Source: Frigoribacterium sp. PhB24
Lineage (GTDB): Bacteria > Actinomycetota > Actinomycetes > Actinomycetales > Microbacteriaceae
Assembly: GCF_003755185.1 (NCBI RefSeq)
Contig: NZ_RKIC01000015.1
Span: 34,957 to 98,956 of the forward strand
DNA length: 64,000 bases
Reading direction: 5' to 3'
Below are positions 1 through 64,000 of the stretch, one piece after another. Each line of letters opens with the position of its first letter. Position 1 is the stretch's first letter. The notes under the pieces were generated by a model. That model saw nothing but the letters and a program-made list of their open reading frames with translations, was not told the origin of the DNA and made no database searches. The translations under genes and the position numbers were made by a program.

Positions 1-150
1 GCGGAGAAGATTTCATTCAGGGCGCCCACCGGCGCCGACGCCTGCGTGCAGGGCGCGGAGAAGATTTCATTCAGGGCGCCCACCGGCGCCGACGCCTGCG
101 TGCAGGGCGCGGAGAAGATTTCATTCAGGGCGCCCACCGGCGCCGACGCC
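1..150. repeat. 54-bp tandem repeat, 2.8 copies visible
   Basis: Units start at 1, 55 and 109 and are identical until the third copy stops matching at about 150. The array probably continues left of the window. Each unit carries two short inverted repeats: GGCGCC-CACC-GGCGCC and CCTGC-GT-GCAGG. Whole units repeat with no variable spacer, so this is a minisatellite and not CRISPR. It lies just downstream of tRNA-Gly on the minus strand. Confidence 0.9.
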
Positions 151-159
151 GGAGGCGTC
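145..159 (-). terminator. Possible terminator hairpin after tRNA-Gly
   Basis: GACGCC-GGA-GGCGTC forms a 6-bp stem about 12 nt beyond the 3' end of tRNA-Gly. No T-run follows, so termination here is only a suggestion. It sits where the third copy of the tandem repeat breaks off. Confidence 0.3.
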
Positions 160-171
160 CAACAAACACAG

Positions 172-242
172 AGGGGATGACGGGAATCGAACCCGCGTGA
201 TCAGTTTGGAAGACTGAGGCTCTACCATTGAGCTACATCCCC
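172..242 (-). tRNA. tRNA-Gly (anticodon TCC)
   Basis: The reverse complement gives a 71-nt cloverleaf. The acceptor arm GGGGATG pairs with CATCCCC, the T arm contains GGTTCGATTCC, and the anticodon loop CTTCCAA shows anticodon TCC for glycine. The discriminator base is T, as usual for tRNA-Gly, and CCA is not encoded. Confidence 0.96.
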
Positions 243-394
243 GTGAGCGGCCTGGCCGCACGGGTGAGACCAGCATAAGGCATCCGACGAGGTCGCTCCG
301 TCACGGGCCCTCGGTGTCGGCTAGACTCGACGCGGCCTTCACGTACCCGACCTCAACGGGGCTCACGCGTGCAGGCTGGTTCCAGGCTGATACA

Positions 395-467
395 CGGGGC
401 GTAGCGTAGTGGCTAGCGCGTCCGTTTTGGGGGCGGAAGATCGCAGGTTCGAGTCCTGTCGCCCCGA
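395..467 (+). tRNA. tRNA-Pro (anticodon TGG)
   Basis: A 73-nt cloverleaf: acceptor CGGGGCG pairs with the 3' CGCCCCG, the anticodon loop TTTGGGG shows anticodon TGG for proline, and the T arm contains GGTTCGAGTCC. The discriminator is A and no CCA is encoded. A TAGACT -10-like box lies at 322-327, about 68 nt upstream. The gene ends 62 nt before tig. Confidence 0.96.
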
Positions 468-529
468 CGATCGTCTACCTGCTGTCTCGGATGTGAGTTC
501 AGCGCCACCAACACAGGAGAAGCCCTACA

Positions 530-1852
530 TTGGTCCAGACCACGGTTGAGAAGCTCAGCCCCACGCGCGTCAAGCTCAACATCGTCGTCACCCCCGACGA
601 GCTCAAGCCCAGCGTCACGCACGCCTACGGTCACATCGCCGAGTCGGTCAACATCCCCGGGTTCCGCAAGGGCAAGGTGCCGCCGCCCATCATCGACCAG
701 CGCGTCGGTCGTGAAGAGGTGCTCAACCACGCCGTCAGCGAGAGCCTCGACAAGTTCTACCGCGAGGCAGTCACCGAGACCGAGATCCGCGTCCTCGGGC
801 GTCCCGAGGCCGACGTGGTCGAGTGGCCCGACGTCAAGGACTTCTCGGGCGACCTGAAGATCGCCGTCGAGGTCGACGTGCGCCCCGACTTCGACCTGCC
901 CGAGTACGACGGCCTCGAGCTGACGGTCGACACGGTCGACATCACCGACGACGAGATCGCCGAAGAGCTCACGAACCTGCGTACCCGTTTCGGCACGCTG
1001 GTCACCGTCGACCGCCCCGCCACCACCGGTGACTTCGCGCAGATCGACCTGACCGCCACGATCGGTGACGACGTCGTCGACACCGCCAAGGGCATCTCGT
1101 ACGAGCTCGGCTCGGGCGAACTGATCGAGGGCATCGACGAGGCCCTCGAGTCGCTCACCGCGGGCGAGAGCACCACGTTCGAGTCGAAGCTGCTCGGTGG
1201 TGACCGTGAGGGTGAGACCGCCCTCATCGCCGTCGACGTCACGGCCGTGAAAGAGCGCGAGCTGCCCGAGGCCGACGACGACTTCGCCCAGATCGCCAGC
1301 CAGTTCGACACGATCGACGAGCTCAAGGGTGACCTGAAAGAGCAGCTCGCCAAGTCCAAGACCTTCGGTCAGGGTGCCCAGGCGCGCGACCAGGTCGTCG
1401 AGAAGCTGCTCGAGGCCGTCGAGATCCCCGTTCCCGAGAAGCTCGTCGAGGACGAGGTGCACCGTCACCTCGAGCAGGAGAACCGCCTCGAGGACGACGA
1501 GCACCGCGCCGAGGTGAAAGAGAGCAGCGAGAAGGCCTTCCGCAACCAGATCCTCCTCGACGCCATCGCCGAGAAAGAGGCCGTGAAGGTCGAGCAGGAC
1601 GAACTGACGCAGTACCTCATCCAGGGTGCGGCCCAGTACGGCATGGAGCCCGGCGAGTTCATCAAGGTCCTCGACCAGAACGGCCAGATCCCTGCCATGG
1701 TCGGCGAGGTCGCCCGCAGCAAGGCCCTCGCGGTCGTGCTCAGCAAGGCGAAGGTCGTCGACGGCAAGGGCGACTCGGTCGACCTGTCCGCCTTCACCGC
1801 GACCGCGGGTGTCGGCGACGACGACGACCACGCGGGTCACGACCACGCGTAA
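530..1852 (+). CDS. tig: Trigger factor, ribosome-associated chaperone
   Basis: Trigger factor (EC 5.2.1.8) docks at the ribosome exit tunnel and shields nascent chains; its middle domain is an FKBP-type prolyl isomerase. The 440-residue length is normal. The ribosome-binding signature GFRKGKVP starts at residue 44, the FKBP-like domain covers roughly 155-240, and a helical C-terminal chaperone domain follows. The tail is unusual only in ending in a run of aspartates then HAGHDHA. The start is TTG, chosen because AGGAG at 516-520 is 9 nt upstream and the family N-terminus begins there. It heads the tig-clpP1-clpP2-clpX protein quality-control cluster common in actinobacteria, with its own terminator behind it. 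Confidence 0.97.
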
Positions 1853-1860
1853 GCAGCAGG

Positions 1861-1919
1861 GTCGGGTCGGCTGACCCGACACGTCGAGAGGGCCGGATGC
1901 GTGTGCGCATCCGGCTCTC
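1861..1919 (+). terminator. Double hairpin after tig
   Basis: Two hairpins in a row: GTCGGGTC-GGCT-GACCCGAC at 1861-1880, and a 14-bp stem with a TGTG loop at 1888-1919 (one G-T pair). The second is followed by a T-poor stretch, so it may stop RNA polymerase weakly or act as a 3' stabiliser between tig and clpP1. Confidence 0.65.
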
Positions 1920-1987
1920 CGTCGTCCCCGGCGCCGCGCCTCCCGGGCTCTCCGGCACGGTCCCGCGGGCCGTGGCGACGCAGTATC

Positions 1988-2001
1988 TGCCGTGGGCGAA
2001 C
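1988..2001 (+). promoter_or_regulatory. Candidate ClgR operator upstream of clpP1
   Basis: TGCCGTGGGCGAAC fits the actinobacterial ClgR pattern (CGC-N5-GCGAAC) with one mismatch. It ends 27 nt before the -10 box TAGATT (2029-2034), a suitable place for an activator. ClgR is known to activate clpP1P2 in Corynebacterium, Streptomyces and Mycobacterium; its action here is inferred from the motif only. Confidence 0.4.
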
Positions 2002-2028
2002 AGCCCGGAACCCGTGCGTTGGCTCCGA

Positions 2029-2034
2029 TAGATT
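2029..2034 (+). promoter_or_regulatory. -10 box of clpP1
   Basis: TAGATT lies 33 nt before the clpP1 start codon and leaves room for a short leader carrying GGGAG. No clear -35 hexamer is present, which suits an activator-dependent promoter. Confidence 0.45.
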
Positions 2035-2067
2035 CGACGACAAGCGACAACGAATGGGAGCTCCACC

Positions 2068-2655
2068 ATGGCCGACGTGACACTGCCCAACAGTGTTTTT
2101 GACCGACTGCTCAAAGACCGGATCATCTGGCTCGGCTCTGAGGTCCGCGACGAGAACGCCAACGAGATCGCCGCGAAACTGCTGCTGCTCGCTGCGGAAG
2201 ACAGCGAGAAGGACATCTACCTCTACATCAACTCGCCCGGCGGGTCGATCACGGCGGGCATGGCGATCTACGACGCCATGGAGTTCGTGCCGAACGACAT
2301 CGTCACCGTCGGCATCGGCATGGCCGCGTCGATGGGTCAGCTGCTGCTGACCGCCGGCACCAAGGGCAAGCGCTACATCACGCCGAACGCGCGAGTCCTG
2401 TTGCACCAGCCGCACGGCGGGTTCGGCGGCACCTCGTCGGACATCCAGACGCAGGCGCAACTCATCCTCTCGATGAAGCGTCGTCTGGCCGAGATCACGG
2501 CGGCACAGACGGGCAAGACCGTCGAGCAGATCAACGAAGACGGCGACCGCGACCGCTGGTTCACCGCCGAGGAGGCCCTCGAATACGGCTTCGTCGACCA
2601 CATCCGCGGCTCGGCCACCGACGTCGTCGGTGGCGCCGGCACCGACCAGGCCTAG
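2068..2655 (+). CDS. clpP1: ATP-dependent Clp protease proteolytic subunit 1
   Basis: ClpP serine peptidase (EC 3.4.21.92), which forms the barrel that degrades proteins fed in by ClpX or ClpC. The 195 residues carry the full triad: Ser88 in GMAASMG, His113 in LLHQPHG, and Asp162 in DRDRWF. The oxyanion loop motif NSPGGS is at 55-60. The ATG at 2068 follows GGGAG in a short leader. In actinobacteria ClpP1 and ClpP2 normally assemble as a mixed tetradecamer, and the second subunit gene follows after 40 nt, so the two are almost certainly co-transcribed. Confidence 0.97.
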
Positions 2656-2695
2656 GCCCCCGCCCCCTTCGTCAGAACGAGAAAGAGAAGAACTC

Positions 2696-3361
2696 ATGGA
2701 ACTCCCGATGATGGGTGGCGCGGGTCGAGTGCAGACCCCCGGCTCCCGGTACATCCTGCCCAGCTTCGAAGAGCGCACGGCCTACGGCTACAAGCGCCAG
2801 GACCCGTACGCCAAGCTGTTCGAAGACCGCATCGTCTTCCTCGGCGTCCAGGTCGACGACGCCTCGGCCGACGACATCATGGCGCAGTTGCTCGTGCTCG
2901 AGAGCATGGACCCCGACCGCGACATCACGCTCTACATCAACTCGCCCGGTGGCTCGTTCACCGCCATGACCGCCATCTACGACACGATGCAGTACATCCG
3001 TCCCGAGATCCAGACGGTCTGCCTCGGTCAGGCGGCCTCCGCCGCGGCCGTCCTGCTCGCCGCCGGTCAGCCCGGCAAGCGTCTGGCCCTGCCGAACGCC
3101 CGTGTGCTGATCCACCAGCCCGCGACCGGTGGCAGCAGCGGTGGGCAGGCGTCCGACATCGAGATCCAGGCCGCCGAAGTCCTGCGCATGCGCACCTGGC
3201 TCGAAGAGACCCTGTCGAAGCACTCCAACAAGTCGCCCGAACAGGTGAACCGCGACATCGAACGCGACAACATCCTGGGCGCCCAAGAGGCCCTCGAGTA
3301 CGGTCTGGTCGACCAGGTGCTCGGTTCGCGCAAGAACCAGACGGCCGCGCTCACGCGCTGA
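2696..3361 (+). CDS. clpP2: ATP-dependent Clp protease proteolytic subunit 2
   Basis: Second ClpP paralogue, 221 residues with the longer N-terminal extension typical of actinobacterial ClpP2. The triad is complete: Ser115 in GQAASAA, His140 in VLIHQP, and Asp191 in ERDNIL. NSPGGS is present at 82-87. The open frame reaches back to 2630, but the ATG at 2696 is preceded by an AGAAAGAGAAG stretch and gives the usual MELP start, so I use it. It is expected to pair with ClpP1 in one mixed particle that docks the ATPase. Confidence 0.95.
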
Positions 3362-3371
3362 TCACGGCCTG

Positions 3372-3411
3372 ACGACGAAGGCCCCGGGCATCCGCCCGGG
3401 GCCTTCGTCGT
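3372..3411 (+). terminator. Strong intrinsic terminator after clpP2
   Basis: An 18-bp perfect stem with loop ATCC (arms 3372-3389 and 3394-3411). The stem ends in ACGAAGGCC...GGCCTTCGT, a form repeated after clpX and after tRNA-Ala in this window. Confidence 0.8.
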
Positions 3412-3507
3412 GCCGATCATCCGTCGACGGGTCGGTCGACCCGACGGTGTCGCGGACGAATGTGCCCGAGCTCCCCGGGTCGGTCCGTGAGTGTCGGTGG
3501 ATCGGGT

Positions 3508-3513
3508 TAGGCT
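3508..3513 (+). promoter_or_regulatory. Probable -10 box of clpX
   Basis: TAGGCT lies 57 nt before the clpX start and downstream of the clpP2 terminator, so clpX probably has its own promoter. No clear -35 element is seen. Confidence 0.4.
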
Positions 3514-3570
3514 CGGTTCACACGACGACCGGTCCCGGTCGATGACCTCAGCCAATCAGGGAGGCCGAGC

Positions 3571-4851
3571 ATGGCACGCATAGGTGAGAGTGCCGATCTG
3601 CTCAAATGCTCGTTCTGCGGCAAGAGCCAGAAGCAGGTCCAGCAGTTGATCGCCGGTCCCGGCGTGTACATCTGCGACGAATGCGTCGAGCTCTGCAACG
3701 AGATCATCGAAGAGCGCCTCGCCGAGGCCGGTGACGAGCCCACGAGCGAGTTCGACCTGCCCAAGCCACGCGAGATCTACTCGTTCCTCGAAGAGTACGT
3801 GATCGGGCAGGACGCAGCGAAGCGCGCACTGTCGGTGGCCGTCTACAACCACTACAAGCGCATCCGCGCCGCCTCGACGCTCACCGCCGCCGAGTCGCTC
3901 GCCGACGAGGTCGAGATCTCGAAGTCGAACATCCTGCTGATCGGTCCCACCGGCTGCGGCAAGACCTACCTGGCCCAGACCCTCGCGAAGCGGCTGAACG
4001 TACCCTTCGCGGTCGCCGACGCGACGGCCCTCACCGAGGCCGGTTACGTCGGTGAGGACGTCGAGAACATCCTGCTCAAATTGATCCAGGCGGCCGACTA
4101 CGACGTCAAGCGCGCCGAGACCGGCATCATCTACATCGACGAGATCGACAAGATCGCCCGCAAGGCCGAGAACCCGTCCATCACCCGCGACGTCTCGGGT
4201 GAAGGTGTGCAGCAGGCTCTGCTCAAGATCCTCGAGGGCACGGTCGCCTCGGTACCGCCGCAGGGCGGTCGCAAGCACCCTCACCAAGAGTTCATCCAGG
4301 TCGACACGACCAACGTGCTGTTCATCGTCGCAGGCGCGTTCGCCGGTCTCGAGGACATCATCTCGAACCGTGCGGGCAAGCGCGGCATCGGCTTCGGCGC
4401 CCCGCTGCACAGCAAAGAAGACGAGGCGGCACTGTTCAGCGAGGTGCTGCCCGAAGACCTCCACAAGTTCGGTCTCATCCCCGAGTTCATCGGTCGCCTG
4501 CCCGTGGTCACCACGGTCACGCAACTCGACCAGCCCGCCCTGATGCAGATCCTGACCGAGCCCAAGAACGCCCTCGTGCGGCAGTACCAGCGCATGTTCG
4601 AGATCGACGGGGTCGAGCTCGAGTTCGACCGCGGGGCCCTCGAAGCGATCGCCGACCTGGCCGTCCTGCGTCAGACCGGCGCCCGCGGGCTCCGCGCCAT
4701 CCTCGAAGAAGTGCTCGGGCCGATCATGTTCGACGTGCCCTCGGACGACACGGTCGGGCGAGTGGTCGTCACCCGCGCCTCCGTGCTCGAGAACGCGGCG
4801 CCGACCATCGTCCCCCGCGTCGTCGAACAGCGGGCCGAGAAGTCCGCCTAG
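3571..4851 (+). CDS. clpX: ClpX, ATP-dependent unfoldase of the ClpXP protease
   Basis: AAA+ ATPase that recognises tagged substrates (for example ssrA-tagged), unfolds them and threads them into ClpP. 426 residues, full length. The N-terminal zinc-binding domain has Cys13, Cys16, Cys35 and Cys38. The Walker A motif GPTGCGKT is near residue 125 and the Walker B motif IIYIDEIDK near 188, followed by the pore loop GYVGEDVEN and the C-terminal small AAA domain. AGGGAGGCCG just before the ATG serves as ribosome binding site. It is separated from clpP2 by a terminator, so it can be expressed independently. It converges with the M3 peptidase. Confidence 0.97.
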
Positions 4852-4862
4852 CAGCGACACGC

Positions 4863-4903
4863 ACGACGAAGGCCCCCGCTCGACGAGCGAGGGCCTTCGT
4901 CGT
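4863..4903. terminator. Bidirectional terminator between clpX and the M3 peptidase
   Basis: Stem ACGAAGGCCC...GGGCCTTCGT with an inner CGCTCG...CGAGCG stem (4863-4903). It begins 11 nt past the clpX stop and can also serve the convergent peptidase gene. Confidence 0.75.
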
Positions 4904-4998
4904 GTCGTTGCCATGCGGCCGAGAACGCACCGCGTGTCGTGCCACCCGCGTGGACAAGCCACGGCGTCATGCGCCTCACGCGGTGAGGCGGCGGCGGC

Positions 4999-7026
4999 TC
5001 AGGCGAGGCCGCGACGGACGAGCAGGGGTTCGACTCGAGCGTCACGACCGCGGAAGTCGCGGTAGGCCTCGAGAGGGTCCTTCGACCCGCCGACACCGAG
5101 CAGGCGTGAGCGGAAGCGGTCGCCGTTCTCACGGGTCGGCCCGCCGTTCTCCTCGAACCACCGGACGGTGTCGGCGTCGAGGACCTCGCTCCAGATGTAC
5201 GAGTAGTAGCCGGCGTCGTAGCCGCCGGCGAAGGTGTGGGCGAAGTACGTGCTCGAATAGCGGGTGGGGACCGACGCGAGGTCGAGACCGACCGCGGCCA
5301 GCGCCTCCTGCTCGAACGCCTCGACGTCGGCGACGTCCGCCGCCTCGGCGGACGAGAGGGCGTGCCAGGCCTGGTCGAGCAGAGCGGCCGCGAGGTACTC
5401 GCTCGTCTCGAAGCCCTGGTTGAAGCCCTGCGACGCGATGAGGGCGTCGACCAGACGCTGGGGCAGCCGCTCGCCGGTCTCGTGGTGGACGGCGTAGTTC
5501 GCGAGCACCTCGGGCCAGAGCATCCACATCTCGTTCACCTGGCTCGGGAACTCCACGAAGTCGCGGAACACGTTCGTGCCCGAGAAGGTGGGGTAGGTCA
5601 CCCGGGCGAGGAGCCCGTGCAGAGCGTGCCCGAACTCGTGGAAGAGAGTCGTCACCTCGTCGAGCGTCAGCAGGGTGGGTCGGCCGGCGGGTGGTTTCGG
5701 CACGTTGAGGTTGTTGACGACGACCGCGGGCAGGCCGGTGAGCGCCGACTGCGACACGAGTGGGTTCATCCAGGCACCCCCGCGCTTGCTGTCACGCGTG
5801 TGCAGATCGAGCACGTACAGCCCGACCTCGCCGCCGTCGGCGTCCGTGACCTCGAAGACCCGCGCCTCGGGGTGGTAGGCCATCAGGTCGGAGCGCTCGG
5901 TGAACCGCAGGCCGTACAGCAGCGCCGCGGCGAAGAAGACGCCGTCGTGCAACACGCGCTCTGCCTCGAAGTAGGGCCGCATCGCCGCCGTGTCGACGTC
6001 GTGCTTCTCGGCGCGGACGAGCTCGGTGTAGAAGGACCAGTCCGAGGCCCGGACAGGCCGACCGGCGACGCGCTCGAGCTCGGCCTGTTCGGCGCGGGCG
6101 TTGCGGGCGGCCGGAGGCGCGAGTCGCCCGAGCAGGTCGGCCACCGCCTCGGGGCTGCCCGCGGTCTCACCCGCCGTGACGGAGGCGGCGTGCGACGCGA
6201 ACCCGAGCAGCTCGGCCCGTTCGGCCCGCAGGCGGGCGATCTCGAGGACGAGCTCGCGGTTGTCGTGGTCGCCCCCACGACGTCCGCGTGCGAGCGACGC
6301 CTGCATGATCCGCTCGCGCAGGGCCTCGTTCGTCAGGCTCGCCAGGTAGGGGTGGCCGCTGAACAGCACGAGGGTGACGACGTACCGGCCGTCGAGTCCG
6401 CGGTCGCGGGCGGCCTCGGCGGCGGCGGCGATCGCCCCGGAGTCGAGACCGTCGAGCTCGGTCACGTCGTCGACCACGACGGCGAGGTCGTTCGTGTCGG
6501 CCAGCAGGTTCTTCTCGAAGCGCGTGGTCAGGGTCGACAGCCTGCCGTTGAGGTCGCGCAGGCGGGTCTTGTCGTCGTCGCCGAGGGCGGCACCCGACCG
6601 GGTCGCCTCGTCGACGAGGCGCTCGACGAGGTAACGCTGCTCGGCGGTCAGATCGAGCGCGTCCCGGCGCTCGTGCACGCGGCGCAGCCGGGAGAACAGG
6701 CGCGGATCGAGCCTGATGGCGTCGGCATGGGCCGCGAGCTGCGGAGCGAGCTCGAGCTCGAGGGCGTCGGTGGCCTCCGTCGAGTCCGACGATGTCTTGT
6801 TGAAGAAGACGTGCTCGACGCGGGTGAGCGTGGCACCGCTGCGTTCGAGGGCGGCGACCGTGTTCTCGAAGGTCGGTTCGGCCGGGTCGGTCGCGATCGC
6901 CTCGACCTCGGCCAGCTGCTCGACGAACCCGGCGGCGAAGGCGGGACCGTAGTCGTCGTCCGTGATGCTCGCGAACGGCGGCAGGGAGTACGGCAGCGTA
7001 CTGGGGGAGAGGAACGGGTTCGTCAT
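4999..7026 (-). CDS. M3 family metallopeptidase (peptidyl-dipeptidase Dcp / oligopeptidase A type)
   Basis: Zinc metallopeptidase of the thimet-oligopeptidase clan that trims short peptides, mostly in the cytoplasm. 675 residues, as expected for Dcp/PrlC-like enzymes. The catalytic HEFGHALHG sits near residue 461, with the downstream glutamate region FVEFPSQVNE about 30 residues on. No signal peptide is visible. The ATG at 7026 lies 6 nt after TAGTGT (7033-7038 on the minus strand), so the mRNA is probably leaderless. It stands beside the Clp genes but faces them; a role in finishing ClpP products is plausible, not shown. Dcp and oligopeptidase A cannot be separated by eye. Confidence 0.88.
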   Translation of the reverse strand: MTNPFLSPSTLPYSLPPFASITDDDYGPAFAAGFVEQLAEVEAIATDPAEPTFENTVAALERSGATLTRVEHVFFNKTSSDSTEATDALELELAPQLAAHADAIRLDPRLFSRLRRVHERRDALDLTAEQRYLVERLVDEATRSGAALGDDDKTRLRDLNGRLSTLTTRFEKNLLADTNDLAVVVDDVTELDGLDSGAIAAAAEAARDRGLDGRYVVTLVLFSGHPYLASLTNEALRERIMQASLARGRRGGDHDNRELVLEIARLRAERAELLGFASHAASVTAGETAGSPEAVADLLGRLAPPAARNARAEQAELERVAGRPVRASDWSFYTELVRAEKHDVDTAAMRPYFEAERVLHDGVFFAAALLYGLRFTERSDLMAYHPEARVFEVTDADGGEVGLYVLDLHTRDSKRGGAWMNPLVSQSALTGLPAVVVNNLNVPKPPAGRPTLLTLDEVTTLFHEFGHALHGLLARVTYPTFSGTNVFRDFVEFPSQVNEMWMLWPEVLANYAVHHETGERLPQRLVDALIASQGFNQGFETSEYLAAALLDQAWHALSSAEAADVADVEAFEQEALAAVGLDLASVPTRYSSTYFAHTFAGGYDAGYYSYIWSEVLDADTVRWFEENGGPTRENGDRFRSRLLGVGGSKDPLEAYRDFRGRDARVEPLLVRRGLA

Positions 7027-7032
7027 CAGCCC

Positions 7033-7054
7033 ACACTAGGAGGCGCGCTAGGGT
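7033..7054. promoter_or_regulatory. Compact bidirectional promoter with two leaderless starts
   Basis: Only 34 bp separate the two start codons. On the minus strand TAGTGT (7033-7038) is 6 nt before the peptidase ATG. On the plus strand TAGGGT (7049-7054) is 6 nt before the methyltransferase ATG. Any -35 contact for each gene must fall inside the other gene's first codons. The core of the dispersed GGAGGCGCG motif lies between the two boxes. Confidence 0.65.
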
Positions 7055-7060
7055 CGCCGC

Positions 7061-7879
7061 ATGAGCGAACGCCCCGAGACGCCCGCCCGGTACACCCATG
7101 GTCATCACGAGAGCGTGCTGCGCAGCCACTCGTGGCGGACGGTCGAGAACTCGGCCGCGTACCTCGAGCCGCACCTCGTGCCGGGGGTCAGCGTCCTGGA
7201 CGTCGGGTCAGGACCGGGGACAATCACCGTCGACATCGCCGGACGGGTCGCCCCGGGCCGGGTGATCGGAATCGACGTCGCCGCCGGCATCGTCGAGCAG
7301 GCGACGTCGTTCGCGGTCGAGGCCGGGCTGCACAACGTCCACTTCGAGACGGCCGATCTGTTCGCCCTGCCGTTCGACGACGACGCGTTCGACGTCGTGC
7401 ACGCGCACCAGGTGCTGCAGCACGTCGGCGACCCGGTCGCGGCCCTCCGCGAGATGCGGCGTGTGACCCGCCCCGGGGGAGTCGTGGCCGTCCGCGACGT
7501 CGACTACCACGGCTGCGTCTGGGCTCCCGAGAACCCCGGTCTGGACCGGTGGATGGACGTCTACCAGGCCGTGCACCGTGGTAACGACGGCGAACCCGAC
7601 GCGGGGAGGCGCCTCAAGGGCTGGGCGCTCGAGGTGGGTTTCGTCGACGTGGCGAGCAGCGCCTCCGTGTGGTGCTTCGCGTCCGACGAGGACCGCACCT
7701 GGTGGGGCGACAGCTGGGCGGCCCGGGCGACCGAGTCGGCCTTCTACGCCGACGCGATCGAGAAGGGCGTCGCGACCCCGGACGAGCTGCACGCGATCGC
7801 CGATGCATGGCGCACCTGGCGCGACGCCCCGGACGGCTGGCTGATCATGCCGCACGGCGAGCTGCTCGCCCGGGCCTGA
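7061..7879 (+). CDS. SAM-dependent class I methyltransferase
   Basis: Rossmann-fold methyltransferase, 272 residues. The SAM-binding motif I VLDVGSGPG is at about residues 46-54, followed by the acidic GIDV strand and the motif around FDVVHAHQVLQHV, as in the UbiE/methyltransferase-11 family. Substrate unknown; the family includes quinone, small-molecule and tailoring enzymes. The C-terminal third, rich in Trp and Asp, probably forms the substrate lid. The ATG at 7061 directly follows TAGGGT plus 6 nt, so translation is likely leaderless. It stands alone, divergent from the M3 peptidase and converging with the small gene downstream of valS. Confidence 0.85.
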   Translation: MSERPETPARYTHGHHESVLRSHSWRTVENSAAYLEPHLVPGVSVLDVGSGPGTITVDIAGRVAPGRVIGIDVAAGIVEQATSFAVEAGLHNVHFETADLFALPFDDDAFDVVHAHQVLQHVGDPVAALREMRRVTRPGGVVAVRDVDYHGCVWAPENPGLDRWMDVYQAVHRGNDGEPDAGRRLKGWALEVGFVDVASSASVWCFASDEDRTWWGDSWAARATESAFYADAIEKGVATPDELHAIADAWRTWRDAPDGWLIMPHGELLARA

Positions 7880-7885
7880 CCGGGG

Positions 7886-8143
7886 CTAGTCGTCGTCACC
7901 TTCGGCGTCGACGGGCTCGTGCACGTGCGCTTCGCCGGTGACCGCGTCCACCCGGATGACCGTGCCGTCGTCGAGCTCGACCACGGGGCGACGTTCGAGC
8001 CAGGTCAGCGTCCAGCGCCACGACGTCGCGTCGACGCCCTGGTCGGCCAGCTCGCGCTCGACCTGGGCGACCGCCCCGAGGACCGGAGCGGGGAGCTCGG
8101 CCGGAGCCGCGCCTCCCACGCTCCACCGCGTGCCGAGCTGCAT
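7886..8143 (-). CDS. Small conserved-type protein coupled to valS, function unknown
   Basis: 85 residues starting MQLGTRWSVGG. The start ATG shares its A with the valS stop (TGATG), so the gene is translationally coupled to valS. The protein is acidic at the C-terminus and has no signal peptide or membrane segment. The middle, RWTLTWLERRPVVELDDG, looks like a small alpha/beta domain. I do not recognise the family. The tight coupling and high coding quality make it a real gene. Confidence 0.75.
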   Translation of the reverse strand: MQLGTRWSVGGAAPAELPAPVLGAVAQVERELADQGVDATSWRWTLTWLERRPVVELDDGTVIRVDAVTGEAHVHEPVDAEGDDD

Positions 8144-10773
8144 CAGGCACCCGCCGTCGGGGCCGGAGCGGCACCCGCGCCGGCGTCGGCCGGCACCTCG
8201 GCGAACACGATGTCGCCGACCGCCAGCTCGTCGCCCTCGGCGAAGGACAGCTCGGCGATCTTGCCGACCGCCGCGAGGTCGCCCGCCGCGAGCTTCACGA
8301 GTTCGAGCTGGGCCGGGGGGCCCGAGATGACCGCGGAGGCCACCGGGGTCTTCTGCGAGGCCTTCGCGTCGGACTTCGCCCGTCGCACGAAGATCAGCGC
8401 CTGCCCGACCAGGCCGACGAGGCCCGTCGAGGTCTCGCCGTCGGCGAGGCCGAGCTCGGCGACCGACGGCCATGCGGCCCGGTGCACCGAGTCGTCGTGC
8501 GTCCACGACCAGACCTCTTCCGTCGCGAACGGCAGGTACGGCGCGAGCAGGCGCAGCAGACCCTCGAGCACGGTCCGCAGCGCGAGCACGGCCGAGGCCT
8601 GCTCGGCCGGCGTCGTGGCACCGTAGGCGCGCTCCTTCACGAGCTCGAGGTAGTCGTCACAGAACGTCCAGAAGAACTTCTCGGTCGTCTCGAGCGCCCG
8701 GGCGTGGTCGTAGCCCTCGAGCGCCTCGGTGGCGGTCTCGACCACCGCGGCGAACGACGCGAGCAGGTCGCGGTCGAGCGGCTGGGTGATCTCGAACTCG
8801 CCCGAGGGCAGCTCGAACGAGTACACGAACTTGGCCGCGTTCAGCACCTTGATCGCCAGACGACGCCCGATCTTGATCTGCTTCGGGTTCTGCGGGTCGA
8901 ACGCGGCGTCGGTGCCGAGCCGGCTCGACGCCGCCCAGTAGCGCACCGAGTCCGAGCCGTGGTCGTCGAGCATGGCGGCCGGGGTGACCACGTTGCCCTT
9001 CGACTTCGACATCTTCTTACGGTCGGGGTCGACGATGAAGCCCGAGATCGAGGCGTTGCGCCACGGGACGACGCCCGACTCGAGCTGCGATCGCAGCATC
9101 GTCGAGAACAGCCAGGTGCGGATGATGTCCTGCCCCTGGGGGCGCACGTCGTAGGGGAACACGAGGTCGAAGAGCTCGGGGTCGCGCTCCCATCCGCCGG
9201 CCAGCTGCGGGGTCAACGACGACGTCGCCCAGGTGTCCATCACGTCGACCTCGCCGACGAAGCCGCCGGGGACGCCGCGCTGCGACTCGTCGTAGCCGGG
9301 GGCCGCCTGTGACGCCGGGTCGATCGGCAGCTGCGCCTCGGTGGGCACGATCACCTGGTCGAAGACCGGGTTGCCGTCACCGTCGAGCGGGTACCAGACC
9401 GGGATCGGCACGCCGAAGAACCGCTGGCGCGAGATCAGCCAGTCGCCGTTCAGGCCGTTGACCCAGTTGTCGTAGCGCACACGCATGAAGTCGGGGTGGA
9501 AGGCCACCTCGCCGCCTCGTTCGAGCAAGGACCCCTTGAGCTGCTCGTCGCGGGCACCGTTGACGATGTACCACTGGCGCGTCGACACGATCTCGAGGGG
9601 CTTGTCGCCCTTCTCGAAGAACTTGACCGGGTGCGAGATCTTGCGGATCTCGCCCACCAGCTCGCCCGACGCGGTCAGCTGCTCGACCACGGACTGCTTG
9701 GCGCTGAACACGGTCTTGCCGGCCATCTGGGCGTAGGACGCGCGCCCCGCCTCGGAGGTGATCGCCTCGGGCGCCTCGCTGACGAAGCGGCCGTCGAAGC
9801 CGATCACGGCACGGTTCGGCAGCTGCAGTTCGCGCCACCAGACGACGTCGTTGGTGTCGCCGAAGGTGCAGACCATGGCGATGCCCGAGCCCTTGTCGGG
9901 CTGCGCCAGGTGGTGCGCCACCACGGGCACCTCGACGTCGAACAGCGGCGACCGCACGGTCGTGCCGAACAGTGCCTGGTAGCGCTCGTCGTCGGGGTGC
10001 GCGACGAGGGCGACGCAGGCCGGCAGCAGCTCGGGCCGCGTCGTGTCGATCAACACGTCGCCCTGACCGTCGGTGCGGTGGAAGGCGAGCTTGTGGTACG
10101 CCCCGGGCATCTCTTTGTCCTCGAGCTCGGCCTGTGCCACAGCCGTCCGGAACGTCACGTCCCACAGGGTGGGGGCGTCGGCCTGGTACGCCTCGCCGCG
10201 GGCCAGGTTGCGGAGGAACGCCTTCTGAGCGATCGCCTGCGAGTCGTCGTCGATGGTGCGGTAGCTCTGCGTCCAGTCGACCGAGAGGCCGAGCTTGCGC
10301 CACACGTCCTCGAACTGCTTCTCGTCCTCGACGGTCAGACGTTCGCACAACTCGATGAAGTTGCGCCGCGAGATCGGCACCTGGTCGGCGGCCTTCGAGG
10401 ACTTGTCGTCGCCGCCCTCGAAGGGGGGCGTGAAGTCGGCGTCGTAGGGAAGCGACGGGTCGCAGCGGACGCCGTAGAAGTTCTGCACACGACGCTCGGT
10501 CGGCAGGCCGTTGTCGTCCCAACCCATCGGGTAGAACACGCGCTTGCCCCGCATGCGCTCGAAGCGGGCCTTGACGTCGGTGTGCGTGTAGCTGAACACG
10601 TGGCCGATGTGCAGGCTGCCCGACGCGGTCGGCGGAGGGGTGTCGACCGAGAACACGGAGGCGCGGGTCGCGTCGGTGCGGTCGAAGCGGTAGGTGCCGC
10701 TCGCCTCCCAGACCTGACCCCAGCGGGCCTCGAGTCCTTCGAGGGCGGGCTTCTCGGGCATCGCTGACGGCAT
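8143..10773 (-). CDS. valS: Valyl-tRNA synthetase
   Basis: Class Ia synthetase (EC 6.1.1.9) charging tRNA-Val, with an editing domain that removes mischarged threonine. 876 residues. The HIGH motif HIGH is at 55-58, the editing insert follows, and KMSKS is near residue 587. The wording GWDDNGLPTERRVQNFYGV resembles the form of ValRS also found in archaea. The ATG at 10773 is chosen because GGAG lies 6 nt upstream; the frame stays open further upstream but the extra residues do not look like a synthetase. No T-box is visible upstream, in contrast to ileS. Confidence 0.96.
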   Translation of the reverse strand: MPSAMPEKPALEGLEARWGQVWEASGTYRFDRTDATRASVFSVDTPPPTASGSLHIGHVFSYTHTDVKARFERMRGKRVFYPMGWDDNGLPTERRVQNFYGVRCDPSLPYDADFTPPFEGGDDKSSKAADQVPISRRNFIELCERLTVEDEKQFEDVWRKLGLSVDWTQSYRTIDDDSQAIAQKAFLRNLARGEAYQADAPTLWDVTFRTAVAQAELEDKEMPGAYHKLAFHRTDGQGDVLIDTTRPELLPACVALVAHPDDERYQALFGTTVRSPLFDVEVPVVAHHLAQPDKGSGIAMVCTFGDTNDVVWWRELQLPNRAVIGFDGRFVSEAPEAITSEAGRASYAQMAGKTVFSAKQSVVEQLTASGELVGEIRKISHPVKFFEKGDKPLEIVSTRQWYIVNGARDEQLKGSLLERGGEVAFHPDFMRVRYDNWVNGLNGDWLISRQRFFGVPIPVWYPLDGDGNPVFDQVIVPTEAQLPIDPASQAAPGYDESQRGVPGGFVGEVDVMDTWATSSLTPQLAGGWERDPELFDLVFPYDVRPQGQDIIRTWLFSTMLRSQLESGVVPWRNASISGFIVDPDRKKMSKSKGNVVTPAAMLDDHGSDSVRYWAASSRLGTDAAFDPQNPKQIKIGRRLAIKVLNAAKFVYSFELPSGEFEITQPLDRDLLASFAAVVETATEALEGYDHARALETTEKFFWTFCDDYLELVKERAYGATTPAEQASAVLALRTVLEGLLRLLAPYLPFATEEVWSWTHDDSVHRAAWPSVAELGLADGETSTGLVGLVGQALIFVRRAKSDAKASQKTPVASAVISGPPAQLELVKLAAGDLAAVGKIAELSFAEGDELAVGDIVFAEVPADAGAGAAPAPTAGA

Positions 10774-10949
10774 GGTCTTCTCCGGTTCTGTGGACGGCAC
10801 CGTGTCGGTGGGGAGGTGCCTGGATGTGGGACTGCGACCAGTGTACGCACCCGGGCGAGGCCTCCTCGGGAACGTCCACCGCGCCTCCTGCGCGATGCGG
10901 CCACTGCACACCTGCGCACGCTGCACTGGTACTGACATGGCAGTTCTGT

Positions 10950-10955
10950 TAGGCT
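10950..10955 (+). promoter_or_regulatory. Probable -10 box of the MHS transporter gene
   Basis: TAGGCT stands 64 nt before the transporter start in the 246-bp divergent region shared with valS. A minus-strand TACACT box at 10840-10845 could serve valS. Confidence 0.4.
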
Positions 10956-11019
10956 CGACCGGTTTTTTGCCGACGCTGGGGTCGACTGCAACCGCCCGAC
11001 GACCTGGAGGCCTCACCTG

Positions 11020-12558
11020 ATGTCAGCCAAGAAGAACGACAGCAAGAAGTCCGCCCGCCGAACGCTCACCACCGACGACGTCACCGTCGTCGAAGAGGGC
11101 CTGCTCAAGCGCGCGGTCAGCGCGGCCGCGCTCGGCAACGCCATGGAGTGGTTCGACTTCGGCGTCTACGCGTACATCACGACGACCATCGCCCAGGTGT
11201 TCTTCCCGCCGGGCAACGACGCGCTGAACATCCTGTTCACCTTCGGCACGTTCACCGCCGCGTTCATCGTGCGTCCGATCGGTGGTGCGTTCTTCGGGCC
11301 CCTCGGTGACCGCATCGGCCGGCAGAAGGTCCTCGCTCTGACGATGATCCTCATGGCGGCGGGCACGCTCGCCATCGGTCTGATCCCCTCGTACGCGACC
11401 ATCGGCCTCTGGGCGCCCGTCCTGTTGCTGCTCGCGCGTCTGCTGCAGGGGTTCTCCACGGGCGGCGAGTACGGAGGCGCGGCCACCTTCATCGCCGAGT
11501 ACTCGCCCGACAAGCGCCGCGGCTTCATGGGCTCGTGGCTCGAGTTCGGCACGCTCGCCGGCTACGTGCTCGGCGCCTCGCTGGTCACCGGACTGCAGCT
11601 CGGCATGAGCGAGGAGGCGCTGCTCGCCTGGGGCTGGCGCATCCCGTTCCTGATCGCCGGGCCGCTCGGCCTGATCGGGCTCTACCTGCGCCTGAAACTC
11701 GAGGAGACGCCCGCGTTCCAGAAGCAGCAGGAAGAGGCCGCCGGACGCGAGCACGTCAAGGTGCCGTTCGTGAAGCTCTTCGCCGAGAACTGGCGCGCGC
11801 TGATCGTCTGCATCGGCCTCGTGCTGGTGTTCAACGTGACCGACTACATGCTGCTGTCGTACATGCCGACCTACCTCACCAACACGCTCGGTCGCAGCGC
11901 GACCTCCGGGCTGCTGCTCGTGATCGTCGTCATGGTCCTGATGATGATCGTCATCACGTTCAGCGGGCGCCTGAGCGACCGCTTCGGTCGCCGTCCGGTG
12001 CTGTTCGCCGGCTGCGTCGGGTTCCTCGTGCTGTCCTGGCCGGCACTCAAGCTCGTGCAGTCCGAGAGCACGCCCCTCGTCTTCGTCGGCCTCTTGGTGC
12101 TCGGCCTCGTGCTCGTCACGTTCACGTCGACCATGCCGTCGACGCTGCCCGCGCTGTTCCCGACGATCATCCGCTACGGCGCCCTGGCCATCGCGTTCAA
12201 CGTGTCGGTGTCGCTGTTCGGCGGCACCACGCCTCTCGCGACCGAGGCCCTGGTCGTCTGGGCCGAGGGGCAGGGCTTCTCGTGGGCCCACGACATCCCG
12301 GCGTTCTACCTGATGGCCGCGGCCGTGATCGGGCTCGTCGCCGTGTGGTTCACCAAAGAGACGGCCAACGAGCCGCTGCTCGGGTCGGGCCCGTCCGTCG
12401 CCACCGACGACGAGGCGCGCGAACTGGTCGAGGCCTACGCCGACGAGTCGAGCGAGGTCGCGAAGTCGGACTGGGCGCTCGAATGGGCGCAGTCCGGGCT
12501 GATCGACGTGGTCGACCCGAAGGCCGCCGAGGCCGACGCCGCCCGCCGGCGCGGCTGA
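11020..12558 (+). CDS. MFS transporter, metabolite:H+ symporter (MHS) family, ProP-like
   Basis: Twelve-helix major facilitator of 512 residues that imports small solutes with protons. Signatures of the ProP/KgtP/ShiA branch: NAMEWFDFGVYAY in the first helix, GDRIGRQKVL in the 2-3 loop, and LLQGFSTGGEYGGA in helix 4. Family members carry proline/betaine, ketoglutarate, citrate or shikimate, so the substrate is open; the best overall look is a proline/betaine carrier. Long charged N- and C-terminal tails are cytoplasmic. CTGGAGG at 11004-11010 is the ribosome binding site. Divergent from valS. Confidence 0.88.
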   Translation: MSAKKNDSKKSARRTLTTDDVTVVEEGLLKRAVSAAALGNAMEWFDFGVYAYITTTIAQVFFPPGNDALNILFTFGTFTAAFIVRPIGGAFFGPLGDRIGRQKVLALTMILMAAGTLAIGLIPSYATIGLWAPVLLLLARLLQGFSTGGEYGGAATFIAEYSPDKRRGFMGSWLEFGTLAGYVLGASLVTGLQLGMSEEALLAWGWRIPFLIAGPLGLIGLYLRLKLEETPAFQKQQEEAAGREHVKVPFVKLFAENWRALIVCIGLVLVFNVTDYMLLSYMPTYLTNTLGRSATSGLLLVIVVMVLMMIVITFSGRLSDRFGRRPVLFAGCVGFLVLSWPALKLVQSESTPLVFVGLLVLGLVLVTFTSTMPSTLPALFPTIIRYGALAIAFNVSVSLFGGTTPLATEALVVWAEGQGFSWAHDIPAFYLMAAAVIGLVAVWFTKETANEPLLGSGPSVATDDEARELVEAYADESSEVAKSDWALEWAQSGLIDVVDPKAAEADAARRRG

Positions 12559-12807
12559 GATCGCGCCGCCGGGGGCGGTCCGTCCGGGGTCGGCCTCGTT
12601 CGCCTCGGACCTTCCGGAACGGCCGAAGTGGGTCCCGCTGACAACGCCCTGGTGAATCCGGATGACGCCGGCGCGGTCACTGGACTCACCCGGTCACCGT
12701 CGTCGTAACGGGAAGATCCCGTCGTACCTGGTGCTCGGCGCGATCGCCGCCGAACACGACCGAGTCCGGCTCCGCTCACGGCTGAGAGCACGTCGACCGC
12801 CGCGCAA
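12559..12807. other. Convergent intergenic region with a small hairpin
   Basis: No believable gene in these 249 bp. ACGGGA-AGA-TCCCGT (12708-12722) may end transcription from either side. This is where normal high-GC coding gives way to the lower-GC block at 12.8 kb, so it is the likely left edge of the acquired island. Confidence 0.5.
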
Positions 12808-14250
12808 CTACCGGGACTGAGCCGCCGTGTCGGGTTCGCGCCCGTGACTACCCCCACGGAGGTCGTGGACGAGTTGCTTGGCTGCACGGTAGCCGCTCAT
12901 CCCGTGGACTCCGGGTCCGGGGGCTGCAGCTTGGGAGCAGATGTAGACGTTCGGGGCGATGCGCCAGGGGGTACGAGACAGTCGCGGGCGGCCGATGATC
13001 TGGCTGATGTTCGTCGCGCCGGCATTGATGTCGCCGCCGACCAGATTCGGGTTCCAGGTCTCCATCCGGTCGGCCGGGGTGCTGGCAGTGGCGATGATCG
13101 TGTCGCGGAGACCCGGAGCGAACCGTTCGATCTGTGCGGTGATGTTCTCCGCTTGGTCTTGCCGAGATCCGTTCGGCACGTGGGCGTACGCCCACAACGT
13201 GTGCCCTGCCGGTGCTCGCGTGGTGTCGAACAGGGAGGGCTGGGACACCATCACGTACGGGGACGCGGCATGGCGTCCGTTCGCGACGGCGTGCTCGCCG
13301 GCGCGGATCTCGTCGGCGCAGCCTCCCAGGTGCACTGTCCCGGCGTGACGGATGTCATCATGCTGCCAGGGGACCGCCTCGGTGAGCGCGAAGTCCACTT
13401 TCGCGACGCCGGGCCCGAACCGGAACCGACGGAGGCTGCTCCTCGTCCGAGAGGGCACCTCGTCGCCGGCGATGCGCAGCGCGGCGGGGACGCTGGTGTC
13501 CAGGAGCACTGCGGCGACGCCACCCAACTCTGCGAGGGACTGGATCTCCTGCGAGCAGACGATGCGTCCACCGTGTGCGGTGAGATCCTCGACGAGGGCG
13601 TCGACGATCGCTTGACTACCGCCGATCGGGATCGGCCATCCCCGACCATGGGCGTACGCTCCGAGTGCAACGGCCACGGCACTGGCAGATGGGCTCGGAA
13701 GCGGCTGGATGGCGTGTGCGGCGAGACCCGCGAGCATTGCTTCGGCGGGATCGCTCCGGGACCGGAACCGGCGGAGCGCGATCTTCCCCACTGCCGCCGC
13801 GATCGCTACCGCTGCCCGAAGATGCTCACGACCGCCCAACGTCGTGTGGGTGGTGATGTCCGCCACGTGGTCCGCGACCGGCGCGAGCTGGGAGAAGATC
13901 CGCTCGTATGCGGAAGAGTCGGCACCCAGTCCTTCGAGTGTGCGGTCCAGTTCGTTGTAGCCGATCCCGGCACGGCCGCCGTCCAAGGGATGCGCATACG
14001 CGGCGATCGGGGAAGCGAATCGAACACGATCCGCGAGTCCGAACGCGCGGAAGAACGGCGAATGCAATGCGAGCGGGTGCACCGCGGCACCGAGATCATG
14101 CACGAACCCCGGCAGTGTCAGCTCGTCGGAGCGGCACGCACCGCCGGGGCGCGCCGCACGTTCGTACACGACGACCTCCAAGCCGGCCCGGGCTAGCGTC
14201 ACGGCAGCCGCCAACCCGTTCGGCCCAGAACCCACCACTGCTACGTCCAC
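12808..14250 (-). CDS. FAD-dependent oxidoreductase, phytoene-desaturase / PYROXD2-like
   Basis: 480-residue flavoprotein. The N-terminal dinucleotide-binding motif VVGSGPNGLAAA starts at residue 5 and is followed by the acidic end VVYERAARPGG. The C-terminal FAD-closing segment PGPGVHGMSGYRAA is typical of the carotenoid-desaturase-like PYROXD2 group. Members of this group desaturate or oxidise isoprenoid or quinone-like substrates, or have unknown substrates. There are no carotenoid genes nearby. It is the last gene of a five-gene unit, 85 bp behind the sortase. The start is GTG at 14250 with a poor Shine-Dalgarno. Codon use is less GC-biased than in the flanking housekeeping genes. Confidence 0.85.
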   Translation of the reverse strand: MDVAVVGSGPNGLAAAVTLARAGLEVVVYERAARPGGACRSDELTLPGFVHDLGAAVHPLALHSPFFRAFGLADRVRFASPIAAYAHPLDGGRAGIGYNELDRTLEGLGADSSAYERIFSQLAPVADHVADITTHTTLGGREHLRAAVAIAAAVGKIALRRFRSRSDPAEAMLAGLAAHAIQPLPSPSASAVAVALGAYAHGRGWPIPIGGSQAIVDALVEDLTAHGGRIVCSQEIQSLAELGGVAAVLLDTSVPAALRIAGDEVPSRTRSSLRRFRFGPGVAKVDFALTEAVPWQHDDIRHAGTVHLGGCADEIRAGEHAVANGRHAASPYVMVSQPSLFDTTRAPAGHTLWAYAHVPNGSRQDQAENITAQIERFAPGLRDTIIATASTPADRMETWNPNLVGGDINAGATNISQIIGRPRLSRTPWRIAPNVYICSQAAAPGPGVHGMSGYRAAKQLVHDLRGGSHGREPDTAAQSR

Positions 14251-14335
14251 GAGATCGCTATCCCGTTCTTGTCGCTGACTCTCCAGTCACGTACAGCACG
14301 CAGACCACCTACGAGCCTGGTATCGATCGATGGCG

Positions 14336-14983
14336 TCACGGTTGCAGTTGCGCCTCGATGACGATGTTCTGCAGGGATTCGCCCCCCTCGGGGCGTTGCA
14401 GGCAGGTGATCAGCACCAGCTTCCCAGGCGTCTCGTCCCAGACCGACTCCGCCTGCCCGAGCCGAGTCTTTTCGATCGCGTCGGTAGCCTTCACCCGGTA
14501 CTTCGCCGAGCCGACGAACACGTCGTCACCGACCTGCAATTTAGACCGGCGGTGCTCTACGTCGATGAGGTAGTTTCCGGGTCCCACCCCTCCGCCGCGG
14601 AGGGAATGCATCGCGATGAAGACGGTGCCGGCGCTGGCCTGGGCTAGCCCCACACCTCGGTTCTGCACCCAGTACGCCTTGTCGAACCCAGGCGGATTGA
14701 TCACCCGATCCGTTTCACGGAGCGCAGCGATCTCGACCCGTAACCCTGTCTTCGGGATCACGAGTTCACCCGCTCCTGCGGGAACGGGGACGACGTCGGA
14801 GAAGCCCGTTGCCTCGGGGACGACGATGTTGCCGGCCAGGTCGTGTGCTCGGCCAGGCTGGTCAGCTCCGAGTCCGGGATGCGTGATGCCGGCGATGACG
14901 AATGCGAACGTCGCCGAAACGCCGGCGGCCGCGGTGAGGAGTTCCCACCGCCGCCGCCCCCGCCTGTGAGCGGTCTCAGTCAT
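14336..14983 (-). CDS. Sortase (class E/F-like cysteine transpeptidase)
   Basis: 215 residues. An N-terminal signal anchor (LLTAAAGVSATFAFVIAG) is followed by a sortase beta-barrel. The catalytic His126 is in FIAMHSLRGGGVGP and Cys194 in VLITCLQRP. The usual strand after the cysteine reads LQNIVIEA, so the catalytic arginine is not in its normal place and may be supplied by Arg197 or another residue. Its ATG lies inside the last codons of the surface-protein gene (8-bp overlap), which strongly suggests a dedicated enzyme for that substrate. It would join the protein to peptidoglycan or to another protein on the outer face of the membrane. Confidence 0.87.
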   Translation of the reverse strand: MTETAHRRGRRRWELLTAAAGVSATFAFVIAGITHPGLGADQPGRAHDLAGNIVVPEATGFSDVVPVPAGAGELVIPKTGLRVEIAALRETDRVINPPGFDKAYWVQNRGVGLAQASAGTVFIAMHSLRGGGVGPGNYLIDVEHRRSKLQVGDDVFVGSAKYRVKATDAIEKTRLGQAESVWDETPGKLVLITCLQRPEGGESLQNIVIEAQLQP

Positions 14984-17549
14984 CCTGCGAGGAGACATCA
15001 CGGCGCCGGCGGAACATCGCGCCGATCCCCGCCGCGGCGGCCAGCGCCGCAGCACCGGCGCCAACCCATGGCCACACGATCCGTTCGTTCTGGATCGTCC
15101 CGCCGGTAGCGACCCGCGGACCGCCGTTGCTGCCACCCTCGAGAGCGTTCTGACCGCTGGCCGCGGCAGCAGATTCCGCTGCGGAGGCGGCTTTGCCGCT
15201 GTTCGTGTCGGCGCCGGCTGATGCTGATGCTGATGCGTTCGCGTTGGTGTTCATGTCGACCGAGGCGTCCTTGGACGCGTCCGCGATCGCGGCGGCTTTC
15301 GCGGCCGAGGAGGCGTCTGCGTTCGTCGCGGCGGTTGCTGCGGCTTGGGTGTTGTCGGACGCGTCGGCCATCGCGGCGGTTTGCGCTGCGGCCTGGGCGG
15401 AGCCCTTGGCCTCAGCGGAGGCGTCTTTGGACGCGTCTGCTTTCGCGGCTTTCTGCGCGGCGGCGTTGGCTTTGCTGTCGGCCGCGGCCGAGGCCCGGGT
15501 GTCGTCATCACCATCGGTCATCGCGGCGGCGACAGCTGCCGGGTTCGCGTTCGCGTCGGCGCCGGCTGATGCTGACGCGTTCGCGTTGGTGTTCATGTCG
15601 ACCGAGGCGTCCTTGGACGCGTCCGCGATCGCGGCGGCTTTCGCGGCCGAGGAGGCGTCTGCGTTCGTCGCGGCGGTTGCTGCGGCTTGGGTGTTGTCGG
15701 ACGCGTCGGCCATCGCGGCGGTTTGCGCTGCGGCCTGGGCGGAGCCCTTGGCCTCAGCGGAGGCGTCTTTGGACGCGTCTGCTTTCGCGGCTTTCTGCGC
15801 GGCGGCGTTGGCTTTGCTGTCGGCCGCGGCCGAGGCCCGGGTGTCGTCATCACCATCGGTCATCGCGGCGGCGACAGCTGCCGGGTTCGCGTTCGCGTCG
15901 GCGCCGGCTGATGCTGATGCGTTCGCGTTGGTGTTCATGTCGACCGAGGCGTCCTTGGACGCGTCCGCGATCGCGGCGGCTTTCGCGGCCGAGGAGGCGT
16001 CTGCGGTCGTCGCGGCGGTTGCTGCGGCTTGGGTGTTGTCGGACGCGTCGGCCATCGCGGCGGTTTGCGCTGCGGCCTGGGCGGAGCCCTTGGCCTCAGC
16101 GGAGGCGTCTTTGGACGCGTCTGCTTTTGCGGCTTTCTGCGCGGCGGCGTTGGCTTTGCTGTCGGCCGCGGCCGAGGCCCGGGTGTCGTCATCACCATCG
16201 GTCATCGCGGCGGCGACAGCTGCCGGGTTCGCGTTCGCGTCGGCGCCGGCTGATGCTGATGCGTTCGCGTTGGTGTTCTCGTCGGCAGCTGGCACGATGC
16301 GAGTGCTCACGCTCGAGGTGTTGTTCGACAGATTCGGGTCGGTTTCATTGCCGCTGACCGTCGCGAAGTTCTCCACCTCGGACGGACTGTCTGCGGCGGT
16401 ATCGACAGTGAAACTGAATTGTTGGCTTGCACCAGGTTTCAGCGCCCCGGTTGAACAGGCGAGGTGTCGTCCGGTCAGCTGGCACGCCTGGTCGTGAATG
16501 GTGACGCTCCCCAGGCCCGCCGGGATGTCGTCTGTAACGACGGCACCACTGGACGTTACCCCGGTCGACGCATTCGTCACCGCAAGCGTGTAGGTGATTG
16601 GCTCACCGGCAAAGACCCGCTTGACCGCCGTTATCTCGACGGCGAGGTCGATCGCTGGGTTTGTCGCGGCGCCGACGTACATACCATCGGCATCTTTGGA
16701 TGTGATCGGCGCAGCTTGCCGTGCGACCAGCTTTAATGTTTGACCTTTTTGAAGGCCGTTATCAGCACGATATTGGAACAGGGTAGACCTGTTGCCGAAC
16801 ACAAAGTCTCCGTTGGGGTATGCCCAGGCGAGCACGACGTAACCGGAACTACTACTCGGATTCCCCTCGACTGGACCTGTATCCACATGACCCGTTGCGG
16901 TATTCAGACGGACCCAGTTGGAATCCAGGTCGACCCCCCACAAGTAACCGTCCTTCTCGGCCCAATCGGAAACTCCTGCGATGGACGCATCCGGAACGAT
17001 GGTCCTGGCATGCGTCGGGATGCCCTTCGAAAAGTCGAGCGCGTACACGTTCGGATCGGAGTGCGAGGATGCAAACATCGTGTCCGAGAACGGCCCGGAT
17101 CCGAACGTTGCTGCCGTCAGCCGACGGTCGGGAGTTCCTGGAATGTGACCGAGTTCGGTGACGCGACCATGAGCATCTACTCGGAGCAGGCCGTACCCAT
17201 GGTCCTCCTGTGCGAATGCATATGCCAGTCGATCCTTTTCGCGATACGACAATGCATTGTAGTAGTCCCAGGGAACTCCGACTTCACGGTAATCGATGCC
17301 ACCCTGCTTAGTTCTCACCGCCTCGAACAGCTGCATATTCTGTCGACCGTCCGCATTGGTGCCGGTGGAGAGCGAGACATATGCATTCGGGTGGGATAGG
17401 TCGAACGTGACCGGCTCGGTGCTGGCGGCGGTGGCGGGCAGCGCGGGGAGGCCGGCGCCGATGCTCGCGAGGAGGAGGACTCCGGTTGCTCCGAGCAGTG
17501 CTCGCGAGCGGCGGGCGAGCCCTGGGCGGCACGATTGCAAGATGATCAT
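14976..17549 (-). CDS. Large secreted repeat protein with a sortase-type C-terminus
   Basis: 857 residues. The signal peptide has a twin-Arg-rich start, a hydrophobic core near 20-38, and cleavage after ATAAS or nearby. Residues of about 44-300 resemble DUF6923-type beta-propeller domains (AYALDFSKG, VDLDSNWVRLNTATG). A DUF11-like beta-sandwich with DLAVEITAVKR...GEPITYTLAV follows at about 305-425. Next come three nearly identical 114-residue Ala/Asp/Lys-rich repeats, then GGPRVATGGTI, one membrane helix and an RRRRDVSSQDD tail. That tail is a sorting-signal layout, but VATGG replaces LPxTG or LAxTG. AAGGA lies 9 nt before the ATG. The gene precedes and overlaps a sortase. Confidence 0.85.
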   Translation of the reverse strand: MIILQSCRPGLARRSRALLGATGVLLLASIGAGLPALPATAASTEPVTFDLSHPNAYVSLSTGTNADGRQNMQLFEAVRTKQGGIDYREVGVPWDYYNALSYREKDRLAYAFAQEDHGYGLLRVDAHGRVTELGHIPGTPDRRLTAATFGSGPFSDTMFASSHSDPNVYALDFSKGIPTHARTIVPDASIAGVSDWAEKDGYLWGVDLDSNWVRLNTATGHVDTGPVEGNPSSSSGYVVLAWAYPNGDFVFGNRSTLFQYRADNGLQKGQTLKLVARQAAPITSKDADGMYVGAATNPAIDLAVEITAVKRVFAGEPITYTLAVTNASTGVTSSGAVVTDDIPAGLGSVTIHDQACQLTGRHLACSTGALKPGASQQFSFTVDTAADSPSEVENFATVSGNETDPNLSNNTSSVSTRIVPAADENTNANASASAGADANANPAAVAAAMTDGDDDTRASAAADSKANAAAQKAAKADASKDASAEAKGSAQAAAQTAAMADASDNTQAAATAATTADASSAAKAAAIADASKDASVDMNTNANASASAGADANANPAAVAAAMTDGDDDTRASAAADSKANAAAQKAAKADASKDASAEAKGSAQAAAQTAAMADASDNTQAAATAATNADASSAAKAAAIADASKDASVDMNTNANASASAGADANANPAAVAAAMTDGDDDTRASAAADSKANAAAQKAAKADASKDASAEAKGSAQAAAQTAAMADASDNTQAAATAATNADASSAAKAAAIADASKDASVDMNTNANASASASAGADTNSGKAASAAESAAAASGQNALEGGSNGGPRVATGGTIQNERIVWPWVGAGAAALAAAAGIGAMFRRRRDVSSQDD
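15235..16260 (-). repeat. Three 342-bp near-perfect tandem repeats inside the surface-protein gene
   Basis: Copies start at 15235, 15577 and 15919, each 342 bp (114 codons). They differ at only a few bases, for example a Thr/Asn change and one silent C/T change in the copy at 15919. A fourth copy begins at 16261 and stops matching after about 16 bp. In-frame length means gain or loss of units would leave the protein intact. Confidence 0.95.
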
Positions 17550-17580
17550 TGGGTTTTCCTTGACATTGATTTTGGGGGAG

Positions 17581-18744
17581 TTACTGCTGCGGAGACAGGG
17601 ATGGTGTCGTGGTGGTCGTCGTCGTGTTGTGTCGCAGTTTTTTGGCGAGTGACACGCTGGGCCCCTTCGCGTAGTGCGCCATGGTGCGGTATGTGGCGTC
17701 TCGGACGAAGAGGGAGTCCAGGGCGAGCATCCAGAGCGAGAACCAGGGCAGGCCCATGAGGAGGCCGATGGCGGAGTGGAAGCCGAGGATGACGAGGAGG
17801 GCGAACACGCGAGTGGGGCGACGCATGAGCAGAAGTGGGAATCCGACCTGGACGAGAACGGTCATGATGGTGCCCAACGCCACCAAGGGTGCCCATACGG
17901 TGATGAGGTGGCTGAGTTCTGGCCAGGTGCCGAACTGTGCGGTCTGGAGGGGGTTGTAGATGGCGTAGCCCCGATACCAGGGGGCGCCCTGCGCTTTGTA
18001 CAACCCGCCGGCCGCATACAGCATGCAGAGCTGTGCGCCGAGCACGATGACGGCCAGATTGTGTAGCAGCGTCGTGAACCGCGCCGGTAGGGCCGGTTGG
18101 AAGTTCCACCAACGGCGCAGGATGTTTCCGGTGTCCGCGCTGCGGGCACGGCGTCGTGCGTCGAGTGACCAGACGTGTGCGGGCGATGTGAAGAAGAGGT
18201 AGATCATCGCCATTCGAGAGAGGTTGTCGCTCTGGTCCTGTACGTCGACGTTGATCGAGAGCAATCCGACCCAGAACACGAACGCGATGGTCATGGCGAT
18301 ACGAGTGCGCCACCCGATCGCGATCGCGATTCCGCTTGCGATCAAGATGCAGAACACTGCGCCGAGGGCGATGGAGTTGTCGGCGGTGGCGTTCACGAGC
18401 GAGAACGGCCAGATGCCGGCGAAGTCACTGTCTGAGAACTGGAGCTGACCGCTCCACGCGGCCCCGGCGCCGAACGTGTAGTTGCGCGTGGCGAAGTTCG
18501 TGAGGCAGAAACCGATGATGGCGACCCCGATCAGCATTCGAGCCATGGCAAGGCCGTACTGGGCGTGCTTCCGGTCGGTCAGCCAGGCTTCTGCGACGGA
18601 GAGGGGGCCGGTGATGCGCCGACGGATCAGGGCACGCAGCCGTGGAGTGCCGCCGGTCTCTCGGCCGGGATCGTCGATCGTCGGCGTGTTCACCGGGTCG
18701 GTGTGAGCGCTGGGCGCATCGTGCGTGAGGGGTGTCGCGGTCAT
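17581..18744 (-). CDS. HTTM-domain multi-pass membrane protein (vitamin K-dependent gamma-carboxylase relative)
   Basis: 387 residues with many hydrophobic helices and an N-terminal soluble stretch of about 55 residues. The layout fits the HTTM family, which includes animal gamma-glutamyl carboxylase. The helix ending AAGGLYKAQGAPWYRGYAI (near residue 250) lines up with the carboxylase segment that holds its active lysine, allowing a one-residue gap. The carboxylase C-terminal domain is absent, as in most bacterial HTTM proteins, whose chemistry is unknown. The start ATG overlaps the stop of the upstream DUF5819 gene (ATGA). The surface-protein gene follows after 31 nt. Confidence 0.8.
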   Translation of the reverse strand: MTATPLTHDAPSAHTDPVNTPTIDDPGRETGGTPRLRALIRRRITGPLSVAEAWLTDRKHAQYGLAMARMLIGVAIIGFCLTNFATRNYTFGAGAAWSGQLQFSDSDFAGIWPFSLVNATADNSIALGAVFCILIASGIAIAIGWRTRIAMTIAFVFWVGLLSINVDVQDQSDNLSRMAMIYLFFTSPAHVWSLDARRRARSADTGNILRRWWNFQPALPARFTTLLHNLAVIVLGAQLCMLYAAGGLYKAQGAPWYRGYAIYNPLQTAQFGTWPELSHLITVWAPLVALGTIMTVLVQVGFPLLLMRRPTRVFALLVILGFHSAIGLLMGLPWFSLWMLALDSLFVRDATYRTMAHYAKGPSVSLAKKLRHNTTTTTTTPSLSPQQ

Positions 18745-19559
18745 CGGGAGCGGCTTTCGAGGGCGTGGTGGACACGGTTGAAGGTCTGCGCGAATTCGTC
18801 CTGGTCTTGTCTCGGTAGCGTGATCAGGCCACGCCACCCGGTTGCGGCGATCTGCGGCGCGGGACGTTCTGCATCGGCGTCGTTGCGGTCCTCGTACGGG
18901 ATGACGTTCTGACGCGATGCGCGGTACTGCACCCGGATCACGTCGGGGCCCCAGGTGGCTTCCGCGATCTGGGTGGCATACGCGTCGGCATAGCGCTCCC
19001 GCACGATGTATTCGTTCACCTCGGCGGTGGAGTCGGCCTGCTGCTGCAGCATCGCTGTCCGCATCCGCCCCAGCCATGCGTCGCCGTCGAAGTAGTTCAG
19101 TCGGGCGGTGTCCTGCTGTTCGGCACTCAGTCCGTCCCAGGCGCCCTTCAATGCACTTGCCGCATGCACACCGAGGCCGGCGGCGCGAGGCGGGAAGAGG
19201 TGATGCTGCGCCATCGACTGCTCGACATCCGTGGCCGATACCCACTTCGTCACGGCGGCATCTTTCCCGTCTGTCGAGGACACCAAAGCCCGGACTTCGA
19301 ACCGGTAGTCGCCGTTGATCGGTTCTGGTGCGAAGACGCTCCAGCTCTGTCCGAACCACGGGATCATGTACGACTCGAGGGCGTTTCCGGGGACCACCTG
19401 TCGCATTGCAGTCGGTGGGGAGATCCACAGGAACGACGCGAACACGTGCCATGCCGTGAGGAGGCACAGCACGACGGCCACGGCCCGGAAGGCCGTCAGG
19501 CGCCATCGCGGCAGCTGGCTTGTCGGAGTGCTTCGAGGAGCACGCGAACGTGAAAGCAC
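18741..19559 (-). CDS. DUF5819-type membrane-anchored protein, partner of HTTM
   Basis: 272 residues from the preferred GTG at 19559, which has AGGAG 7 nt upstream; the frame is open back to a GTG at 19625 with no spaced Shine-Dalgarno. One N-terminal transmembrane helix (AVAVVLCLLTAWHVFASFL), then an extracytoplasmic domain with WFGQSWSVFAPEP, matching the WSVFAPxP signature I know from DUF5819 proteins. That family has no assigned function but is often encoded next to HTTM proteins, as here. First gene of the five-gene block, behind a promoter at about 19.65 kb. Confidence 0.78.
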   Translation of the reverse strand: MLSRSRAPRSTPTSQLPRWRLTAFRAVAVVLCLLTAWHVFASFLWISPPTAMRQVVPGNALESYMIPWFGQSWSVFAPEPINGDYRFEVRALVSSTDGKDAAVTKWVSATDVEQSMAQHHLFPPRAAGLGVHAASALKGAWDGLSAEQQDTARLNYFDGDAWLGRMRTAMLQQQADSTAEVNEYIVRERYADAYATQIAEATWGPDVIRVQYRASRQNVIPYEDRNDADAERPAPQIAATGWRGLITLPRQDQDEFAQTFNRVHHALESRSR

Positions 19560-20014
19560 GGAATTCTCCTGGTCGGGTTTAGGACGCGAGCGGACGTGGT
19601 GCAGGAGGTTAAACTGAAGTTTCACCTTCTACCGAGTCGATAAAAACATATCAGTTTTCCGGCGGCGTGCAAACCGAGATCGAGCGTTTTTGCAGCGTGA
19701 GCAAGCCACGAGCTGCAGACCGTGATCCGAGCGCAGGACGACATCGCTCAGGCTGCGGGTGCACCCTCGACGGACTCGGTCTCTCTCTTCGATCCCGATC
19801 ACGCGCCCATCTCCCTCGCGGGCCGTTCAGCGCCTCTCGTCGTCCGAAGCCGACACCGTGGACGGCGAAGTTCAGTTCGGCCAGAGGTCGGGCAGCATGA
19901 GTTCGTCATGCCCCCGGCTGTGACCAGGTCCGACGCGGCCCCAGTCCGTTCCGCAACCGCGCCGGCCACGGAACGAATCCCGCGGTCCGAGTGTCACGAA
20001 CCGGCTGGGGACGG
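19560..20014. other. Upstream region of the surface-protein island
   Basis: 455 bp with no convincing gene. The stretch 19610-19680 is AT-rich for this genome and holds the island promoter. From about 19700 base composition returns toward the high-GC background, so the right edge of the acquired block is likely here. Nothing else is recognised. Confidence 0.5.
19646..19673 (-). promoter_or_regulatory. Promoter of the five-gene island
   Basis: On the minus strand TTGCAC (19668-19673), a 16-bp spacer and TATGTT (19646-19651) make a sigma-70-like promoter. It would start transcription about 80 nt before the DUF5819 start codon. Confidence 0.5.
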
Positions 20015-21745
20015 CTAGACGCGGGCGGCGATCAGGGCGCGGGTGTGGGCGTGCTGCGGGGCGTCGAAGACGTCCGCCGTGCGGCCCTGCTCGACCACCC
20101 GGCCCTCGTGCATCACGGCGACGTGGTCGGACATGTGCTCGACGACGTCGAGGTCGTGCGAGATGAAGAGGTACGCGAGCCCGTCCTGTCGTTGCAGCTC
20201 GTCGAGCAGGTCGAGCACCTGGGCCTGCACCGAGACGTCGAGCGCCGAGACCGGCTCGTCGCAGATGATCACCCGGGGCCGTGGTGCCAGGGCGCGGGCG
20301 ATCGCCACCCGTTGGCGCTGCCCGCCCGACAGCGTGTCAGGGCGTCGCCCGACCGTGTCGGTGCCGAGCCCCACCCGTGACAGCAGGGCGACGACCTCGG
20401 GTTCGACGGCGCCCAGGCGTGTGCTGCGGCCCGAGGTCAGCGCGTCCGCCAGCAGGCGCCCGACCGTGAAACGCGGGTCGAACGAGCTCGTCGGGTCCTG
20501 GTAGACCGCCCCGAGGTCGCCCCGTCGGGAGCGACGATCGTGCTCGCGTGCCGGGGACCAGGGTGCCCCGAGCAGCTCGACCGTGCCGGCATCGGGCTCG
20601 TCGAGACCGAGCAGCAGGCGTGCCGTCGTGGTCTTTCCCGAACCCGACGCGCCGACGAGGCCCAGCGTCTCTCCGGCTCGCAGGCTGAGGGAGACGTCGT
20701 CGACGGCGACCCGGTCGGGGCCGCGGCGACCCGTGAAGACCCGTCGCAGGCCGTTCGCGACGAGGACGGGGCCGGCCGGGGGAGCATCGGACGTCACCTG
20801 GGCCGTCGAGCCGCTCGCGCCTCCTGACGGGGGTGCGTCGGACGCGACCCGCGTCGTCGAGCCGAGCGCGCCTCCTGTGGGCGGTCCGTCGGGCGTCCCG
20901 GGTGAGGAGAGCCGCCGCCCTCGCGGCGCCCCGCCGGGCAGGGCCGCGATGAGCATGCGCGTGTAGTCGGCCTGTGGCGCGTCGAGCACGGTCGCCGTGG
21001 GGCCCTGCTCGACCACGCGTCCGTCACGCATCACGACGACTCGGTCGGCCAGGCGGCGCACGACCCCGAGGTCGTGGCTGATCGCGAGGACGGCCGTGCC
21101 CCCGTCGCGCAGGGCTGCGAGCCGGTCGACGACCAGGCGCTGCACCTCGGCGTCCAGGGCGGTGGTGGGCTCGTCGGCGACGATCACACCGGGCCTCAAG
21201 GCGAGGGCGGCGGCGATGAGCGCCCGCTGTCGCAGACCACCCGACAACTCGCCCGAGCGCAGGCCGCGGCGCACCTCGGGGTCGGGCATGCCGACCTCGG
21301 TGAGCGCCTCGAGCACGCGGGCCCGGCGGGCCGTCGGCGTGAGCCGCGTGTGCAGCCTGAGGGCGTCGTCGATCTCGCGGCCGACCGGACGCAGGGGGTC
21401 GAGCGAGACCAGGGCGTCCTGCAGCACGAGACCGACGCGTGGACCGCGCACCCCACGCCATCGACGCTCGGTCAGTGTCAGCAGATCGTCGCCGCCGAGT
21501 CGCAGCGCGTCGGCCGTCACGGTGCCGCCGGTGAGCCCCAGCAGGGCCCGGGCGGTCACGCTCTTGCCCGAGCCGGACTCGCCGACCAGGGCCACGCACT
21601 CGCCCGGCCGCAGCGAGAACGAGACGTCGTCGACGGCGGTCACCCGGCCGAAGGCGACGTGCAGGCGCTCGACGACGAGGTCGTCCGAGGAGGGGCGGTG
21701 CCGGTCGTCGGGAGCGGCGCCGGTCGGCCGCGGTGTCGCCGTCAT
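20015..21745 (-). CDS. Fused double ATP-binding protein of a peptide/nickel-type ABC importer (DppD-DppF fusion)
   Basis: 576 residues with two complete ABC ATPase domains. The first has Walker A GESGSGKS (about 54-61) and signature LSGG; the second has Walker A GASGSGKT (near 370) and signature LSGGQRQRV. Walker B regions VIVADEPT and VIICDEPV are intact, so both sites should hydrolyse ATP. It powers the two permeases encoded just upstream, importing oligopeptides or related solutes captured by the lipoprotein. The linker between domains contains a 51-bp duplicated stretch. The start overlaps the permease stop (ATGA). Confidence 0.93.
   Translation of the reverse strand: MTATPRPTGAAPDDRHRPSSDDLVVERLHVAFGRVTAVDDVSFSLRPGECVALVGESGSGKSVTARALLGLTGGTVTADALRLGGDDLLTLTERRWRGVRGPRVGLVLQDALVSLDPLRPVGREIDDALRLHTRLTPTARRARVLEALTEVGMPDPEVRRGLRSGELSGGLRQRALIAAALALRPGVIVADEPTTALDAEVQRLVVDRLAALRDGGTAVLAISHDLGVVRRLADRVVVMRDGRVVEQGPTATVLDAPQADYTRMLIAALPGGAPRGRRLSSPGTPDGPPTGGALGSTTRVASDAPPSGGASGSTAQVTSDAPPAGPVLVANGLRRVFTGRRGPDRVAVDDVSLSLRAGETLGLVGASGSGKTTTARLLLGLDEPDAGTVELLGAPWSPAREHDRRSRRGDLGAVYQDPTSSFDPRFTVGRLLADALTSGRSTRLGAVEPEVVALLSRVGLGTDTVGRRPDTLSGGQRQRVAIARALAPRPRVIICDEPVSALDVSVQAQVLDLLDELQRQDGLAYLFISHDLDVVEHMSDHVAVMHEGRVVEQGRTADVFDAPQHAHTRALIAARV
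20778..20879 (-). repeat. 51-bp imperfect tandem duplication in the inter-domain linker
   Basis: Copies at 20778-20828 and 20829-20879 encode the repeated linker pattern SDAPP-GGA-GST. Each copy ends in GCGCCTCCTG, the core of the dispersed motif found throughout the window. The duplication keeps frame. Confidence 0.8.
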
Positions 21746-22638
21746 CGAGGCCCTCTCCGCTCACGGCGGGCCAGCCCGCGGCCCAACACGGTGGCGGACG
21801 CGGCGGTCACGACGACGGCCAGACCGGGGAACACGGTCATCCACCAGGCGACCGTGAGGTACGTGCGCCCGGCCGAGAGCATCGCCCCCCACTCGGGCGC
21901 GGGGGGCGGCGACCCCAACCCGAGATAGCTCAACGACGAAGCCCAGACCACGGCCTGGCCGAGGCCCAGCGTGGCGAGCACGACGACGGGCGCGAGCGCG
22001 TTCGGCAGGACGTGACGCAGCAGCACGACCCCAGGGCGGCGTCCGAGCACGATCGCGGACTCGACCATCGGCGACCGACGGACGGCCGCCACCTGGCTGC
22101 GGACGATGCGGGCGTACCCGGGGGCGGTCGCGAGCCCCACGGCGATCGTGGCCGGCACGGCCCCGGGCCCGGTGAACGCGATGACGACGAGCGCCAGCAA
22201 CAGGCCGGGCAGGGCGAAGAGCACCTCGAGCAGGCGGCTCACACCCGCGTCCGAGACGCGACCGACGAGGCCTCGACCGCCGAGACCGGCCAGGACGCCG
22301 AGGACGACCCCGAGTCCCGTCCCGATCAGGGTGGCGACCAGCCCGATGGTGAGCGAGGCACCGGCGCCGTGCACGACGCGGGTCCACACGCCGCGCCCCG
22401 ACTCGTCGGTGCCGAACGGGTGAACGAGCGACGGGCCGGCGAACGCGTCGGTCGGCGACACGGCGAGCGGGTCGGCGGGCGCCAGCAGGCGCGGGGCGAC
22501 TGCCATGACGAGAACGAGCAGCAGCAGTGCCGCGGCGGCGAGTTCGGCCGGGCCGAGCGGCAGCCGCCGGCGGGCGGCGCGGGACGAGGAGGCGCGGGTC
22601 GTCCCGGCGCCCCGGGGCAGGTCGGGCAGCGCGGTCAT
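21742..22638 (-). CDS. ABC importer permease, DppC/OppC type
   Basis: 298-residue inner-membrane permease with an N-terminal helix followed by about five more. The ATPase-coupling EAA loop reads AIVLGRRPGVVLLRHVLPNALAP. HPFGTDESGRGVWTRVVHG after the first helix is the usual OppC/DppC signature. It forms the channel with the DppB-type permease, whose gene it overlaps by 4 bp (ATGA). Confidence 0.93.
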   Translation of the reverse strand: MTALPDLPRGAGTTRASSSRAARRRLPLGPAELAAAALLLLVLVMAVAPRLLAPADPLAVSPTDAFAGPSLVHPFGTDESGRGVWTRVVHGAGASLTIGLVATLIGTGLGVVLGVLAGLGGRGLVGRVSDAGVSRLLEVLFALPGLLLALVVIAFTGPGAVPATIAVGLATAPGYARIVRSQVAAVRRSPMVESAIVLGRRPGVVLLRHVLPNALAPVVVLATLGLGQAVVWASSLSYLGLGSPPPAPEWGAMLSAGRTYLTVAWWMTVFPGLAVVVTAASATVLGRGLARRERRGPR

Positions 22639-23585
22639 GCCGCACGTCCTCTCGGGTCGATCGTTCGCTCGGCCAGATCGCCGAGGGCGACCACGACGAC
22701 GTAGGCGAGGGCCGAGACGAGGGCGACGCCGGTCACGAGCGGGATGTCGCGCAGCGTGACCGCCCCGAGCAGGGTGCGGCCGAGGCCCGGGCGGGCGAAG
22801 ACCGACTCGACGACGACGGCGCCACTGAGCAGTGAGCCGAACGCCCACCCCGACAGGGCCAGCCCGGGCAGGGCCGCGTGCCGCAGCAGGTGACGACCGA
22901 ACAGGCCCGACGGGCTCTCGCCCCGGGCCCGGGCCGAGACGGCGAACGGGGTCGCCGCCGCGTCCAGCAACGAATCGCGGGTGACCTGGCCGAGGAACCC
23001 CGCGACGGGGATCGCGAGGGTGACGACCGGCAGGACGAGCCCCGCGGGGGTGCCCGTGCTCACCGGGGGCAGCAGCCCGAGCTCGGTGCTGAAGACGAGG
23101 ATCAGCAGGCTGGCCAACCAGAAGTGCGGCACGGCCGAGGCGACCACCTCGAGCGCGGACGACACCGCCGAGGCGGCTCGGCCGCCGAGGGTCGCCCACC
23201 AGGCCGTCGCGATCGCGAGCAGCCAGGCCACGAGGAGGGCCAGCAGCGCCAACCCGATCGTGCCGGGCAGCTGGTCGAGCAGGAGCCGACCGACGTCGGT
23301 GCGCAGCGAGTACGAGGTGCCGAGGTCGCCCGTGGCGAGCCGCCCGAGCTGCGCGAGGTACTGCACGAGCAGCGGCTGGTCGAGACCGTACTGCCGACGG
23401 ATCGTGTCGAGGGCCTCGGCCGACGCCTGGGAGCCCGGGCCGCCGAGGATCGCCTCGGCCGGGTCGCCCGGCACGAGCCGGATCGCGAAGAAGATGAGCG
23501 TCGCGACGGCCCAGAGCACGAAGACAGCCCCGAGCAGGCGGCCGACGAGCCACCGCCCGGCCCGTCGCCACCGCCCGGGACGCAC
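22635..23585 (-). CDS. ABC importer permease, DppB/OppB type
   Basis: 316 residues. DppB signature FFAIRLVPGDPAEAILG after the first helix, and the EAA coupling loop ARARGESPSGLFGRHLLRHAALP. The start is taken as GTG at 23585, 4 nt past the lipoprotein stop; longer in-frame extensions run into the lipoprotein gene and are Arg-rich nonsense. It pairs with the DppC-type permease encoded next. Confidence 0.9.
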   Translation of the reverse strand: MRPGRWRRAGRWLVGRLLGAVFVLWAVATLIFFAIRLVPGDPAEAILGGPGSQASAEALDTIRRQYGLDQPLLVQYLAQLGRLATGDLGTSYSLRTDVGRLLLDQLPGTIGLALLALLVAWLLAIATAWWATLGGRAASAVSSALEVVASAVPHFWLASLLILVFSTELGLLPPVSTGTPAGLVLPVVTLAIPVAGFLGQVTRDSLLDAAATPFAVSARARGESPSGLFGRHLLRHAALPGLALSGWAFGSLLSGAVVVESVFARPGLGRTLLGAVTLRDIPLVTGVALVSALAYVVVVALGDLAERTIDPRGRAA

Positions 23586-23589
23586 CCGG

Positions 23590-25227
23590 TCAGCTCGCCT
23601 TGTACGCGTCGTACATCGTCGGGGCCTGGACCGTCGGCAGGGCGCGGACGCCCTGGACGGCCGAGCGCACCAGGTAGTGGTTCTGCTGGTCATACAGCGG
23701 CAGGACGTGCCAGCCCTCGAGGATGATCTGCTGCGCCTGCTGGTAGAGGTCGGCGCGCTCGTCGGCGTCGCTGGTCTCGGAGGCGCGGGTCAGCAGGTCG
23801 TCGAGTGCCGGGTCGCTCGTCTGCGACAGGTTGGCGAAGTAGCCGCTCGGGGCCGGGGTGATGCCGTCGCTGTCGTAGAGGATGCGCAGCACGTCGGGAC
23901 CGACCTTCGTGTACGGCGCGCTGACCAGGTCGTACTCGTTCGCCGCGAGGGCGCCGTACCAGCTCGACAGGTCGAGGGGTTCGAGGGTGACGTCGAAGCC
24001 CAGGCCCTTCGCGCCCGCCTGGACCTGCTCGAACAGCGACTGTTCGGCCGGGATCGACTGGTTCGTGCTGACCGGGAACGTCGCGGCGAGGCGTACGCCG
24101 TCCTTCGTGCGGAAGCCGTCGGCGTCGCGGGAGGTCCACCCGGCCTGGTCGAGCAGGTCGTTCGCCACGTCGGCGTCGACGTCGAAGAGCGACTCGTCGG
24201 AGAACGCCAGCGGCTCGACGCTCGAGAGCGGGCTGTACGACCGCTTCGCCGTGCCGAAGAACAGCGAGTCGATGCCCGAGTCGACGTCGACGCCGCGGAT
24301 GAACGCTTCGCGGACGCTCGGGTCGTCGAAGGGCGCCTTGCCGGCGTTGAGTTCGATGCGGTTCGAGGCGCCCGGGCGCGGGGCGTCGATCTCGTCGAGC
24401 GAGTCGCCCTTCGCCGCGGCGACGAGGGTGTCGGGCTGGGCGTTGTCGATCACGTCGACCTGGCCGGCCTGGAGCGCGGAGTAGCGCGACGCCGAGTCGG
24501 GGATGAACCGCCAGACGATCTCGTCGAGGTAGGCGGGCCCCTGGTGCCCGGCATCGGCCGGCGGCGAGCTGTAGTCGTCGTTGCGGGTGAGGACGACCTG
24601 CTGCTGCTTCGTCCACGACTCGACCACGAACGGGCCGGTGCCGACCGGCGACTCGCAGTTGACCTCTTGGCTGCGGGTCAGCGCCTCGGGGGACTCCATG
24701 GCGAGCCACGGCTGCGACAGCGACTCGAGCAGTGCGCTGTCGGGTTCGCTGAGGTCGAAGCGTGCCGTGCGGGCGTCGACCGCCTCGACGCCCGTGACCT
24801 TGCCGAGGGCGAGGTAACCGGTCGACGACAGGGTCGTGGGGTCTTGCAGGTGGGCGACGTTGGCGGCCACGGCGGCGGCGTCGAACGGGGTGCCGTCGGT
24901 GAAGGCGACGCCGTCCTTCAGCGTGAAGGTCCAGCTGAGACCGTCGGGGGCCTCTTGCCACGAGTCGGCCAGCCACGGGACGACGTCGCCGTTGGCGTCT
25001 TTCGAGACGAGCGATTCGAGGTACTGCGTCGACACGAGCGCCTGCGGGTAGTTGCCGCCCACGTGGGGGTCGAGGCAGGTCGGTTCGGCATCGCCCGAGG
25101 CGTAGGTCAGCGTGCCCCCCGAGACCGGCGTGGACGAGGTGTCGGGTTCGCCCCCGCTCGTGCAGCCGGCGAGCACGAGGCTCGCGACGGCGGTGGCGGC
25201 GATCAGGGCGGGCAGGCGGCTGCGCAT
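23590..25227 (-). CDS. Peptide/nickel-type ABC substrate-binding lipoprotein
   Basis: 545-residue SBP family 5 (DppA/OppA) protein. Lipobox LVLAGC puts the lipidated Cys at residue 22, anchoring it to the outer face of the membrane. Family features include GGTLTYAS near the start, WTFTLKDGVAFTDGTPFDA, and the C-terminal ILYDSDGITPAP region. Ligand not predictable: family members bind di- and oligopeptides, nickel chelates and other solutes. First gene of the four-gene importer operon. The ATG at 25227 has CGGAG just upstream. Confidence 0.92.
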   Translation of the reverse strand: MRSRLPALIAATAVASLVLAGCTSGGEPDTSSTPVSGGTLTYASGDAEPTCLDPHVGGNYPQALVSTQYLESLVSKDANGDVVPWLADSWQEAPDGLSWTFTLKDGVAFTDGTPFDAAAVAANVAHLQDPTTLSSTGYLALGKVTGVEAVDARTARFDLSEPDSALLESLSQPWLAMESPEALTRSQEVNCESPVGTGPFVVESWTKQQQVVLTRNDDYSSPPADAGHQGPAYLDEIVWRFIPDSASRYSALQAGQVDVIDNAQPDTLVAAAKGDSLDEIDAPRPGASNRIELNAGKAPFDDPSVREAFIRGVDVDSGIDSLFFGTAKRSYSPLSSVEPLAFSDESLFDVDADVANDLLDQAGWTSRDADGFRTKDGVRLAATFPVSTNQSIPAEQSLFEQVQAGAKGLGFDVTLEPLDLSSWYGALAANEYDLVSAPYTKVGPDVLRILYDSDGITPAPSGYFANLSQTSDPALDDLLTRASETSDADERADLYQQAQQIILEGWHVLPLYDQQNHYLVRSAVQGVRALPTVQAPTMYDAYKAS

Positions 25228-25351
25228 GGGGCTCCGGGCGTGAGGGAGTGACGGGACGTCGGGTGTGATGCGGGGGGCACCGCCGAGGGGGCGGCATTGG
25301 TGGACCGGGTGCAACAAGTGCGCCGTCGAGTCTAGCGGCATGATGGTGGCC

Positions 25352-25984
25352 ATGTCAGATGGACCAGGCCCGACCCGACCCCGACGGCCGGTCGGTCGAC
25401 CTCGCCGCTCGTCCGCCGAGATGCTGGCCGACGCGGCCGCCGAGCTGTTCCTCGAGAACGGCTACGCCGGCACGACCGTCGACGACATCGCGCGCCGGGC
25501 CGGAGTCAGCCGCGGCACCTTCTTCAACTACTTCGAGGCCAAGTCGGACCTCTTCTGGCTCGATCTCGACCAGAGCCTCGCCGACCTCGGAGACCTGCTG
25601 CGCGCCTCCTCGGGTCTCTCTCCGGTCCGGGCCGTCGAGGCGGCGCTCGTCGCGCTCGCCGAGGCCCACGACCCCGAGCGCGTGCCGTGGGCGCTGACGC
25701 AGTCCGAGGCGATGGCCCTCGGCGACGACCTCGTCGCGTCGGCCGCGGTCCGGTTCGTCCGGCAGCAGGGGGCGGTCGCGTCGTACGTCGCCGAGCGGTC
25801 GGGCCGGGATCGCTCGGACCTCTCGGCCCAGGTGGTCGGTTCGACCTTGATCGCCGCCGCGGCGGCCGCGATCTCGACCTGGGCACGTGCCGGGGTGTCG
25901 CGGGGGCCCCTGGGGCCGATCGTCGCGGCGGCCGTGGGCCCCGTCGCGGACGGACTCGACGCCTGGGAGGCGCGCTCGGCCTAG
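25352..25984 (+). CDS. TetR family transcriptional regulator
   Basis: 210 residues. The N-terminal helix-turn-helix is DIARRAGVSRGTFFNYFEAKSDLFW (read as two blocks), typical TetR. The C-terminal ligand domain is not recognisable. Divergent from the peptide importer across about 120 bp, so it is the likely regulator of that operon. Possible starts are ATG 25340, ATG 25343, GTG 25346 and ATG 25352; TAGCGG at 25333-25338 would fit leaderless GTG 25346 or a very short leader to 25352. The stop TAG shares its bases with the stop of the opposing GtrA gene. Confidence 0.88.
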   Translation: MSDGPGPTRPRRPVGRPRRSSAEMLADAAAELFLENGYAGTTVDDIARRAGVSRGTFFNYFEAKSDLFWLDLDQSLADLGDLLRASSGLSPVRAVEAALVALAEAHDPERVPWALTQSEAMALGDDLVASAAVRFVRQQGAVASYVAERSGRDRSDLSAQVVGSTLIAAAAAAISTWARAGVSRGPLGPIVAAAVGPVADGLDAWEARSA

Positions 25985-26490
25985 ACGGTCGGCGTCGACG
26001 ACGTCGACGGGGACGTGGGCGAGAGGACGTCGACGAGCTCGGCGCGCTTCGGGAAGACCCACTTGTTCATGGCCCAGTAGCGGAAGACCATGGCGAGCAT
26101 GGTGCCGATGATCGGCCCGCTGACGAAGTCGGCGATCTCTTGCGTGGCGCGCGAGACGTTGGGCACCTCGAGGCCGAGACCGTAACGGGACAGATAGGCG
26201 GGTGCCGAGTTGATGGCGACGCCGACGATGCTGACGATCACGAAGAGCAGCATCTCGTGGGCGGTGTGACGCTCACCTCGGTCGTCGAACGACCACTTCT
26301 TGTTCATCCAGTAGGAGAAGACCGTCGCGACGATGATGCCCAGCGCGAGGGCGGTGACGGGGTGCTGGGGGATGACGAACAGCTTGAGCCCGTAGTTGAT
26401 CACCATGGTGATCACGAAGCCGATGCCCCCGACGACGAGGAACCTCGCCGCGGAGGGATGCTCTCTCACGAGCTTGATGACTGCATGCAC
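25981..26490 (-). CDS. GtrA-like membrane protein
   Basis: 169 residues with four predicted helices. FLVVGGIGFVITMVINYGL and NKKWSFDD are hallmarks of GtrA, a family proposed to flip undecaprenyl-linked sugars for wall or surface glycan decoration. A second NKWVF near the end repeats the pattern. The start GTG at 26490 follows TATCGT (26497-26502, minus) by 6 nt, so it looks leaderless. It lies tail to tail with TetR and divergent from the LAxTG wall protein, which could be a glycosylation target; that link is inference. Confidence 0.85.
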   Translation of the reverse strand: MHAVIKLVREHPSAARFLVVGGIGFVITMVINYGLKLFVIPQHPVTALALGIIVATVFSYWMNKKWSFDDRGERHTAHEMLLFVIVSIVGVAINSAPAYLSRYGLGLEVPNVSRATQEIADFVSGPIIGTMLAMVFRYWAMNKWVFPKRAELVDVLSPTSPSTSSTPTV

Positions 26491-26775
26491 TGCATCACGA
26501 TAGCCGGATGCGCCCGGAAACGGCTGACAGGGGCCGATTCGCGTGTCATGACGCGCCTCGGGGAGGAGACGGGCCGTGCGGTCCCTGTCGGAAGGACGAG
26601 GTGGTCTCACCCCCCGGGATGACCTTCGGTCACGGACCGGTCACGGCGTGAGGAATCGTCGTGACTCGTCGCTAGCGTCGTGCTCGTCGGACCGGATCGC
26701 CGGGACGACGACCGGTCGCCCCGGGGTGGGTCAGGGCGACCGGTCCACCCGGACTCACTGAAGAGGACAGCACTC

Positions 26776-27951
26776 ATGAAGAAGACCGTGTCGACCGTCA
26801 CCGCGCTGTCGACGGCCATCGTCATCGCCCTGGGGGGAATCGCGCTCGGCGGACAGGCCGCGTCCGCGGCACCGGCCCCGGCACCGGCACCGGCACCGCT
26901 CGATCCTGCGGCGTCAGCGCCTCCGTCCGACGTCGGACCCGCGGTCGAGGGGATGGCGGAGCAGGCGATCGTCGTCGACGCGCCGGTGCCGACTGCCCCG
27001 ACCGAGGACGACGCGACGGAACCGACGGAACCGACGGGACCGACGGGACCGACCACGGTCGTCCCTCCCGTGCCCCAGGAGGTCGTCACCCGGGCGGCGA
27101 CGTTCTCCGTGGCGAGCCCCGTGGAGGGGGCCGTCTACCCGACCCTGGGCTACCCGCTGTCGATCGCCACGACCGAGGCGTCGTTCTCGTACGAGGTCTT
27201 CGATTCGGTCGGCCGGTCGGTCCAAAGGGAATCGGGTGTGCCGGGTCCCCGTGCCACCCGGCCCGTGCACCTGTCGGACGACGCGCCCGCCGAGCAGTCG
27301 GTGACCGTGGTCGTGACGAGTGCGGACGGGGTCGTCCTCGGCTCGGAGACGCGGTCGTTCTTGGTGGAGGTGCCGACCTCGCCCGCCGTCACCATCAGCT
27401 CGCCCCGTCAGGGCGAGGTCCTACGGACTCCGTCGACGACGTGGGCTGGTAGCGGCTCGTTCGTCCTCGAGGGCACCGGGGTCGCCGGCTCATGGCTGCA
27501 CTACTCGTACGAGGCGCTGTCCGGGCAGGCCGGATGGGGCAGCGACTACGACGCACCCGTCGTCCCCTCGGACGGCACCTGGGCGATCGATGACGGGCTG
27601 CCCTACGGGTCGTGGCGGGCCACGGTGCGGCAGTACGTCGGGGTCGGAGATCCGGCGTCCGGGGGCATGCCGCAGCCGGCACTGAGCCGCCTGTCGGCAC
27701 CCGTGACCGTCGACTTCACGCTGGCGCCGCCCGTGTCCGGGGCCGCTCCGGACGCACCCGCGGTCGTGCCCGTCGCGGCGCGGACGGCGGTGCCGACCGC
27801 CGTCCGCATCGTCCCCGTCGCGCAGCGTGCCGCCCTCGCCTCGACGGGCTCGTCCGAGTCGACGCCGTGGACGGGCCTCGTCGGCATGGTGCTGGTGGGT
27901 GTCGGGGCGGTGACCGTCCTGCTCGCCCGGCCCCGCGCCTCCCGGGGCTGA
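26776..27951 (+). CDS. LAxTG cell-wall-anchored protein
   Basis: 391 residues. Signal peptide MKKTVSTVTALST..., cleaved near QAASAA, then repeated AP pairs and a Pro/Thr linker with TEPTEPTGPTGP. The central region has two beta-sandwich-like modules (SVASPVEGAVYP... and TISSPRQGEVLR...), resembling Ig-like adhesion modules. The C-terminus has LASTG at about 358, a hydrophobic helix and a basic RPRASRG tail: a class E sortase signal. The housekeeping sortase for LAxTG must lie elsewhere, since the sortase in this window pairs with a different signal. Binding target unknown. Confidence 0.85.
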   Translation: MKKTVSTVTALSTAIVIALGGIALGGQAASAAPAPAPAPAPLDPAASAPPSDVGPAVEGMAEQAIVVDAPVPTAPTEDDATEPTEPTGPTGPTTVVPPVPQEVVTRAATFSVASPVEGAVYPTLGYPLSIATTEASFSYEVFDSVGRSVQRESGVPGPRATRPVHLSDDAPAEQSVTVVVTSADGVVLGSETRSFLVEVPTSPAVTISSPRQGEVLRTPSTTWAGSGSFVLEGTGVAGSWLHYSYEALSGQAGWGSDYDAPVVPSDGTWAIDDGLPYGSWRATVRQYVGVGDPASGGMPQPALSRLSAPVTVDFTLAPPVSGAAPDAPAVVPVAARTAVPTAVRIVPVAQRAALASTGSSESTPWTGLVGMVLVGVGAVTVLLARPRASRG

Positions 27952-27969
27952 CGCCTCGACGGTCGGTCG

Positions 27970-28950
27970 TCAGCGACGAGCCGGGTCGGACGCCTCCCGA
28001 GGCGTCAGGCTCGGCTCGTCGGGCGTCGAGAGGGTGAGCACCGCTTCCTCCACGGCGTCGTGGTCCTCGAGCTGACGTTCGACGCGGCGCAAGGCGACCG
28101 CCACGTGCTCCTCGCTGTCGTCGCCCGTCATGTCGACGGCGGCGACCAGGTAGAGACGGCCCGGGCCGACGAACTCGGTGTGCAGGTAGGTGACCCGCTC
28201 GATCTCGGGCCGGGCGAGCAGACGCTCGAGCACGGTCGACTCGAGCTCGTCCGACGGGCTCTCGCCGACGAGGAACCGCCGGTTGCGGTCGATCAGTACC
28301 AGGGCCACCACGCCGAGCAGCACGCCGACCGCGATCGAGCCGATCGCGTCGAAGACGGCCGACCCGGTGACCTGGTGCAGGAAGATGCCGAGGAACGCGA
28401 TCAGCAGCCCGATCAGGGCCGCCGCGTCCTCGGCGAAGACCGCCCGCAACGTCGAGTTCGAGCTGCGCAGCACGTGCCGCAGGGTCGGAACCTGCCGCTC
28501 GGCCGCCGAGCCGCGCGCCTGCCGGAAGGCCTGCAGGAACGACGTGCCCTCGAGCACGAAGGCGATCGCGAGCACGACGTAGTTGATGAGGTAGTTCTCC
28601 GCCTCCTCCTCGGCGCTCAGCTGCGAGATGCCGTGCTGGATCGAGACGACCGCCCCCACGGTGAACAGACCGAAGGCCGCGAACATCGACCAGACGTAGG
28701 TCTCCTTGCCGTAGCCGAGCGGGTGGGCGTCGTCCCGTCGCTTGACGCCGCGTTTGTCGGCGATGAAGAGGAAGACCTCGTTGCCCGTGTCCGCCCACGA
28801 GTGCGCGGACTCCGCGACCATCGAGGCCGAGCCCGTCAGGAAGGCGGCCACCGTCTTGGCGACGGCGATCAACAGGTTGGCGAGGAACGCCACGATGACG
28901 GTGACCGTGCTCTCGGGCTTCGCCGGTGGGTCGGACGGGGTGGAGGACAT
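27970..28950 (-). CDS. Cation diffusion facilitator (CDF) family metal exporter
   Basis: 326 residues. Metal/proton antiporter moving Zn2+, Fe2+, Mn2+ or similar out of the cytoplasm. The helix 2 site reads [10 protein letters not shown] and the helix 5 site [10 protein letters not shown], which supply the four metal ligands; the C-terminal cytoplasmic domain has HTEFVGPG and is the usual dimerising fold. The specific metal cannot be told from the sequence. Converges with the LAxTG gene and is divergent from the ileS T-box leader. Confidence 0.9.
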
Positions 28951-29001
28951 GGCCTCGATCCTGCTCCTCGGGACGACCTCGCGCCTCCTCGGCTCTGACG
29001 G

Positions 29002-29007
29002 TAGGAT
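29002..29007 (+). promoter_or_regulatory. -10 box of the ileS operon
   Basis: TAGGAT 22 bp before the T-box specifier triplet. A transcript starting near 29014 would contain the whole riboswitch. No good -35 sequence is seen. Confidence 0.5.
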
Positions 29008-29013
29008 CGACAA

Positions 29014-29276
29014 CGCATCGATCCGGCCATCACCGGGGAGCACCCGGAAGAAAGCGACCCGCGGGCCCAGGCCCGATGGTCGTCGGTAGAACCGGGCGGG
29101 GCAGGCCCGTCACAGCCGCAGCAGAGCGGTCGCGGTCACCGTCCGAGAGGGCGAGGGCGGCGGCAAGCGGGGTGGTACCGCGCCACCCGGGTCAGGCACC
29201 CGGACGGCGTCCTCGTGGTCAGAAGGTCCCTCGGCCAGTGCAGCGGGGGCGACCCACCGCACGACCTGGAGAACCG
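29014..29276 (+). promoter_or_regulatory. ileS T-box riboswitch, ultrashort stem I type
   Basis: Hairpin CCGG-CCATCA-CCGG (29023-29036) presents the isoleucine specifier ATC at 29029-29031 in a minimal stem I. The T-box element GCGGGGTGGTACCGCG at 29167-29182 pairs with uncharged tRNA ends. GCC-rich arms near 29183-29260 can hide or free the ileS ribosome binding site (GGAG near 29267). Actinobacterial ileS T-boxes of this form act on translation start; that mode is inferred here from the layout. It senses uncharged tRNA-Ile. Confidence 0.92.
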
Positions 29277-32200
29277 ATGACCTACCCCAAGGGTTCCGAC
29301 GCCACCGGCGTCCCCGCCTCGCCGCGATTCCCCGAGATCGAGACCGGCGTCCTCGCCTTCTGGAAGCGCGACGACACCTTCGCCGAGTCGATCCGGGCAC
29401 GCGAGGGCTGCGACGAGTGGGTCTTCTACGACGGCCCGCCGTTCGCCAACGGCCTGCCGCACTACGGCCACCTGCTGACCGGCTACGCGAAGGACGTGTT
29501 CCCGCGGTACCAGACCATGCGCGGCAAGCAGGTGCACCGACGCTTCGGCTGGGACACCCACGGTCTGCCCGCCGAGCTCGAGGCCATGCGCCAGCTCGGC
29601 CTGACCGAGAAGCACGAGATCGACGACATGGGCATCGACGTCTTCAACGCCGCCGCCCGACGGTCGGTGCTGCAGTACACCGACGAGTGGCAGCGATACG
29701 TCACCCGCCAGGCACGTTGGGTCGACTTCGACCACGACTACAAGACCCTCGACGTCGACTACATGGAGAGCGTCGTCTGGGCCTTCAAGCAGCTGCACGA
29801 GAAGGGCCTCGCCTACGAGGGCTTCCGCGTGCTGCCCTACTGCTGGCACGACCAGACCCCCCTGTCGAACCACGAGCTGCGCATGGACGACGACGTCTAC
29901 AAGAACCGTCAGGACCAGACGGTCACCGTCGCCTTCCCGCTCGTCGGCGCCAAGGCCGAGGCGATCGGCCTGACGGGCGTGGAGGCCCTGGCCTGGACGA
30001 CCACCCCGTGGACCCTCCCGACCAACATGGCTCTCGCCGTGGGCCCGGGCATCGAGTACGTGGCCGTGCCCCACGCGCTGCTGCCCGGTGAGCGGACCGG
30101 CGACCAAGAGCTGCTGACCGGCAGCGTGTTCCTGCTCGCCGCCGACACGCTCGGCGCCTACGCCCGCGACCTCGGCTACGAGTCCGCCGAGGCCGCCGAG
30201 GCCGCCGTCACCGCGACCTTCACCGGTGCCGAGCTCGAGGGCGTCGAGTACGACCGCATCTGGGACGTCTACGCCGACACCGAGGCCTGGGGCACCGAGA
30301 ACGCCTGGCGCCTCCTGGTCGCCGACTACGTCGCGACGGGCGAGGGGACCGGCATCGTGCACCAGGCCCCGGCCTACGGCGAGGACGACCAGCTGGTCTG
30401 CGCCGCCGCCGGCATCCCGGTGATCGTCAGCGTCGACGACGGCGGACGCTTCCTGCCGATGTTCGACGAGTTGGGCGTGGCCGGCCTGCAGGTCTTCGAC
30501 GCCAACAAGCCGCTCGTGCAGCGCCTGCGCGCCGACGGCCGTCTGGTGCGCCTCGCCAGCTACGAGCACAGCTACCCGCACTGCTGGCGCTGCCGCAACC
30601 CCCTCATCTACAAGGCTGTGTCGAGCTGGTTCGTGCGCGTCACCGAGTTCCGCGACCGCATGGGCGAGCTGAACCAGCAGATCACCTGGGTTCCCGACAA
30701 CGTCAAGGACGGGCAGTTCGGCAAGTGGGTGGGCAACGCCCGCGACTGGTCGATCTCGCGCAACCGCTACTGGGGTTCGCCGATCCCGGTGTGGAAGAGC
30801 GACGACCCCGCCTACCCCCGCGTCGACGTCTACGGCTCCCTGGCCGAGATGGAGGCCGACTTCGGCCGTCTGCCGCTGAACGCCGACGGCGAACCCGACC
30901 TGCACCGGCCCTACATCGACGAGCTCACCCGCCCGAACCCCGACGACCCGACCGGTCAGAGCACGATGCGCCGCATCGAGGACGTCCTCGACGTGTGGTT
31001 CGACAGCGGGTCGATGCCCTTCGCCCAGGTGCACTACCCGTTCGAGAACCAGCAGTGGTTCGACGAGCACAGCCCCGCCGACTTCATCGTCGAGTACATC
31101 GGTCAGACCCGCGGCTGGTTCTACACGCTCCACACGCTGTCCACCGCCCTGTTCGACCGGCCGGCCTTCTCGAACGTCGTCAGCCACGGCATCGTGCTCG
31201 GCTCCGACGGCCAGAAGATGTCGAAGAGCCTGCGCAACTACCCCGACGTCAGCGAGGTCTTCGACCGCGACGGCGCCGACGCCATGCGTTGGTTCCTCAT
31301 GTCGAGCTCGGTGATCCGCGGCGGCAACCTCGTCGTCACCGAAGAGGGCATCCGCGAGGGCGTGCGACAGTTCCTGTTGCCGCTCTGGAGCACCTGGTAC
31401 TTCTTCTCGCTCTATGCCAACGCGGCACCAGGAGGCGCGGGTCGGCACGCGGCCGCCGGGTACGACGCGCAGTGGCGGACCGACTCGAGCGACGTCCTCG
31501 ACCGCTACCTGCTCGCGAAGACGCGCCTCCTGGTCACCGACGTGGCGGCGGCCCTCGACGCCCTCGACACGCCGCTCGCCACCGCGACGCTGCGCGACTT
31601 CGCCGACGTGTTGACCAACTGGTACGTCCGTCGCTCGCGCGACCGGTTCTGGTCGGGCGACGACGTCGACGCCTTCGACACGCTCTACACGGTGCTCGAG
31701 ACCCTCACCCGGGTCGCGGCGCCGCTCGCCCCGCTCGTCGCGGACGAGATCTACAAGGGCCTCACCGGCGGGCGCTCGGTGCACCTGACCGACTGGCCCG
31801 ACGCCTCGGCCTTCCCGGCCGACGACGCCCTCGTGGACGCGATGGACGCCGTGCGTGCGGTCGCGTCGAGCGGTCTCGCGTTGCGCAAGGCGCAGGGGCT
31901 GCGCGTCCGCCTGCCGCTGGCCCGTCTGACGGTCGTCACGCCCGACCCCGAGGGACTCGAGGCGTTCGCCGACATCGTGCGCGACGAGCTCAACGTCAAG
32001 CAGGTCGTCGTGACCCGCCTGACGGAAGAGAGCCTCGGCGAGTACGGCGTCACCCGCAAGCTCACCGTGAACGCCCGGGCCGCCGGTCCGCGCATCGGCA
32101 AACAGGTGCAGCAGGTCATCCCCGCGGCGAAGAAGGGCGACTGGCAGCCCGCGGGCGAGAACGTCGTCGTCGGCGGCGTCGAGCTGCTGCCGGGCGAGTT

Positions 32201-32570
32201 CACCCTCGAGCTGGCCGTCGCCGACGCGTCGAGCGCCCTCGCCTTCGTCGGGGACGGCGGCTTCGTGCTGCTCGACACCGCGACCACGCCCGAGCTCGAG
32301 GCCGAGGGCCTGGCCCGTGACGTCGTGCGCGCCGTCCAGCAGGCCCGCAAGGTCGCCGACCTCGATGTGTCCGACCGCATCACCACCACGCTCACGACCG
32401 ATGCCGCCGCGGCCGCCGCCGTCGAGGCCCACCGCGAGCTGATCTCCCGAGAGACCTTGACCACCGAGCTGCTCGTCGACGTCCACGAGGGCGTCGGCGA
32501 CAGGCCCGAGAAGACCGTCGTCGGATCGGGCCCCGGCTCGGCCGTCGTCGTGGAGGTGCGACGCGCATGA
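29277..32570 (+). CDS. ileS: Isoleucyl-tRNA synthetase
   Basis: Class Ia synthetase (EC 6.1.1.5), 1097 residues, the long eukaryotic-like form common in actinobacteria. The HIGH-type motif PHYGH is at 61-65, the editing domain covers roughly 200-400, and KMSKS is near 647. It is controlled by the T-box immediately upstream. The ATG at 29277 follows CTGGAG by about 7 nt; upstream in-frame codons belong to the leader. It overlaps folC by 4 bp (ATGA). Confidence 0.97.
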
Positions 32571-33973
32571 CGCCGAAGAAGAACGACCGAACGGGCGAGG
32601 GTTCCGACGACCGCGGAGGTGAGTTCGCGGCCGCCGCCCAGCGCGTCTACGACGAGCTGCTCGCGCGCATCGGCGAACAGGCCCCGCAGCCCCGGCTCGA
32701 GCCCACGCGACGTGCCGTCGAGCTGCTCGGGGACCCGCAGCGGGCCTACCCGGTGATCCACCTCACCGGTACCAACGGCAAGACGTCGACCAGTCGCATG
32801 ATCGAGAGCATCCTGCGGGCGCACGGCCTGCGTACCGGGCTCATGACGAGCCCGCACCTCGTGCGCCTCAACGAGCGCATCGTCGTCGACGGCGAACCGA
32901 TCAGCGACGAGCGACTGGTCGCGAACTGGGACGACATCCAGCCCTACCTCACCATGATCGACACCGACCTCGAGGCCTCGGGCGAGCCTGCCCTGACCTT
33001 CTTCGAGGCTCTGACGGTGCTCGCGTTCGCCTGCTTCGCGGACGCGCCGGCCGACGTGGTCGTGCTCGAGGTCGGCATGGGAGGCGAGTGGGACAGCACG
33101 AACGTCGCGGACGGCCAGGTCGCGGTCTTCACCCCGATCGCCCTCGACCACCAGAACCGGCTCGGCTCGACCGTGGCCGAGATCGCCCGCACCAAGGCCG
33201 GCATCGTCAAGCCCACGGCGGCCGTCGTCTCGGCATCGCAGACCCCCGAGGCCCTGGCCGAACTCGAACGGGCCGTCGAGCTGAGCGAAGGCTCGCTCGC
33301 GGTCGAGGGCACCGCCTTCGGCGTGGAGTCGACCACCGTCGCCGTCGGCGGCCAGGTCGTGACGATCCGCGGGCTCGCGGGCCGCTACGACGACCTGCTG
33401 CTGCCCCAGTTCGGCGACCACCAGGCCCAGAACGCGGCCGTGGCGGTCGCCGCGGTCGAGTCCTTCCTGGGAGGTGGGTCGCAGCCACTCGACCACGAGG
33501 TGCTCGCCGAGGGCCTGGCGAGCGCGACCTCGCCCGGTCGCCTGCAGATCGTGGCCAACGAGCCGACGATCCTGGTCGACGCCGCGCACAACCCGCACGG
33601 CGCCCGCGCCCTCGCCAAGGCGCTCGACGACTACTTCCAGTTCGGCGGCGTCGTCGCCGTGCTCAGCGTGCTGGCCGACAAGGACGCGGCGGGCATCGTC
33701 CGCGCCCTGGCCCCCACGGTCACCCAGTTCGTCGTGACCAGCTCCCAGTCCGACCGCGCCATCGACGCCGACGAGCTCGCGGCCATCGCGGTGGGCGTCG
33801 TCGGTGCCGACCGCGTCGTCGTCGAGACCGATCTCGTCGCGGCCCTGCGCACGGCCCGCGACCTGGCCGACGAGGTCGAGGGCGACGAGCCCGGCGGCGT
33901 CGTGGTCACGGGCTCCATCACGCTGGTCGGCGACGTCATCGCCCTCTCGCAGCAGCCCGAGGGGCTCTCGTGA
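32567..33973 (+). CDS. folC: Dihydrofolate synthase / folylpolyglutamate synthase
   Basis: 468-residue Mur-ligase-family enzyme (EC 6.3.2.12 / 6.3.2.17) that adds glutamate to folates. The ATP loop [13 protein letters not shown] is near residue 65; the folate-binding [12 protein letters not shown] and the C-terminal Mur domain motif [10 protein letters not shown] are present. Both start and stop overlap neighbours (ATGA with ileS, GTGA with DUF4233), so translation is coupled along the ileS operon and probably shares T-box control. Confidence 0.95.
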
Positions 33974-34386
33974 CCGCGGCCGCGCCTCCGTCCGGACCGG
34001 CCGGACGGGCCCCTCGGGCCCGTCGTCGTCGCGGCGCGGCGGAGAGCCTCCTCTCGATCGTCCTCGTGCTCGAGGCCATGACGCTGTTCTTCGTCACCCT
34101 CGTCGTCTTCGGGCGGCAGCTGCTGCCCGCGGGAGTCGCCTGGGGCGGCGGCCTCGGCGCGATCGTGCTGACGCTGCTGATCTCGCAGACCCTGCGCTGG
34201 CGGTGGGGCGTGGCCCTCGGCTGGCTCGTCCAGCTCGGCCTGGTGGCATGCGGCTTCCTCGACCCGGTCATGTTCGTCGTGGCCGCGCTGTTCGTCGCCA
34301 TCTGGACCTACTGCCTCGTCAAGGGCACGCAGCTCGACCGTATGAACGCCGCACGCTCGCGCGACGTCCCGCGCGACGCCGCCTGA
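33970..34386 (+). CDS. DUF4233 small integral membrane protein
   Basis: 138 residues with an Arg-rich N-terminus and four hydrophobic helices (SIVLVLEAMTLFF, IVLTLLISQTL, LVQLGLVACGF, FVVAALFVAIWTYC). The folC-DUF4233-ndk order is characteristic of actinobacteria and the family function is unknown. GTG start within the folC stop (GTGA). Confidence 0.85.
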   Translation: MTAAAPPSGPAGRAPRARRRRGAAESLLSIVLVLEAMTLFFVTLVVFGRQLLPAGVAWGGGLGAIVLTLLISQTLRWRWGVALGWLVQLGLVACGFLDPVMFVVAALFVAIWTYCLVKGTQLDRMNAARSRDVPRDAA

Positions 34387-34456
34387 GCCGAGCACCCTCC
34401 ATCCGTTCGTCGGGCCTCCGCCCGTGAGCCACCCACCACCCACCGAAAGAGGAGCA

Positions 34457-34873
34457 ATGTCCGATCTCGAAGAAACCCTCGTCCTCGTCAAGCCCGACGG
34501 CGTCGCCCGCGGCCTGACCGGCGAGATCCTGCGCCGCATCGAGGCCAAGGGGTACTCGCTCGTCGACGTCCGCCTCGTCCAGGCCGACCGCGACCTGCTC
34601 GCGAAGCACTACGAGGAGCACGTGGGCAAGCCCTTCTACGAACCCCTCGTCGAGTTCATGCAGAGCGGCCCGACCGTGGCCCTCCGCATCGCGGGCGACG
34701 CCGTCATCACGGGCTTCCGCTCGCTGGCCGGCACGACCGACCCGACGACCGCCGCGCCCGGCACGATCCGGGGCGACCTCGGTCGCGACTGGGGGCTCAA
34801 GGTGCAGCAGAACCTGGTGCACGGCAGCGACAGCCCCGAGAGCGCCGCGCGCGAGCTGGCCCTCTGGTTCTGA
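34457..34873 (+). CDS. ndk: Nucleoside diphosphate kinase
   Basis: 138 residues (EC 2.7.4.6), balancing nucleoside triphosphates through a phospho-histidine. Active-site His122 is in NLVHGSDSPESA and the nucleotide-binding KPDGVARGL is at residues 12-20. AAGAGGAG just before the ATG is a strong ribosome binding site. It is the last gene of the ileS run, 70 nt after DUF4233, and is followed by a very long terminator stem. Confidence 0.97.
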   Translation: MSDLEETLVLVKPDGVARGLTGEILRRIEAKGYSLVDVRLVQADRDLLAKHYEEHVGKPFYEPLVEFMQSGPTVALRIAGDAVITGFRSLAGTTDPTTAAPGTIRGDLGRDWGLKVQQNLVHGSDSPESAARELALWF

Positions 34874-34900
34874 GCCACCGACCGGCGTGACGCCGGAGTG

Positions 34901-34949
34901 CGACCGAGCCCGCGCCTCCTGATCGACTCAGGAGGCGCGGGCTCGGTCG
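34901..34949 (+). terminator. Long perfect hairpin after ndk built from two copies of the dispersed motif
   Basis: Arms of 22 bp (34901-34922 and 34928-34949) with a 5-nt loop. Each arm contains the GGAGGCGCGGG motif, once in each orientation. It ends the ileS-ndk run and may also serve the convergent DsbA-like gene. A smaller CCGGCG-TGA-CGCCGG hairpin precedes it. Confidence 0.8.
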
Positions 34950-34967
34950 CGTCGACGGGTCGCGTCG

Positions 34968-35891
34968 TCAGGGGGTCGGCGTCGCCGTCGAGCCCTCGGG
35001 CTCGCCCGTGCCGGCGTCGCCCGTCGGAGCGCCGTTCTGCACCTCGGCGACGAACTGCGCGAAGGCGCTCGCGTCGGTCAGCGAGCCCTGGTACTGCTGG
35101 CCGTTGACCAGGACGAGCGGGGTGCTGCCGAGCTTGTCGAGCGCCGAGTTCGGGATCGGGTCGTTCAGTGCCCGCTGGGTGGCCGAGGCGACCCAGTCCT
35201 CGAAGTCGCCACCCTTGATGCACGAGGGGATCTGATCGTCGGTCGCCCCGGCGCCCTGCACCAGCGTGACGAGCTCGTCGTTCGTCAGGCCCCGGGTGTT
35301 CTCCTCGGGCTGTTGTGCGAAGAGGGCCGTGTTGACGTCGAGGGCCTTGTCGGGCTCGTGGTTCGCGACACAGGCGAAGGCGTTGGCGGCCCGGGTCGAG
35401 TACCGGCTGCCCTGCGAGGCGTTGTCGAGGAACCCGATGGGATGCAGTGCCAGGGTGGCGGCACCACTCGAGACGGCCTCGGTGAGCTGCTGGGCGTTCG
35501 TCGTGTCGAACTGGCCGCAGAACGGGCACATGTAGTCGAGGTAGACCACGATCGACGGCACGGCGCCCGAGGCGCTCGGGGCCGGGGTCGGGGTCGCGTC
35601 GGCGGCGAGGGCACCGCTCGGGACAGGGGTGACCGCCCCGTTCGAGCCCTCGAGCACCAGGCCGTCGCTGGCCATGTTCGCCGGGCCGGGCCCGGCCGGT
35701 CTGATCGACTGCGTGATGACGAGCGCGACGACCGCGAGGACGGCGACGACGCCGACGACCAGTCCGCCCTGCAGGAGCCACTTGTTGCGGCGTCGCCGTC
35801 GGGCCTCGGCCTCGCGGGTGACGCGTGCCTTCTCGCGGGCCGCCTCGCGGCGCTCTTTCTTGGTGGCGGGGGAGTCGGTGGGTGGAGTCAT
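34968..35891 (-). CDS. Membrane-anchored DsbA-like thioredoxin-fold protein
   Basis: 307 residues. A basic cytoplasmic N-terminus, one helix near 38-60 (LLQGGLVVGVVAVLAVVALVI), then an extracytoplasmic thioredoxin fold with the redox motif CPFC near residue 121. A second disulfide pair is suggested by ACVANHE and SCIKGG. The domain oxidises cysteines of exported proteins (disulfide formation). The VKOR gene just upstream would re-oxidise it. The Thr/Pro/Gly-rich tail is a wall-spanning linker or disordered end. Confidence 0.9.
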   Translation of the reverse strand: MTPPTDSPATKKERREAAREKARVTREAEARRRRRNKWLLQGGLVVGVVAVLAVVALVITQSIRPAGPGPANMASDGLVLEGSNGAVTPVPSGALAADATPTPAPSASGAVPSIVVYLDYMCPFCGQFDTTNAQQLTEAVSSGAATLALHPIGFLDNASQGSRYSTRAANAFACVANHEPDKALDVNTALFAQQPEENTRGLTNDELVTLVQGAGATDDQIPSCIKGGDFEDWVASATQRALNDPIPNSALDKLGSTPLVLVNGQQYQGSLTDASAFAQFVAEVQNGAPTGDAGTGEPEGSTATPTP

Positions 35892-36015
35892 CAGTCCTCG
35901 TCGTGGTCCGGGGGGTCGTCAGGACAGGGTGGCGAGATCGCCCTTGATTCCGCTGGGAGTCGCCTGGGTGCCGTGTCCGTTCGAGGGGGCGCAGGGCGAC
36001 GAGAGGAGGCGCGGG

Positions 36016-36645
36016 TCAGCCGAACAACGTCGGCAGCAGCAGCGGGAACACCACCACGATCGTGGTCGCGACCACGATGTAGTTGAGCACCGGCAGCACC
36101 CACGAGTAGGGCAGGAACCGTGCCGCCGCCCGCTGCAACGGCCCCTCGGGCACGGTCACGCCGCGGGCGAGTCCCCAGACGGTGAAGACCCAGAACAGCG
36201 GGATCGTGAGGAGCCAGACGAGCATGCACCACGGGCAGAGGGCACCGATGACGAACACCGTCTGCGTGAAGAGCCAGGTGACGAAGACCCAGGCGAGCAG
36301 GAGTCCGAGGTCGAACACCACCCAGAACCACCGCGCGAAGCGGGCTCCGGCGAGCAACCCGAGCCCCACGGCCACCGGAGCGGCGAAGCCGATCAGGCCG
36401 AGGATCGGGTTGGGGAAGCCGAAGAGCGACGCCTGCCAGCTGTTGATGACCGGGGAACAGCCCACGAACGGGTTGACGTCGCAGCCGAGCGCCGCGCCCG
36501 GGTTCTCGAGCAACCGGAACTTGTCGAGGGTGAGGGCGAAGGACCCGACCAGACCGCCGAGACCGGCGACGACGAGCAGCACGGCCGCGACGAACGGGGT
36601 GCGGCCGGTGGGCAGGGTCACGGCCCGAGGCGTCTCGACGGTCAC
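36016..36645 (-). CDS. Vitamin K epoxide reductase (VKOR) family membrane protein
   Basis: 209 residues with about five helices. The redox CPWC is in ALCPWCMLVWL; the loop cysteines are in GCDVNPFVGCSPV. Bacterial VKOR passes electrons from DsbA-like partners to menaquinone, taking the DsbB role. It is 124 nt upstream of the DsbA-like gene on the same strand, which supports that pairing. GTG start at 36645, 7 nt after GATACT (36653-36658, minus), so probably leaderless. A link to the HTTM protein 18 kb away is possible only in principle. Confidence 0.93.
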   Translation of the reverse strand: MTVETPRAVTLPTGRTPFVAAVLLVVAGLGGLVGSFALTLDKFRLLENPGAALGCDVNPFVGCSPVINSWQASLFGFPNPILGLIGFAAPVAVGLGLLAGARFARWFWVVFDLGLLLAWVFVTWLFTQTVFVIGALCPWCMLVWLLTIPLFWVFTVWGLARGVTVPEGPLQRAAARFLPYSWVLPVLNYIVVATTIVVVFPLLLPTLFG

Positions 36646-37078
36646 GGTCAGCAGTATCGCACGGGCCGTCCCGGCGTCCGCTTGACCCCGCTCGGGCCGA
36701 GGCGTGCGATAATCGAGCCAGTCGTGGGGCCCAGGCCCCGAGATCCAGGCTTACCGGGCAGTGCCGGCCGTCGTCGTCATGCGAGAGATCGCGTGGTCGA
36801 CCAGGTCGAGCGGAAACCGGGCCAGAGCGCAGGCGCTCATCGTCGGATGGCCAGTTCCGAACCAGCAAGGCGACACGAAGAACAGCACGTCGACGAACGA
36901 CACCGAGGGCGACGACCGCAGGTCGGTCGACACCCCGGGTGACCGAACGTGACGTGTCCGACAAGGCGCGCCGTGACAGGGCGCGGTGGTCAGGGACAGG
37001 TGCCACGTCACCGCCCGACCACGACACGAGAATTCCTGCCGACGGCATGGCCTCGGCGGGGCGAGGAGCGCACCGCAA
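36646..37078 (+). promoter_or_regulatory. Promoter and long 5' leader of rne
   Basis: TGCGATAAT at 36705-36713 is an extended -10 box. Transcription from about 36720 would give a leader of some 360 nt before the GTG start. The leader holds GGGGCC-CA-GGCCCC (36726-36739) and other GC hairpins and no convincing gene. RNase E controls its own mRNA through its 5' leader in E. coli; the length here suggests a similar possibility. Confidence 0.5.
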
Positions 37079-39934
37079 GTGGTGAACGACAACACAGACA
37101 ACGACGGACGTCCGAAGAAGAGAAGGGGATTGTTCGCAGGCCTCAGGGCTCGCCAGGCAGCGCTCGACGCCGCCCAGGCGACGAGCCCCGACGCGCAGCA
37201 GAGAGCGCTCCCTTCACCCGTCCGGACGACAGACGACGCCCAGGAGGCATCACCCGTGACCCACGAGACCGAGACCACCGACGATCAGGTCGCGGCCCAG
37301 GCCCCGACCTCCGACCCGGGCACCACCGACGCCGTCGCCGAGGCGTTCGTCGCCGCGGCGACCGAGCAGGCCCCGAGCGACCAGCCGACGTCCGACGAGA
37401 CGTCCTCGTCGCCGATCCCGGCGAACCTGACGACCACGACGCTCATCTTCCACGCCCCCGAGATCAGCGTCCTCCCGGCACGCCCCGGTCGTCGGCAGCG
37501 CGACGACCGCGACGACCGGTACGACGCCGACGACTCGTGGGACGACGACCGCGACGGAGACGACGACCGTGACGACCGCGAGCAGCAGCCGGCCTCGCGT
37601 CGCCGCCAGCGTGGCCGCTCGCAGGACCGCGAGGAGCGCGACTCCGAGACCCGTGGTCGCGAACGCGCCCCGCGTCAGGCCGAGCTCATCACCGAGCCCC
37701 AGCGCATCAAGGGCTCGACGCGTCTCGAGGCGAAGAAGCAACGCCGTCGTGACGGCCGCGACGCGGGTCGCCGACGCACCGTCATCACCGAGGCCGAGTT
37801 CCTCGCTCGCCGCGAGAGCGTCGACCGGAAGATGATCGTCCGTTCGTCGGGCGACCGCATCGAGATCGGCGTGATGGAAGACGGCACCCTGGCCGAGCAC
37901 TACGTCGCCAAGGCCCAGAACGTCTCGCTCATCGGCAACGTGTACCTGGGGCGCGTGCAGAACGTCCTGCCCAGCATGGAAGCCGCCTTCGTCGACATCG
38001 GTCGCGGTCGCAACGCCGTCCTGTACTCGGGCGAGGTCGACTGGGACTCGCTGTCGACGGGCAACCAGCCCCGCCGCATCGAACTGGCCCTCAAGCCCGG
38101 CGACCGCGTGCTCGTCCAGGTCACGAAGGACCCGGTCGGCCACAAGGGCGCCCGTCTCACCAGCCAGATCTCGCTGCCGGGCCGCTACCTCGTGTACGTC
38201 CCGAACGGTTCGATGAACGGCATCAGCCGCAAGCTGCCCGACACCGAGCGCGCGCGCCTCAAGAAGATCCTGAAAGAGGCCCTGCCCGAGAACACCGGCG
38301 TGATCGTGCGCACGGCGGCCGAGGGGGCGACCGAAGAGCAGCTGACCCTCGACGTCAAGCGCCTCACGAACCAGTGGGCCGACATCGAGAAGAAGGTCGC
38401 GGCGGGCAACGCCCCGAACCAGCTGCACTCCGAGCCCGACCTGCTGATCAAGATCGTGCGCGACGTCTTCAACGAGGACTTCCACGAGATGGTCATCGAC
38501 GGCGACGAGGCCTTCGAGACGCTGCAGTCGTACCTCTCGGCCGTTGCTCCCGACCTCATGGACCGCGTCAAGCGCTACGAGGGCGACAAGGACGCGTTCG
38601 ACGAGTACCGCCTCAACGAGCAGATCGAGAAGGCGCTCGACCGCAAGGTCTGGCTGCCCTCGGGCGGCTCGCTCGTCATCGACCGCACCGAGGCGATGAC
38701 CGTCGTCGACGTCAACACCGGCAAGTTCGTCGGCTCGGGGGGAAACCTCGAGGAGACCGTCACCAAGAACAACCTCGAGGCCGCCGAAGAGATCGTCCGT
38801 CAGCTCCGTCTGCGAGACATCGGCGGCATCATCGTCGTCGACTTCATCGACATGGTGCTCGAATCCAACCGCGACCTCGTGTTGCGTCGCCTGGTCGAGT
38901 GCCTGAGCCGTGACCGCACCAAGCACCAGGTGGCCGAGGTCACCTCGCTCGGGCTGGTCCAGATGACGCGCAAGAAGCTCGGCCTCGGCCTGGCCGAGTC
39001 GTTCTCCGAGGCCGGCAGCGCCGCCCGCGTGCAAGAGCAGCAGCCCCGCAAGGGCGGCCAACAGGGTGACCGCCGACGCGGCGGCCAGGCCGGCGGTCCG
39101 GGCAAGTCGGGTGGCAACGGCCACAACACCGGCGCCGGCGCCGGCACCGCTCCGCAGTCCGGTCGTGGCGGCCCCTCGTCGCCGACCGGTGGAGCGCACC
39201 CCACGACGGGCACCCACGCCATCACCGACGACGTGAAGAACGCCCTCTCGCGCATCGCGGCGAGCACCATCGCCCACGCCGAAGAAGGCGGCCCCAAAGA
39301 CGACGACGCGGCCAGCCAGGCCGCGGCGGCGGTCGAGGCCGCCATCGACGCCGCGGCAGCGAGCGCCACGAAGGCCGAGCCGGCCACCGACGCGTCGACC
39401 GACGCGGGCGACGAGGGCCGTCGCGGCCGCTCCGGTCGCAAGGGTCGTCGTGGCTCGTCACGCGCGCAGCGCGAAGCCGGCGAGTCGACCGACGAGGCGG
39501 CACCCGCCGAACCGGCGACGCCTGATGCGACCGTCGGCGTGATCGAGGTCCCGGCGGCGGCACCGGCCGAGCGACCGGCCGCCACCGCGAGCGCGTCCGT
39601 CGACGAACCCACGGAGGCGCGGGTCGAGAAGACCACGGAGCGTCGCCGTTCGTCGGCCACGGTCTCGACCCCGGACGCCACGGTCGCGATCCTCGACATC
39701 CCGGTGGCGACCACGCAGCGCGAGCCGCGTCGGATCAGCAGCCAGGACGCCGAGCAGCTCCTCGACTCGGTGCTGGGCGCGTTGCCCGAACCGAAGCAGC
39801 CCGGACAGGGACGCTCGCGCTCGCGCCGCGCCTCCAGCCAGGGCACGACCGCGGCGGCTCCTGCCGAGCCGGCGACGGCCGGCGAGTCCGGTCCGTTCAT
39901 CCTCGGCGTGGGGGTCAGCTCCGACGATCTGTGA
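37079..39934 (+). CDS. rne: Ribonuclease E/G family endoribonuclease
   Basis: 951 residues. A disordered acidic/basic N-terminal extension of about 240 residues is followed by the S1 RNA-binding domain (VSLIGNVYLGRVQNVLPSMEAAFVDIG, read in two parts, near 280-340) and the DNase I-like catalytic core, where MTVVDVNTG (about 540-548) and VVDFIDM give the metal-binding aspartates. A Gly- and Ala-rich low-complexity tail follows. The CxxC zinc-link usually found after QMTRKK is missing: the sequence reads ESFSEAGSAARV. It initiates mRNA decay and processes rRNA. Start GTG 37079, AGGAG 10 nt upstream. Confidence 0.92.
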   Translation: MVNDNTDNDGRPKKRRGLFAGLRARQAALDAAQATSPDAQQRALPSPVRTTDDAQEASPVTHETETTDDQVAAQAPTSDPGTTDAVAEAFVAAATEQAPSDQPTSDETSSSPIPANLTTTTLIFHAPEISVLPARPGRRQRDDRDDRYDADDSWDDDRDGDDDRDDREQQPASRRRQRGRSQDREERDSETRGRERAPRQAELITEPQRIKGSTRLEAKKQRRRDGRDAGRRRTVITEAEFLARRESVDRKMIVRSSGDRIEIGVMEDGTLAEHYVAKAQNVSLIGNVYLGRVQNVLPSMEAAFVDIGRGRNAVLYSGEVDWDSLSTGNQPRRIELALKPGDRVLVQVTKDPVGHKGARLTSQISLPGRYLVYVPNGSMNGISRKLPDTERARLKKILKEALPENTGVIVRTAAEGATEEQLTLDVKRLTNQWADIEKKVAAGNAPNQLHSEPDLLIKIVRDVFNEDFHEMVIDGDEAFETLQSYLSAVAPDLMDRVKRYEGDKDAFDEYRLNEQIEKALDRKVWLPSGGSLVIDRTEAMTVVDVNTGKFVGSGGNLEETVTKNNLEAAEEIVRQLRLRDIGGIIVVDFIDMVLESNRDLVLRRLVECLSRDRTKHQVAEVTSLGLVQMTRKKLGLGLAESFSEAGSAARVQEQQPRKGGQQGDRRRGGQAGGPGKSGGNGHNTGAGAGTAPQSGRGGPSSPTGGAHPTTGTHAITDDVKNALSRIAASTIAHAEEGGPKDDDAASQAAAAVEAAIDAAAASATKAEPATDASTDAGDEGRRGRSGRKGRRGSSRAQREAGESTDEAAPAEPATPDATVGVIEVPAAAPAERPAATASASVDEPTEARVEKTTERRRSSATVSTPDATVAILDIPVATTQREPRRISSQDAEQLLDSVLGALPEPKQPGQGRSRSRRASSQGTTAAAPAEPATAGESGPFILGVGVSSDDL

Positions 39935-39952
39935 GTCGTCTAGGGTGACTTC

Positions 39953-40759
39953 GTGCCTCTGACCCAGCCCGGAACCCCGACCGTCAGGTCGAGGTTCCGG
40001 GCTGTGTCCGTCTCGGTCTCGGGGCCCGAGGGGCGCGAGCGTCTGCTCGTCGCGGCCACGGCCCTCGTGGTCGTGCTGGTCGCCCGCTTCGTCCTCGGGC
40101 TCGTGGCGCTCGTCGGCTCCGCCGTCGGGTTCTCGGTGACGGCGTTCCCGAGCGGCTTCGTCGCGACGCCCGTCGGACAGTTCCTCGGCAGCTTCGTCTT
40201 CTATCCCTTCCCGTTCTACGTCGCCGCGTTCGTCGTGCTCGCCGCCGTGCGGCCGCTCACGCCGCGGTCCGACCTCCGCACGGTGGTCCGCAACGCGGTG
40301 GTCGCGGGCATCGTCGGCACCGTCGCGTTGGCGGTCGTCGGCATCGTCCCCGGCATCGTGCTCTCGATCAGTGGCGGCACCTGGGTGAACCTGGCGCTCT
40401 ACCTGACGACCATCCCCCTGTCGGCCGGCATCGTCGACACGGCCCTGCTCGTCGCCGGGGCGGTGCTCGCCCGACTGTGGCTGGGTGGCGGAGACGGCGA
40501 CGAGGTCTGGGCGGTCGAACCCGCGCCTCGGGTCGTCGAGGCCGAGCCGGCGGACGACGCGACGGACCTCGTCGACGACGCCGCGCCTCCTGCCCCCGGT
40601 GGCGCGCGCGCCGGCCGTGTCCCGACGGGCGTCGCCGGCGGGCCGTCGGCACCCGCCGTCCCGCCCGAGCGTCCCGTCGTGCCGGCGCACCCGGCACCCG
40701 CCCCGGACGACTGGTCGCGTTTCGCGCCCCCGGACGGCCCGAGCGAGGACGAGCGGTGA
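39953..40759 (+). CDS. Multi-pass membrane protein with Pro-rich tail, function unknown
   Basis: 268 residues. Three or four hydrophobic helices between residues 28 and 185, then about 80 residues of Ala/Pro/Asp-rich disordered tail ending in DDWSRFAPPDGPSEDER. I do not recognise the family. GTG start at 39953 comes exactly 6 nt after TAGGGT (39941-39946), so the gene is probably leaderless and separately promoted from rne, whose stop is 18 nt back. It overlaps the permease gene (GTGA), which suggests a shared task in the membrane. Confidence 0.7.
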   Translation: MPLTQPGTPTVRSRFRAVSVSVSGPEGRERLLVAATALVVVLVARFVLGLVALVGSAVGFSVTAFPSGFVATPVGQFLGSFVFYPFPFYVAAFVVLAAVRPLTPRSDLRTVVRNAVVAGIVGTVALAVVGIVPGIVLSISGGTWVNLALYLTTIPLSAGIVDTALLVAGAVLARLWLGGGDGDEVWAVEPAPRVVEAEPADDATDLVDDAAPPAPGGARAGRVPTGVAGGPSAPAVPPERPVVPAHPAPAPDDWSRFAPPDGPSEDER

Positions 40760-41808
40760 GCGCTCCCGTCCGGGAGCGCTCAGACCTCGCCGGGCACGAC
40801 GCCGGCCGTCGTGCGCGCCGCGCGCCGTCGCGCGTCCCACTGCTCGTCGCCGGCGGGCTCGTGCTCGCCGTGCTCGTGGCCGTCCGCGTCGCCTCGCCCC
40901 TGCTCGGCCCCGGTCTGCTGCCGAACGCCCTCCAGGACTTCGTCACGCTGACCATCAGCGTCATCGTCGAGTCGATGCCGTTCGTCCTGCTCGGCATCGT
41001 GCTGTCGATCATCGTGCAGGAGTGGCTGCCCCAGGCGTTCTTCTCGTCGTGGCTGCCGAGGCGGGGGCTGCCCCGTCGGGCCGTGATCTCGTTCCTCGGC
41101 ATGTTCCTCCCCGTGTGCGAGTGCGGCAACGTGCCGCTGGCGCGGGGGCTCGTGCTCAAAGGCTTCACGGTGTCGGAATCCATGACGTTCCTGCTCGCGG
41201 CGCCGATCCTCAACCCGATCACGATCATCACCACGCACCAGGCGTTCGGGTGGGACAACGGCATTCTCGTCGCCCGGCTGATCGGCGGGTTCGTGATCGC
41301 GAACCTGATCGGCTGGCTGTTCAGCAAGCACCCGAACCAGCAGAGCCTGCTCACGTCCTCGTTCGCGGCCGAATGCCGCGTCGACGACGGGCACGGGCAC
41401 GGGCGGGGCCGCACGGCGAAGAGCGTCGACCTGTTCCGTCGCGAGATGTCGACGATGATGCCGGCGCTCTTCATCGGCGCGGCCGTCGCCGGCGCGATCC
41501 AGACGATCGTGCCCCGGTCGGTGCTCGTGACGCTCGGCAGCAATCCCGTCTGGTCGGTGCTGGCGATGATGGTGTTGGCCTTCGTCATCTCGATCTGCTC
41601 GAACGTCGACGCGTTCTTCGTGTTGCCGTTCGCCTCGACCTTCATGCCCGGCGGCATCGCCGCCTTCCTCGTCTTCGGTCCGATCATCGACGTCAAGATG
41701 CTCGCCCTGCTGCGGACGACCTACACGCCCAAGGTGCTCGGGCAGGTCACCCTCGTGGTGGCCCTGACGAGCGCCGCGATCGGACTGGTGGTCAACTATG
41801 TCGCCTAG
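40756..41808 (+). CDS. Permease of the UPF0718/DUF318 (YcgR-like) family
   Basis: 350 residues, eight or so helices in two halves. Family signatures are FLPVCECGNVPLARGL in the first half and ISICSNVDAFFVLPFAS in the second, with Cys residues placed inside the membrane. Such permeases occur with TIGR03943 proteins, as here, and are thought to move metals or small solutes; nobody has settled the substrate as far as I know. A His-rich loop with DDGHGHGRGR separates the halves. Coupled to the genes on both sides by overlaps (GTGA and 11 bp). Confidence 0.85.
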   Translation: MSAPVRERSDLAGHDAGRRARRAPSRVPLLVAGGLVLAVLVAVRVASPLLGPGLLPNALQDFVTLTISVIVESMPFVLLGIVLSIIVQEWLPQAFFSSWLPRRGLPRRAVISFLGMFLPVCECGNVPLARGLVLKGFTVSESMTFLLAAPILNPITIITTHQAFGWDNGILVARLIGGFVIANLIGWLFSKHPNQQSLLTSSFAAECRVDDGHGHGRGRTAKSVDLFRREMSTMMPALFIGAAVAGAIQTIVPRSVLVTLGSNPVWSVLAMMVLAFVISICSNVDAFFVLPFASTFMPGGIAAFLVFGPIIDVKMLALLRTTYTPKVLGQVTLVVALTSAAIGLVVNYVA

Positions 41809-42694
41809 CCCTGCTCCCGGCCCCTGGCGCCGACTGCTCGACCGGTGGCAGGGGGTGCTGCTGACGCTCGTCGTCGGCGTCGCCACCCTCTGGCTCGCCG
41901 CGACCGGTCAACTCGTGCTGTACATCCACCCCCGGTACGACGTCTTCACGGTCGTGATGATCGGCATCGGCATGCTGCTTTCGCTCGCCACGCTCGCGTT
42001 CTCGCCCGTCCGGGGCGACGACGAGGGTGACCACGCGGGCCACGACCACGCGGGCCACGACCACGCGGGCCTGGACCACGACGGGCGGCTCGACGCGTCC
42101 GACGTGCCCGCGGTCGAGGACGGCCTCCGCCCCCGTCGACGTCGGCCGCTGGCCACGGGCGCCCGCCGTCTGGCCTTCTCGGCCGGCGTCGTCGTCACGG
42201 CTGCGATCGCGATCGCCGTCGTCGCCGTGCCGCCGGCCACGCTCACCAGTGCCACCGCCGGCCAGCGCGACGTCAACTCGTCGACCGCGGCGCTCGACCG
42301 CACGTCCGTGGCCGACGCGACCAGCGCCTCCTCGGACGCCTACCGGTCGTTCAGCGTCCTCGACTGGGCGGGACTGCTGCGACAGACCACCGACCTCGCC
42401 TTCTACGAGGGCAAGACCGCCGACATCGTCGGGTTCGTCACACCGTCCGACACCGATCCCGACGACGTGTTCTACGTCTCGCGCTTCGTCATCACGTGCT
42501 GCGCCGTCGACGCCCAGCCCGTCGGCGTCCCCGTCTACCTGCCGGGTTGGCAGGACCAGGTCGCCGCGGACGACTGGGTCGAGGTGACCGGGGGTTTCGA
42601 CACGAACCGCAGCAGCTCGAGCCAGGACCCCGTCGCCCTCGTGCCGGACGACGTCACCACCGTGGGACAGCCCAGTGACCCGTACCTCTACTGA
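41798..42694 (+). CDS. TIGR03943-type (YcgQ-like) permease subunit with His-rich loop
   Basis: 298 residues. Two N-terminal helices, a metal-binding-looking loop with repeated HAGHD units (near 79-96), a third helix (GVVVTAAIAIAVVAV), then an extracytoplasmic domain with RFVITCCAVDAQPVGVPVY, which is the family signature. It overlaps the permease gene by 11 bp and is surely its partner. The His/Asp loop suggests zinc, copper or cobalt handling. No metal regulator site was recognised upstream. Confidence 0.87.
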   Translation: MSPSPAPGPWRRLLDRWQGVLLTLVVGVATLWLAATGQLVLYIHPRYDVFTVVMIGIGMLLSLATLAFSPVRGDDEGDHAGHDHAGHDHAGLDHDGRLDASDVPAVEDGLRPRRRRPLATGARRLAFSAGVVVTAAIAIAVVAVPPATLTSATAGQRDVNSSTAALDRTSVADATSASSDAYRSFSVLDWAGLLRQTTDLAFYEGKTADIVGFVTPSDTDPDDVFYVSRFVITCCAVDAQPVGVPVYLPGWQDQVAADDWVEVTGGFDTNRSSSSQDPVALVPDDVTTVGQPSDPYLY

Positions 42695-44135
42695 GGACGG
42701 GCGGAACCGGGGCGCGATGCGAGGGAGCACCCCGGACCCGTTCGCCTCGGACCCCGTGTTCCTCACCGAGGACGACGCCCGCGACGCCCAGGCCCGCTGG
42801 CGCACCCGGTGGGTCGCCGTCGTGACCGTCCTCGCGGTGGTCTGTGCCGCCTTCGTCGGGCTGACGTACTTCCAGGGGCCGAGGACGTCGGACACGCAGG
42901 TCGACGCCACCGCCGCGGTCGAGCGTCCGGGCCAGCAGCTGAGGGTGTTCGCCAACCAGGCGCTCGCGCACGTCGACGCCTCGCAGGTGGTCGTGACCCC
43001 CGCGACGGCGTTCACGGTCCAGACCTCCGGCGACGTGGTCGCGGTGACGTTCACCGACCGGCTCGACTACGCGACCGACTACCACGTGCGCGTCGACGGC
43101 GTCTCGAGCGTCTACCAACGGCAGACCTCGACCCTGGAGGCCCGGTTCAGCACGCCCGCGGCCACGCTGTACCGGCTCGTGCGGGGCACGGGCGGGGCCG
43201 ACGACCGCATCGAACGGGCCGGGCTCCGGGACTCCGACCGCGCGATCGTCTGGTCGGCTCCGAGGATTCAGGCCTACGAGGTGTTCGACTCGGCGGTCGC
43301 CGTCGTCACGGACGACGGGACACAGAGCAGCCTCAGCCTCGTGTCGCTCGACGGGGCCGCCGTCGAGACCCTGCCCGTCCCCGACCAGCCCGGCCTGATC
43401 ACGCGCTTCGCGGCCGACCGCGCCACCACGACGCTGGCGTTCTCGTTCCGGCCGACGGGCTCGGACGTCGAGACGCTCTACACGTTGCCCCTGCAGGGGG
43501 AGCGGGCGGTGGCCCCGGTCCTCGCCCTCTCGGGGCAGCCCGTCGAACCGGCCGACTGGGCGTTCGTCCCCGGCGAGGACGACGTCGTCGTGCAGGCCCT
43601 CGACGACTCGGTGAGCGTCATCGACCTCTCGGGCGTCGACCCCGTGCGACCCGTGGGCACGTACTCCCTGCTGCAGGGCGTCTCGCTCGACGGGACGACC
43701 CTGGTCGCCGCGTCGAGCATCGCGTCGATGGTCGTGGACCTCGCCACCGGCGACGAACGCCCTCGGGCACCCGCCCCGGTCGACGGGGTCCTGCCCTTCG
43801 CCGGGCCCCTCGTGGCCCTCGACGCGTCCCATGTGGTGCAGCAGGTGTCGGTTCCGTCCGACGACGGAGCGACCTACCGCACGCTGGTCGTCGCGGACGA
43901 CGGTGCCACCTCGCGGACGCTCTGGCAGCCTCCGAGCGCCTCCGGCGTCATCGAGGGCTTCGACGTCTCTCCGAACGGGCAGTACCTGGCGGTGCAGTCG
44001 GTCGGGGACGCGACCACGCCGACGGACTACTCGTACACGATCGATCCCGTCGCCGACGGGGTCACGACCACGATCGTCGACATCGCGTCGGGCTCGGTCG
44101 TGGCCAGCTACGAGGGCTTCGACACGACCTGGTGA
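42675..44135 (+). CDS. Membrane-anchored protein with beta-propeller-like exterior domain
   Basis: 486 residues from GTG 42675 (overlapping the previous gene by 20 bp); ATG 42717 is an alternative start. One transmembrane helix (VAVVTVLAVVCAAFVGLTYF), then a short beta-sandwich and a long run of blade-like repeats (SLDGAAVETLPVP, LYTLPLQGERAV, VIDLSGVDPV, FDVSPNGQYLAVQSV), like WD40/YVTN-type propellers. It may fold on the outside as a binding or assembly platform. No enzyme residues are recognised. Last of the four-gene permease block. Confidence 0.75.
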   Translation: MTRTSTEDGRNRGAMRGSTPDPFASDPVFLTEDDARDAQARWRTRWVAVVTVLAVVCAAFVGLTYFQGPRTSDTQVDATAAVERPGQQLRVFANQALAHVDASQVVVTPATAFTVQTSGDVVAVTFTDRLDYATDYHVRVDGVSSVYQRQTSTLEARFSTPAATLYRLVRGTGGADDRIERAGLRDSDRAIVWSAPRIQAYEVFDSAVAVVTDDGTQSSLSLVSLDGAAVETLPVPDQPGLITRFAADRATTTLAFSFRPTGSDVETLYTLPLQGERAVAPVLALSGQPVEPADWAFVPGEDDVVVQALDDSVSVIDLSGVDPVRPVGTYSLLQGVSLDGTTLVAASSIASMVVDLATGDERPRAPAPVDGVLPFAGPLVALDASHVVQQVSVPSDDGATYRTLVVADDGATSRTLWQPPSASGVIEGFDVSPNGQYLAVQSVGDATTPTDYSYTIDPVADGVTTTIVDIASGSVVASYEGFDTTW

Positions 44136-44171
44136 CCGCCCGGGGCGGGGTCGCCCCGGACGGACGGATCG

Positions 44172-44447
44172 CTAGGCCGTGAGCCCGCGCTTGACCCGCT
44201 GGGACACCCGCAGTCCGCTGCGTTCGAGGCGGCGGGCGAGATCGAGCCCCGTGACGGCGACGGCGCCCCCGGCGATCAACTCGGCCCGTCGCGACTCGGG
44301 CACGTCGTAGTGGTCGTGGTCGAACCCGCGGCGGGGGATGCCGTGACGGGCGGCGAACGCGTGCAGCTCGTCGTAGGAGTCATCGCTCACCAGGTGGGCC
44401 CACAACGTGTCGTGGGCAGGCCAGACGGCCTCGTCGATCAGGATCAC
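44172..44447 (-). CDS. DUF4031 protein
   Basis: 91 residues, starting MILIDEAVWPAHDTLWAHLVSD. The wording WPAHDTLWAHLVSD and HGIPRRGFDHDHYDVPESRR is the DUF4031 pattern, a short conserved actinobacterial/proteobacterial family of unknown function. GTG start at 44447, 7 nt after TAGCAT on the minus strand (44455-44460), so probably leaderless. Divergent from rplU, convergent with the propeller gene. Confidence 0.85.
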   Translation of the reverse strand: MILIDEAVWPAHDTLWAHLVSDDSYDELHAFAARHGIPRRGFDHDHYDVPESRRAELIAGGAVAVTGLDLARRLERSGLRVSQRVKRGLTA

Positions 44448-44484
44448 GCCCTGGATGCTAGTCGTCGGCCCGGCTCCGGGCGCG

Positions 44485-44513
44485 TTGACGACCCCAGCAG
44501 CCCCCTGTACGAT
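44485..44513 (+). promoter_or_regulatory. Promoter of rplU-rpmA
   Basis: TTGACG (44485-44490), a 17-bp spacer and TACGAT (44508-44513): the best sigma-70-like promoter in the window, as expected for ribosomal protein genes. The leader to rplU is about 60 nt. Confidence 0.8.
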
Positions 44514-44580
44514 GGGCGGTTGGTGCGCGCCGGCTCGAGGTCGCGTCGTGCCGGACACCCCCAACTCTTAAGGAACAGAC

Positions 44581-44889
44581 ATGGTCTACGCAGTCGTGCG
44601 CGCCGGTGGTCGGCAGGAGAAGGTCGAGGTCGGCACGATCGTCACCCTCGATCGCCTCAAGGCCGCCGAAGGCGACGCCATCACCCTCCCCGCCGTGCTG
44701 CACGTCGACGGTGACACCGTCACCTCGGCCGCCGACGCCCTGGCGAAGATCACGGTGACCGCCGAGGTGTTGAACGACCTGCGCGGCCCGAAGATCGTCA
44801 TCCAGAACTACAAGAACAAGACCGGTTACAAGCGTCGCATGGGCTTCCGTGCCGACCTGACCCGCGTCAAGATCACCTCGATCAACTGA
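44581..44889 (+). CDS. rplU: 50S ribosomal protein L21
   Basis: 102 residues. Starts [18 protein letters not shown] and ends with the L21 signature [15 protein letters not shown]. Binds 23S rRNA with L20. TTAAGGA is the ribosome binding site. Followed 18 nt later by rpmA, its usual partner. Confidence 0.98.
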
Positions 44890-44907
44890 GCTAGGGGCTG
44901 AGAACAC

Positions 44908-45174
44908 ATGGCACACAAAAAAGGCGCATCGTCCACCCGCAACGGTCGTGACTCGAACGCGCAGCGCCTCGGCGTGAAGCGCTTCGGCGGCCAGGTCGTC
45001 CTCGCCGGCGAGATCATCGTCCGCCAGCGCGGTACCCACTTCCACCCCGGCGTCAACGTCGGCCGCGGCGGCGACGACACCCTCTTCGCCCTCGCCCCCG
45101 GCTCGGTCGAGTTCGGTAACAAGGGCGGCCGCAAGGTCGTCAACATCGTCGCCTCCGCGACGGCGACGGTCTAG
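44908..45174 (+). CDS. rpmA: 50S ribosomal protein L27
   Basis: 88 residues. [19 protein letters not shown] is the L27 N-terminus that reaches the peptidyl-transferase centre; it begins directly with AHKKG, so there is no cleaved N-terminal extension as in Firmicutes. [21 protein letters not shown] is the core. Co-transcribed with rplU and followed by a terminator. Confidence 0.98.
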
Positions 45175-45230
45175 AGAGACCACGCGGCGTCGGCACACGA
45201 CCCGCATCGGCGGCCCCTCGAGGGTCGCAC

Positions 45231-45263
45231 CGTCTGGGGCGAGCATCCTGCTCGCCCCAGACG
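45231..45263 (+). terminator. Intrinsic terminator between rpmA and obg
   Basis: 13-bp perfect stem CGTCTGGGGCGAG / CTCGCCCCAGACG with a 7-nt loop, followed by TGTTT. It separates the L21-L27 unit from obg, which may start from TTGACC just downstream (45266-45271). Confidence 0.8.
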
Positions 45264-45318
45264 TGTTTGACCCGGGCAGCTCGCACCGGCACGCACAGAC
45301 AAAGAGATCAAGCACCTC

Positions 45319-46869
45319 ATGGCCACATTCGTCGACCAAGTGACCCTCCACCTCCGCGCCGGCAACGGTGGCAACGGCTGCGTGTCCGTCAAGCGCGAGA
45401 AGTTCAAGCCCCTGGCAGGTCCCGACGGCGGCAACGGCGGCCACGGCGGGGACGTCGTCATCGTCAGCGACACCGGCGTCACGACCCTGCTCGGCTTCCA
45501 CCGCGCCCCGCATCGGTCCAGTGACAACGGCGGCTTCGGCATGGGCGACCACCGCGCCGGCACCAACGGCGAGACCCTCGAACTCGTCGTACCCGTCGGC
45601 ACCGTCGTCAAGTCCGCAGACGGCGTCGAGCTGATCGACATGGTCGAGCCGGGCATGCGCTACGTCGCCGCCGAGGGCGGCATCGGGGGCCTCGGCAACG
45701 CTGCCCTGTCGTCGACCAAGCGCAAGGCGCCCGGGTTCGCCCTCCTCGGCACCCCCGGCTGGGCCGGGGACGTGCTGCTCGAGCTCAAGGTCGTCGCCGA
45801 CGTCGCGCTGGTGGGCTACCCGTCGGCCGGCAAGTCGAGCCTCGTCGCCGCCCTCTCGGCCGCGAAGCCGAAGATCGCCGACTACCCCTTCACGACGCTG
45901 CACCCCAACCTCGGCGTCGTCGAGTCGGGTGACACGCGGTACACGGTCGCCGACGTCCCCGGCCTCATCGAGGGCGCCAGCGAGGGCAAAGGGCTCGGAC
46001 TCGAGTTCCTCCGCCACGTCGAGCGCTGCTCGGCCCTGCTGCACGTGCTCGACTGTGCGACCCTCGATCCGGGCCGAGACCCACTGACCGACCTCGACGT
46101 CATCCTGCGCGAGCTCGAGGCCTACCCCGTCCCCGACGGTCAGAAGCCGTTGCTCGAGCGCCCGCAGATGATCGCGTTGAACAAGGTCGACGTGCCCGAC
46201 GGCCGCGAACTGGCCGACTTCGTCACCCCCGAGCTCGAGGCCCGCGGCTACCGCGTCTTCGAGATCTCGGCGGTGAGCCACGAGGGCCTGCGCAACCTGT
46301 CCTTCGCGCTGGCCGAGGTCGTCGAGGCCAGCCGGGCCGAGATCGCCGCGCGCCCCGCGCCTCCTCGCATCGTCATGCGTCCCCGCGCCGTCAACGAGAA
46401 GCCCTTCGTCATCCGGGTCGAAGGCGGCACTTACGGCAACGTGTACCGCATCCTCGGTCAGAAGCCCGAGCGCTGGGTCGTCCAGACCGACTTCAACAAC
46501 GAAGAGGCCGTGGGCTACCTGGCCGACCGACTCAACGCGATCGGCGTCGAGGACGCCCTGTTCAAGGCCGGCGCGCAGGCCGGTTCGACGGTCGTCATCG
46601 GCCCCGAGGGCGGCATCGTCTTCGACTGGGAGCCCACCCTGACCTCGACGGCCGAGCTCATGACGAGCGCCCGCGGCACCGATCCGCGTCTGATCCAGAA
46701 CGACCGGCCGACCCGCAACCAGCGTCGTGAGGAGTACTTCGAGCGCATGGACGCCAAGGCCGAGGCCCGCGCCGAGCTGCAGCGCGAGCGCGCCGCCGGT
46801 CTGTGGACCGACGACGAGGGGTTCCTCGTGAAAGAGGGCGACGACGCCGACGGCGACGAGCGGGCGTGA
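45319..46869 (+). CDS. obg: Obg family GTPase
   Basis: 516 residues. N-terminal Obg glycine-rich fold (about 1-158: [25 protein letters not shown]), G domain with P-loop GYPSAGKSS near 166, DVPGLIEG and NKVD, and C-terminal OCT domain near 345-430, followed by a charged helical tail typical of actinobacterial Obg. It binds the 50S subunit and couples assembly and stress signalling. It overlaps proB by 4 bp (GTGA). Confidence 0.97.
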
Positions 46870-47711
46870 CCGGGGGCGTCGTCGACCGCGCCGGCCTCGG
46901 CACGGCCCGTCGCATCGTGGTCAAGGTCGGCTCGTCGTCGATCAGTGGCGAGAACGCGGGCCAGATCGACGCGTTGGTCGACGCCCTCGCCGCGACGTAC
47001 GGTCGAGGCGCCCAGGTCGTCCTCGTGTCGTCCGGGGCCATCGCCACGGGCCTGCCGCACCTGCGGGTCGACTCCCGACCGACCGACCTCGCGACGCAGC
47101 AGGCGGCCGCCGCCGTCGGGCAGAACGTCCTGATCTACCGGTACCAGCAGAGCCTGCGCCGCTACGGCATCGTGGCCGGGCAGGTGCTGTTGACCGCCGG
47201 CGACATGCAGAACCCGACCCACCGCAGCAACGCCCAGCGCGCCATGGAGCGCCTGCTCGAGCTGCGCATCCTGCCGATCGTCAACGAGAACGACACCGTC
47301 GCCACCCACGAGATCCGGTTCGGTGACAACGACCGGCTCGCGGCGCTGGTGTCGCAGCTGATCGGTGCCGACGCCCTCGTGCTGCTCAGTGACGTCGACG
47401 CCCTCTACACCCGGCCGCCACACGAGCCGGGAGCCGTCGCCATCGTCGACGTGCCGTTCGGCGACGACCTCGCCGGGGTCACGTTCGGTGCCGCCGGTGC
47501 GGCCGGCGTCGGCACCGGAGGCGCGGGGACGAAGGTCGCGGCCGCCCGGTTCGCGGCCGAGGCCGGCACCCCCGTCCTCGTGACGAGCACCGGCAACGTC
47601 GCCCGTGCCCTCGCCGGCGAGCACGTCGGCACCTTCTTCGAGGCGGCGGGAGCCGCGGGGTCGGGATCTGCGACGGCGGGCGCCGGGTCCGCGGGCGAGC
47701 GACCGGCCTGA
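46866..47711 (+). CDS. proB: Glutamate 5-kinase, short form without PUA domain
   Basis: 281 residues (EC 2.7.2.11), first step of proline synthesis: ATP + glutamate to glutamyl phosphate. [29 protein letters not shown] and [11 protein letters not shown] are the amino-acid-kinase motifs. The frame ends about 85 residues before the usual E. coli-type length, so the C-terminal PUA domain is absent; such short forms are known in some bacteria. The Ala/Gly-rich last 25 residues are probably disordered. GTG start within the obg stop. Confidence 0.95.
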
Positions 47712-47804
47712 CCCGCGCCTCCCGCGTTCTCGTCCGTCCGCGAGGGCGGGCGTCGGCCGCCGCCCGCCCTCGCGGGACGGGGGAACGGCGCATAGGCTTC
47801 GTGC

Positions 47805-49073
47805 ATGTCGCTCATCGATGCTCCGGCCCCGTCGCTCACCGACAAGCTGACCGCCGCGAAGGCCGCCGCCCGTGTGCTCGCGACGGCGACGGCCGATCGC
47901 AAGGACGAGGGGCTGCGGGCGATCGCCACCGCCCTCGTCGCGAACGTCGACCGCATCGTCGTGGCCAACGAGCTCGACCTGGCCGCCGCGCGGGAGAACG
48001 GCGTCGGCGCCTCGTTACAAGACCGCCTGCGCTTGGATTCCGGACGACTGGCCGGTCTCGCGGCGGCCACCGAGCTGGTCGCCTCGCTCGTCGACCCGGT
48101 CGGCGAGTCGGTGCAGGGCAAGGTGTTGCCCAACGGGCTGCGACTCGACCAGATCCGTGTGCCGTTCGGGGTGGTGGGCGCGATCTACGAGGCCCGTCCC
48201 AACGTGACGGTCGACATCGCCGCGCTCGCGCTGAAGAGCGGCAACGCGGCCGTCCTGCGGGGTGGCACCGCGGCGCAGCAGACCAACCGCGTGCTCGTCG
48301 AGGTCATGCGCGAGGCCCTGGACGAGGTGGGCCTGCCCGCCGACGCCGTCGTGACGATCGACGAGTTCGGACGGGACGGGGCCGGCGAGCTCATGCGGGC
48401 CCGCGGGCTGGTCGACGTGCTCGTCCCCCGGGGCAGCGCCGAGCTGATCGACACCGTCGTGCGGGAGTCGACGGTGCCCGTCATCGAGACGGGTGCAGGG
48501 GTCGTGCACGTCTTCCTCGACGCCAGCGCCGACGAGGGCTGGGCCGTCGACATCGTCCGGAACGCCAAGGTGCAGCGACCGAGCGTGTGCAACGCGCTCG
48601 AGACGCTGCTCGTACATCGAGACGCGGCGGACCGCCTGCTGCCACCGGTGCTGGGTGCCCTGCGCGCCTCCGGGGTGACGATCCACGGCGACGAGCGCAC
48701 GCTCGAGGTCTTCCCCGACGGGGTGCCGGCGACGGACGACGACTGGGCCGCCGAGTACATGGGGCTCGACCTCGCCGTCCGCGTCGTGGCGGGCGTCGAC
48801 GAGGCGATGGCGCACATCGCGCGGTGGTCGACCCACCACACCGAGTCGATCGTGACCAACGACCTGGCGACCGCGGAGCGGTTCCTCGCCGAGGTCGACA
48901 GCGCCGTCGTCATGGTCAACGCCTCGACGCGGTTCACCGACGGCGGCGAGTTCGGCTTCGGGGCCGAGGTCGGCATCTCGACCCAGAAACTCCATGCCCG
49001 GGGGCCGATGGGGCTCGCCGAGCTCACCAGCACCAAATGGGTCATGCGGGGCCAGGGCCAGGTGCGCGGGTAG
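47805..49073 (+). CDS. proA: Gamma-glutamyl phosphate reductase
   Basis: 422 residues (EC 1.2.1.41), second step of proline synthesis, NADPH-dependent. ALDH-fold with catalytic Cys near 262 in [25 protein letters not shown], and the C-terminal [12 protein letters not shown]. The ATG at 47805 lies 6 nt after TAGGCT (47793-47798), so it has its own, apparently leaderless, promoter although proB ends only 93 nt upstream. The protein product feeds proline biosynthesis together with proB. Confidence 0.97.
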
Positions 49074-49111
49074 ACTGGCCGACGATCGTCACCGCCTGAA
49101 CGGGAGAACCC

Positions 49112-49333
49112 ATGCTCGACGCCTCGCTGCTGCTCGCCGAAGCCCACGAAGAACTCGCACCGCTGATCGCGCCGGCCCCGGTCATCGCCGGCGTCTTCGC
49201 CGTCGTGTTCCTCTTCCTCGGCTACGTGGTCTTCAGCTACCGGGACGTCGCCAACCGCTCGGTGCGCAAGGCGAGCAAGCTCGACCACCACGACGGCCCG
49301 ATCGACGAGTTCGGTCACCCCGAGAAGCACTGA
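49112..49333 (+). CDS. Small single-pass membrane protein
   Basis: 73 residues with one helix ([21 protein letters not shown]) and a basic then acidic/His cytoplasmic tail ending FGHPEKH. GGGAG precedes the ATG; TAGACT overlapping the proA stop (49071-49076) is a likely -10 box. I do not recognise a named family. It stands between proA and nadD, where related actinobacteria often have such a small gene. Confidence 0.8.
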
Positions 49334-49350
49334 CCGTCGAGGCCAGCGAG

Positions 49351-49977
49351 ATGGTCGTTGCGGGCGCGACCGTGCCCGACGGCGAGGGGGTCAGGCGACC
49401 CCGCGTCGGCATCATGGGTGGCACGTTCGACCCGATCCATCATGGGCACCTGGTCGCCGCCAGCGAGGTCGCGCAGTCGTTCCACCTGGACGAGGTCGTC
49501 TTCGTGCCGACCGGCCAGCCGTGGATGAAACCCGAGGTCAGCGAGGCCGAGCACCGCTACCTCATGACGGTCATCGCCACGGCGTCGAACCCGACCTTCA
49601 CGGTCAGCCGCGTCGACGTCGACCGCGAGGGGCCGACCTACACGATCGACACCCTCCGCGACATCCGGCGCCTACGCCCGACGGCCGAGCTCTTCTTCAT
49701 CACCGGCGCCGACGCCGTCGCCCAGATCCTCGACTGGAAGGACGTCCAAGAGCTCTGGGACCTCGCCCACTTCGTCGCCGTCTCGCGGCCGGGGCACGAC
49801 CTCAGCGTTAGCGGTTTGCCCGAGAGCGACGTAAGCTTGCTCGAAGTCCCCGCACTGGCCATCTCGTCGACCGATTGCCGCGCCCGGGTGGGTCGAGACT
49901 TTCCGGTGTGGTACTTGGTCCCCGACGGCGTCGTCCAGTACATCTCCAAGCACCATCTGTATCGGAGCGTTTCATGA
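49351..49977 (+). CDS. nadD: Nicotinate-nucleotide adenylyltransferase
   Basis: 208 residues (EC 2.7.7.18), makes nicotinate adenine dinucleotide in NAD synthesis. [18 protein letters not shown] holds the nucleotidyltransferase HxGH motif and [10 protein letters not shown] the second signature. ATG 49351 is used, with GAGG 8 nt upstream; earlier in-frame codons overlap the small membrane gene. The stop overlaps the next gene (ATGA). Confidence 0.95.
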
Positions 49978-51191
49978 GCACGTCCGACGGTCAGCCGCCC
50001 CTCACCCGGCGACAGGTCCGCGACCTCGAGCGAGCCCGCGAGGCCGGCCAGGCCATCACCGGCGCCGTGCCGGTGGTGCCCGCCTCGATCTCCACCCCCG
50101 CACCGCGCCCCGCGGCAGCCTCGACCGGCGGCGTGCCCCTGCCGACGCCGGTGCCCTCGTCGGCCGCGCTACGCGACGTCCCGCCTCCCGCACCGGGCTC
50201 GGTCGTCGACCCGGGGACGGGCCTCACCCGTCGCCAGATGCGTGCCCTGCGCGACGCCAGCCAGACCCGCGACGCCTCGCCCGTTCCCCTTCAGGCCCCG
50301 GCCCCCGAACCTCGTCGTCCGCTGGCCGACGCGCTCAACACCGTCGACGAGATCGCTCCCGCCGCCGCCGCCGACCGTCCTGCCTCGGCGCCCGGCGCGT
50401 CCGCCCCGGCTCCCGCGGCCGTCCGCCCGGCCTCGGCCCCTGTGCCGTCCGCTGCACCGGACCATGACGACGACGCGTCGGACGATGCCCCCGGGCCCCG
50501 CCGAACTGGTGCGGCGCCCACGGTCCCTCCGGTGTCCTCGACTCCCACGCCGACGTCGACGCCCACGGTCTTCCCGTTCGCGTTGTCGGACGAGCAGGGC
50601 CGCGGCGGGCAGGGCTCGCCGAGCGCGCCTCCTGCCCCGTCCCGTCCGGTGGTGTCGTCGCCCCGCCCCTCGGGCGTCGGTCCGTCGCCCGAGCAGCGTG
50701 GCGAGTCGTCCGACGCGGTTCCCGTCCTGCCGTCCGGGCACTGGTCGACCCAGTCCGACGAGCCCGACGCGCAGTCCGTCCCGGGTCGTCAGCTCGGCAC
50801 CAGCACGGGTCAGCAGAATGCGCTCATCCTCACCGACGCCCAGGTCGCCGACGTGACCGGGGCGTTGAACGCCACCGGCGAGATCATCATCACCGGCTCG
50901 ATCGACCTGCCGCGCAGCCTCGCGTCGACCGGCTCGCAGGCCCGCATCGACAACTCCGACATGGACCGCATCCTCGAGCAGGGCGACGCCGAGCAGGCGC
51001 CGAGCGACGCCGAACCCGTGCGCGCCAGCCGTGCCATCAGCACGCACACGTCCACGCGGGCGGTGGTGCTCGCCGCATCGCAGCCCAAGGGCAACCACCT
51101 GCCGCTGATCCTCGGCATCTCGGGCGGAGTCGTGGGCCTCGGTATCATCGGCCTGATCATCGGTGGCTTCGCCACCGGGGTGTTGGGCTGA
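49974..51191 (+). CDS. Pro/Ala/Ser-rich membrane protein between nadD and rsfS, function unknown
   Basis: 405 residues. Two copies of a basic motif, [19 protein letters not shown] near residue 10 and [18 protein letters not shown] near 83, stand before a 220-residue low-complexity Pro/Ala/Ser/Thr stretch. Then come [18 protein letters not shown]..., a possible folded patch, and one C-terminal helix ([20 protein letters not shown]). The protein is probably cytoplasmic and tail-anchored. Start codon overlaps the nadD stop, so coupled. The family is not recognised; it could be a septum or wall-related scaffold, which is a guess. Confidence 0.75.
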
Positions 51192-51253
51192 GGCCCCACC
51201 CACCCGAACCGACCCCGGTCGGCCCGCATCACCACCTACCCCCTAAGGAACAC

Positions 51254-51667
51254 GTGACAGCCACCCCTCGTGCCATCGAGCTGCTGCAGATCGCCGCACG
51301 CGCGGCCGACGACAAGCAGGCCGACGACCTCGTCGCCCTCGACGTGTCCGGCCCACTGCCCCTGACCGACGTGTTCCTGCTGGCCACCGGCCGCAGCGAA
51401 CGCAACGTGGTCGCCATCGCCGGCGAGATCGAGGACAAGATGCTCGAGGCGGGTGTCAAGACCCTCCGCCGCGAGGGCCGTGCCGAGGGCCGATGGGTCC
51501 TGCTCGACTTCGGCGACGTCGTGGCCCACGTCTTCCATGACGAGGACCGCCAGTACTACGCGCTCGAGCGCCTCTGGAGCGACTGCCCGACGATCCCGCT
51601 CGACGTGCTGTCCGAGTCGGACACCGCACCGGCCGAGGTCGCAGCCGACGCACCGGCCGAGGCCTAG
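51254..51667 (+). CDS. rsfS: Ribosomal silencing factor RsfS (Iojap family)
   Basis: 137 residues. Binds uL14 and blocks subunit joining when nutrients fall. ALDVSGPLPLTDVFLLATGRSERNV and RWVLLDFGDVVAHVFHDEDRQYYALERLW (each read in parts) are the family core. The 25-residue acidic Ala-rich tail is extra. GTG start with AAGGA 6-9 nt upstream. Usual neighbour of nadD. Confidence 0.96.
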   Translation: MTATPRAIELLQIAARAADDKQADDLVALDVSGPLPLTDVFLLATGRSERNVVAIAGEIEDKMLEAGVKTLRREGRAEGRWVLLDFGDVVAHVFHDEDRQYYALERLWSDCPTIPLDVLSESDTAPAEVAADAPAEA

Positions 51668-51710
51668 TCGCCCCGCGCCTCCTCGGCTCCGCCGCGCCGG
51701 CGAGTCGTCA

Positions 51711-51748
51711 CGACATGCCGCTGACCTCTTCAGGTGAGCGGCATGTCG
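51711..51748 (+). terminator. Terminator after rsfS
   Basis: 12-bp stem CGACATGCCGCT / AGCGGCATGTCG with an inner ACCT-CTTC-AGGT stem-loop, followed by CGTCTT. Ends the nadD-rsfS run. Confidence 0.75.
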
Positions 51749-51805
51749 CGTCTTCTCGAGGGCCCGCGGCGAGGGCCCGCGACGGGGGCCCGAGTCGGGG
51801 TGAAC

Positions 51806-51834
51806 TTGCGCCCTCGAAAAATGTAGTAATGTAG
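51806..51834 (+). promoter_or_regulatory. Promoter of tRNA-Ala
   Basis: TTGCGC (51806-51811) and an AT-rich TAGTAATGTAG stretch (51824-51834) with several possible -10 registers. The only AT-rich patch in the vicinity, placed about 50 bp before the tRNA. Confidence 0.55.
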
Positions 51835-51880
51835 ACGAGTTGCTTCCGACGGGGTGAAAACCTCACGGGGTGGCAGTTCT

Positions 51881-51956
51881 GGGTCTGTGGCGCAGCTGGT
51901 AGCGCACCTGCATGGCATGCAGGGGGTCAGGGGTTCGAGTCCCCTCAGATCCACCA
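51881..51956 (+). tRNA. tRNA-Ala (anticodon GGC), CCA encoded
   Basis: 76-nt cloverleaf. Acceptor GGGTCTG pairs with CAGATCC (one G-T pair). Anticodon loop ATGGCAT shows GGC. T arm contains GGTTCGAGTCC. The 3' CCA is encoded, unlike the other two tRNAs here. Followed by a terminator 22 nt later. Confidence 0.97.
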
Positions 51957-51977
51957 GAACAGGTTCGTCAGAACTAC

Positions 51978-52006
51978 CGAAGGCCCCTCCTCGAGAGGGG
52001 CCTTCG
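51978..52006 (+). terminator. Terminator after tRNA-Ala
   Basis: CGAAGGCCCCTC-CTCGA-GAGGGGCCTTCG followed by TCTTT: a 12-bp perfect stem with T-tail, the same GAAGGCC family as after clpP2 and clpX. Confidence 0.88.
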
Positions 52007-52114
52007 TCTTTGGTGGGCCGTCTGGTGAAGGCGATGGCTGGCCGTGCCCTCACGCCGACGGGCGCATGCCCCGACCTGTACCCGCGCTGACGGGCAGAGG
52101 AGGCGCGGGTCGCC

Positions 52115-53563
52115 TCAGACGCGCGAGCGGAGTTCGGCGGACGCGCGGGCCGCGCCCTCGGCGAGCAGACCCTGATCGGCGTGGACGAGTTCGCCGTGCG
52201 CCACGACCGCGTCGCCTCCGACCCAGAGCCGGGCCAGCGGCGGCATCGAGGCAAGCCCGAGCGTGGCCACAGGGTCGGCCATTCCCGCGAACTCGACGCC
52301 GTCCACGCGCCAGAGGGCGAGGTCGGCGAGCTTGCCGACCTCGATCGAGCCGAGGTCGGCGTCCCGACCGAGCACGCGGGCGCCGCCGATCGTCGCCAGG
52401 CGCAGACCCTGCCGGACCGAGAACGCGTCCGCGCCCGAGCGCAGGCGTCCGAACAGCACCGCCTGCCGGATCTCGGTGCCGAGCTGACCGGACTCGTTCG
52501 ACGCGGCACCGTCGACCCCGAGCCCGACGGGTGCACCTGCGCTCAGCAGCGACGCGATCGGGGCGATGCCCGCGGCGAGGCGACCGTTCGACGAGGGGCA
52601 GTGCGCCACACCCGTCCCCGTCGCCGCGAACCGTCCGATCGCGTGGTCGTCCAGGTGGACGCAGTGCGCCATCCAGACATCGTCTCCGAGCCAGCCGAGG
52701 TCCTCGAGGTACTGGGTCGGCGTGCGTCCGAAGCGCTCGAGGCAGAACGCGTCCTCCTCGACGGTCTCGGAGCCGTGGGTGTGCAGCCGCACCCCGAGCT
52801 GTCGTCCGAGCACGGCGGACTCGCGCAGCAGGTCGGACGTCACCGAGAACGGCGAGCAGGGCGCGATCGCGATCTGGACCCTCGCGTCGTCGGACGGGTC
52901 GTGGAACCGGGCCACCGCCTCCTGACCGGCCCGCAAGGCGGCGTCCGTCGTCTCGACGGCGAAGTCCGGGGGCAGGCCGCCCTGCGACCGACCGAGGTCC
53001 ATCGAGCCCCGGGTGGCGTGCAGGCGGACGCCGACCGTGTCGGCGGCCCGGACGATGCCGCCCAGTAGGTCGCCGGCTCCGGCAGGGAACACGTAGTGGT
53101 GGTCGCCGACGGTCGTGCAACCCGACCGGGCGAGCACGGCGATCGCGGCGGCGGCCCCGGCCTCGACGAGCGGCTCGTCGATGCGCGCCCAGGTCGGGTA
53201 GAGCGCGACGAGCCAGTCGAACAGGATGGAGTCCTGCGCGATGCCGCGGGTCAGCCACTGGTAGAGGTGGTGGTGCGTGTTGACCAGGCCGGGGGTCAGC
53301 AGGTGGCCCCGGCCGTCGACGCGCTCGACCGGGATGGGCGCGGCATCCGGCGCCGCCGAACCACGGGCCGGCCCGGGTGGGGTCAGCCCGGCGGTGCACC
53401 ACGCCGGGGCGGGCCCGGGGCCGACGGCGACGATGCGCGATCCGTCGACGACGACGTGCCCGCCGGAGTGTTCGGTGTCGTGGGCGTCGACCGTCGCGAC
53501 GTGGGCGCCCTCGACGACGAACCGCCGGACGGGCGCGGCCGAAGCGAAGCGGGGTGCGGTCAC
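52115..53563 (-). CDS. Amidohydrolase, 8-oxoguanine deaminase-like
   Basis: 482-residue zinc/iron amidohydrolase. Metal ligands sit in NTHHHLYQWL (near 110), the HTHGSE and MAHCVHLDD strands, and the aspartate GVDGAASNES. This wording matches 8-oxoguanine/isoxanthopterin deaminases and hydroxydechloroatrazine hydrolases more than plain guanine deaminase. The likely reaction is deamination of an oxidised or substituted guanine-type ring. Last gene of a seven-gene operon; GTG start inside the deaminase stop upstream (GTGA). The N-terminus, rich in low-complexity Gly/Pro, is longer than usual. Confidence 0.85.
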   Translation of the reverse strand: MTAPRFASAAPVRRFVVEGAHVATVDAHDTEHSGGHVVVDGSRIVAVGPGPAPAWCTAGLTPPGPARGSAAPDAAPIPVERVDGRGHLLTPGLVNTHHHLYQWLTRGIAQDSILFDWLVALYPTWARIDEPLVEAGAAAAIAVLARSGCTTVGDHHYVFPAGAGDLLGGIVRAADTVGVRLHATRGSMDLGRSQGGLPPDFAVETTDAALRAGQEAVARFHDPSDDARVQIAIAPCSPFSVTSDLLRESAVLGRQLGVRLHTHGSETVEEDAFCLERFGRTPTQYLEDLGWLGDDVWMAHCVHLDDHAIGRFAATGTGVAHCPSSNGRLAAGIAPIASLLSAGAPVGLGVDGAASNESGQLGTEIRQAVLFGRLRSGADAFSVRQGLRLATIGGARVLGRDADLGSIEVGKLADLALWRVDGVEFAGMADPVATLGLASMPPLARLWVGGDAVVAHGELVHADQGLLAEGAARASAELRSRV

Positions 53564-54609
53564 GCCGCCAGCCACGCCGCGATCTCGTCGGCGACCCGAC
53601 CCTTCAGCTCCTCCGACGCCCCCGAGCACTCGATCGAGCTGAGCGCGCACGCGGCGAGCTGCTCGTCGGACAGCCCGAGGGTCGTCCGGGCCAGCTCGTA
53701 CTCGGCGAGCACGCCGGGCCCGAAGAGGATCGGGTCGTCGGCGTTGATCGAACACCGCACGCCGGCCTCGAGGAGCCGCTTGAGCGGGTGGTCCTCGATC
53801 GTCGGGATCACCGAGAGCAGCACGTTCGAGGTGAGGCACACGTCGAGGCAGACGCCCTCGGCGGCGAGGCGGGCCATGAGCGTCTCGCTGTGCACGGCCG
53901 TCACGCCGTGGAGGACGCGGTCGGCGCCCAGGACGTCCAGCGCCTCCTCGATCTGGTCCGGCCCGGCGAGCTCGCCGGCGTGCGGCGTCGAGAGCAGGCC
54001 CGCGTGCTTGGCGATGCGGAACGCCTCCTCGTAGCGTGCCGCGGGGTTGCCGCGCTCGTCGTTGGCGAGCCCGAGCGAGACGACGCCGCGGTCGGCGTAG
54101 GCGGCGGCCAGGTGGGCCAGCTCGTTCGCGGCCTCGACGTTCTCGGTGCGGTCGACCGTGATCATGAGGCCGACCTCGACCCCCCATCGCTCGCCGCTCT
54201 CGGCGCAGGCCGCGAGCATCGCGCGCAGCGACGCGTCGAGCGATCCGAAGGTGGCGACGTAGAACTGTGGGCTGGCCCCGAACTCGACGTAGGCCACGCC
54301 GTCGAGCGCGCAGTCCTCGACGGCCTCGTCGATCAGGCGGAAGAGGTTCTCCCGCTCGGCCAGGACGACGAGCATGCCCTGGTAGGTCGCGCTGAACTCG
54401 CTGAAGTCGCCGAAGCTGGTCGGCATCGGCACGACGACGCCCGACGCCGACGCCATGTCGGCCAGCGAGTCGGGTCGGATCGCGGCCTCCATGTGCAGGT
54501 GCAGGTGGCCCTTGGGCAGCGTGCGGAGGTCGCGCACCACGGCGTCGGCGGGCGACGAGGCGGCCGACGAGGAGGCGCGGGTGGCGTCGGCGGGGGAGGT
54601 GGTGGTCAC
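53560..54609 (-). CDS. Adenosine deaminase family protein
   Basis: 349 residues (EC 3.5.4.4 family). HLHLHMEAAIRP supplies the metal-binding HxH and the substrate Glu region; HAGEL, HGV and NADDPILFG give the catalytic Glu, His and the Asp pair. It would deaminate adenosine, or a related aminopurine, after import. GTG 54609 is the start, overlapping the nucleoside hydrolase stop. The first 25 residues are Ser/Ala-rich and probably disordered. Confidence 0.9.
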   Translation of the reverse strand: MTTTSPADATRASSSAASSPADAVVRDLRTLPKGHLHLHMEAAIRPDSLADMASASGVVVPMPTSFGDFSEFSATYQGMLVVLAERENLFRLIDEAVEDCALDGVAYVEFGASPQFYVATFGSLDASLRAMLAACAESGERWGVEVGLMITVDRTENVEAANELAHLAAAYADRGVVSLGLANDERGNPAARYEEAFRIAKHAGLLSTPHAGELAGPDQIEEALDVLGADRVLHGVTAVHSETLMARLAAEGVCLDVCLTSNVLLSVIPTIEDHPLKRLLEAGVRCSINADDPILFGPGVLAEYELARTTLGLSDEQLAACALSSIECSGASEELKGRVADEIAAWLAA

Positions 54610-55610
54610 GTGCGGGCTCCGTGGATGAGGGCGTCGACGAACGACGGCAGGAACAGGTCGGTGTGGACGGCGGTGACCGCCGTGGTGGCGGTGGACGGGA
54701 CGTCGGCCGGCACGGGACCGTCCGGATGCCAGTCGGCCGCCGCGCCGTCGGCCGTGAGCATCACCCGGCCGCGGGTCGCGAAGCCGTCGTGGGTGATGCC
54801 GACGGGGCCGGTGACGCTGTCGGCGATCCACTCGGGGCGCACCATGAGCGCGGCGGCGAGTCCGTCGTGCACCGGGCTGACCCGGCGGCCCCAGGCGTTG
54901 CGGTAGAAGTCGAGGTAGGTCGCCAGGACGTCGGCGGCGAAGGTGCCCGTCGGGGTGCCCGAGTCGCGGAGCGCCGCGACGTGCGACTCGTCGGTGATCA
55001 CCTGGGACGTCGCGTTCACGCCGACCATGAGGCGCGAGGTCGCCGGTGCGGCGAAGACCTCCCGGGCGGCGACTCCGTCGTTCTGCACGTTCGCGTCGAC
55101 CATGTCCGTGCGGCCGAGGGCCGGGAAGGGCCCGCTGCCGCCCATGATCGTCACCGACCGGAAGAGGGTCAGGAGGCGCGGCTCGGCCCTCACCGCCAGG
55201 GCCACGTTCGTGAGCGGCCCCAGGGTGAGCAGGTCGACCTCACCCGGGGACGCCCGGGCGACCTCGACGAGCCGTTCTGCCGCCGGGGTGTCGAGCAGCA
55301 CGTGGGGGAGCGGCCGGTCGCCGACGACGTCACCGAGACCGTCGTGACCGTGCACGTAGTGGGCGATGTGCGCCTCCGTCTCGAGCGGCCCTTCGGCGCC
55401 TCGGGCGACCGGCACGTCGTCGAGTCCGACGAGCCCGAGCACGTGCCCGACGTTGCGCAGGGCGTCGTCGACGGCGCAGTTGCCGTAGACGGCCGTGATG
55501 CCCACGAGCTCGACGTCGGGCTGAGCGGCCAGCCAGAGGAGGGCCAGCGCGTCGTCGATGCCCGTGTCGGTGTCGACCAGCACACGGCGCGTCCCGCGGT
55601 GGCCCGTCAC
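54606..55610 (-). CDS. Inosine-uridine preferring nucleoside hydrolase family protein
   Basis: 334 residues (EC 3.2.2.- family). VDTDTGIDDALALL is the calcium-binding signature DTDxGxDDA; the NDGVAAREVF and HDGLAAALMV regions complete the active site. It cleaves the N-glycosidic bond of ribonucleosides to base plus ribose. No signal peptide, so it acts after import. GTG start at 55610 overlaps the permease stop (GTGA). Together with the deaminases it supports a nucleoside/nucleobase salvage or catabolic route. Confidence 0.92.
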   Translation of the reverse strand: MTGHRGTRRVLVDTDTGIDDALALLWLAAQPDVELVGITAVYGNCAVDDALRNVGHVLGLVGLDDVPVARGAEGPLETEAHIAHYVHGHDGLGDVVGDRPLPHVLLDTPAAERLVEVARASPGEVDLLTLGPLTNVALAVRAEPRLLTLFRSVTIMGGSGPFPALGRTDMVDANVQNDGVAAREVFAAPATSRLMVGVNATSQVITDESHVAALRDSGTPTGTFAADVLATYLDFYRNAWGRRVSPVHDGLAAALMVRPEWIADSVTGPVGITHDGFATRGRVMLTADGAAADWHPDGPVPADVPSTATTAVTAVHTDLFLPSFVDALIHGART

Positions 55611-56503
55611 GAGGCGGTCGCCTTGCCGGCGTTGGGGCCCCACTTCGCGAGCACCGCCGTCTCGACGAACGTCGTGATCGTGTAGAGCACGATCGACACG
55701 AGCGTGATCAGGACGACGATCGCCCAGATCTCGCCGTACTGCGACTGCGACTTCGCCGCCGTGATGGCGGCGCCGAGGCCCTCGTAGGTGAACAGCCACT
55801 CGTAGAGCATCGCTCCGGTGATGGCACCCGGCACGGCGATGCGCATCGAGGCGAAGAAGTACGGCAAGGCCGTGGGGAACGCGACCTTGCGCATGATCGT
55901 CCAGCGGCTGCCGCCGTAGACCCGGACGAGGTCGACCGACTGGGCGCTGACCGATCGGAAGCCGAGGGTCAGGTTGACGAGCAACGGGAAGAAGACGACG
56001 ACGCCGCCGATGAAGCCGGCGGTGACCAGGCCGTTGCCCAGCACGAGGTAGATCACGGGGGCCATCGCGAGCAGCGGCACGGTGCGCAGCAGCATGGCGA
56101 TCGGCATGAACATGAACTCGACCGGCCGGATCAGGGTGAAGACGACCGCCACGACGAGGGACCCGCCGACGCCGAAGACGAAGCCGATCGCGGCGTGCCA
56201 GAGAGTCACCCCGAGCAGACCGGCGATGTGCGCGCGGTTCTCGGCCGCCGTGGTCCGGCTGAGCTCGGAGTCGACGAAGAACCAGCGGAACACGTCGGCC
56301 GGGGTCTTCGCGATGAACGCGTTGGCCTGCAGCACGACGATGGCGAGGTTCCAGAGGATGCCGAGGACGACCGCCGAGATCGCGATGGTCAGCACGGTGC
56401 GGCCGATGCGCCGCAGGACGAACCGGGCCGTCGAGGAGGCGCTGGTCGAGAGCGCGGGGGCGGTGACGCGGTCGCCGGTGCCCGCGGGCAGGATCGTGGC
56501 CAT
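55607..56503 (-). CDS. ABC importer permease (SsuC/ThiX/TauC type), second copy
   Basis: 298 residues with six helices. The EAA coupling loop is VDLVRVYGGSRWTIMRKVAFPTALPYF. Similar in layout but not identical to the neighbouring permease, so the channel is probably a heterodimer. ATG 56503 shares a base with the upstream permease stop (TGATG). Confidence 0.9.
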   Translation of the reverse strand: MATILPAGTGDRVTAPALSTSASSTARFVLRRIGRTVLTIAISAVVLGILWNLAIVVLQANAFIAKTPADVFRWFFVDSELSRTTAAENRAHIAGLLGVTLWHAAIGFVFGVGGSLVVAVVFTLIRPVEFMFMPIAMLLRTVPLLAMAPVIYLVLGNGLVTAGFIGGVVVFFPLLVNLTLGFRSVSAQSVDLVRVYGGSRWTIMRKVAFPTALPYFFASMRIAVPGAITGAMLYEWLFTYEGLGAAITAAKSQSQYGEIWAIVVLITLVSIVLYTITTFVETAVLAKWGPNAGKATAS

Positions 56504-57417
56504 CAGAATCCCTCTCCGGCACGGCTGTCGCCGGCCGACCAGGGCGTGACCAGTCGGCTGATCCGCCCGATGACGTAGTAGGCGATCCCCGCGATGCCGC
56601 CCGAGATCAGGGCCAGGGCCCACAGCTTGACCGACGCCGCCGTGGCCTGCGCCGCGAGCAGCAGGATGCCGAGGCCCTGGTCGACGCCGATGAGGAAGTA
56701 CTCGCCGAGGACCGCGCCGAGGAACGCGGCGGGTGCCGCCAGCTTGAGCGCCGCGAGGATGCTGGGCAGCGCGGCGATGAAGCGGACCTTGACCAGCTGC
56801 GTCCAGCGCGAGCCGCCATAGGCCGTGATCACGTCGAGCTGGGTCTCGCTCGCGGCCCGCAGCCCGAGCAGCGTGCCGATCACGGTGGTGAAGATCACGC
56901 TGAGCGCAGCGAGGAAGATCGACGTCGTCCGGCCGCCCGCAGGCGACATGAGCGTGACGATCGGCGCGATCGCGGTCAGCGGGATGCACGAGCAGACCAC
57001 GGCGAGCTGGGTCGAGAGGCCCTCGAACCACGGCACGAGCAGCACGGCGAAGGCCAGCGCGAACGCGATGAGGTTGCCCCAGAGGAACCCCCACGCCGCG
57101 CTGCCCGCGGTCGCGCCGATGGCGCGCCAGTAGACGAGGTCGCTGAGGTCGGTGACGAGCTGGACGAGCACCTGGCCGGGTGGGGGCACCGACCCGGTGA
57201 CCGAGAAGAGCGTGACGGCCACGACCTGCCAGATCGCCACGATCAGCACGATGCCGACGAGGGCGCCGACCCACGGCGGGGCCGCCGCCAGCGAGCCCAG
57301 CACCGACCGTCGCTCGCGACCCCGGGCGGTCTCGACCTGCAGCGCCACGCTCTGGCCCAGCTCGGCCTCGACCTCGCGCTCGGCCGTCTCGCGCGGCGAC
57401 GTGTGCAGGTCAGTCAT
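56503..57417 (-). CDS. ABC importer permease (SsuC/ThiX/TauC type), first copy
   Basis: 304 residues, six helices, with EAA loop [27 protein letters not shown]. It starts with a 35-residue charged cytoplasmic segment. It overlaps the ATPase gene by 8 bp. The two-permease pattern with an NMT1/THI5-like binding protein is seen in riboflavin, thiamine-precursor and pyrimidine importers. Confidence 0.9.
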
Positions 57418-58258
57418 CGGCGGCCGCCCCGTGCGAGCCGAACAGGATCTCGGAGATGCGGTCGACGTAGGCGTGGAACTCGGGGGTGCGGGTCAACTCG
57501 GGCAGGCGTGGTCGGGGCAGGTCGATCTCGACCACCTCGGCGATGCGGCCGGGTCGAGCGCTCATCACGGCGACGACGTCGGACAGGAACACGGCCTCGC
57601 TGATGCCGTGCGTCACCATCAGCGTCGTGGCGGGTTTCTCGCCCCAGATGCGCAGCAGCTCGACGTTCATGCGCTGCCGGGTCATGTCGTCGAGCGCACC
57701 GAACGGCTCGTCGAGCAGCATGATGGTCGGCTGCACGGCGAGGCAGCGGGCGATCGAGACGCGCTGTCGCATGCCGCCCGACAGTTGCGCCGGTCTGGCC
57801 TTCTCGAAGCCCTTCAGACCGACGAGGTCGATCAGGTCGTCGATCAGGCCGGCCGGGGGAGTCAGCCCGGCGACCTCGAGCGGCAGCCGGATGTTGTTCT
57901 CCACGCTGCGCCAGGGCAGCAGGGCCGAGTCCTGGAACGCGATGCCCGTCTCGTGGCCGCGTTGCACCTCGGCCGCGGTCTTGCCGTTGATCACGACGCT
58001 GCCCGACGTGGGTGTCTCGAGGCCGGCCAGGATGCGCAGGATGGTCGACTTGCCGCAGCCCGACGGACCGAGCAGGCTGAGGAACGAGTCCTTCTTCGTG
58101 CCCAGGTCGATCCGCGTGAGCGCCTGCACGCTCTTCCGGCCGAGCTGGAACGACTTGGTCAGCCCCTGGATGTTGATGCCCGTGGCGAGCTCGGGCCGAC
58201 CGGCAGGGTCACCCGTCGCCGTCGTCAGTGCGGTCGTGGTGCCGTCCGTCATGGTCAT
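57410..58258 (-). CDS. ABC importer ATP-binding protein (SsuB/TauB type)
   Basis: 282 residues. Walker [10 protein letters not shown], signature LSGGMRQRV, Walker [13 protein letters not shown] and H-loop VTHGISEAV are intact. Energises the two permeases. Start ATG 58258 (ATGA overlap with the lipoprotein stop); another ATG at 58252 is possible. Confidence 0.94.
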
Positions 58259-59385
58259 GCCGTGGGGATCGTGAAGGCCGTGACGAGGTCGGGGTTCTCG
58301 TCGTAGACCTCTTTGATGATGCTGAGGTCGAAGAGGTCGTCGGCCGACACGTCGGTGCCCATCGCCTTGAGCGAGGCGATGTTCTCGGCGACCAGCTCGT
58401 CGGTCATCGTGAACAGGCCGTTGGCGTTGACGTCCTCGGTGAGGATCAGCGTGTTCTGCGCTTCGGCCTCGGCGGTCTGCTCCTCGACGTCGAGGTCCTG
58501 GTCCTTGCCGTACTTCTCGGCGGCGTACTTCGCGCTCTGCTCCGGGTCCTTGACCGCGTCGGTCCACCCCTTGATCTCGGCGACCAGGAAGGCCTTGAGC
58601 ATGTCGCGCTCGTTGTCGATGGTCTCCTGCGTGACGGTGAAGGTCTCGGCGACGAACGGCAGCCCGTTGTCGGCGAAGCCCAGCACGACGGGGGTGAAGC
58701 CGTCCATCTCGGCGAGGATCGGCTCGTTCGTGATGTACGACATGTGCGCGTCGTACGCGTTGGTCTCGAGCGGGGCGATGTCGTACTGCGTGGCGACGAG
58801 CTCGACGTCGTCGAGGGTCATGTCGTTCGCCTTGAGGAAGCCCTCGAAGATGGTCTGGTTGCCGCCCGACTGCACGCCGATCTTCTTGCCCTTGAGGTCG
58901 GCCAGGGTACGGATCGGCTTGCCCTCCTCGAGCGAGAGCAGGCAGAACGGGTTCTTCTGGAACGTCGTGCCGATGATCTTCAGCGCCGCACCCTGCGCGA
59001 CCGAGGGGCCGGTGAGCGAGGCGGACGACAACCCGACCTTGGCCTGTCCGGCGAGCAGCGCCTCCTCGGCTCCGGTCTGTCCGCCACCGGCCAGCAGCGT
59101 GACCTCGCTGAAGCCCGCGTCGGTGTAGTAGCCCTTCTCCGTGGCGAAGTACTCGCCCGCGAACTCGATGTTCTTGATCCACGAGAGCTGCACGGCGATG
59201 GTCCCGAACGATCCGCCCGAAGCTGCCCCGCCGGTCGCCGCGCCCGTGCCGGCCGACGAGTCGGTGCAGGCGGCGAGCAGGGCGGTCGTGCCGACGACGA
59301 GGGCGGCCGAACCACCCAGGCGCAGGAACCCGCGGCGGTCGAGGGACGAGTCGCGGAACGCGGGAGGTACGGAGAGGGGGCTCAT
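58255..59385 (-). CDS. NMT1/THI5-like substrate-binding lipoprotein with Tat signal
   Basis: 376 residues. [10 protein letters not shown] with Arg17-Arg18 followed by a hydrophobic core and lipobox LLAAC (Cys40) make a Tat-exported lipoprotein. The mature domain begins with [23 protein letters not shown], the NMT1/THI5-like opening that cups an aromatic heterocycle in related pyrimidine, riboflavin and thiamine-precursor binders. Position with purine enzymes suggests a purine or modified-nucleoside ligand, which would be a new specificity for the fold. First gene of the operon; AGGAG 6 nt upstream of ATG. Confidence 0.88.
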
Positions 59386-59504
59386 GTGGGTCTCCTGGAA
59401 GGTCGTTCGGGTGAGGTGTCGAAAAGCTAGACCCGGACTGTTTCATCGTCGTTTCGGTCGTGTTGCCGTCGTCGCCGACCTCGCGAGACGTTAGTTTCGG
59501 GGTC
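59386..59504. promoter_or_regulatory. Divergent promoter region between the importer operon and TetR
   Basis: Minus strand: TAGCTT (59424-59429) for the operon. Plus strand: TAGTTT (59492-59497), 7 nt before the TetR ATG. GTTTC-N6-GTTTC at 59440-59455 and GTTTCGG at 59451 and 59494 are candidate regulator contacts, matched by GTTTCGG at 60128 before the monooxygenase gene. No TPP, FMN or purine riboswitch pattern was found. Confidence 0.5.
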
Positions 59505-60104
59505 ATGGCCACGCGCGAGTCGTCCGACAAGAGGGCCGAACTGCTCGAGCGCGTCGTCGACCACGTGCTCGAGAACGGTGTCGGCCAGCTCACCCTGCGC
59601 GCCCTCGCGACGGCGGTCGGCTCGAACAACCGCATGCTGCTGTACTACTTCGGCAGCCGGGAGGAACTCGTCGTCGCGGCGCTGCACGGCGCCGAACGAC
59701 GGTTCCCGGGCATCGTCGGGGTCGTGGACCACCTGGCCGGGCCGGACCTGCCGCTCGACCAGCGCCTCCTCACCGTCTGGCGCACGGTGTCCGACCCCGT
59801 CAACCAGCCTTTCAACCGGCTGTTCTTCGAGGTGTTCGGCCTCGCGAGCTTCGACCGCGAGCGCTACGCCTCGCTGCTCGGCGACATCGGCACCGAGTGG
59901 GTGGGCCAGGTCGCGGCGGCGTACCGTGCCGAGGGCGTCGAGGAGGCGCGAGCCGAGTCGCTCGCGCACGAGACGGTCGCGCTCTGGCGCGGCTTCCAGT
60001 CCACGTTGCTCAGCGCCGGCTCGAGCGCGGCCGTCGACCGGGCCGCCGTCGACGCGACCGAGGCGCTCGTCACCCGCGTCCGCGCCGCCTCCGTCGCCCG
60101 CTGA
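59505..60104 (+). CDS. TetR family regulator of the purine-scavenging cluster
   Basis: 199 residues. N-terminal helix-turn-helix around [23 protein letters not shown], as in TetR. C-terminal domain unassigned. ATG 59505 follows TAGTTT by 7 nt, so it is likely leaderless; the frame is open further upstream, but with no start signal. It stands between the importer operon and the monooxygenase gene and is the natural regulator of both. Confidence 0.88.
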
Positions 60105-60143
60105 CGGGCCACCCGTGTTAAGAGCTTGTTTCGGGGCTGGACT

Positions 60144-60160
60144 CCGGATGAACCATCCGG
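60144..60160 (+). promoter_or_regulatory. Inverted repeat before the flavin monooxygenase gene
   Basis: CCGGATG-AAC-CATCCGG, perfect, ending 12 nt before the start codon; GAACC-N4-GGTTC overlaps it. Either a TetR operator or a leader hairpin that affects the ribosome binding site. No Shine-Dalgarno is evident. Confidence 0.5.
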
Positions 60161-60172
60161 TTCACTGACGCC

Positions 60173-61573
60173 ATGAAGCAGATCCGTCTCGGTGTGTTCG
60201 AAGTCGCCGGCCCCCAGGTCGGCGGCACCCTCAGCTGGTCCCACCCGCGCAGCGACTCGCTCGGTTACCACGGGCTCGACCTGTGGATCGGCATGGCGAA
60301 GCTGCTGGACCGGGCCGGCTTCGACTTCCTGTTCTTCGCCGACGGGTTCGGCTACCCGTCGATCGACGGCGACCTGCCCGAGACCGCGGCCCGCGGAGGC
60401 ATCAACTTCCCCGGCATGGACCCGGCCCTGCTGATCCCGACGCTGGCCCGCGAGACCGAGCGCCTGGGCTTCGTCGTCACCTCGTCGACCGGCCTCGACC
60501 ACCCCGTGCAGTCGGCTCGCCGTTTCGCCACGCTCGACCACCTCACGGGCGGTCGCATCGGCTGGAACATCGTCACGGGTGCCTCGCAGAACACCGTCGC
60601 CGAGCTCTTCGGCCACGACCGGATGCGCGGCCACGACGCCCGTTACGACCAGGCCGACGAGTACGTCGACCTGGCGATGACGCTCTGGGAGGGCTGCTGG
60701 GAGGACGGCGCCTTCCGCGGCGACGCCGAGGCGGGCGTCCTCGCCGACCGCGACCGCATCCACCGGGTCGAATTCGACGGCGAGCACTTCCGGTCGTCGG
60801 GCTACTTCACCGTCGCCCCGTCGCCGCAGCGGACGCCCGTCCTGTTCCAGGCCGGCACGTCCGACCGGGGCCGCGCCTACGCCGCGCGCAACGCCGAATG
60901 CGTCTTCGTGCAGGGCACCACGGTGCCGAAGACGGCCGCGAACGTCGCCGACATCCGCGCCAAGGCGGCCGCCCTCGGCCGTGACCCCGAGTCGGTCAAG
61001 ATCATGGTCGGGCTGACCGTCACGGTCGCCCCGACCCACGACGAGGCCGTCGCCCTGCGGAAGGAGTTCGACGACCTGCAGACCGACGAGGTCGTCGCCG
61101 TGCTGTACGCGGGCAACACCGGCATCGACCTGCTCTCGCTCGACCCGTCGCGCGACCTGTCCCAGCTGCAGGACGACGGCGGGCCCGTCGGGCAGATGGG
61201 TCAGAGCAACATCGACCGTTTCCTGCCGAAGGACGGTTCACCGGCGCCGACCGTCCGTGAGATCCTCGACGACCTCAGGGGCAAGGGCACGCGGGGCCTG
61301 CAGCTGGTCGGCGACCCCGTCGAGGTCGCGGACGAGCTCGAGCGCCTGGTCGACGAGACCGACCTCGACGGCTTCCTGCTCGAGCCGATCTTCGGCACGG
61401 CCGACCTGGCCGACTTCGCCGAGCTGGTCGTGCCCGAGTTGCGCCGCCGCGGTCGGATGCCGGCCGAGCCCGCCACGGGCACGCTGCGCGAGCAGATGCT
61501 CGGTCGCCCCGGCCCGCACCTCTCGGCGGACCATCCGGGCGCACGCTTCGCGGTGGTGCCGGCGACGGTCTGA
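60173..61573 (+). CDS. Flavin-dependent monooxygenase, NtaA/SnaA/DszA type (luciferase-like)
   Basis: 466 residues of the bacterial-luciferase-like barrel. TLDHLTGGRIGWNIVTGASQNTVAE is the NtaA/DszA block, and VLFQAGTSDRGRAYAARNAE holds the FMN-binding part. Needs reduced FMN from a reductase encoded elsewhere. Relatives open or oxidise heterocycles and chelators: uracil (RutA), dibenzothiophene sulfone (DszA), nitrilotriacetate (NtaA), riboflavin side chain (RcaE). Next to a purine-type importer and deaminases it probably oxidises the imported ring or its product; the substrate is not proven. Separated from TetR by 68 bp on the same strand. Confidence 0.87.
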   Translation: MKQIRLGVFEVAGPQVGGTLSWSHPRSDSLGYHGLDLWIGMAKLLDRAGFDFLFFADGFGYPSIDGDLPETAARGGINFPGMDPALLIPTLARETERLGFVVTSSTGLDHPVQSARRFATLDHLTGGRIGWNIVTGASQNTVAELFGHDRMRGHDARYDQADEYVDLAMTLWEGCWEDGAFRGDAEAGVLADRDRIHRVEFDGEHFRSSGYFTVAPSPQRTPVLFQAGTSDRGRAYAARNAECVFVQGTTVPKTAANVADIRAKAAALGRDPESVKIMVGLTVTVAPTHDEAVALRKEFDDLQTDEVVAVLYAGNTGIDLLSLDPSRDLSQLQDDGGPVGQMGQSNIDRFLPKDGSPAPTVREILDDLRGKGTRGLQLVGDPVEVADELERLVDETDLDGFLLEPIFGTADLADFAELVVPELRRRGRMPAEPATGTLREQMLGRPGPHLSADHPGARFAVVPATV

Positions 61574-61635
61574 ACCGGCGTCGCGGCGGGCGGCGCGCCT
61601 CCTCGTGAGGTCGTCTCGCGGAGGCGCGACGCGAT

Positions 61636-62373
61636 TCAGGAGGCGCGGGTCGCCCAGGCGCGGATCGCCGGGTACAGCTCGGGCAGCGTCGGTGCCCGGT
61701 GCGTCGGGCGGGCGTCCGGGGCGGGGAACCGCTCGACCAGTGCCGTCGGTGAGCCCTGGGCGGCGGCCGGCTCGAGGTCGTTCGGCCAGATGTCGCCCAC
61801 GCTGAGCAGACGGTCGGGCCGGTCGCCGAGTCCGGCGTCGACGCGGAGCCGGTCGAGCACAGCGGCCAGTCCGGACGGCTTGCGCGCGTCGGTCACGATC
61901 TCGTCGACGCGGTCGGCGAGGCCGAGGCGCTCGAGCGGTTGGACGACGCCGTGCTCCGGGGAGTTCGTCACGAGCACGACGTGCACGGCGTCGGGCAGCG
62001 AGTCCAGCAGCTCGGCGAGCCCCGCGGGGGCCGTGGTCTCGAGGCGGCCGTCCGCGAGGGCCGCTCGGGCCCCGGCGTAGGCGGCCGAGCGGGCCACGTC
62101 GTCGATGCCCAGGGCTCGCGAGACCCGCTCGGCGACGACGTACCCGTCGGGCGACCCGTCGGCATACGCGATCGCCTCGTCGACCCCGGCCGGCTCGTCG
62201 CCCAGGGGGCTGCCCACGAACCGGGCCAGCACCGCTTCGACCAGCCGGGGCGGGTGCTGCTCGTCGGTCGCCGCGAGGGCCTCGTCGAGGAGGCGCGCGT
62301 ACGTCAGGACGGCGCCGTCGCCCAGACAGACGGTCCCGTCGAAGTCGAGCACGAGGACGTGGGTGGTGGTCAT
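61636..62373 (-). CDS. HAD-superfamily hydrolase
   Basis: 245 residues. LVLDFDGTVCLGD holds the nucleophile Asp, VVLVTNSPEHG the second motif, and SVGDIWPNDLEP the acidic metal-binding motif. It hydrolyses a phosphorylated metabolite; phosphoglycolate or nucleotide phosphatase are possible, none favoured. A nucleotidase role would suit the neighbouring regulon but it faces away and is not linked. The C-terminus TRAS plus stop is encoded by one copy of the dispersed motif. Confidence 0.85.
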   Translation of the reverse strand: MTTTHVLVLDFDGTVCLGDGAVLTYARLLDEALAATDEQHPPRLVEAVLARFVGSPLGDEPAGVDEAIAYADGSPDGYVVAERVSRALGIDDVARSAAYAGARAALADGRLETTAPAGLAELLDSLPDAVHVVLVTNSPEHGVVQPLERLGLADRVDEIVTDARKPSGLAAVLDRLRVDAGLGDRPDRLLSVGDIWPNDLEPAAAQGSPTALVERFPAPDARPTHRAPTLPELYPAIRAWATRAS

Positions 62374-62418
62374 CCCCCGATCCTGCCGCACGGGGCCGGA
62401 GTCGGCGGGTCACGGTCT

Positions 62419-62450
62419 TCGTCGGCGGGTCAGCGCTGACCCGCCGACGA
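62419..62450. repeat. 32-bp perfect palindrome
   Basis: Centre at AGCGCT, arms GTCGGCGGGTC / GACCCGCCGAC plus two more matching bases each side. A lone GTCGGCGGGTC half occurs at 62401-62411 and ACCCGCCGA at 62459. Lies between divergent genes, 46 bp before the HAD start and 134 bp before the next gene, so it is more likely a protein-binding site than a terminator. Confidence 0.8.
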
Positions 62451-62584
62451 GGACAAGAACCCGCCGAACCTGGAGTGCTTGCCGGGGCCGCGGTGCGGGC
62501 GATGCGACTGGGAGCGGGCCAAGGAATGCTGTGGGCCGCCTGTGCATTCCCTCCGCGCCGACGTGCGCGCGATAGAACGGGATC

Positions 62585-63301
62585 ATGAGCAACGAGCAGG
62601 ACACCACACCCACCCCCGACGACCGCCCGCGCCCCGCCTACGGCGAGTACGCGCCGCAGGGCGTCGAACAGCAGCCCGAGCCCGAACAGGGTCAGCAGGC
62701 CGGTCAGGCCGCCGGTCAGCCGGGTGCCACGTCGGGTCAGGGCGGCCAGCAGGGTGCCCCGTACGGCCAGCCGGGTTACGGCCAGCCCGGGCCTCAGTCG
62801 CCCCCGACGACCGGAACGCCCGGCCCCGGCGGCATCGGCGCCTTCGCCGGTGCGGGCTACCCCCAGGTGCTGGCCTCGTTCACCAAGTACGAGGACGCCC
62901 AGTCGGCCGTCGACCTGCTGTCGGACGAGGGGTTCCCCGTCGAGAGCGTCTCGATCGTCGGACACGACATCCGCACCGTCGAGAACGTCTCGGGCCGTCT
63001 GACCTCGGGCAAGGCCGCGGGGCGCGGCGCCGGTGGCGGGGCCTGGTTCGGCCTGCTGCTGGGCCTGCTCTTCGGCATCTTCGCCCCGACCGGTGCCTGG
63101 ATCGGCGTGCTGCTCGTCGCCGTCGGCCTCGGCGCGCTGTGGGGAGCCCTGTGGGGCTTCGTCGGCCACAAGATGCTGCGCGGTCGTCGGGACTTCTCGT
63201 CGGTGCGCACCATGGAAGCCGGCCGGTACGAGGTGCTCGTCCGCGGCGAACTCGCCGCCCGGGCGCACCAGACGCTGGCGCAGGGGCGCAAGGTCGCCTG
63301 A
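62585..63301 (+). CDS. General stress protein 17M-like membrane protein
   Basis: 238 residues. About 90 residues of Gln/Gly/Pro-rich disordered N-terminus with GQPGYGQPGPQ repeats, then the stress-protein domain YPQVLASFTKYEDAQSAVDLL...GHDIRTVENV, followed by two helices (WFGLLLGLLFGIFAP, WIGVLLVAVGLGALWG) and a basic C-terminal patch. Precise role unknown. ATG 62585 lies 6 nt after TAGAAC (62573-62578), so likely leaderless. Confidence 0.83.
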   Translation: MSNEQDTTPTPDDRPRPAYGEYAPQGVEQQPEPEQGQQAGQAAGQPGATSGQGGQQGAPYGQPGYGQPGPQSPPTTGTPGPGGIGAFAGAGYPQVLASFTKYEDAQSAVDLLSDEGFPVESVSIVGHDIRTVENVSGRLTSGKAAGRGAGGGAWFGLLLGLLFGIFAPTGAWIGVLLVAVGLGALWGALWGFVGHKMLRGRRDFSSVRTMEAGRYEVLVRGELAARAHQTLAQGRKVA

Positions 63302-63327
63302 CCGGCGCCACCCGCGCCTCCTCGATC

Positions 63328-63360
63328 TCGCGCCCGTCCCGTTCGTCGGGGCGGGCGCGA
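63328..63360 (+). terminator. Terminator after the stress protein gene
   Basis: Stem TCGCGCCCGTCCC / GGGGCGGGCGCGA (one G-T pair) with a 7-nt loop. No T-run, but the stem is 13 bp and GC-rich. One dispersed motif copy (63311-63321) precedes it. Confidence 0.6.
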
Positions 63361-63390
63361 ACGTGTGCGCGAGGTCTTCGAGATCTGTCG

Positions 63391-63415
63391 TTGGTGCACC
63401 AATCGTTGGTAGGCT
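63391..63415 (+). promoter_or_regulatory. Promoter and probable operator of the OhrR operon
   Basis: TTGGTGCACCAA (63391-63402) is a perfect palindrome and ACCAA-TCG-TTGGT (63398-63410) a second inverted repeat overlapping it. Three TTGGT-type half-sites end at the -10 box TAGGCT (63410-63415), 7 nt before the first ATG. Placement over the promoter fits autorepression by the MarR/OhrR gene that is second in the operon. Confidence 0.65.
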
Positions 63416-63422
63416 AAAGACC

Positions 63423-63662
63423 ATGACGAGACCTGAGCGGCACCACGACCACGGCAGCAGGTTCGGCGACCTGGTCGAGCGGATGAACGCCCGGCTGCGG
63501 CCGTACATCGGCGGTGCGCAGCTGGGGTTGAAGAACGAGGCTCCGGCGGTCGCGCCTCAGCACGGCGGTGCCTGCCCGCTCTGCGGTGCGCCGATGGACG
63601 AGCACGTCGTCGACCGCACGGGCGTCCGCACCATGGTCCACTGCCCGGCGCCCCGGGCATGA
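63423..63662 (+). CDS. Small zinc-ribbon-like protein
   Basis: 79 residues. The C-terminal half has CPLCGAPMDEHVVDRTG...HCP, i.e. CxxC plus one more Cys and two His, likely one zinc or iron site. N-terminus is His/Arg-rich. No named family recognised. Leaderless-type start 7 nt after TAGGCT. Its stop overlaps the OhrR start (ATGA), so the two are coupled. Confidence 0.72.
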   Translation: MTRPERHHDHGSRFGDLVERMNARLRPYIGGAQLGLKNEAPAVAPQHGGACPLCGAPMDEHVVDRTGVRTMVHCPAPRA

Positions 63663-64000
63663 GCGCTGACAGAGCCGCGGTCGCCGTCGGCACCGCGGGC
63701 GCGGACCCGCTCGAGCTCGAGAGTCAGATCTGCTTCGCGCTCTCCGTCGCGTCGCGGGGGGTCGTGGCGGCCTACCGGCCGGTGCTCGAGCCGCTCGGGC
63801 TGACGCACCCGCAGTACCTCGTCATGCTCGCCCTGTGGCAGCACGCACCGCTGTCGGGTCGTGAGCTCAGCCGATTGCTCCGTCTCGACCCGGGCACGCT
63901 CAGTCCGCTGCTGAAGCGGCTCGACGCCCAAGGGCTGCTGACCCGCGGGCGACGGGCCGACGACGAGCGGGCGTTGTCGATCGAGCTGACCCCGGCCGGT
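63659..64000 (+). CDS. OhrR-like MarR family regulator (3' end outside window)
   Basis: First 114 codons only. LESQICFALSVASRGVVAAY places the peroxide-sensing Cys at residue 25, and LTHPQYLVMLALWQ, LLRLDPGTLSPLLKRLDAQG and RGRRADDERALSIELTPAG are the winged-helix domain in the OhrR form. Known OhrR proteins release DNA when this Cys is oxidised by organic hydroperoxides, derepressing ohr. Expect a peroxidase gene nearby, possibly beyond the edge. Confidence 0.9.
   Translation, partial: MSADRAAVAVGTAGADPLELESQICFALSVASRGVVAAYRPVLEPLGLTHPQYLVMLALWQHAPLSGRELSRLLRLDPGTLSPLLKRLDAQGLLTRGRRADDERALSIELTPAG

What the first reader, a model, noticed from the sequence alone, without database searches (positions are those of the whole stretch)
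12808..19673. Five-gene acquired surface-protein module: DUF5819, HTTM, repeat protein, sortase, PYROXD2-like oxidase
One promoter, tight spacing and overlapping starts tie together two membrane proteins of uncharacterised families, a sortase, a repeat-rich exported protein and an FAD oxidoreductase. Codon use is visibly less GC-biased than in the flanking housekeeping genes, and the dispersed 11-bp motif found 18 times elsewhere is absent. No described pathway that I know combines these parts. A simple reading is that HTTM/DUF5819 and the oxidase modify the exported protein or its lipid partner before the sortase attaches it.
Basis: partly seen in the sequence, partly recalled or inferred. 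Interest (0 to 1): 0.82.

Follow-up and report, generated by a model that had tools for sequence, protein, structure and literature searches.

The report
Carboxylase-like enzyme pair for surface proteins
A group of five neighbouring genes, acquired as one block, encodes a cell-surface protein together with a two-part membrane enzyme related to our vitamin K-dependent carboxylase, and relatives across many actinobacteria suggest that this enzyme pair chemically finishes the surface protein.

Summary
The five genes are there: minus strand, 12808-19559, two overlapping joints. All five have lower GC3 than every one of 46 other window genes. They form a ~7.4-kb insertion between an MFS and an ABC gene that lie side by side in 14 of 15 other same-genus genomes. 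The genome holds a second, diverged five-gene copy.

The conserved core is smaller. DUF5819 and HTTM adjoin in 121 of 121 non-redundant loci. A wall-sorted or choice-of-anchor G protein adjoins in 64 of 121, against 11 of 668 other genes. The FAD gene recurs in 25 of 121. The sortase is local: 9 of 17 fetched relatives sit beside an xVxTGG protein without DUF5819.

HTTM is a relative of vitamin K carboxylase (GGCX) by sequence (E=5e-11), fold, and an invariant lysine at the K218 position. DUF5819-HTTM parallels SdpA-SdpB. The Ala/Asp/Ser stalk occurs in 16 of 299 family genomes, all DUF5819-positive, at that locus or a contig end.

Best reading: a two-subunit GGCX-like enzyme modifying its co-encoded surface protein, probably on the stalk. 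The chemistry is inferred.

The parts
18741..19559 (-). DUF5819 protein (272 aa, GTG start behind an AGGAG; the ORF runs back to 19625): one N-terminal TM helix and a further domain with invariant Q-x-W-x-x-F-A-P
   Evidence: PF19136 E=3.5e-38; alignment A1 of 35; AF2 model pLDDT 90.8, no PDB fold match at E<=0.001, best E 0.23
17581..18744 (-). HTTM multi-pass membrane protein (387 aa), GGCX/SdpB relative; invariant Lys250 at the GGCX K218 position; start overlaps the DUF5819 stop by 4 bp
   Evidence: PF05090 E=4.2e-10; GGCX chains E=5e-11; AF2 model against GGCX, Foldseek prob 1.00; K250 in 133 of 133 aligned rows, redundant loci included
14976..17549 (-). Exported surface protein (857 aa): signal peptide (by eye), DUF6923 (res. 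69-289), DUF11 (301-415), three 114-aa stalk repeats, C-terminal RVATGG + hydrophobic stretch + RRRR
   Evidence: sorting-like tail read from the sequence and shared with 9 of 17 relatives beside the same sortase type
15234..16277 (-). Ala/Asp/Asn/Ser-rich stalk, three repeats of 342 bp; in 299 family genomes its type was found only at DUF5819 loci or contig ends
   Evidence: G000:C7:50190-51233
14336..14983 (-). Divergent sortase-like protein (215 aa), His126 and Cys194 conserved; probably dedicated to the xVxTGG signal of its neighbour; start overlaps the surface-protein stop by 8 bp
12808..14250 (-). FAD-dependent oxidoreductase (480 aa; amine oxidase / phytoene desaturase-like Rossmann family)
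   Evidence: recurrent neighbour of DUF5819-HTTM
12560..20015 (.). Inserted segment carrying the whole block; similarity to four same-genus relatives stops at 12559-12567 and resumes at 20003-20021
19611..19622 (.). Dyad AAACTGAAGTTT in the AT-richer leader of the block, possible operator (not tested)
   Evidence: sequence

Best explanation
DUF5819 and HTTM form one membrane-bound, two-subunit protein-modifying enzyme dedicated to the co-encoded exported surface protein. HTTM is the catalytic subunit: a GGCX-like membrane domain that keeps the quinone-side lysine, so it probably uses a membrane quinone (menaquinone) to make a strong base. DUF5819 takes the docking part that GGCX's own C-terminal domain plays, as SdpA may do for SdpB. 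The surface protein is secreted, its low-complexity stalk (or head) is modified at the membrane, and the sortase then anchors it by the RVATGG signal. The FAD enzyme supports this chemistry, for instance by keeping the quinone reduced.

Shown: constant pairing, frequent adjacency to exported wall proteins, homology of HTTM to GGCX and SdpB, the conserved lysine, confinement of the stalk type to these loci in the family sample, recurrence of the FAD gene. Inferred: complex formation, quinone use, the residue modified, the order of steps, the role of the FAD enzyme.
For: Pairing: HTTM beside DUF5819 in 121 of 121 non-redundant loci (a stricter 300-bp rule gave 79 of 80 named loci). Wall-sorted or choice-of-anchor G protein directly beside in 64 of 121 (family 32 of 41, named 28 of 68, phylum 3 of 11, and the window), against 11 of 668 other called genes. 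Three pairs in large unnamed f5 genomes sit beside ice-binding-like or collagen-repeat proteins (L190-L192).

Homology: HTTM profile against GGCX E=5e-11, with the invariant Lys opposite K218 and Trp256 opposite W223. Foldseek's 14 matches at E<=0.001 are all GGCX. K250 in 133 of 133 rows. K218 is the base that deprotonates vitamin K hydroquinone (PMC12589487, passages). HTTM against SdpB profile 99.6%, E=4.6e-25.

Partner: DUF5819 against SdpA profile E=5.4e-4/2.4e-4, over the TM helix and the Q-x-W motif; 0 of 100 column shuffles and 0 of 60 block shuffles reach the score. Gene order toxin-sdpA-sdpB on two annotated plasmids matches surface-DUF5819-HTTM; sdpA-sdpB-toxin on two others matches the order in the window.

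Substrate: stalk type in 16 of 299 genomes, all 16 among the 46 DUF5819-positive ones, on 19 contigs: 17 within 4 kb of DUF5819, 2 at contig ends. For the 11 genomes that gave no query row the chance is 1e-10.

FAD gene: 11 of 60 matches within 10 kb of DUF5819 against 0.41 expected; its start overlaps the HTTM stop by 4 bp in L126, L111 and L086.
Against: No reaction is shown anywhere for DUF5819. GGCX's Glu-contacting H160 aligns with an invariant Asp (D173), so the substrate residue may differ from Glu. HTTM lacks GGCX's C-terminal domain, and the DUF5819 model shows no fold match to it (no PDB match at E<=0.001; none is GGCX among the 50 listed of 140 weaker ones). DUF5819-SdpA homology is weak (hhalign probability 30-43%; the best block shuffle scored 30.8 against 31.9).

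In 57 of 121 loci no wall-sorted or choice-of-anchor G neighbour was detected, 28 of them Brevibacterium; in four f5 loci (L187, L188, L189, L196) the pair sits beside what look like metabolic genes. Surface proteins beside the pair differ in head and stalk (a TTTPG stalk in L070), so no single substrate element is common to all. 30 of the 46 DUF5819-positive family genomes lack this stalk type.
Confidence: 0.6

Rival explanations
1. SdpAB-type export or proteolytic maturation: the pair releases or processes a piece of the exported protein (as SdpA/SdpB are needed to make SDP from pro-SdpC) with no side-chain chemistry, and the conserved lysine is structural.
For: HTTM-SdpB homology is strong, DUF5819-SdpA weak but above shuffles, same gene orders. 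[quoted passage not shown]
Against: The complete wall proteins beside the pair are 574-2,875 aa long, not ~200-aa toxin precursors. The lysine opposite GGCX K218 is invariant in SdpB too (8 of 8 rows), so SdpB may itself do chemistry.
Confidence: 0.2
2. The pair modifies a lipid, quinone or envelope polymer; the surface proteins are neighbours because both serve the envelope.
For: 57 of 121 pairs have no detected surface neighbour. Four Brevibacterium loci that I read (L090, L095, L097, L105) and four f5 loci keep the pair beside other genes.
Against: 64 of 121 against a background of 1.6%; the stalk type was found in no DUF5819-negative genome among 253.
Confidence: 0.12
3. Selfish surface-variation island: wall protein, sortase and pair are co-transferred because islands carry surface genes, with no biochemical link.
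For: The block is an insertion with foreign codon use; flanks vary between genomes.
Against: Constant pairing, overlapping starts, and stalk specificity in 11 genomes that did not contribute to the query.
Confidence: 0.08

Closest known systems
Vitamin K-dependent gamma-carboxylase (GGCX), HTTM superfamily
   Same: Membrane-domain sequence and fold; catalytic-base Lys (K218/K250), Trp (W223/W256) and F299/F335 kept; acts on exported proteins
   Different: No C-terminal propeptide-binding domain; invariant Asp in place of H160; separate DUF5819 subunit; likely substrate is a bacterial wall protein with an Ala/Asp/Ser stalk, not a Glu-rich region
SdpA-SdpB of the SDP toxin systems
   Same: Two-gene membrane pair beside an exported precursor; SdpB-HTTM profile match 99.6%; SdpA-like TM helix and Q-x-W motif
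   Different: DUF5819 is larger and not matched by SdpA models; HTTM scores 20.6 bits against the SdpB cut-off of 178.4; partner is a large wall protein, not a toxin precursor
HTTM protein (crdG) of linaridin clusters
   Same: HTTM protein suspected of modifying a ribosomal peptide (PMC9927463, passages)
   Different: Small antimicrobial peptide; partners are an alpha/beta hydrolase and LinL; DUF5819 not mentioned
Choice-of-anchor G surface proteins (NF033766)
   Same: Commonest head of the wall proteins beside the pair: 7 of 10 scanned
   Different: The window protein has a DUF6923-DUF11 head; the G head is found in 114 of 299 family genomes, 73 of them without DUF5819

Membership tests
HTTM / GGCX superfamily | HTTM domain over the curated cut-off | tested here: met
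   40.1 bits against 27.7; 34 of 34 members match at E<=0.001
HTTM / GGCX superfamily | GGCX membrane fold | tested here: met
   Foldseek prob 1.00, E 4e-6, TMq 0.49-0.55 for the 14 best
Vitamin K-dependent carboxylase | Catalytic base Lys (K218) | tested here: met
   K250 opposite K218 by my count on the alignment; 133 of 133 rows
Vitamin K-dependent carboxylase | Glu-contacting N159/H160 | tested here: not met
   H160 lies opposite invariant D173 in the profile alignment
Vitamin K-dependent carboxylase | C-terminal propeptide-binding domain in the same chain | tested here: not met
   387 aa, all-helical model, ends soon after the HTTM domain
Vitamin K-dependent carboxylase | Quinone-dependent carboxylation | not testable with these tools
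   needs biochemistry
SdpA/SdpB | SdpB model over its cut-off | tested here: not met
   TIGR04033 20.6 bits against 178.4
SdpA/SdpB | SdpA model match in DUF5819 | tested here: not met
   no Pfam SdpA match in the window protein at E<=1; no SdpA family in NCBIfam for 35 members at E<=10; profile-profile only 30-43%
Sortase | Pfam sortase or NCBIfam class F match over the cut-off | tested here: not met
   none in Pfam; 13.6 against 166 bits; PF04203 finds three other places in the own genome, not this one
Sortase | Catalytic His and Cys | tested here: met
   H126 and C194 in 17 of 17 rows over 100 bits
Sortase | Arg after the catalytic Cys (place recalled) | tested here: not met
   R197 in 11 of 17; no conserved Arg before the final strand; R129 in 17 of 17
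LPXTG wall-sorted protein | Canonical LPXTG | tested here: not met
   RVATGG; proteins beside the same sortase type carry SVATGG, AVATGG, KVSTGG, AVNTGG, SVGTGG
LPXTG wall-sorted protein | C-terminal hydrophobic stretch and basic tail | tested here: met
   sequence
PYROXD2-like / CrtI FAD enzymes | Family-specific model over the cut-off | tested here: not met
   general Rossmann and amine-oxidase Pfam models match; best NCBIfam CrtO 67 against 1000 bits; PYROXD2 itself not compared

The most novel reading that the evidence does not exclude
A bacterial counterpart of the vitamin K cycle acting on the cell wall surface: HTTM-DUF5819 uses menaquinol to carboxylate (or otherwise attack at carbon) the many Asp residues of the Ala/Asp/Ser stalk, giving a metal-binding or protease-resistant surface fibre, with the FAD enzyme recycling the quinone and a dedicated sortase fixing the product to the wall.
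Probability: 0.13. Interest if true: 0.92.

Novelty: new variant of a known kind. Interest (0 to 1): 0.66.

Why it matters
HTTM proteins are widespread, yet the papers I found tie them only to GGCX and linaridin clusters, and SdpB to SDP toxins; what most bacterial ones act on is, to my knowledge, open. Here is a genetic system, found from Microbacteriaceae to Brevibacteriaceae, Micrococcaceae, Ruaniaceae and Propionibacteriaceae, in which a GGCX-like catalytic subunit has a constant partner and often a likely substrate next door. That makes the substrate question directly testable by mass spectrometry, and it would extend carboxylase-type protein chemistry to bacterial surface fibres. DUF5819 occurs in no paper of the held library.

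Tried and rejected
Five genes as one conserved unit: rejected. SRT and REP models found nothing in 80 named loci. SRT relatives occur in 19 of 249 genomes; of 17 such loci fetched (of 22 places outside the own genome), 9 have an xVxTGG protein next to the sortase, two more a similar signal (L234, L237), and 6 none that I saw; no DUF5819 or HTTM label appears among the genes printed, three either side.

Choice-of-anchor G head as the obligatory substrate: rejected. It is in 114 of 299 genomes, 73 of them DUF5819-negative, and the window protein lacks it.

One origin of the FAD link: not supported. In a 63-row tree the 25 linked copies need 12 changes, at least 9 forced; the window copy has a long branch and its place is unsure. 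Losses could explain part of this.

Structural relatives of DUF5819 in the PDB: none by sequence and none by fold at E<=0.001. SdpA in 149 phylum genomes: 1, so most SdpA/SdpB rows were taken from plasmid records. Paper searches for DUF5819, HTTM, SdpB, linaridin epimerase and choice-of-anchor (listings only, 8-20 papers shown each) showed no description of this pair; DUF5819 alone gave 0 papers. Gene calls come from my own simple caller, which missed some genes (for example the FAD gene of L065), so ORF-based counts were used for the figures; these too miss some neighbours (L158).

Rows dropped: 13 of 134 DUF5819 ORFs with identical domain cores; 2 of 19 sortase rows under 100 bits.
Full report
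**What is there.** The five genes lie on the minus strand between 12808 and 19559. In reading order they are DUF5819, HTTM, a repeat-rich exported protein, a sortase-like protein and a FAD oxidoreductase. DUF5819 and HTTM overlap by 4 bp, and the repeat protein and sortase by 8 bp; the gaps are 31 nt before the repeat protein and 85 nt before the FAD gene. The scan for sigma-70 promoters found none, so 'one promoter' is neither shown nor excluded.

**It is an insertion.** All five genes have lower GC3 (0.735-0.835) than every one of 46 other window genes (mean 0.931, minimum 0.884). In 14 of the 15 other same-genus genomes searched, the MFS gene before the block and the ABC gene after it are neighbours, with matches 8-217 bp apart; the fifteenth (G693) has no close MFS match. 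Similarity to four of these relatives stops at 12559-12567 and resumes at 20003-20021.

**A second copy.** The same genome carries DUF5819-HTTM-repeat-sortase-FAD again on another contig, in the same order, also with low GC3 (0.758-0.861). It is diverged: DUF5819 59%, HTTM 55%, sortase 48%, FAD gene 53%. The two FAD genes do not group in the tree, where the window copy's place is unsure. Whether the second copy is also an insertion was not settled.

**How the neighbours vary.** PF19136 occurs in 46 of 299 family genomes, 25 of 85 genera, and in 20 of 396 phylum genomes. I fetched stretches around many of these and 80 named loci and counted on ORFs. Of 121 non-redundant DUF5819 loci all 121 have HTTM as partner. 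A wall-sorted or choice-of-anchor G protein lies directly beside the pair in 64 of 121 (family 32 of 41, named 28 of 68, phylum 3 of 11, and the window). The background among other called genes over 150 aa is 11 of 668. Of the 57 without a detected neighbour 28 are Brevibacterium; in the four that I read (L090, L095, L097, L105) the pair sits alone between what look like housekeeping genes. The rule misses some: L158 has a truncated LADTG protein upstream. Genes further out look like housekeeping genes by eye and differ between genera. In ten stretches from other families, two pairs of f5 genomes (6-10 Mb, probably Streptomyces, not named by a call) sit beside ice-binding-like proteins and one beside a collagen-repeat protein, while L187, L188, L189 and L196 show no exported neighbour.

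**The FAD gene.** It lies within 8 kb of the pair in 25 of 121 loci, 14 of them directly adjacent on the same strand. In L126, L111 and L086 its start overlaps the HTTM stop by 4 bp (coordinates). In the 46 DUF5819-positive family genomes there are 60 matches, two copies being split in pieces; 11 lie within 10 kb of DUF5819 against 0.41 expected and the rest are unlinked. That Poisson figure ignores relatedness. The tree of 63 copies needs 12 changes of the label 'linked', 9 of them forced by well supported branches, which fits repeated recruitment or repeated loss.

**The sortase is local.** Its family has no Pfam match and is found in 19 of 249 family genomes. Of 17 such loci that I fetched, 9 have a neighbouring protein ending in an xVxTGG signal (SVATGG, AVATGG, KVSTGG, AVNTGG, SVGTGG), like RVATGG in the window protein; two more have a similar signal and six none that I saw. 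No DUF5819 or HTTM label appears among the genes printed around them. His126 and Cys194 are invariant in 17 of 17 rows; an Arg after the Cys is not. So the window block looks like a sortase-substrate pair set inside a DUF5819-HTTM-FAD operon.

**HTTM is a carboxylase relative.** A profile of 34 HTTM proteins matches eight PDB sequences up to E=10, all GGCX (best E=5e-11). The predicted structure (mean pLDDT 87.6) has GGCX chains as all 14 hits at E<=0.001 (probability 1.00, TM about 0.5). The invariant Lys250 lies opposite K218, Trp256 opposite W223 and Phe335 opposite F299 (alignment; numbering by my count). K218 deprotonates vitamin K hydroquinone, and W223 and F299 line the quinone pocket (PMC12589487, passages). 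Lys250 is present in 133 of 133 aligned rows (redundant loci included), as are Arg69, Asp173, Tyr243, Trp256 and Gly259. GGCX's Glu-contacting H160 is replaced by the invariant Asp173. The quinone side of the site thus looks kept and the substrate side changed.

**DUF5819 looks like an SdpA-type partner.** Its model (mean pLDDT 90.8) has one long N-terminal helix and a mixed domain without a PDB match at E<=0.001. Against nine SdpA proteins the profile match is weak, E=5.4e-4 or 2.4e-4 at probability 30-43%. It covers the TM helix and the Q-x-W motif, and none of 100 column shuffles or 60 block shuffles reaches its score, though the best block shuffle comes close (30.8 against 31.9). HTTM against eight SdpB proteins is certain (99.6%). 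Annotated sdp loci have toxin-sdpA-sdpB or sdpA-sdpB-toxin order, the layouts seen here for surface protein, DUF5819 and HTTM.

**The stalk points to the substrate.** The window protein's three 114-aa Ala/Asp/Asn/Ser repeats resemble stalks of wall proteins beside other DUF5819-HTTM pairs that carry different heads (alignment A6). A search of 299 family genomes with A6 found 16 genomes, all DUF5819-positive (46 of 299 are). The hits lie on 19 contigs: 17 within 4 kb of DUF5819 and 2 at contig ends, in genomes whose DUF5819 also lies near a contig end (one search compared). Leaving out the five genomes that gave query rows, 11 of 11 are DUF5819-positive, chance 1e-10; that figure ignores relatedness. 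The choice-of-anchor G head, in contrast, is in 114 genomes, 73 without DUF5819. Against a simple rule: 30 DUF5819-positive genomes lack this stalk type, and other neighbours have DADADA or TTTPG stalks.

**Reading.** HTTM-type proteins are known from GGCX, from SdpB, and from linaridin clusters, where crdG is suspected of a part in threonine dehydration (PMC9927463, passages). Some linaridins also hold D-amino acids, with grmL a candidate epimerase gene (PMC10373908, passage); I could not tell whether grmL is an HTTM gene. All these systems work on exported proteins or peptides. I therefore read DUF5819-HTTM as a two-subunit, probably menaquinol-driven, protein-modifying enzyme for its neighbouring surface protein. 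Carboxylation of Asp is my boldest guess; dehydration or epimerisation is also possible. None of this chemistry is shown.

**Known or new.** DUF5819 is in 0 papers of the library. The wider searches listed under Tried and rejected did not show this arrangement. I call it a new variant of a known kind: HTTM-superfamily protein modification, with a new partner and a new class of likely substrate.

Noticed in passing
window, 18 places, e.g. 4772, 10657, 22588 ... 63311: The 11-mer GGAGGCGCGGG (either strand) occurs 18 times, often inside a longer CGAGGAGGCGCGGGT; none between 10657 and 22588.
   Followed up: no
window 14336-14983 and L224-L238: Sortase-like subfamily with invariant His and Cys but no conserved Arg after the Cys; an HSxR Arg (R129) is in 17 of 17 and may replace it. 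9 of 17 fetched loci have an xVxTGG neighbour.
   Followed up: partly
L193:8207-14086: Two DUF5819-HTTM pairs flank a single LPSTG surface protein.
   Followed up: no
L190, L191, L192, L195 (f5 genomes): DUF5819-HTTM beside ice-binding-like, collagen-repeat and small exported-looking proteins.
   Followed up: partly
G000:C3:434517-435917 (L002): A third FAD oxidoreductase of this family in the own genome, not beside DUF5819.
   Followed up: partly
window 19611-19622: Dyad AAACTGAAGTTT in the AT-richer leader before DUF5819, a possible operator.
   Followed up: no
L080, NZ_CP137637.1: An sdpA-sdpB-toxin locus with a DUF393 gene overlapping sdpA on a Niallia plasmid.
   Followed up: no
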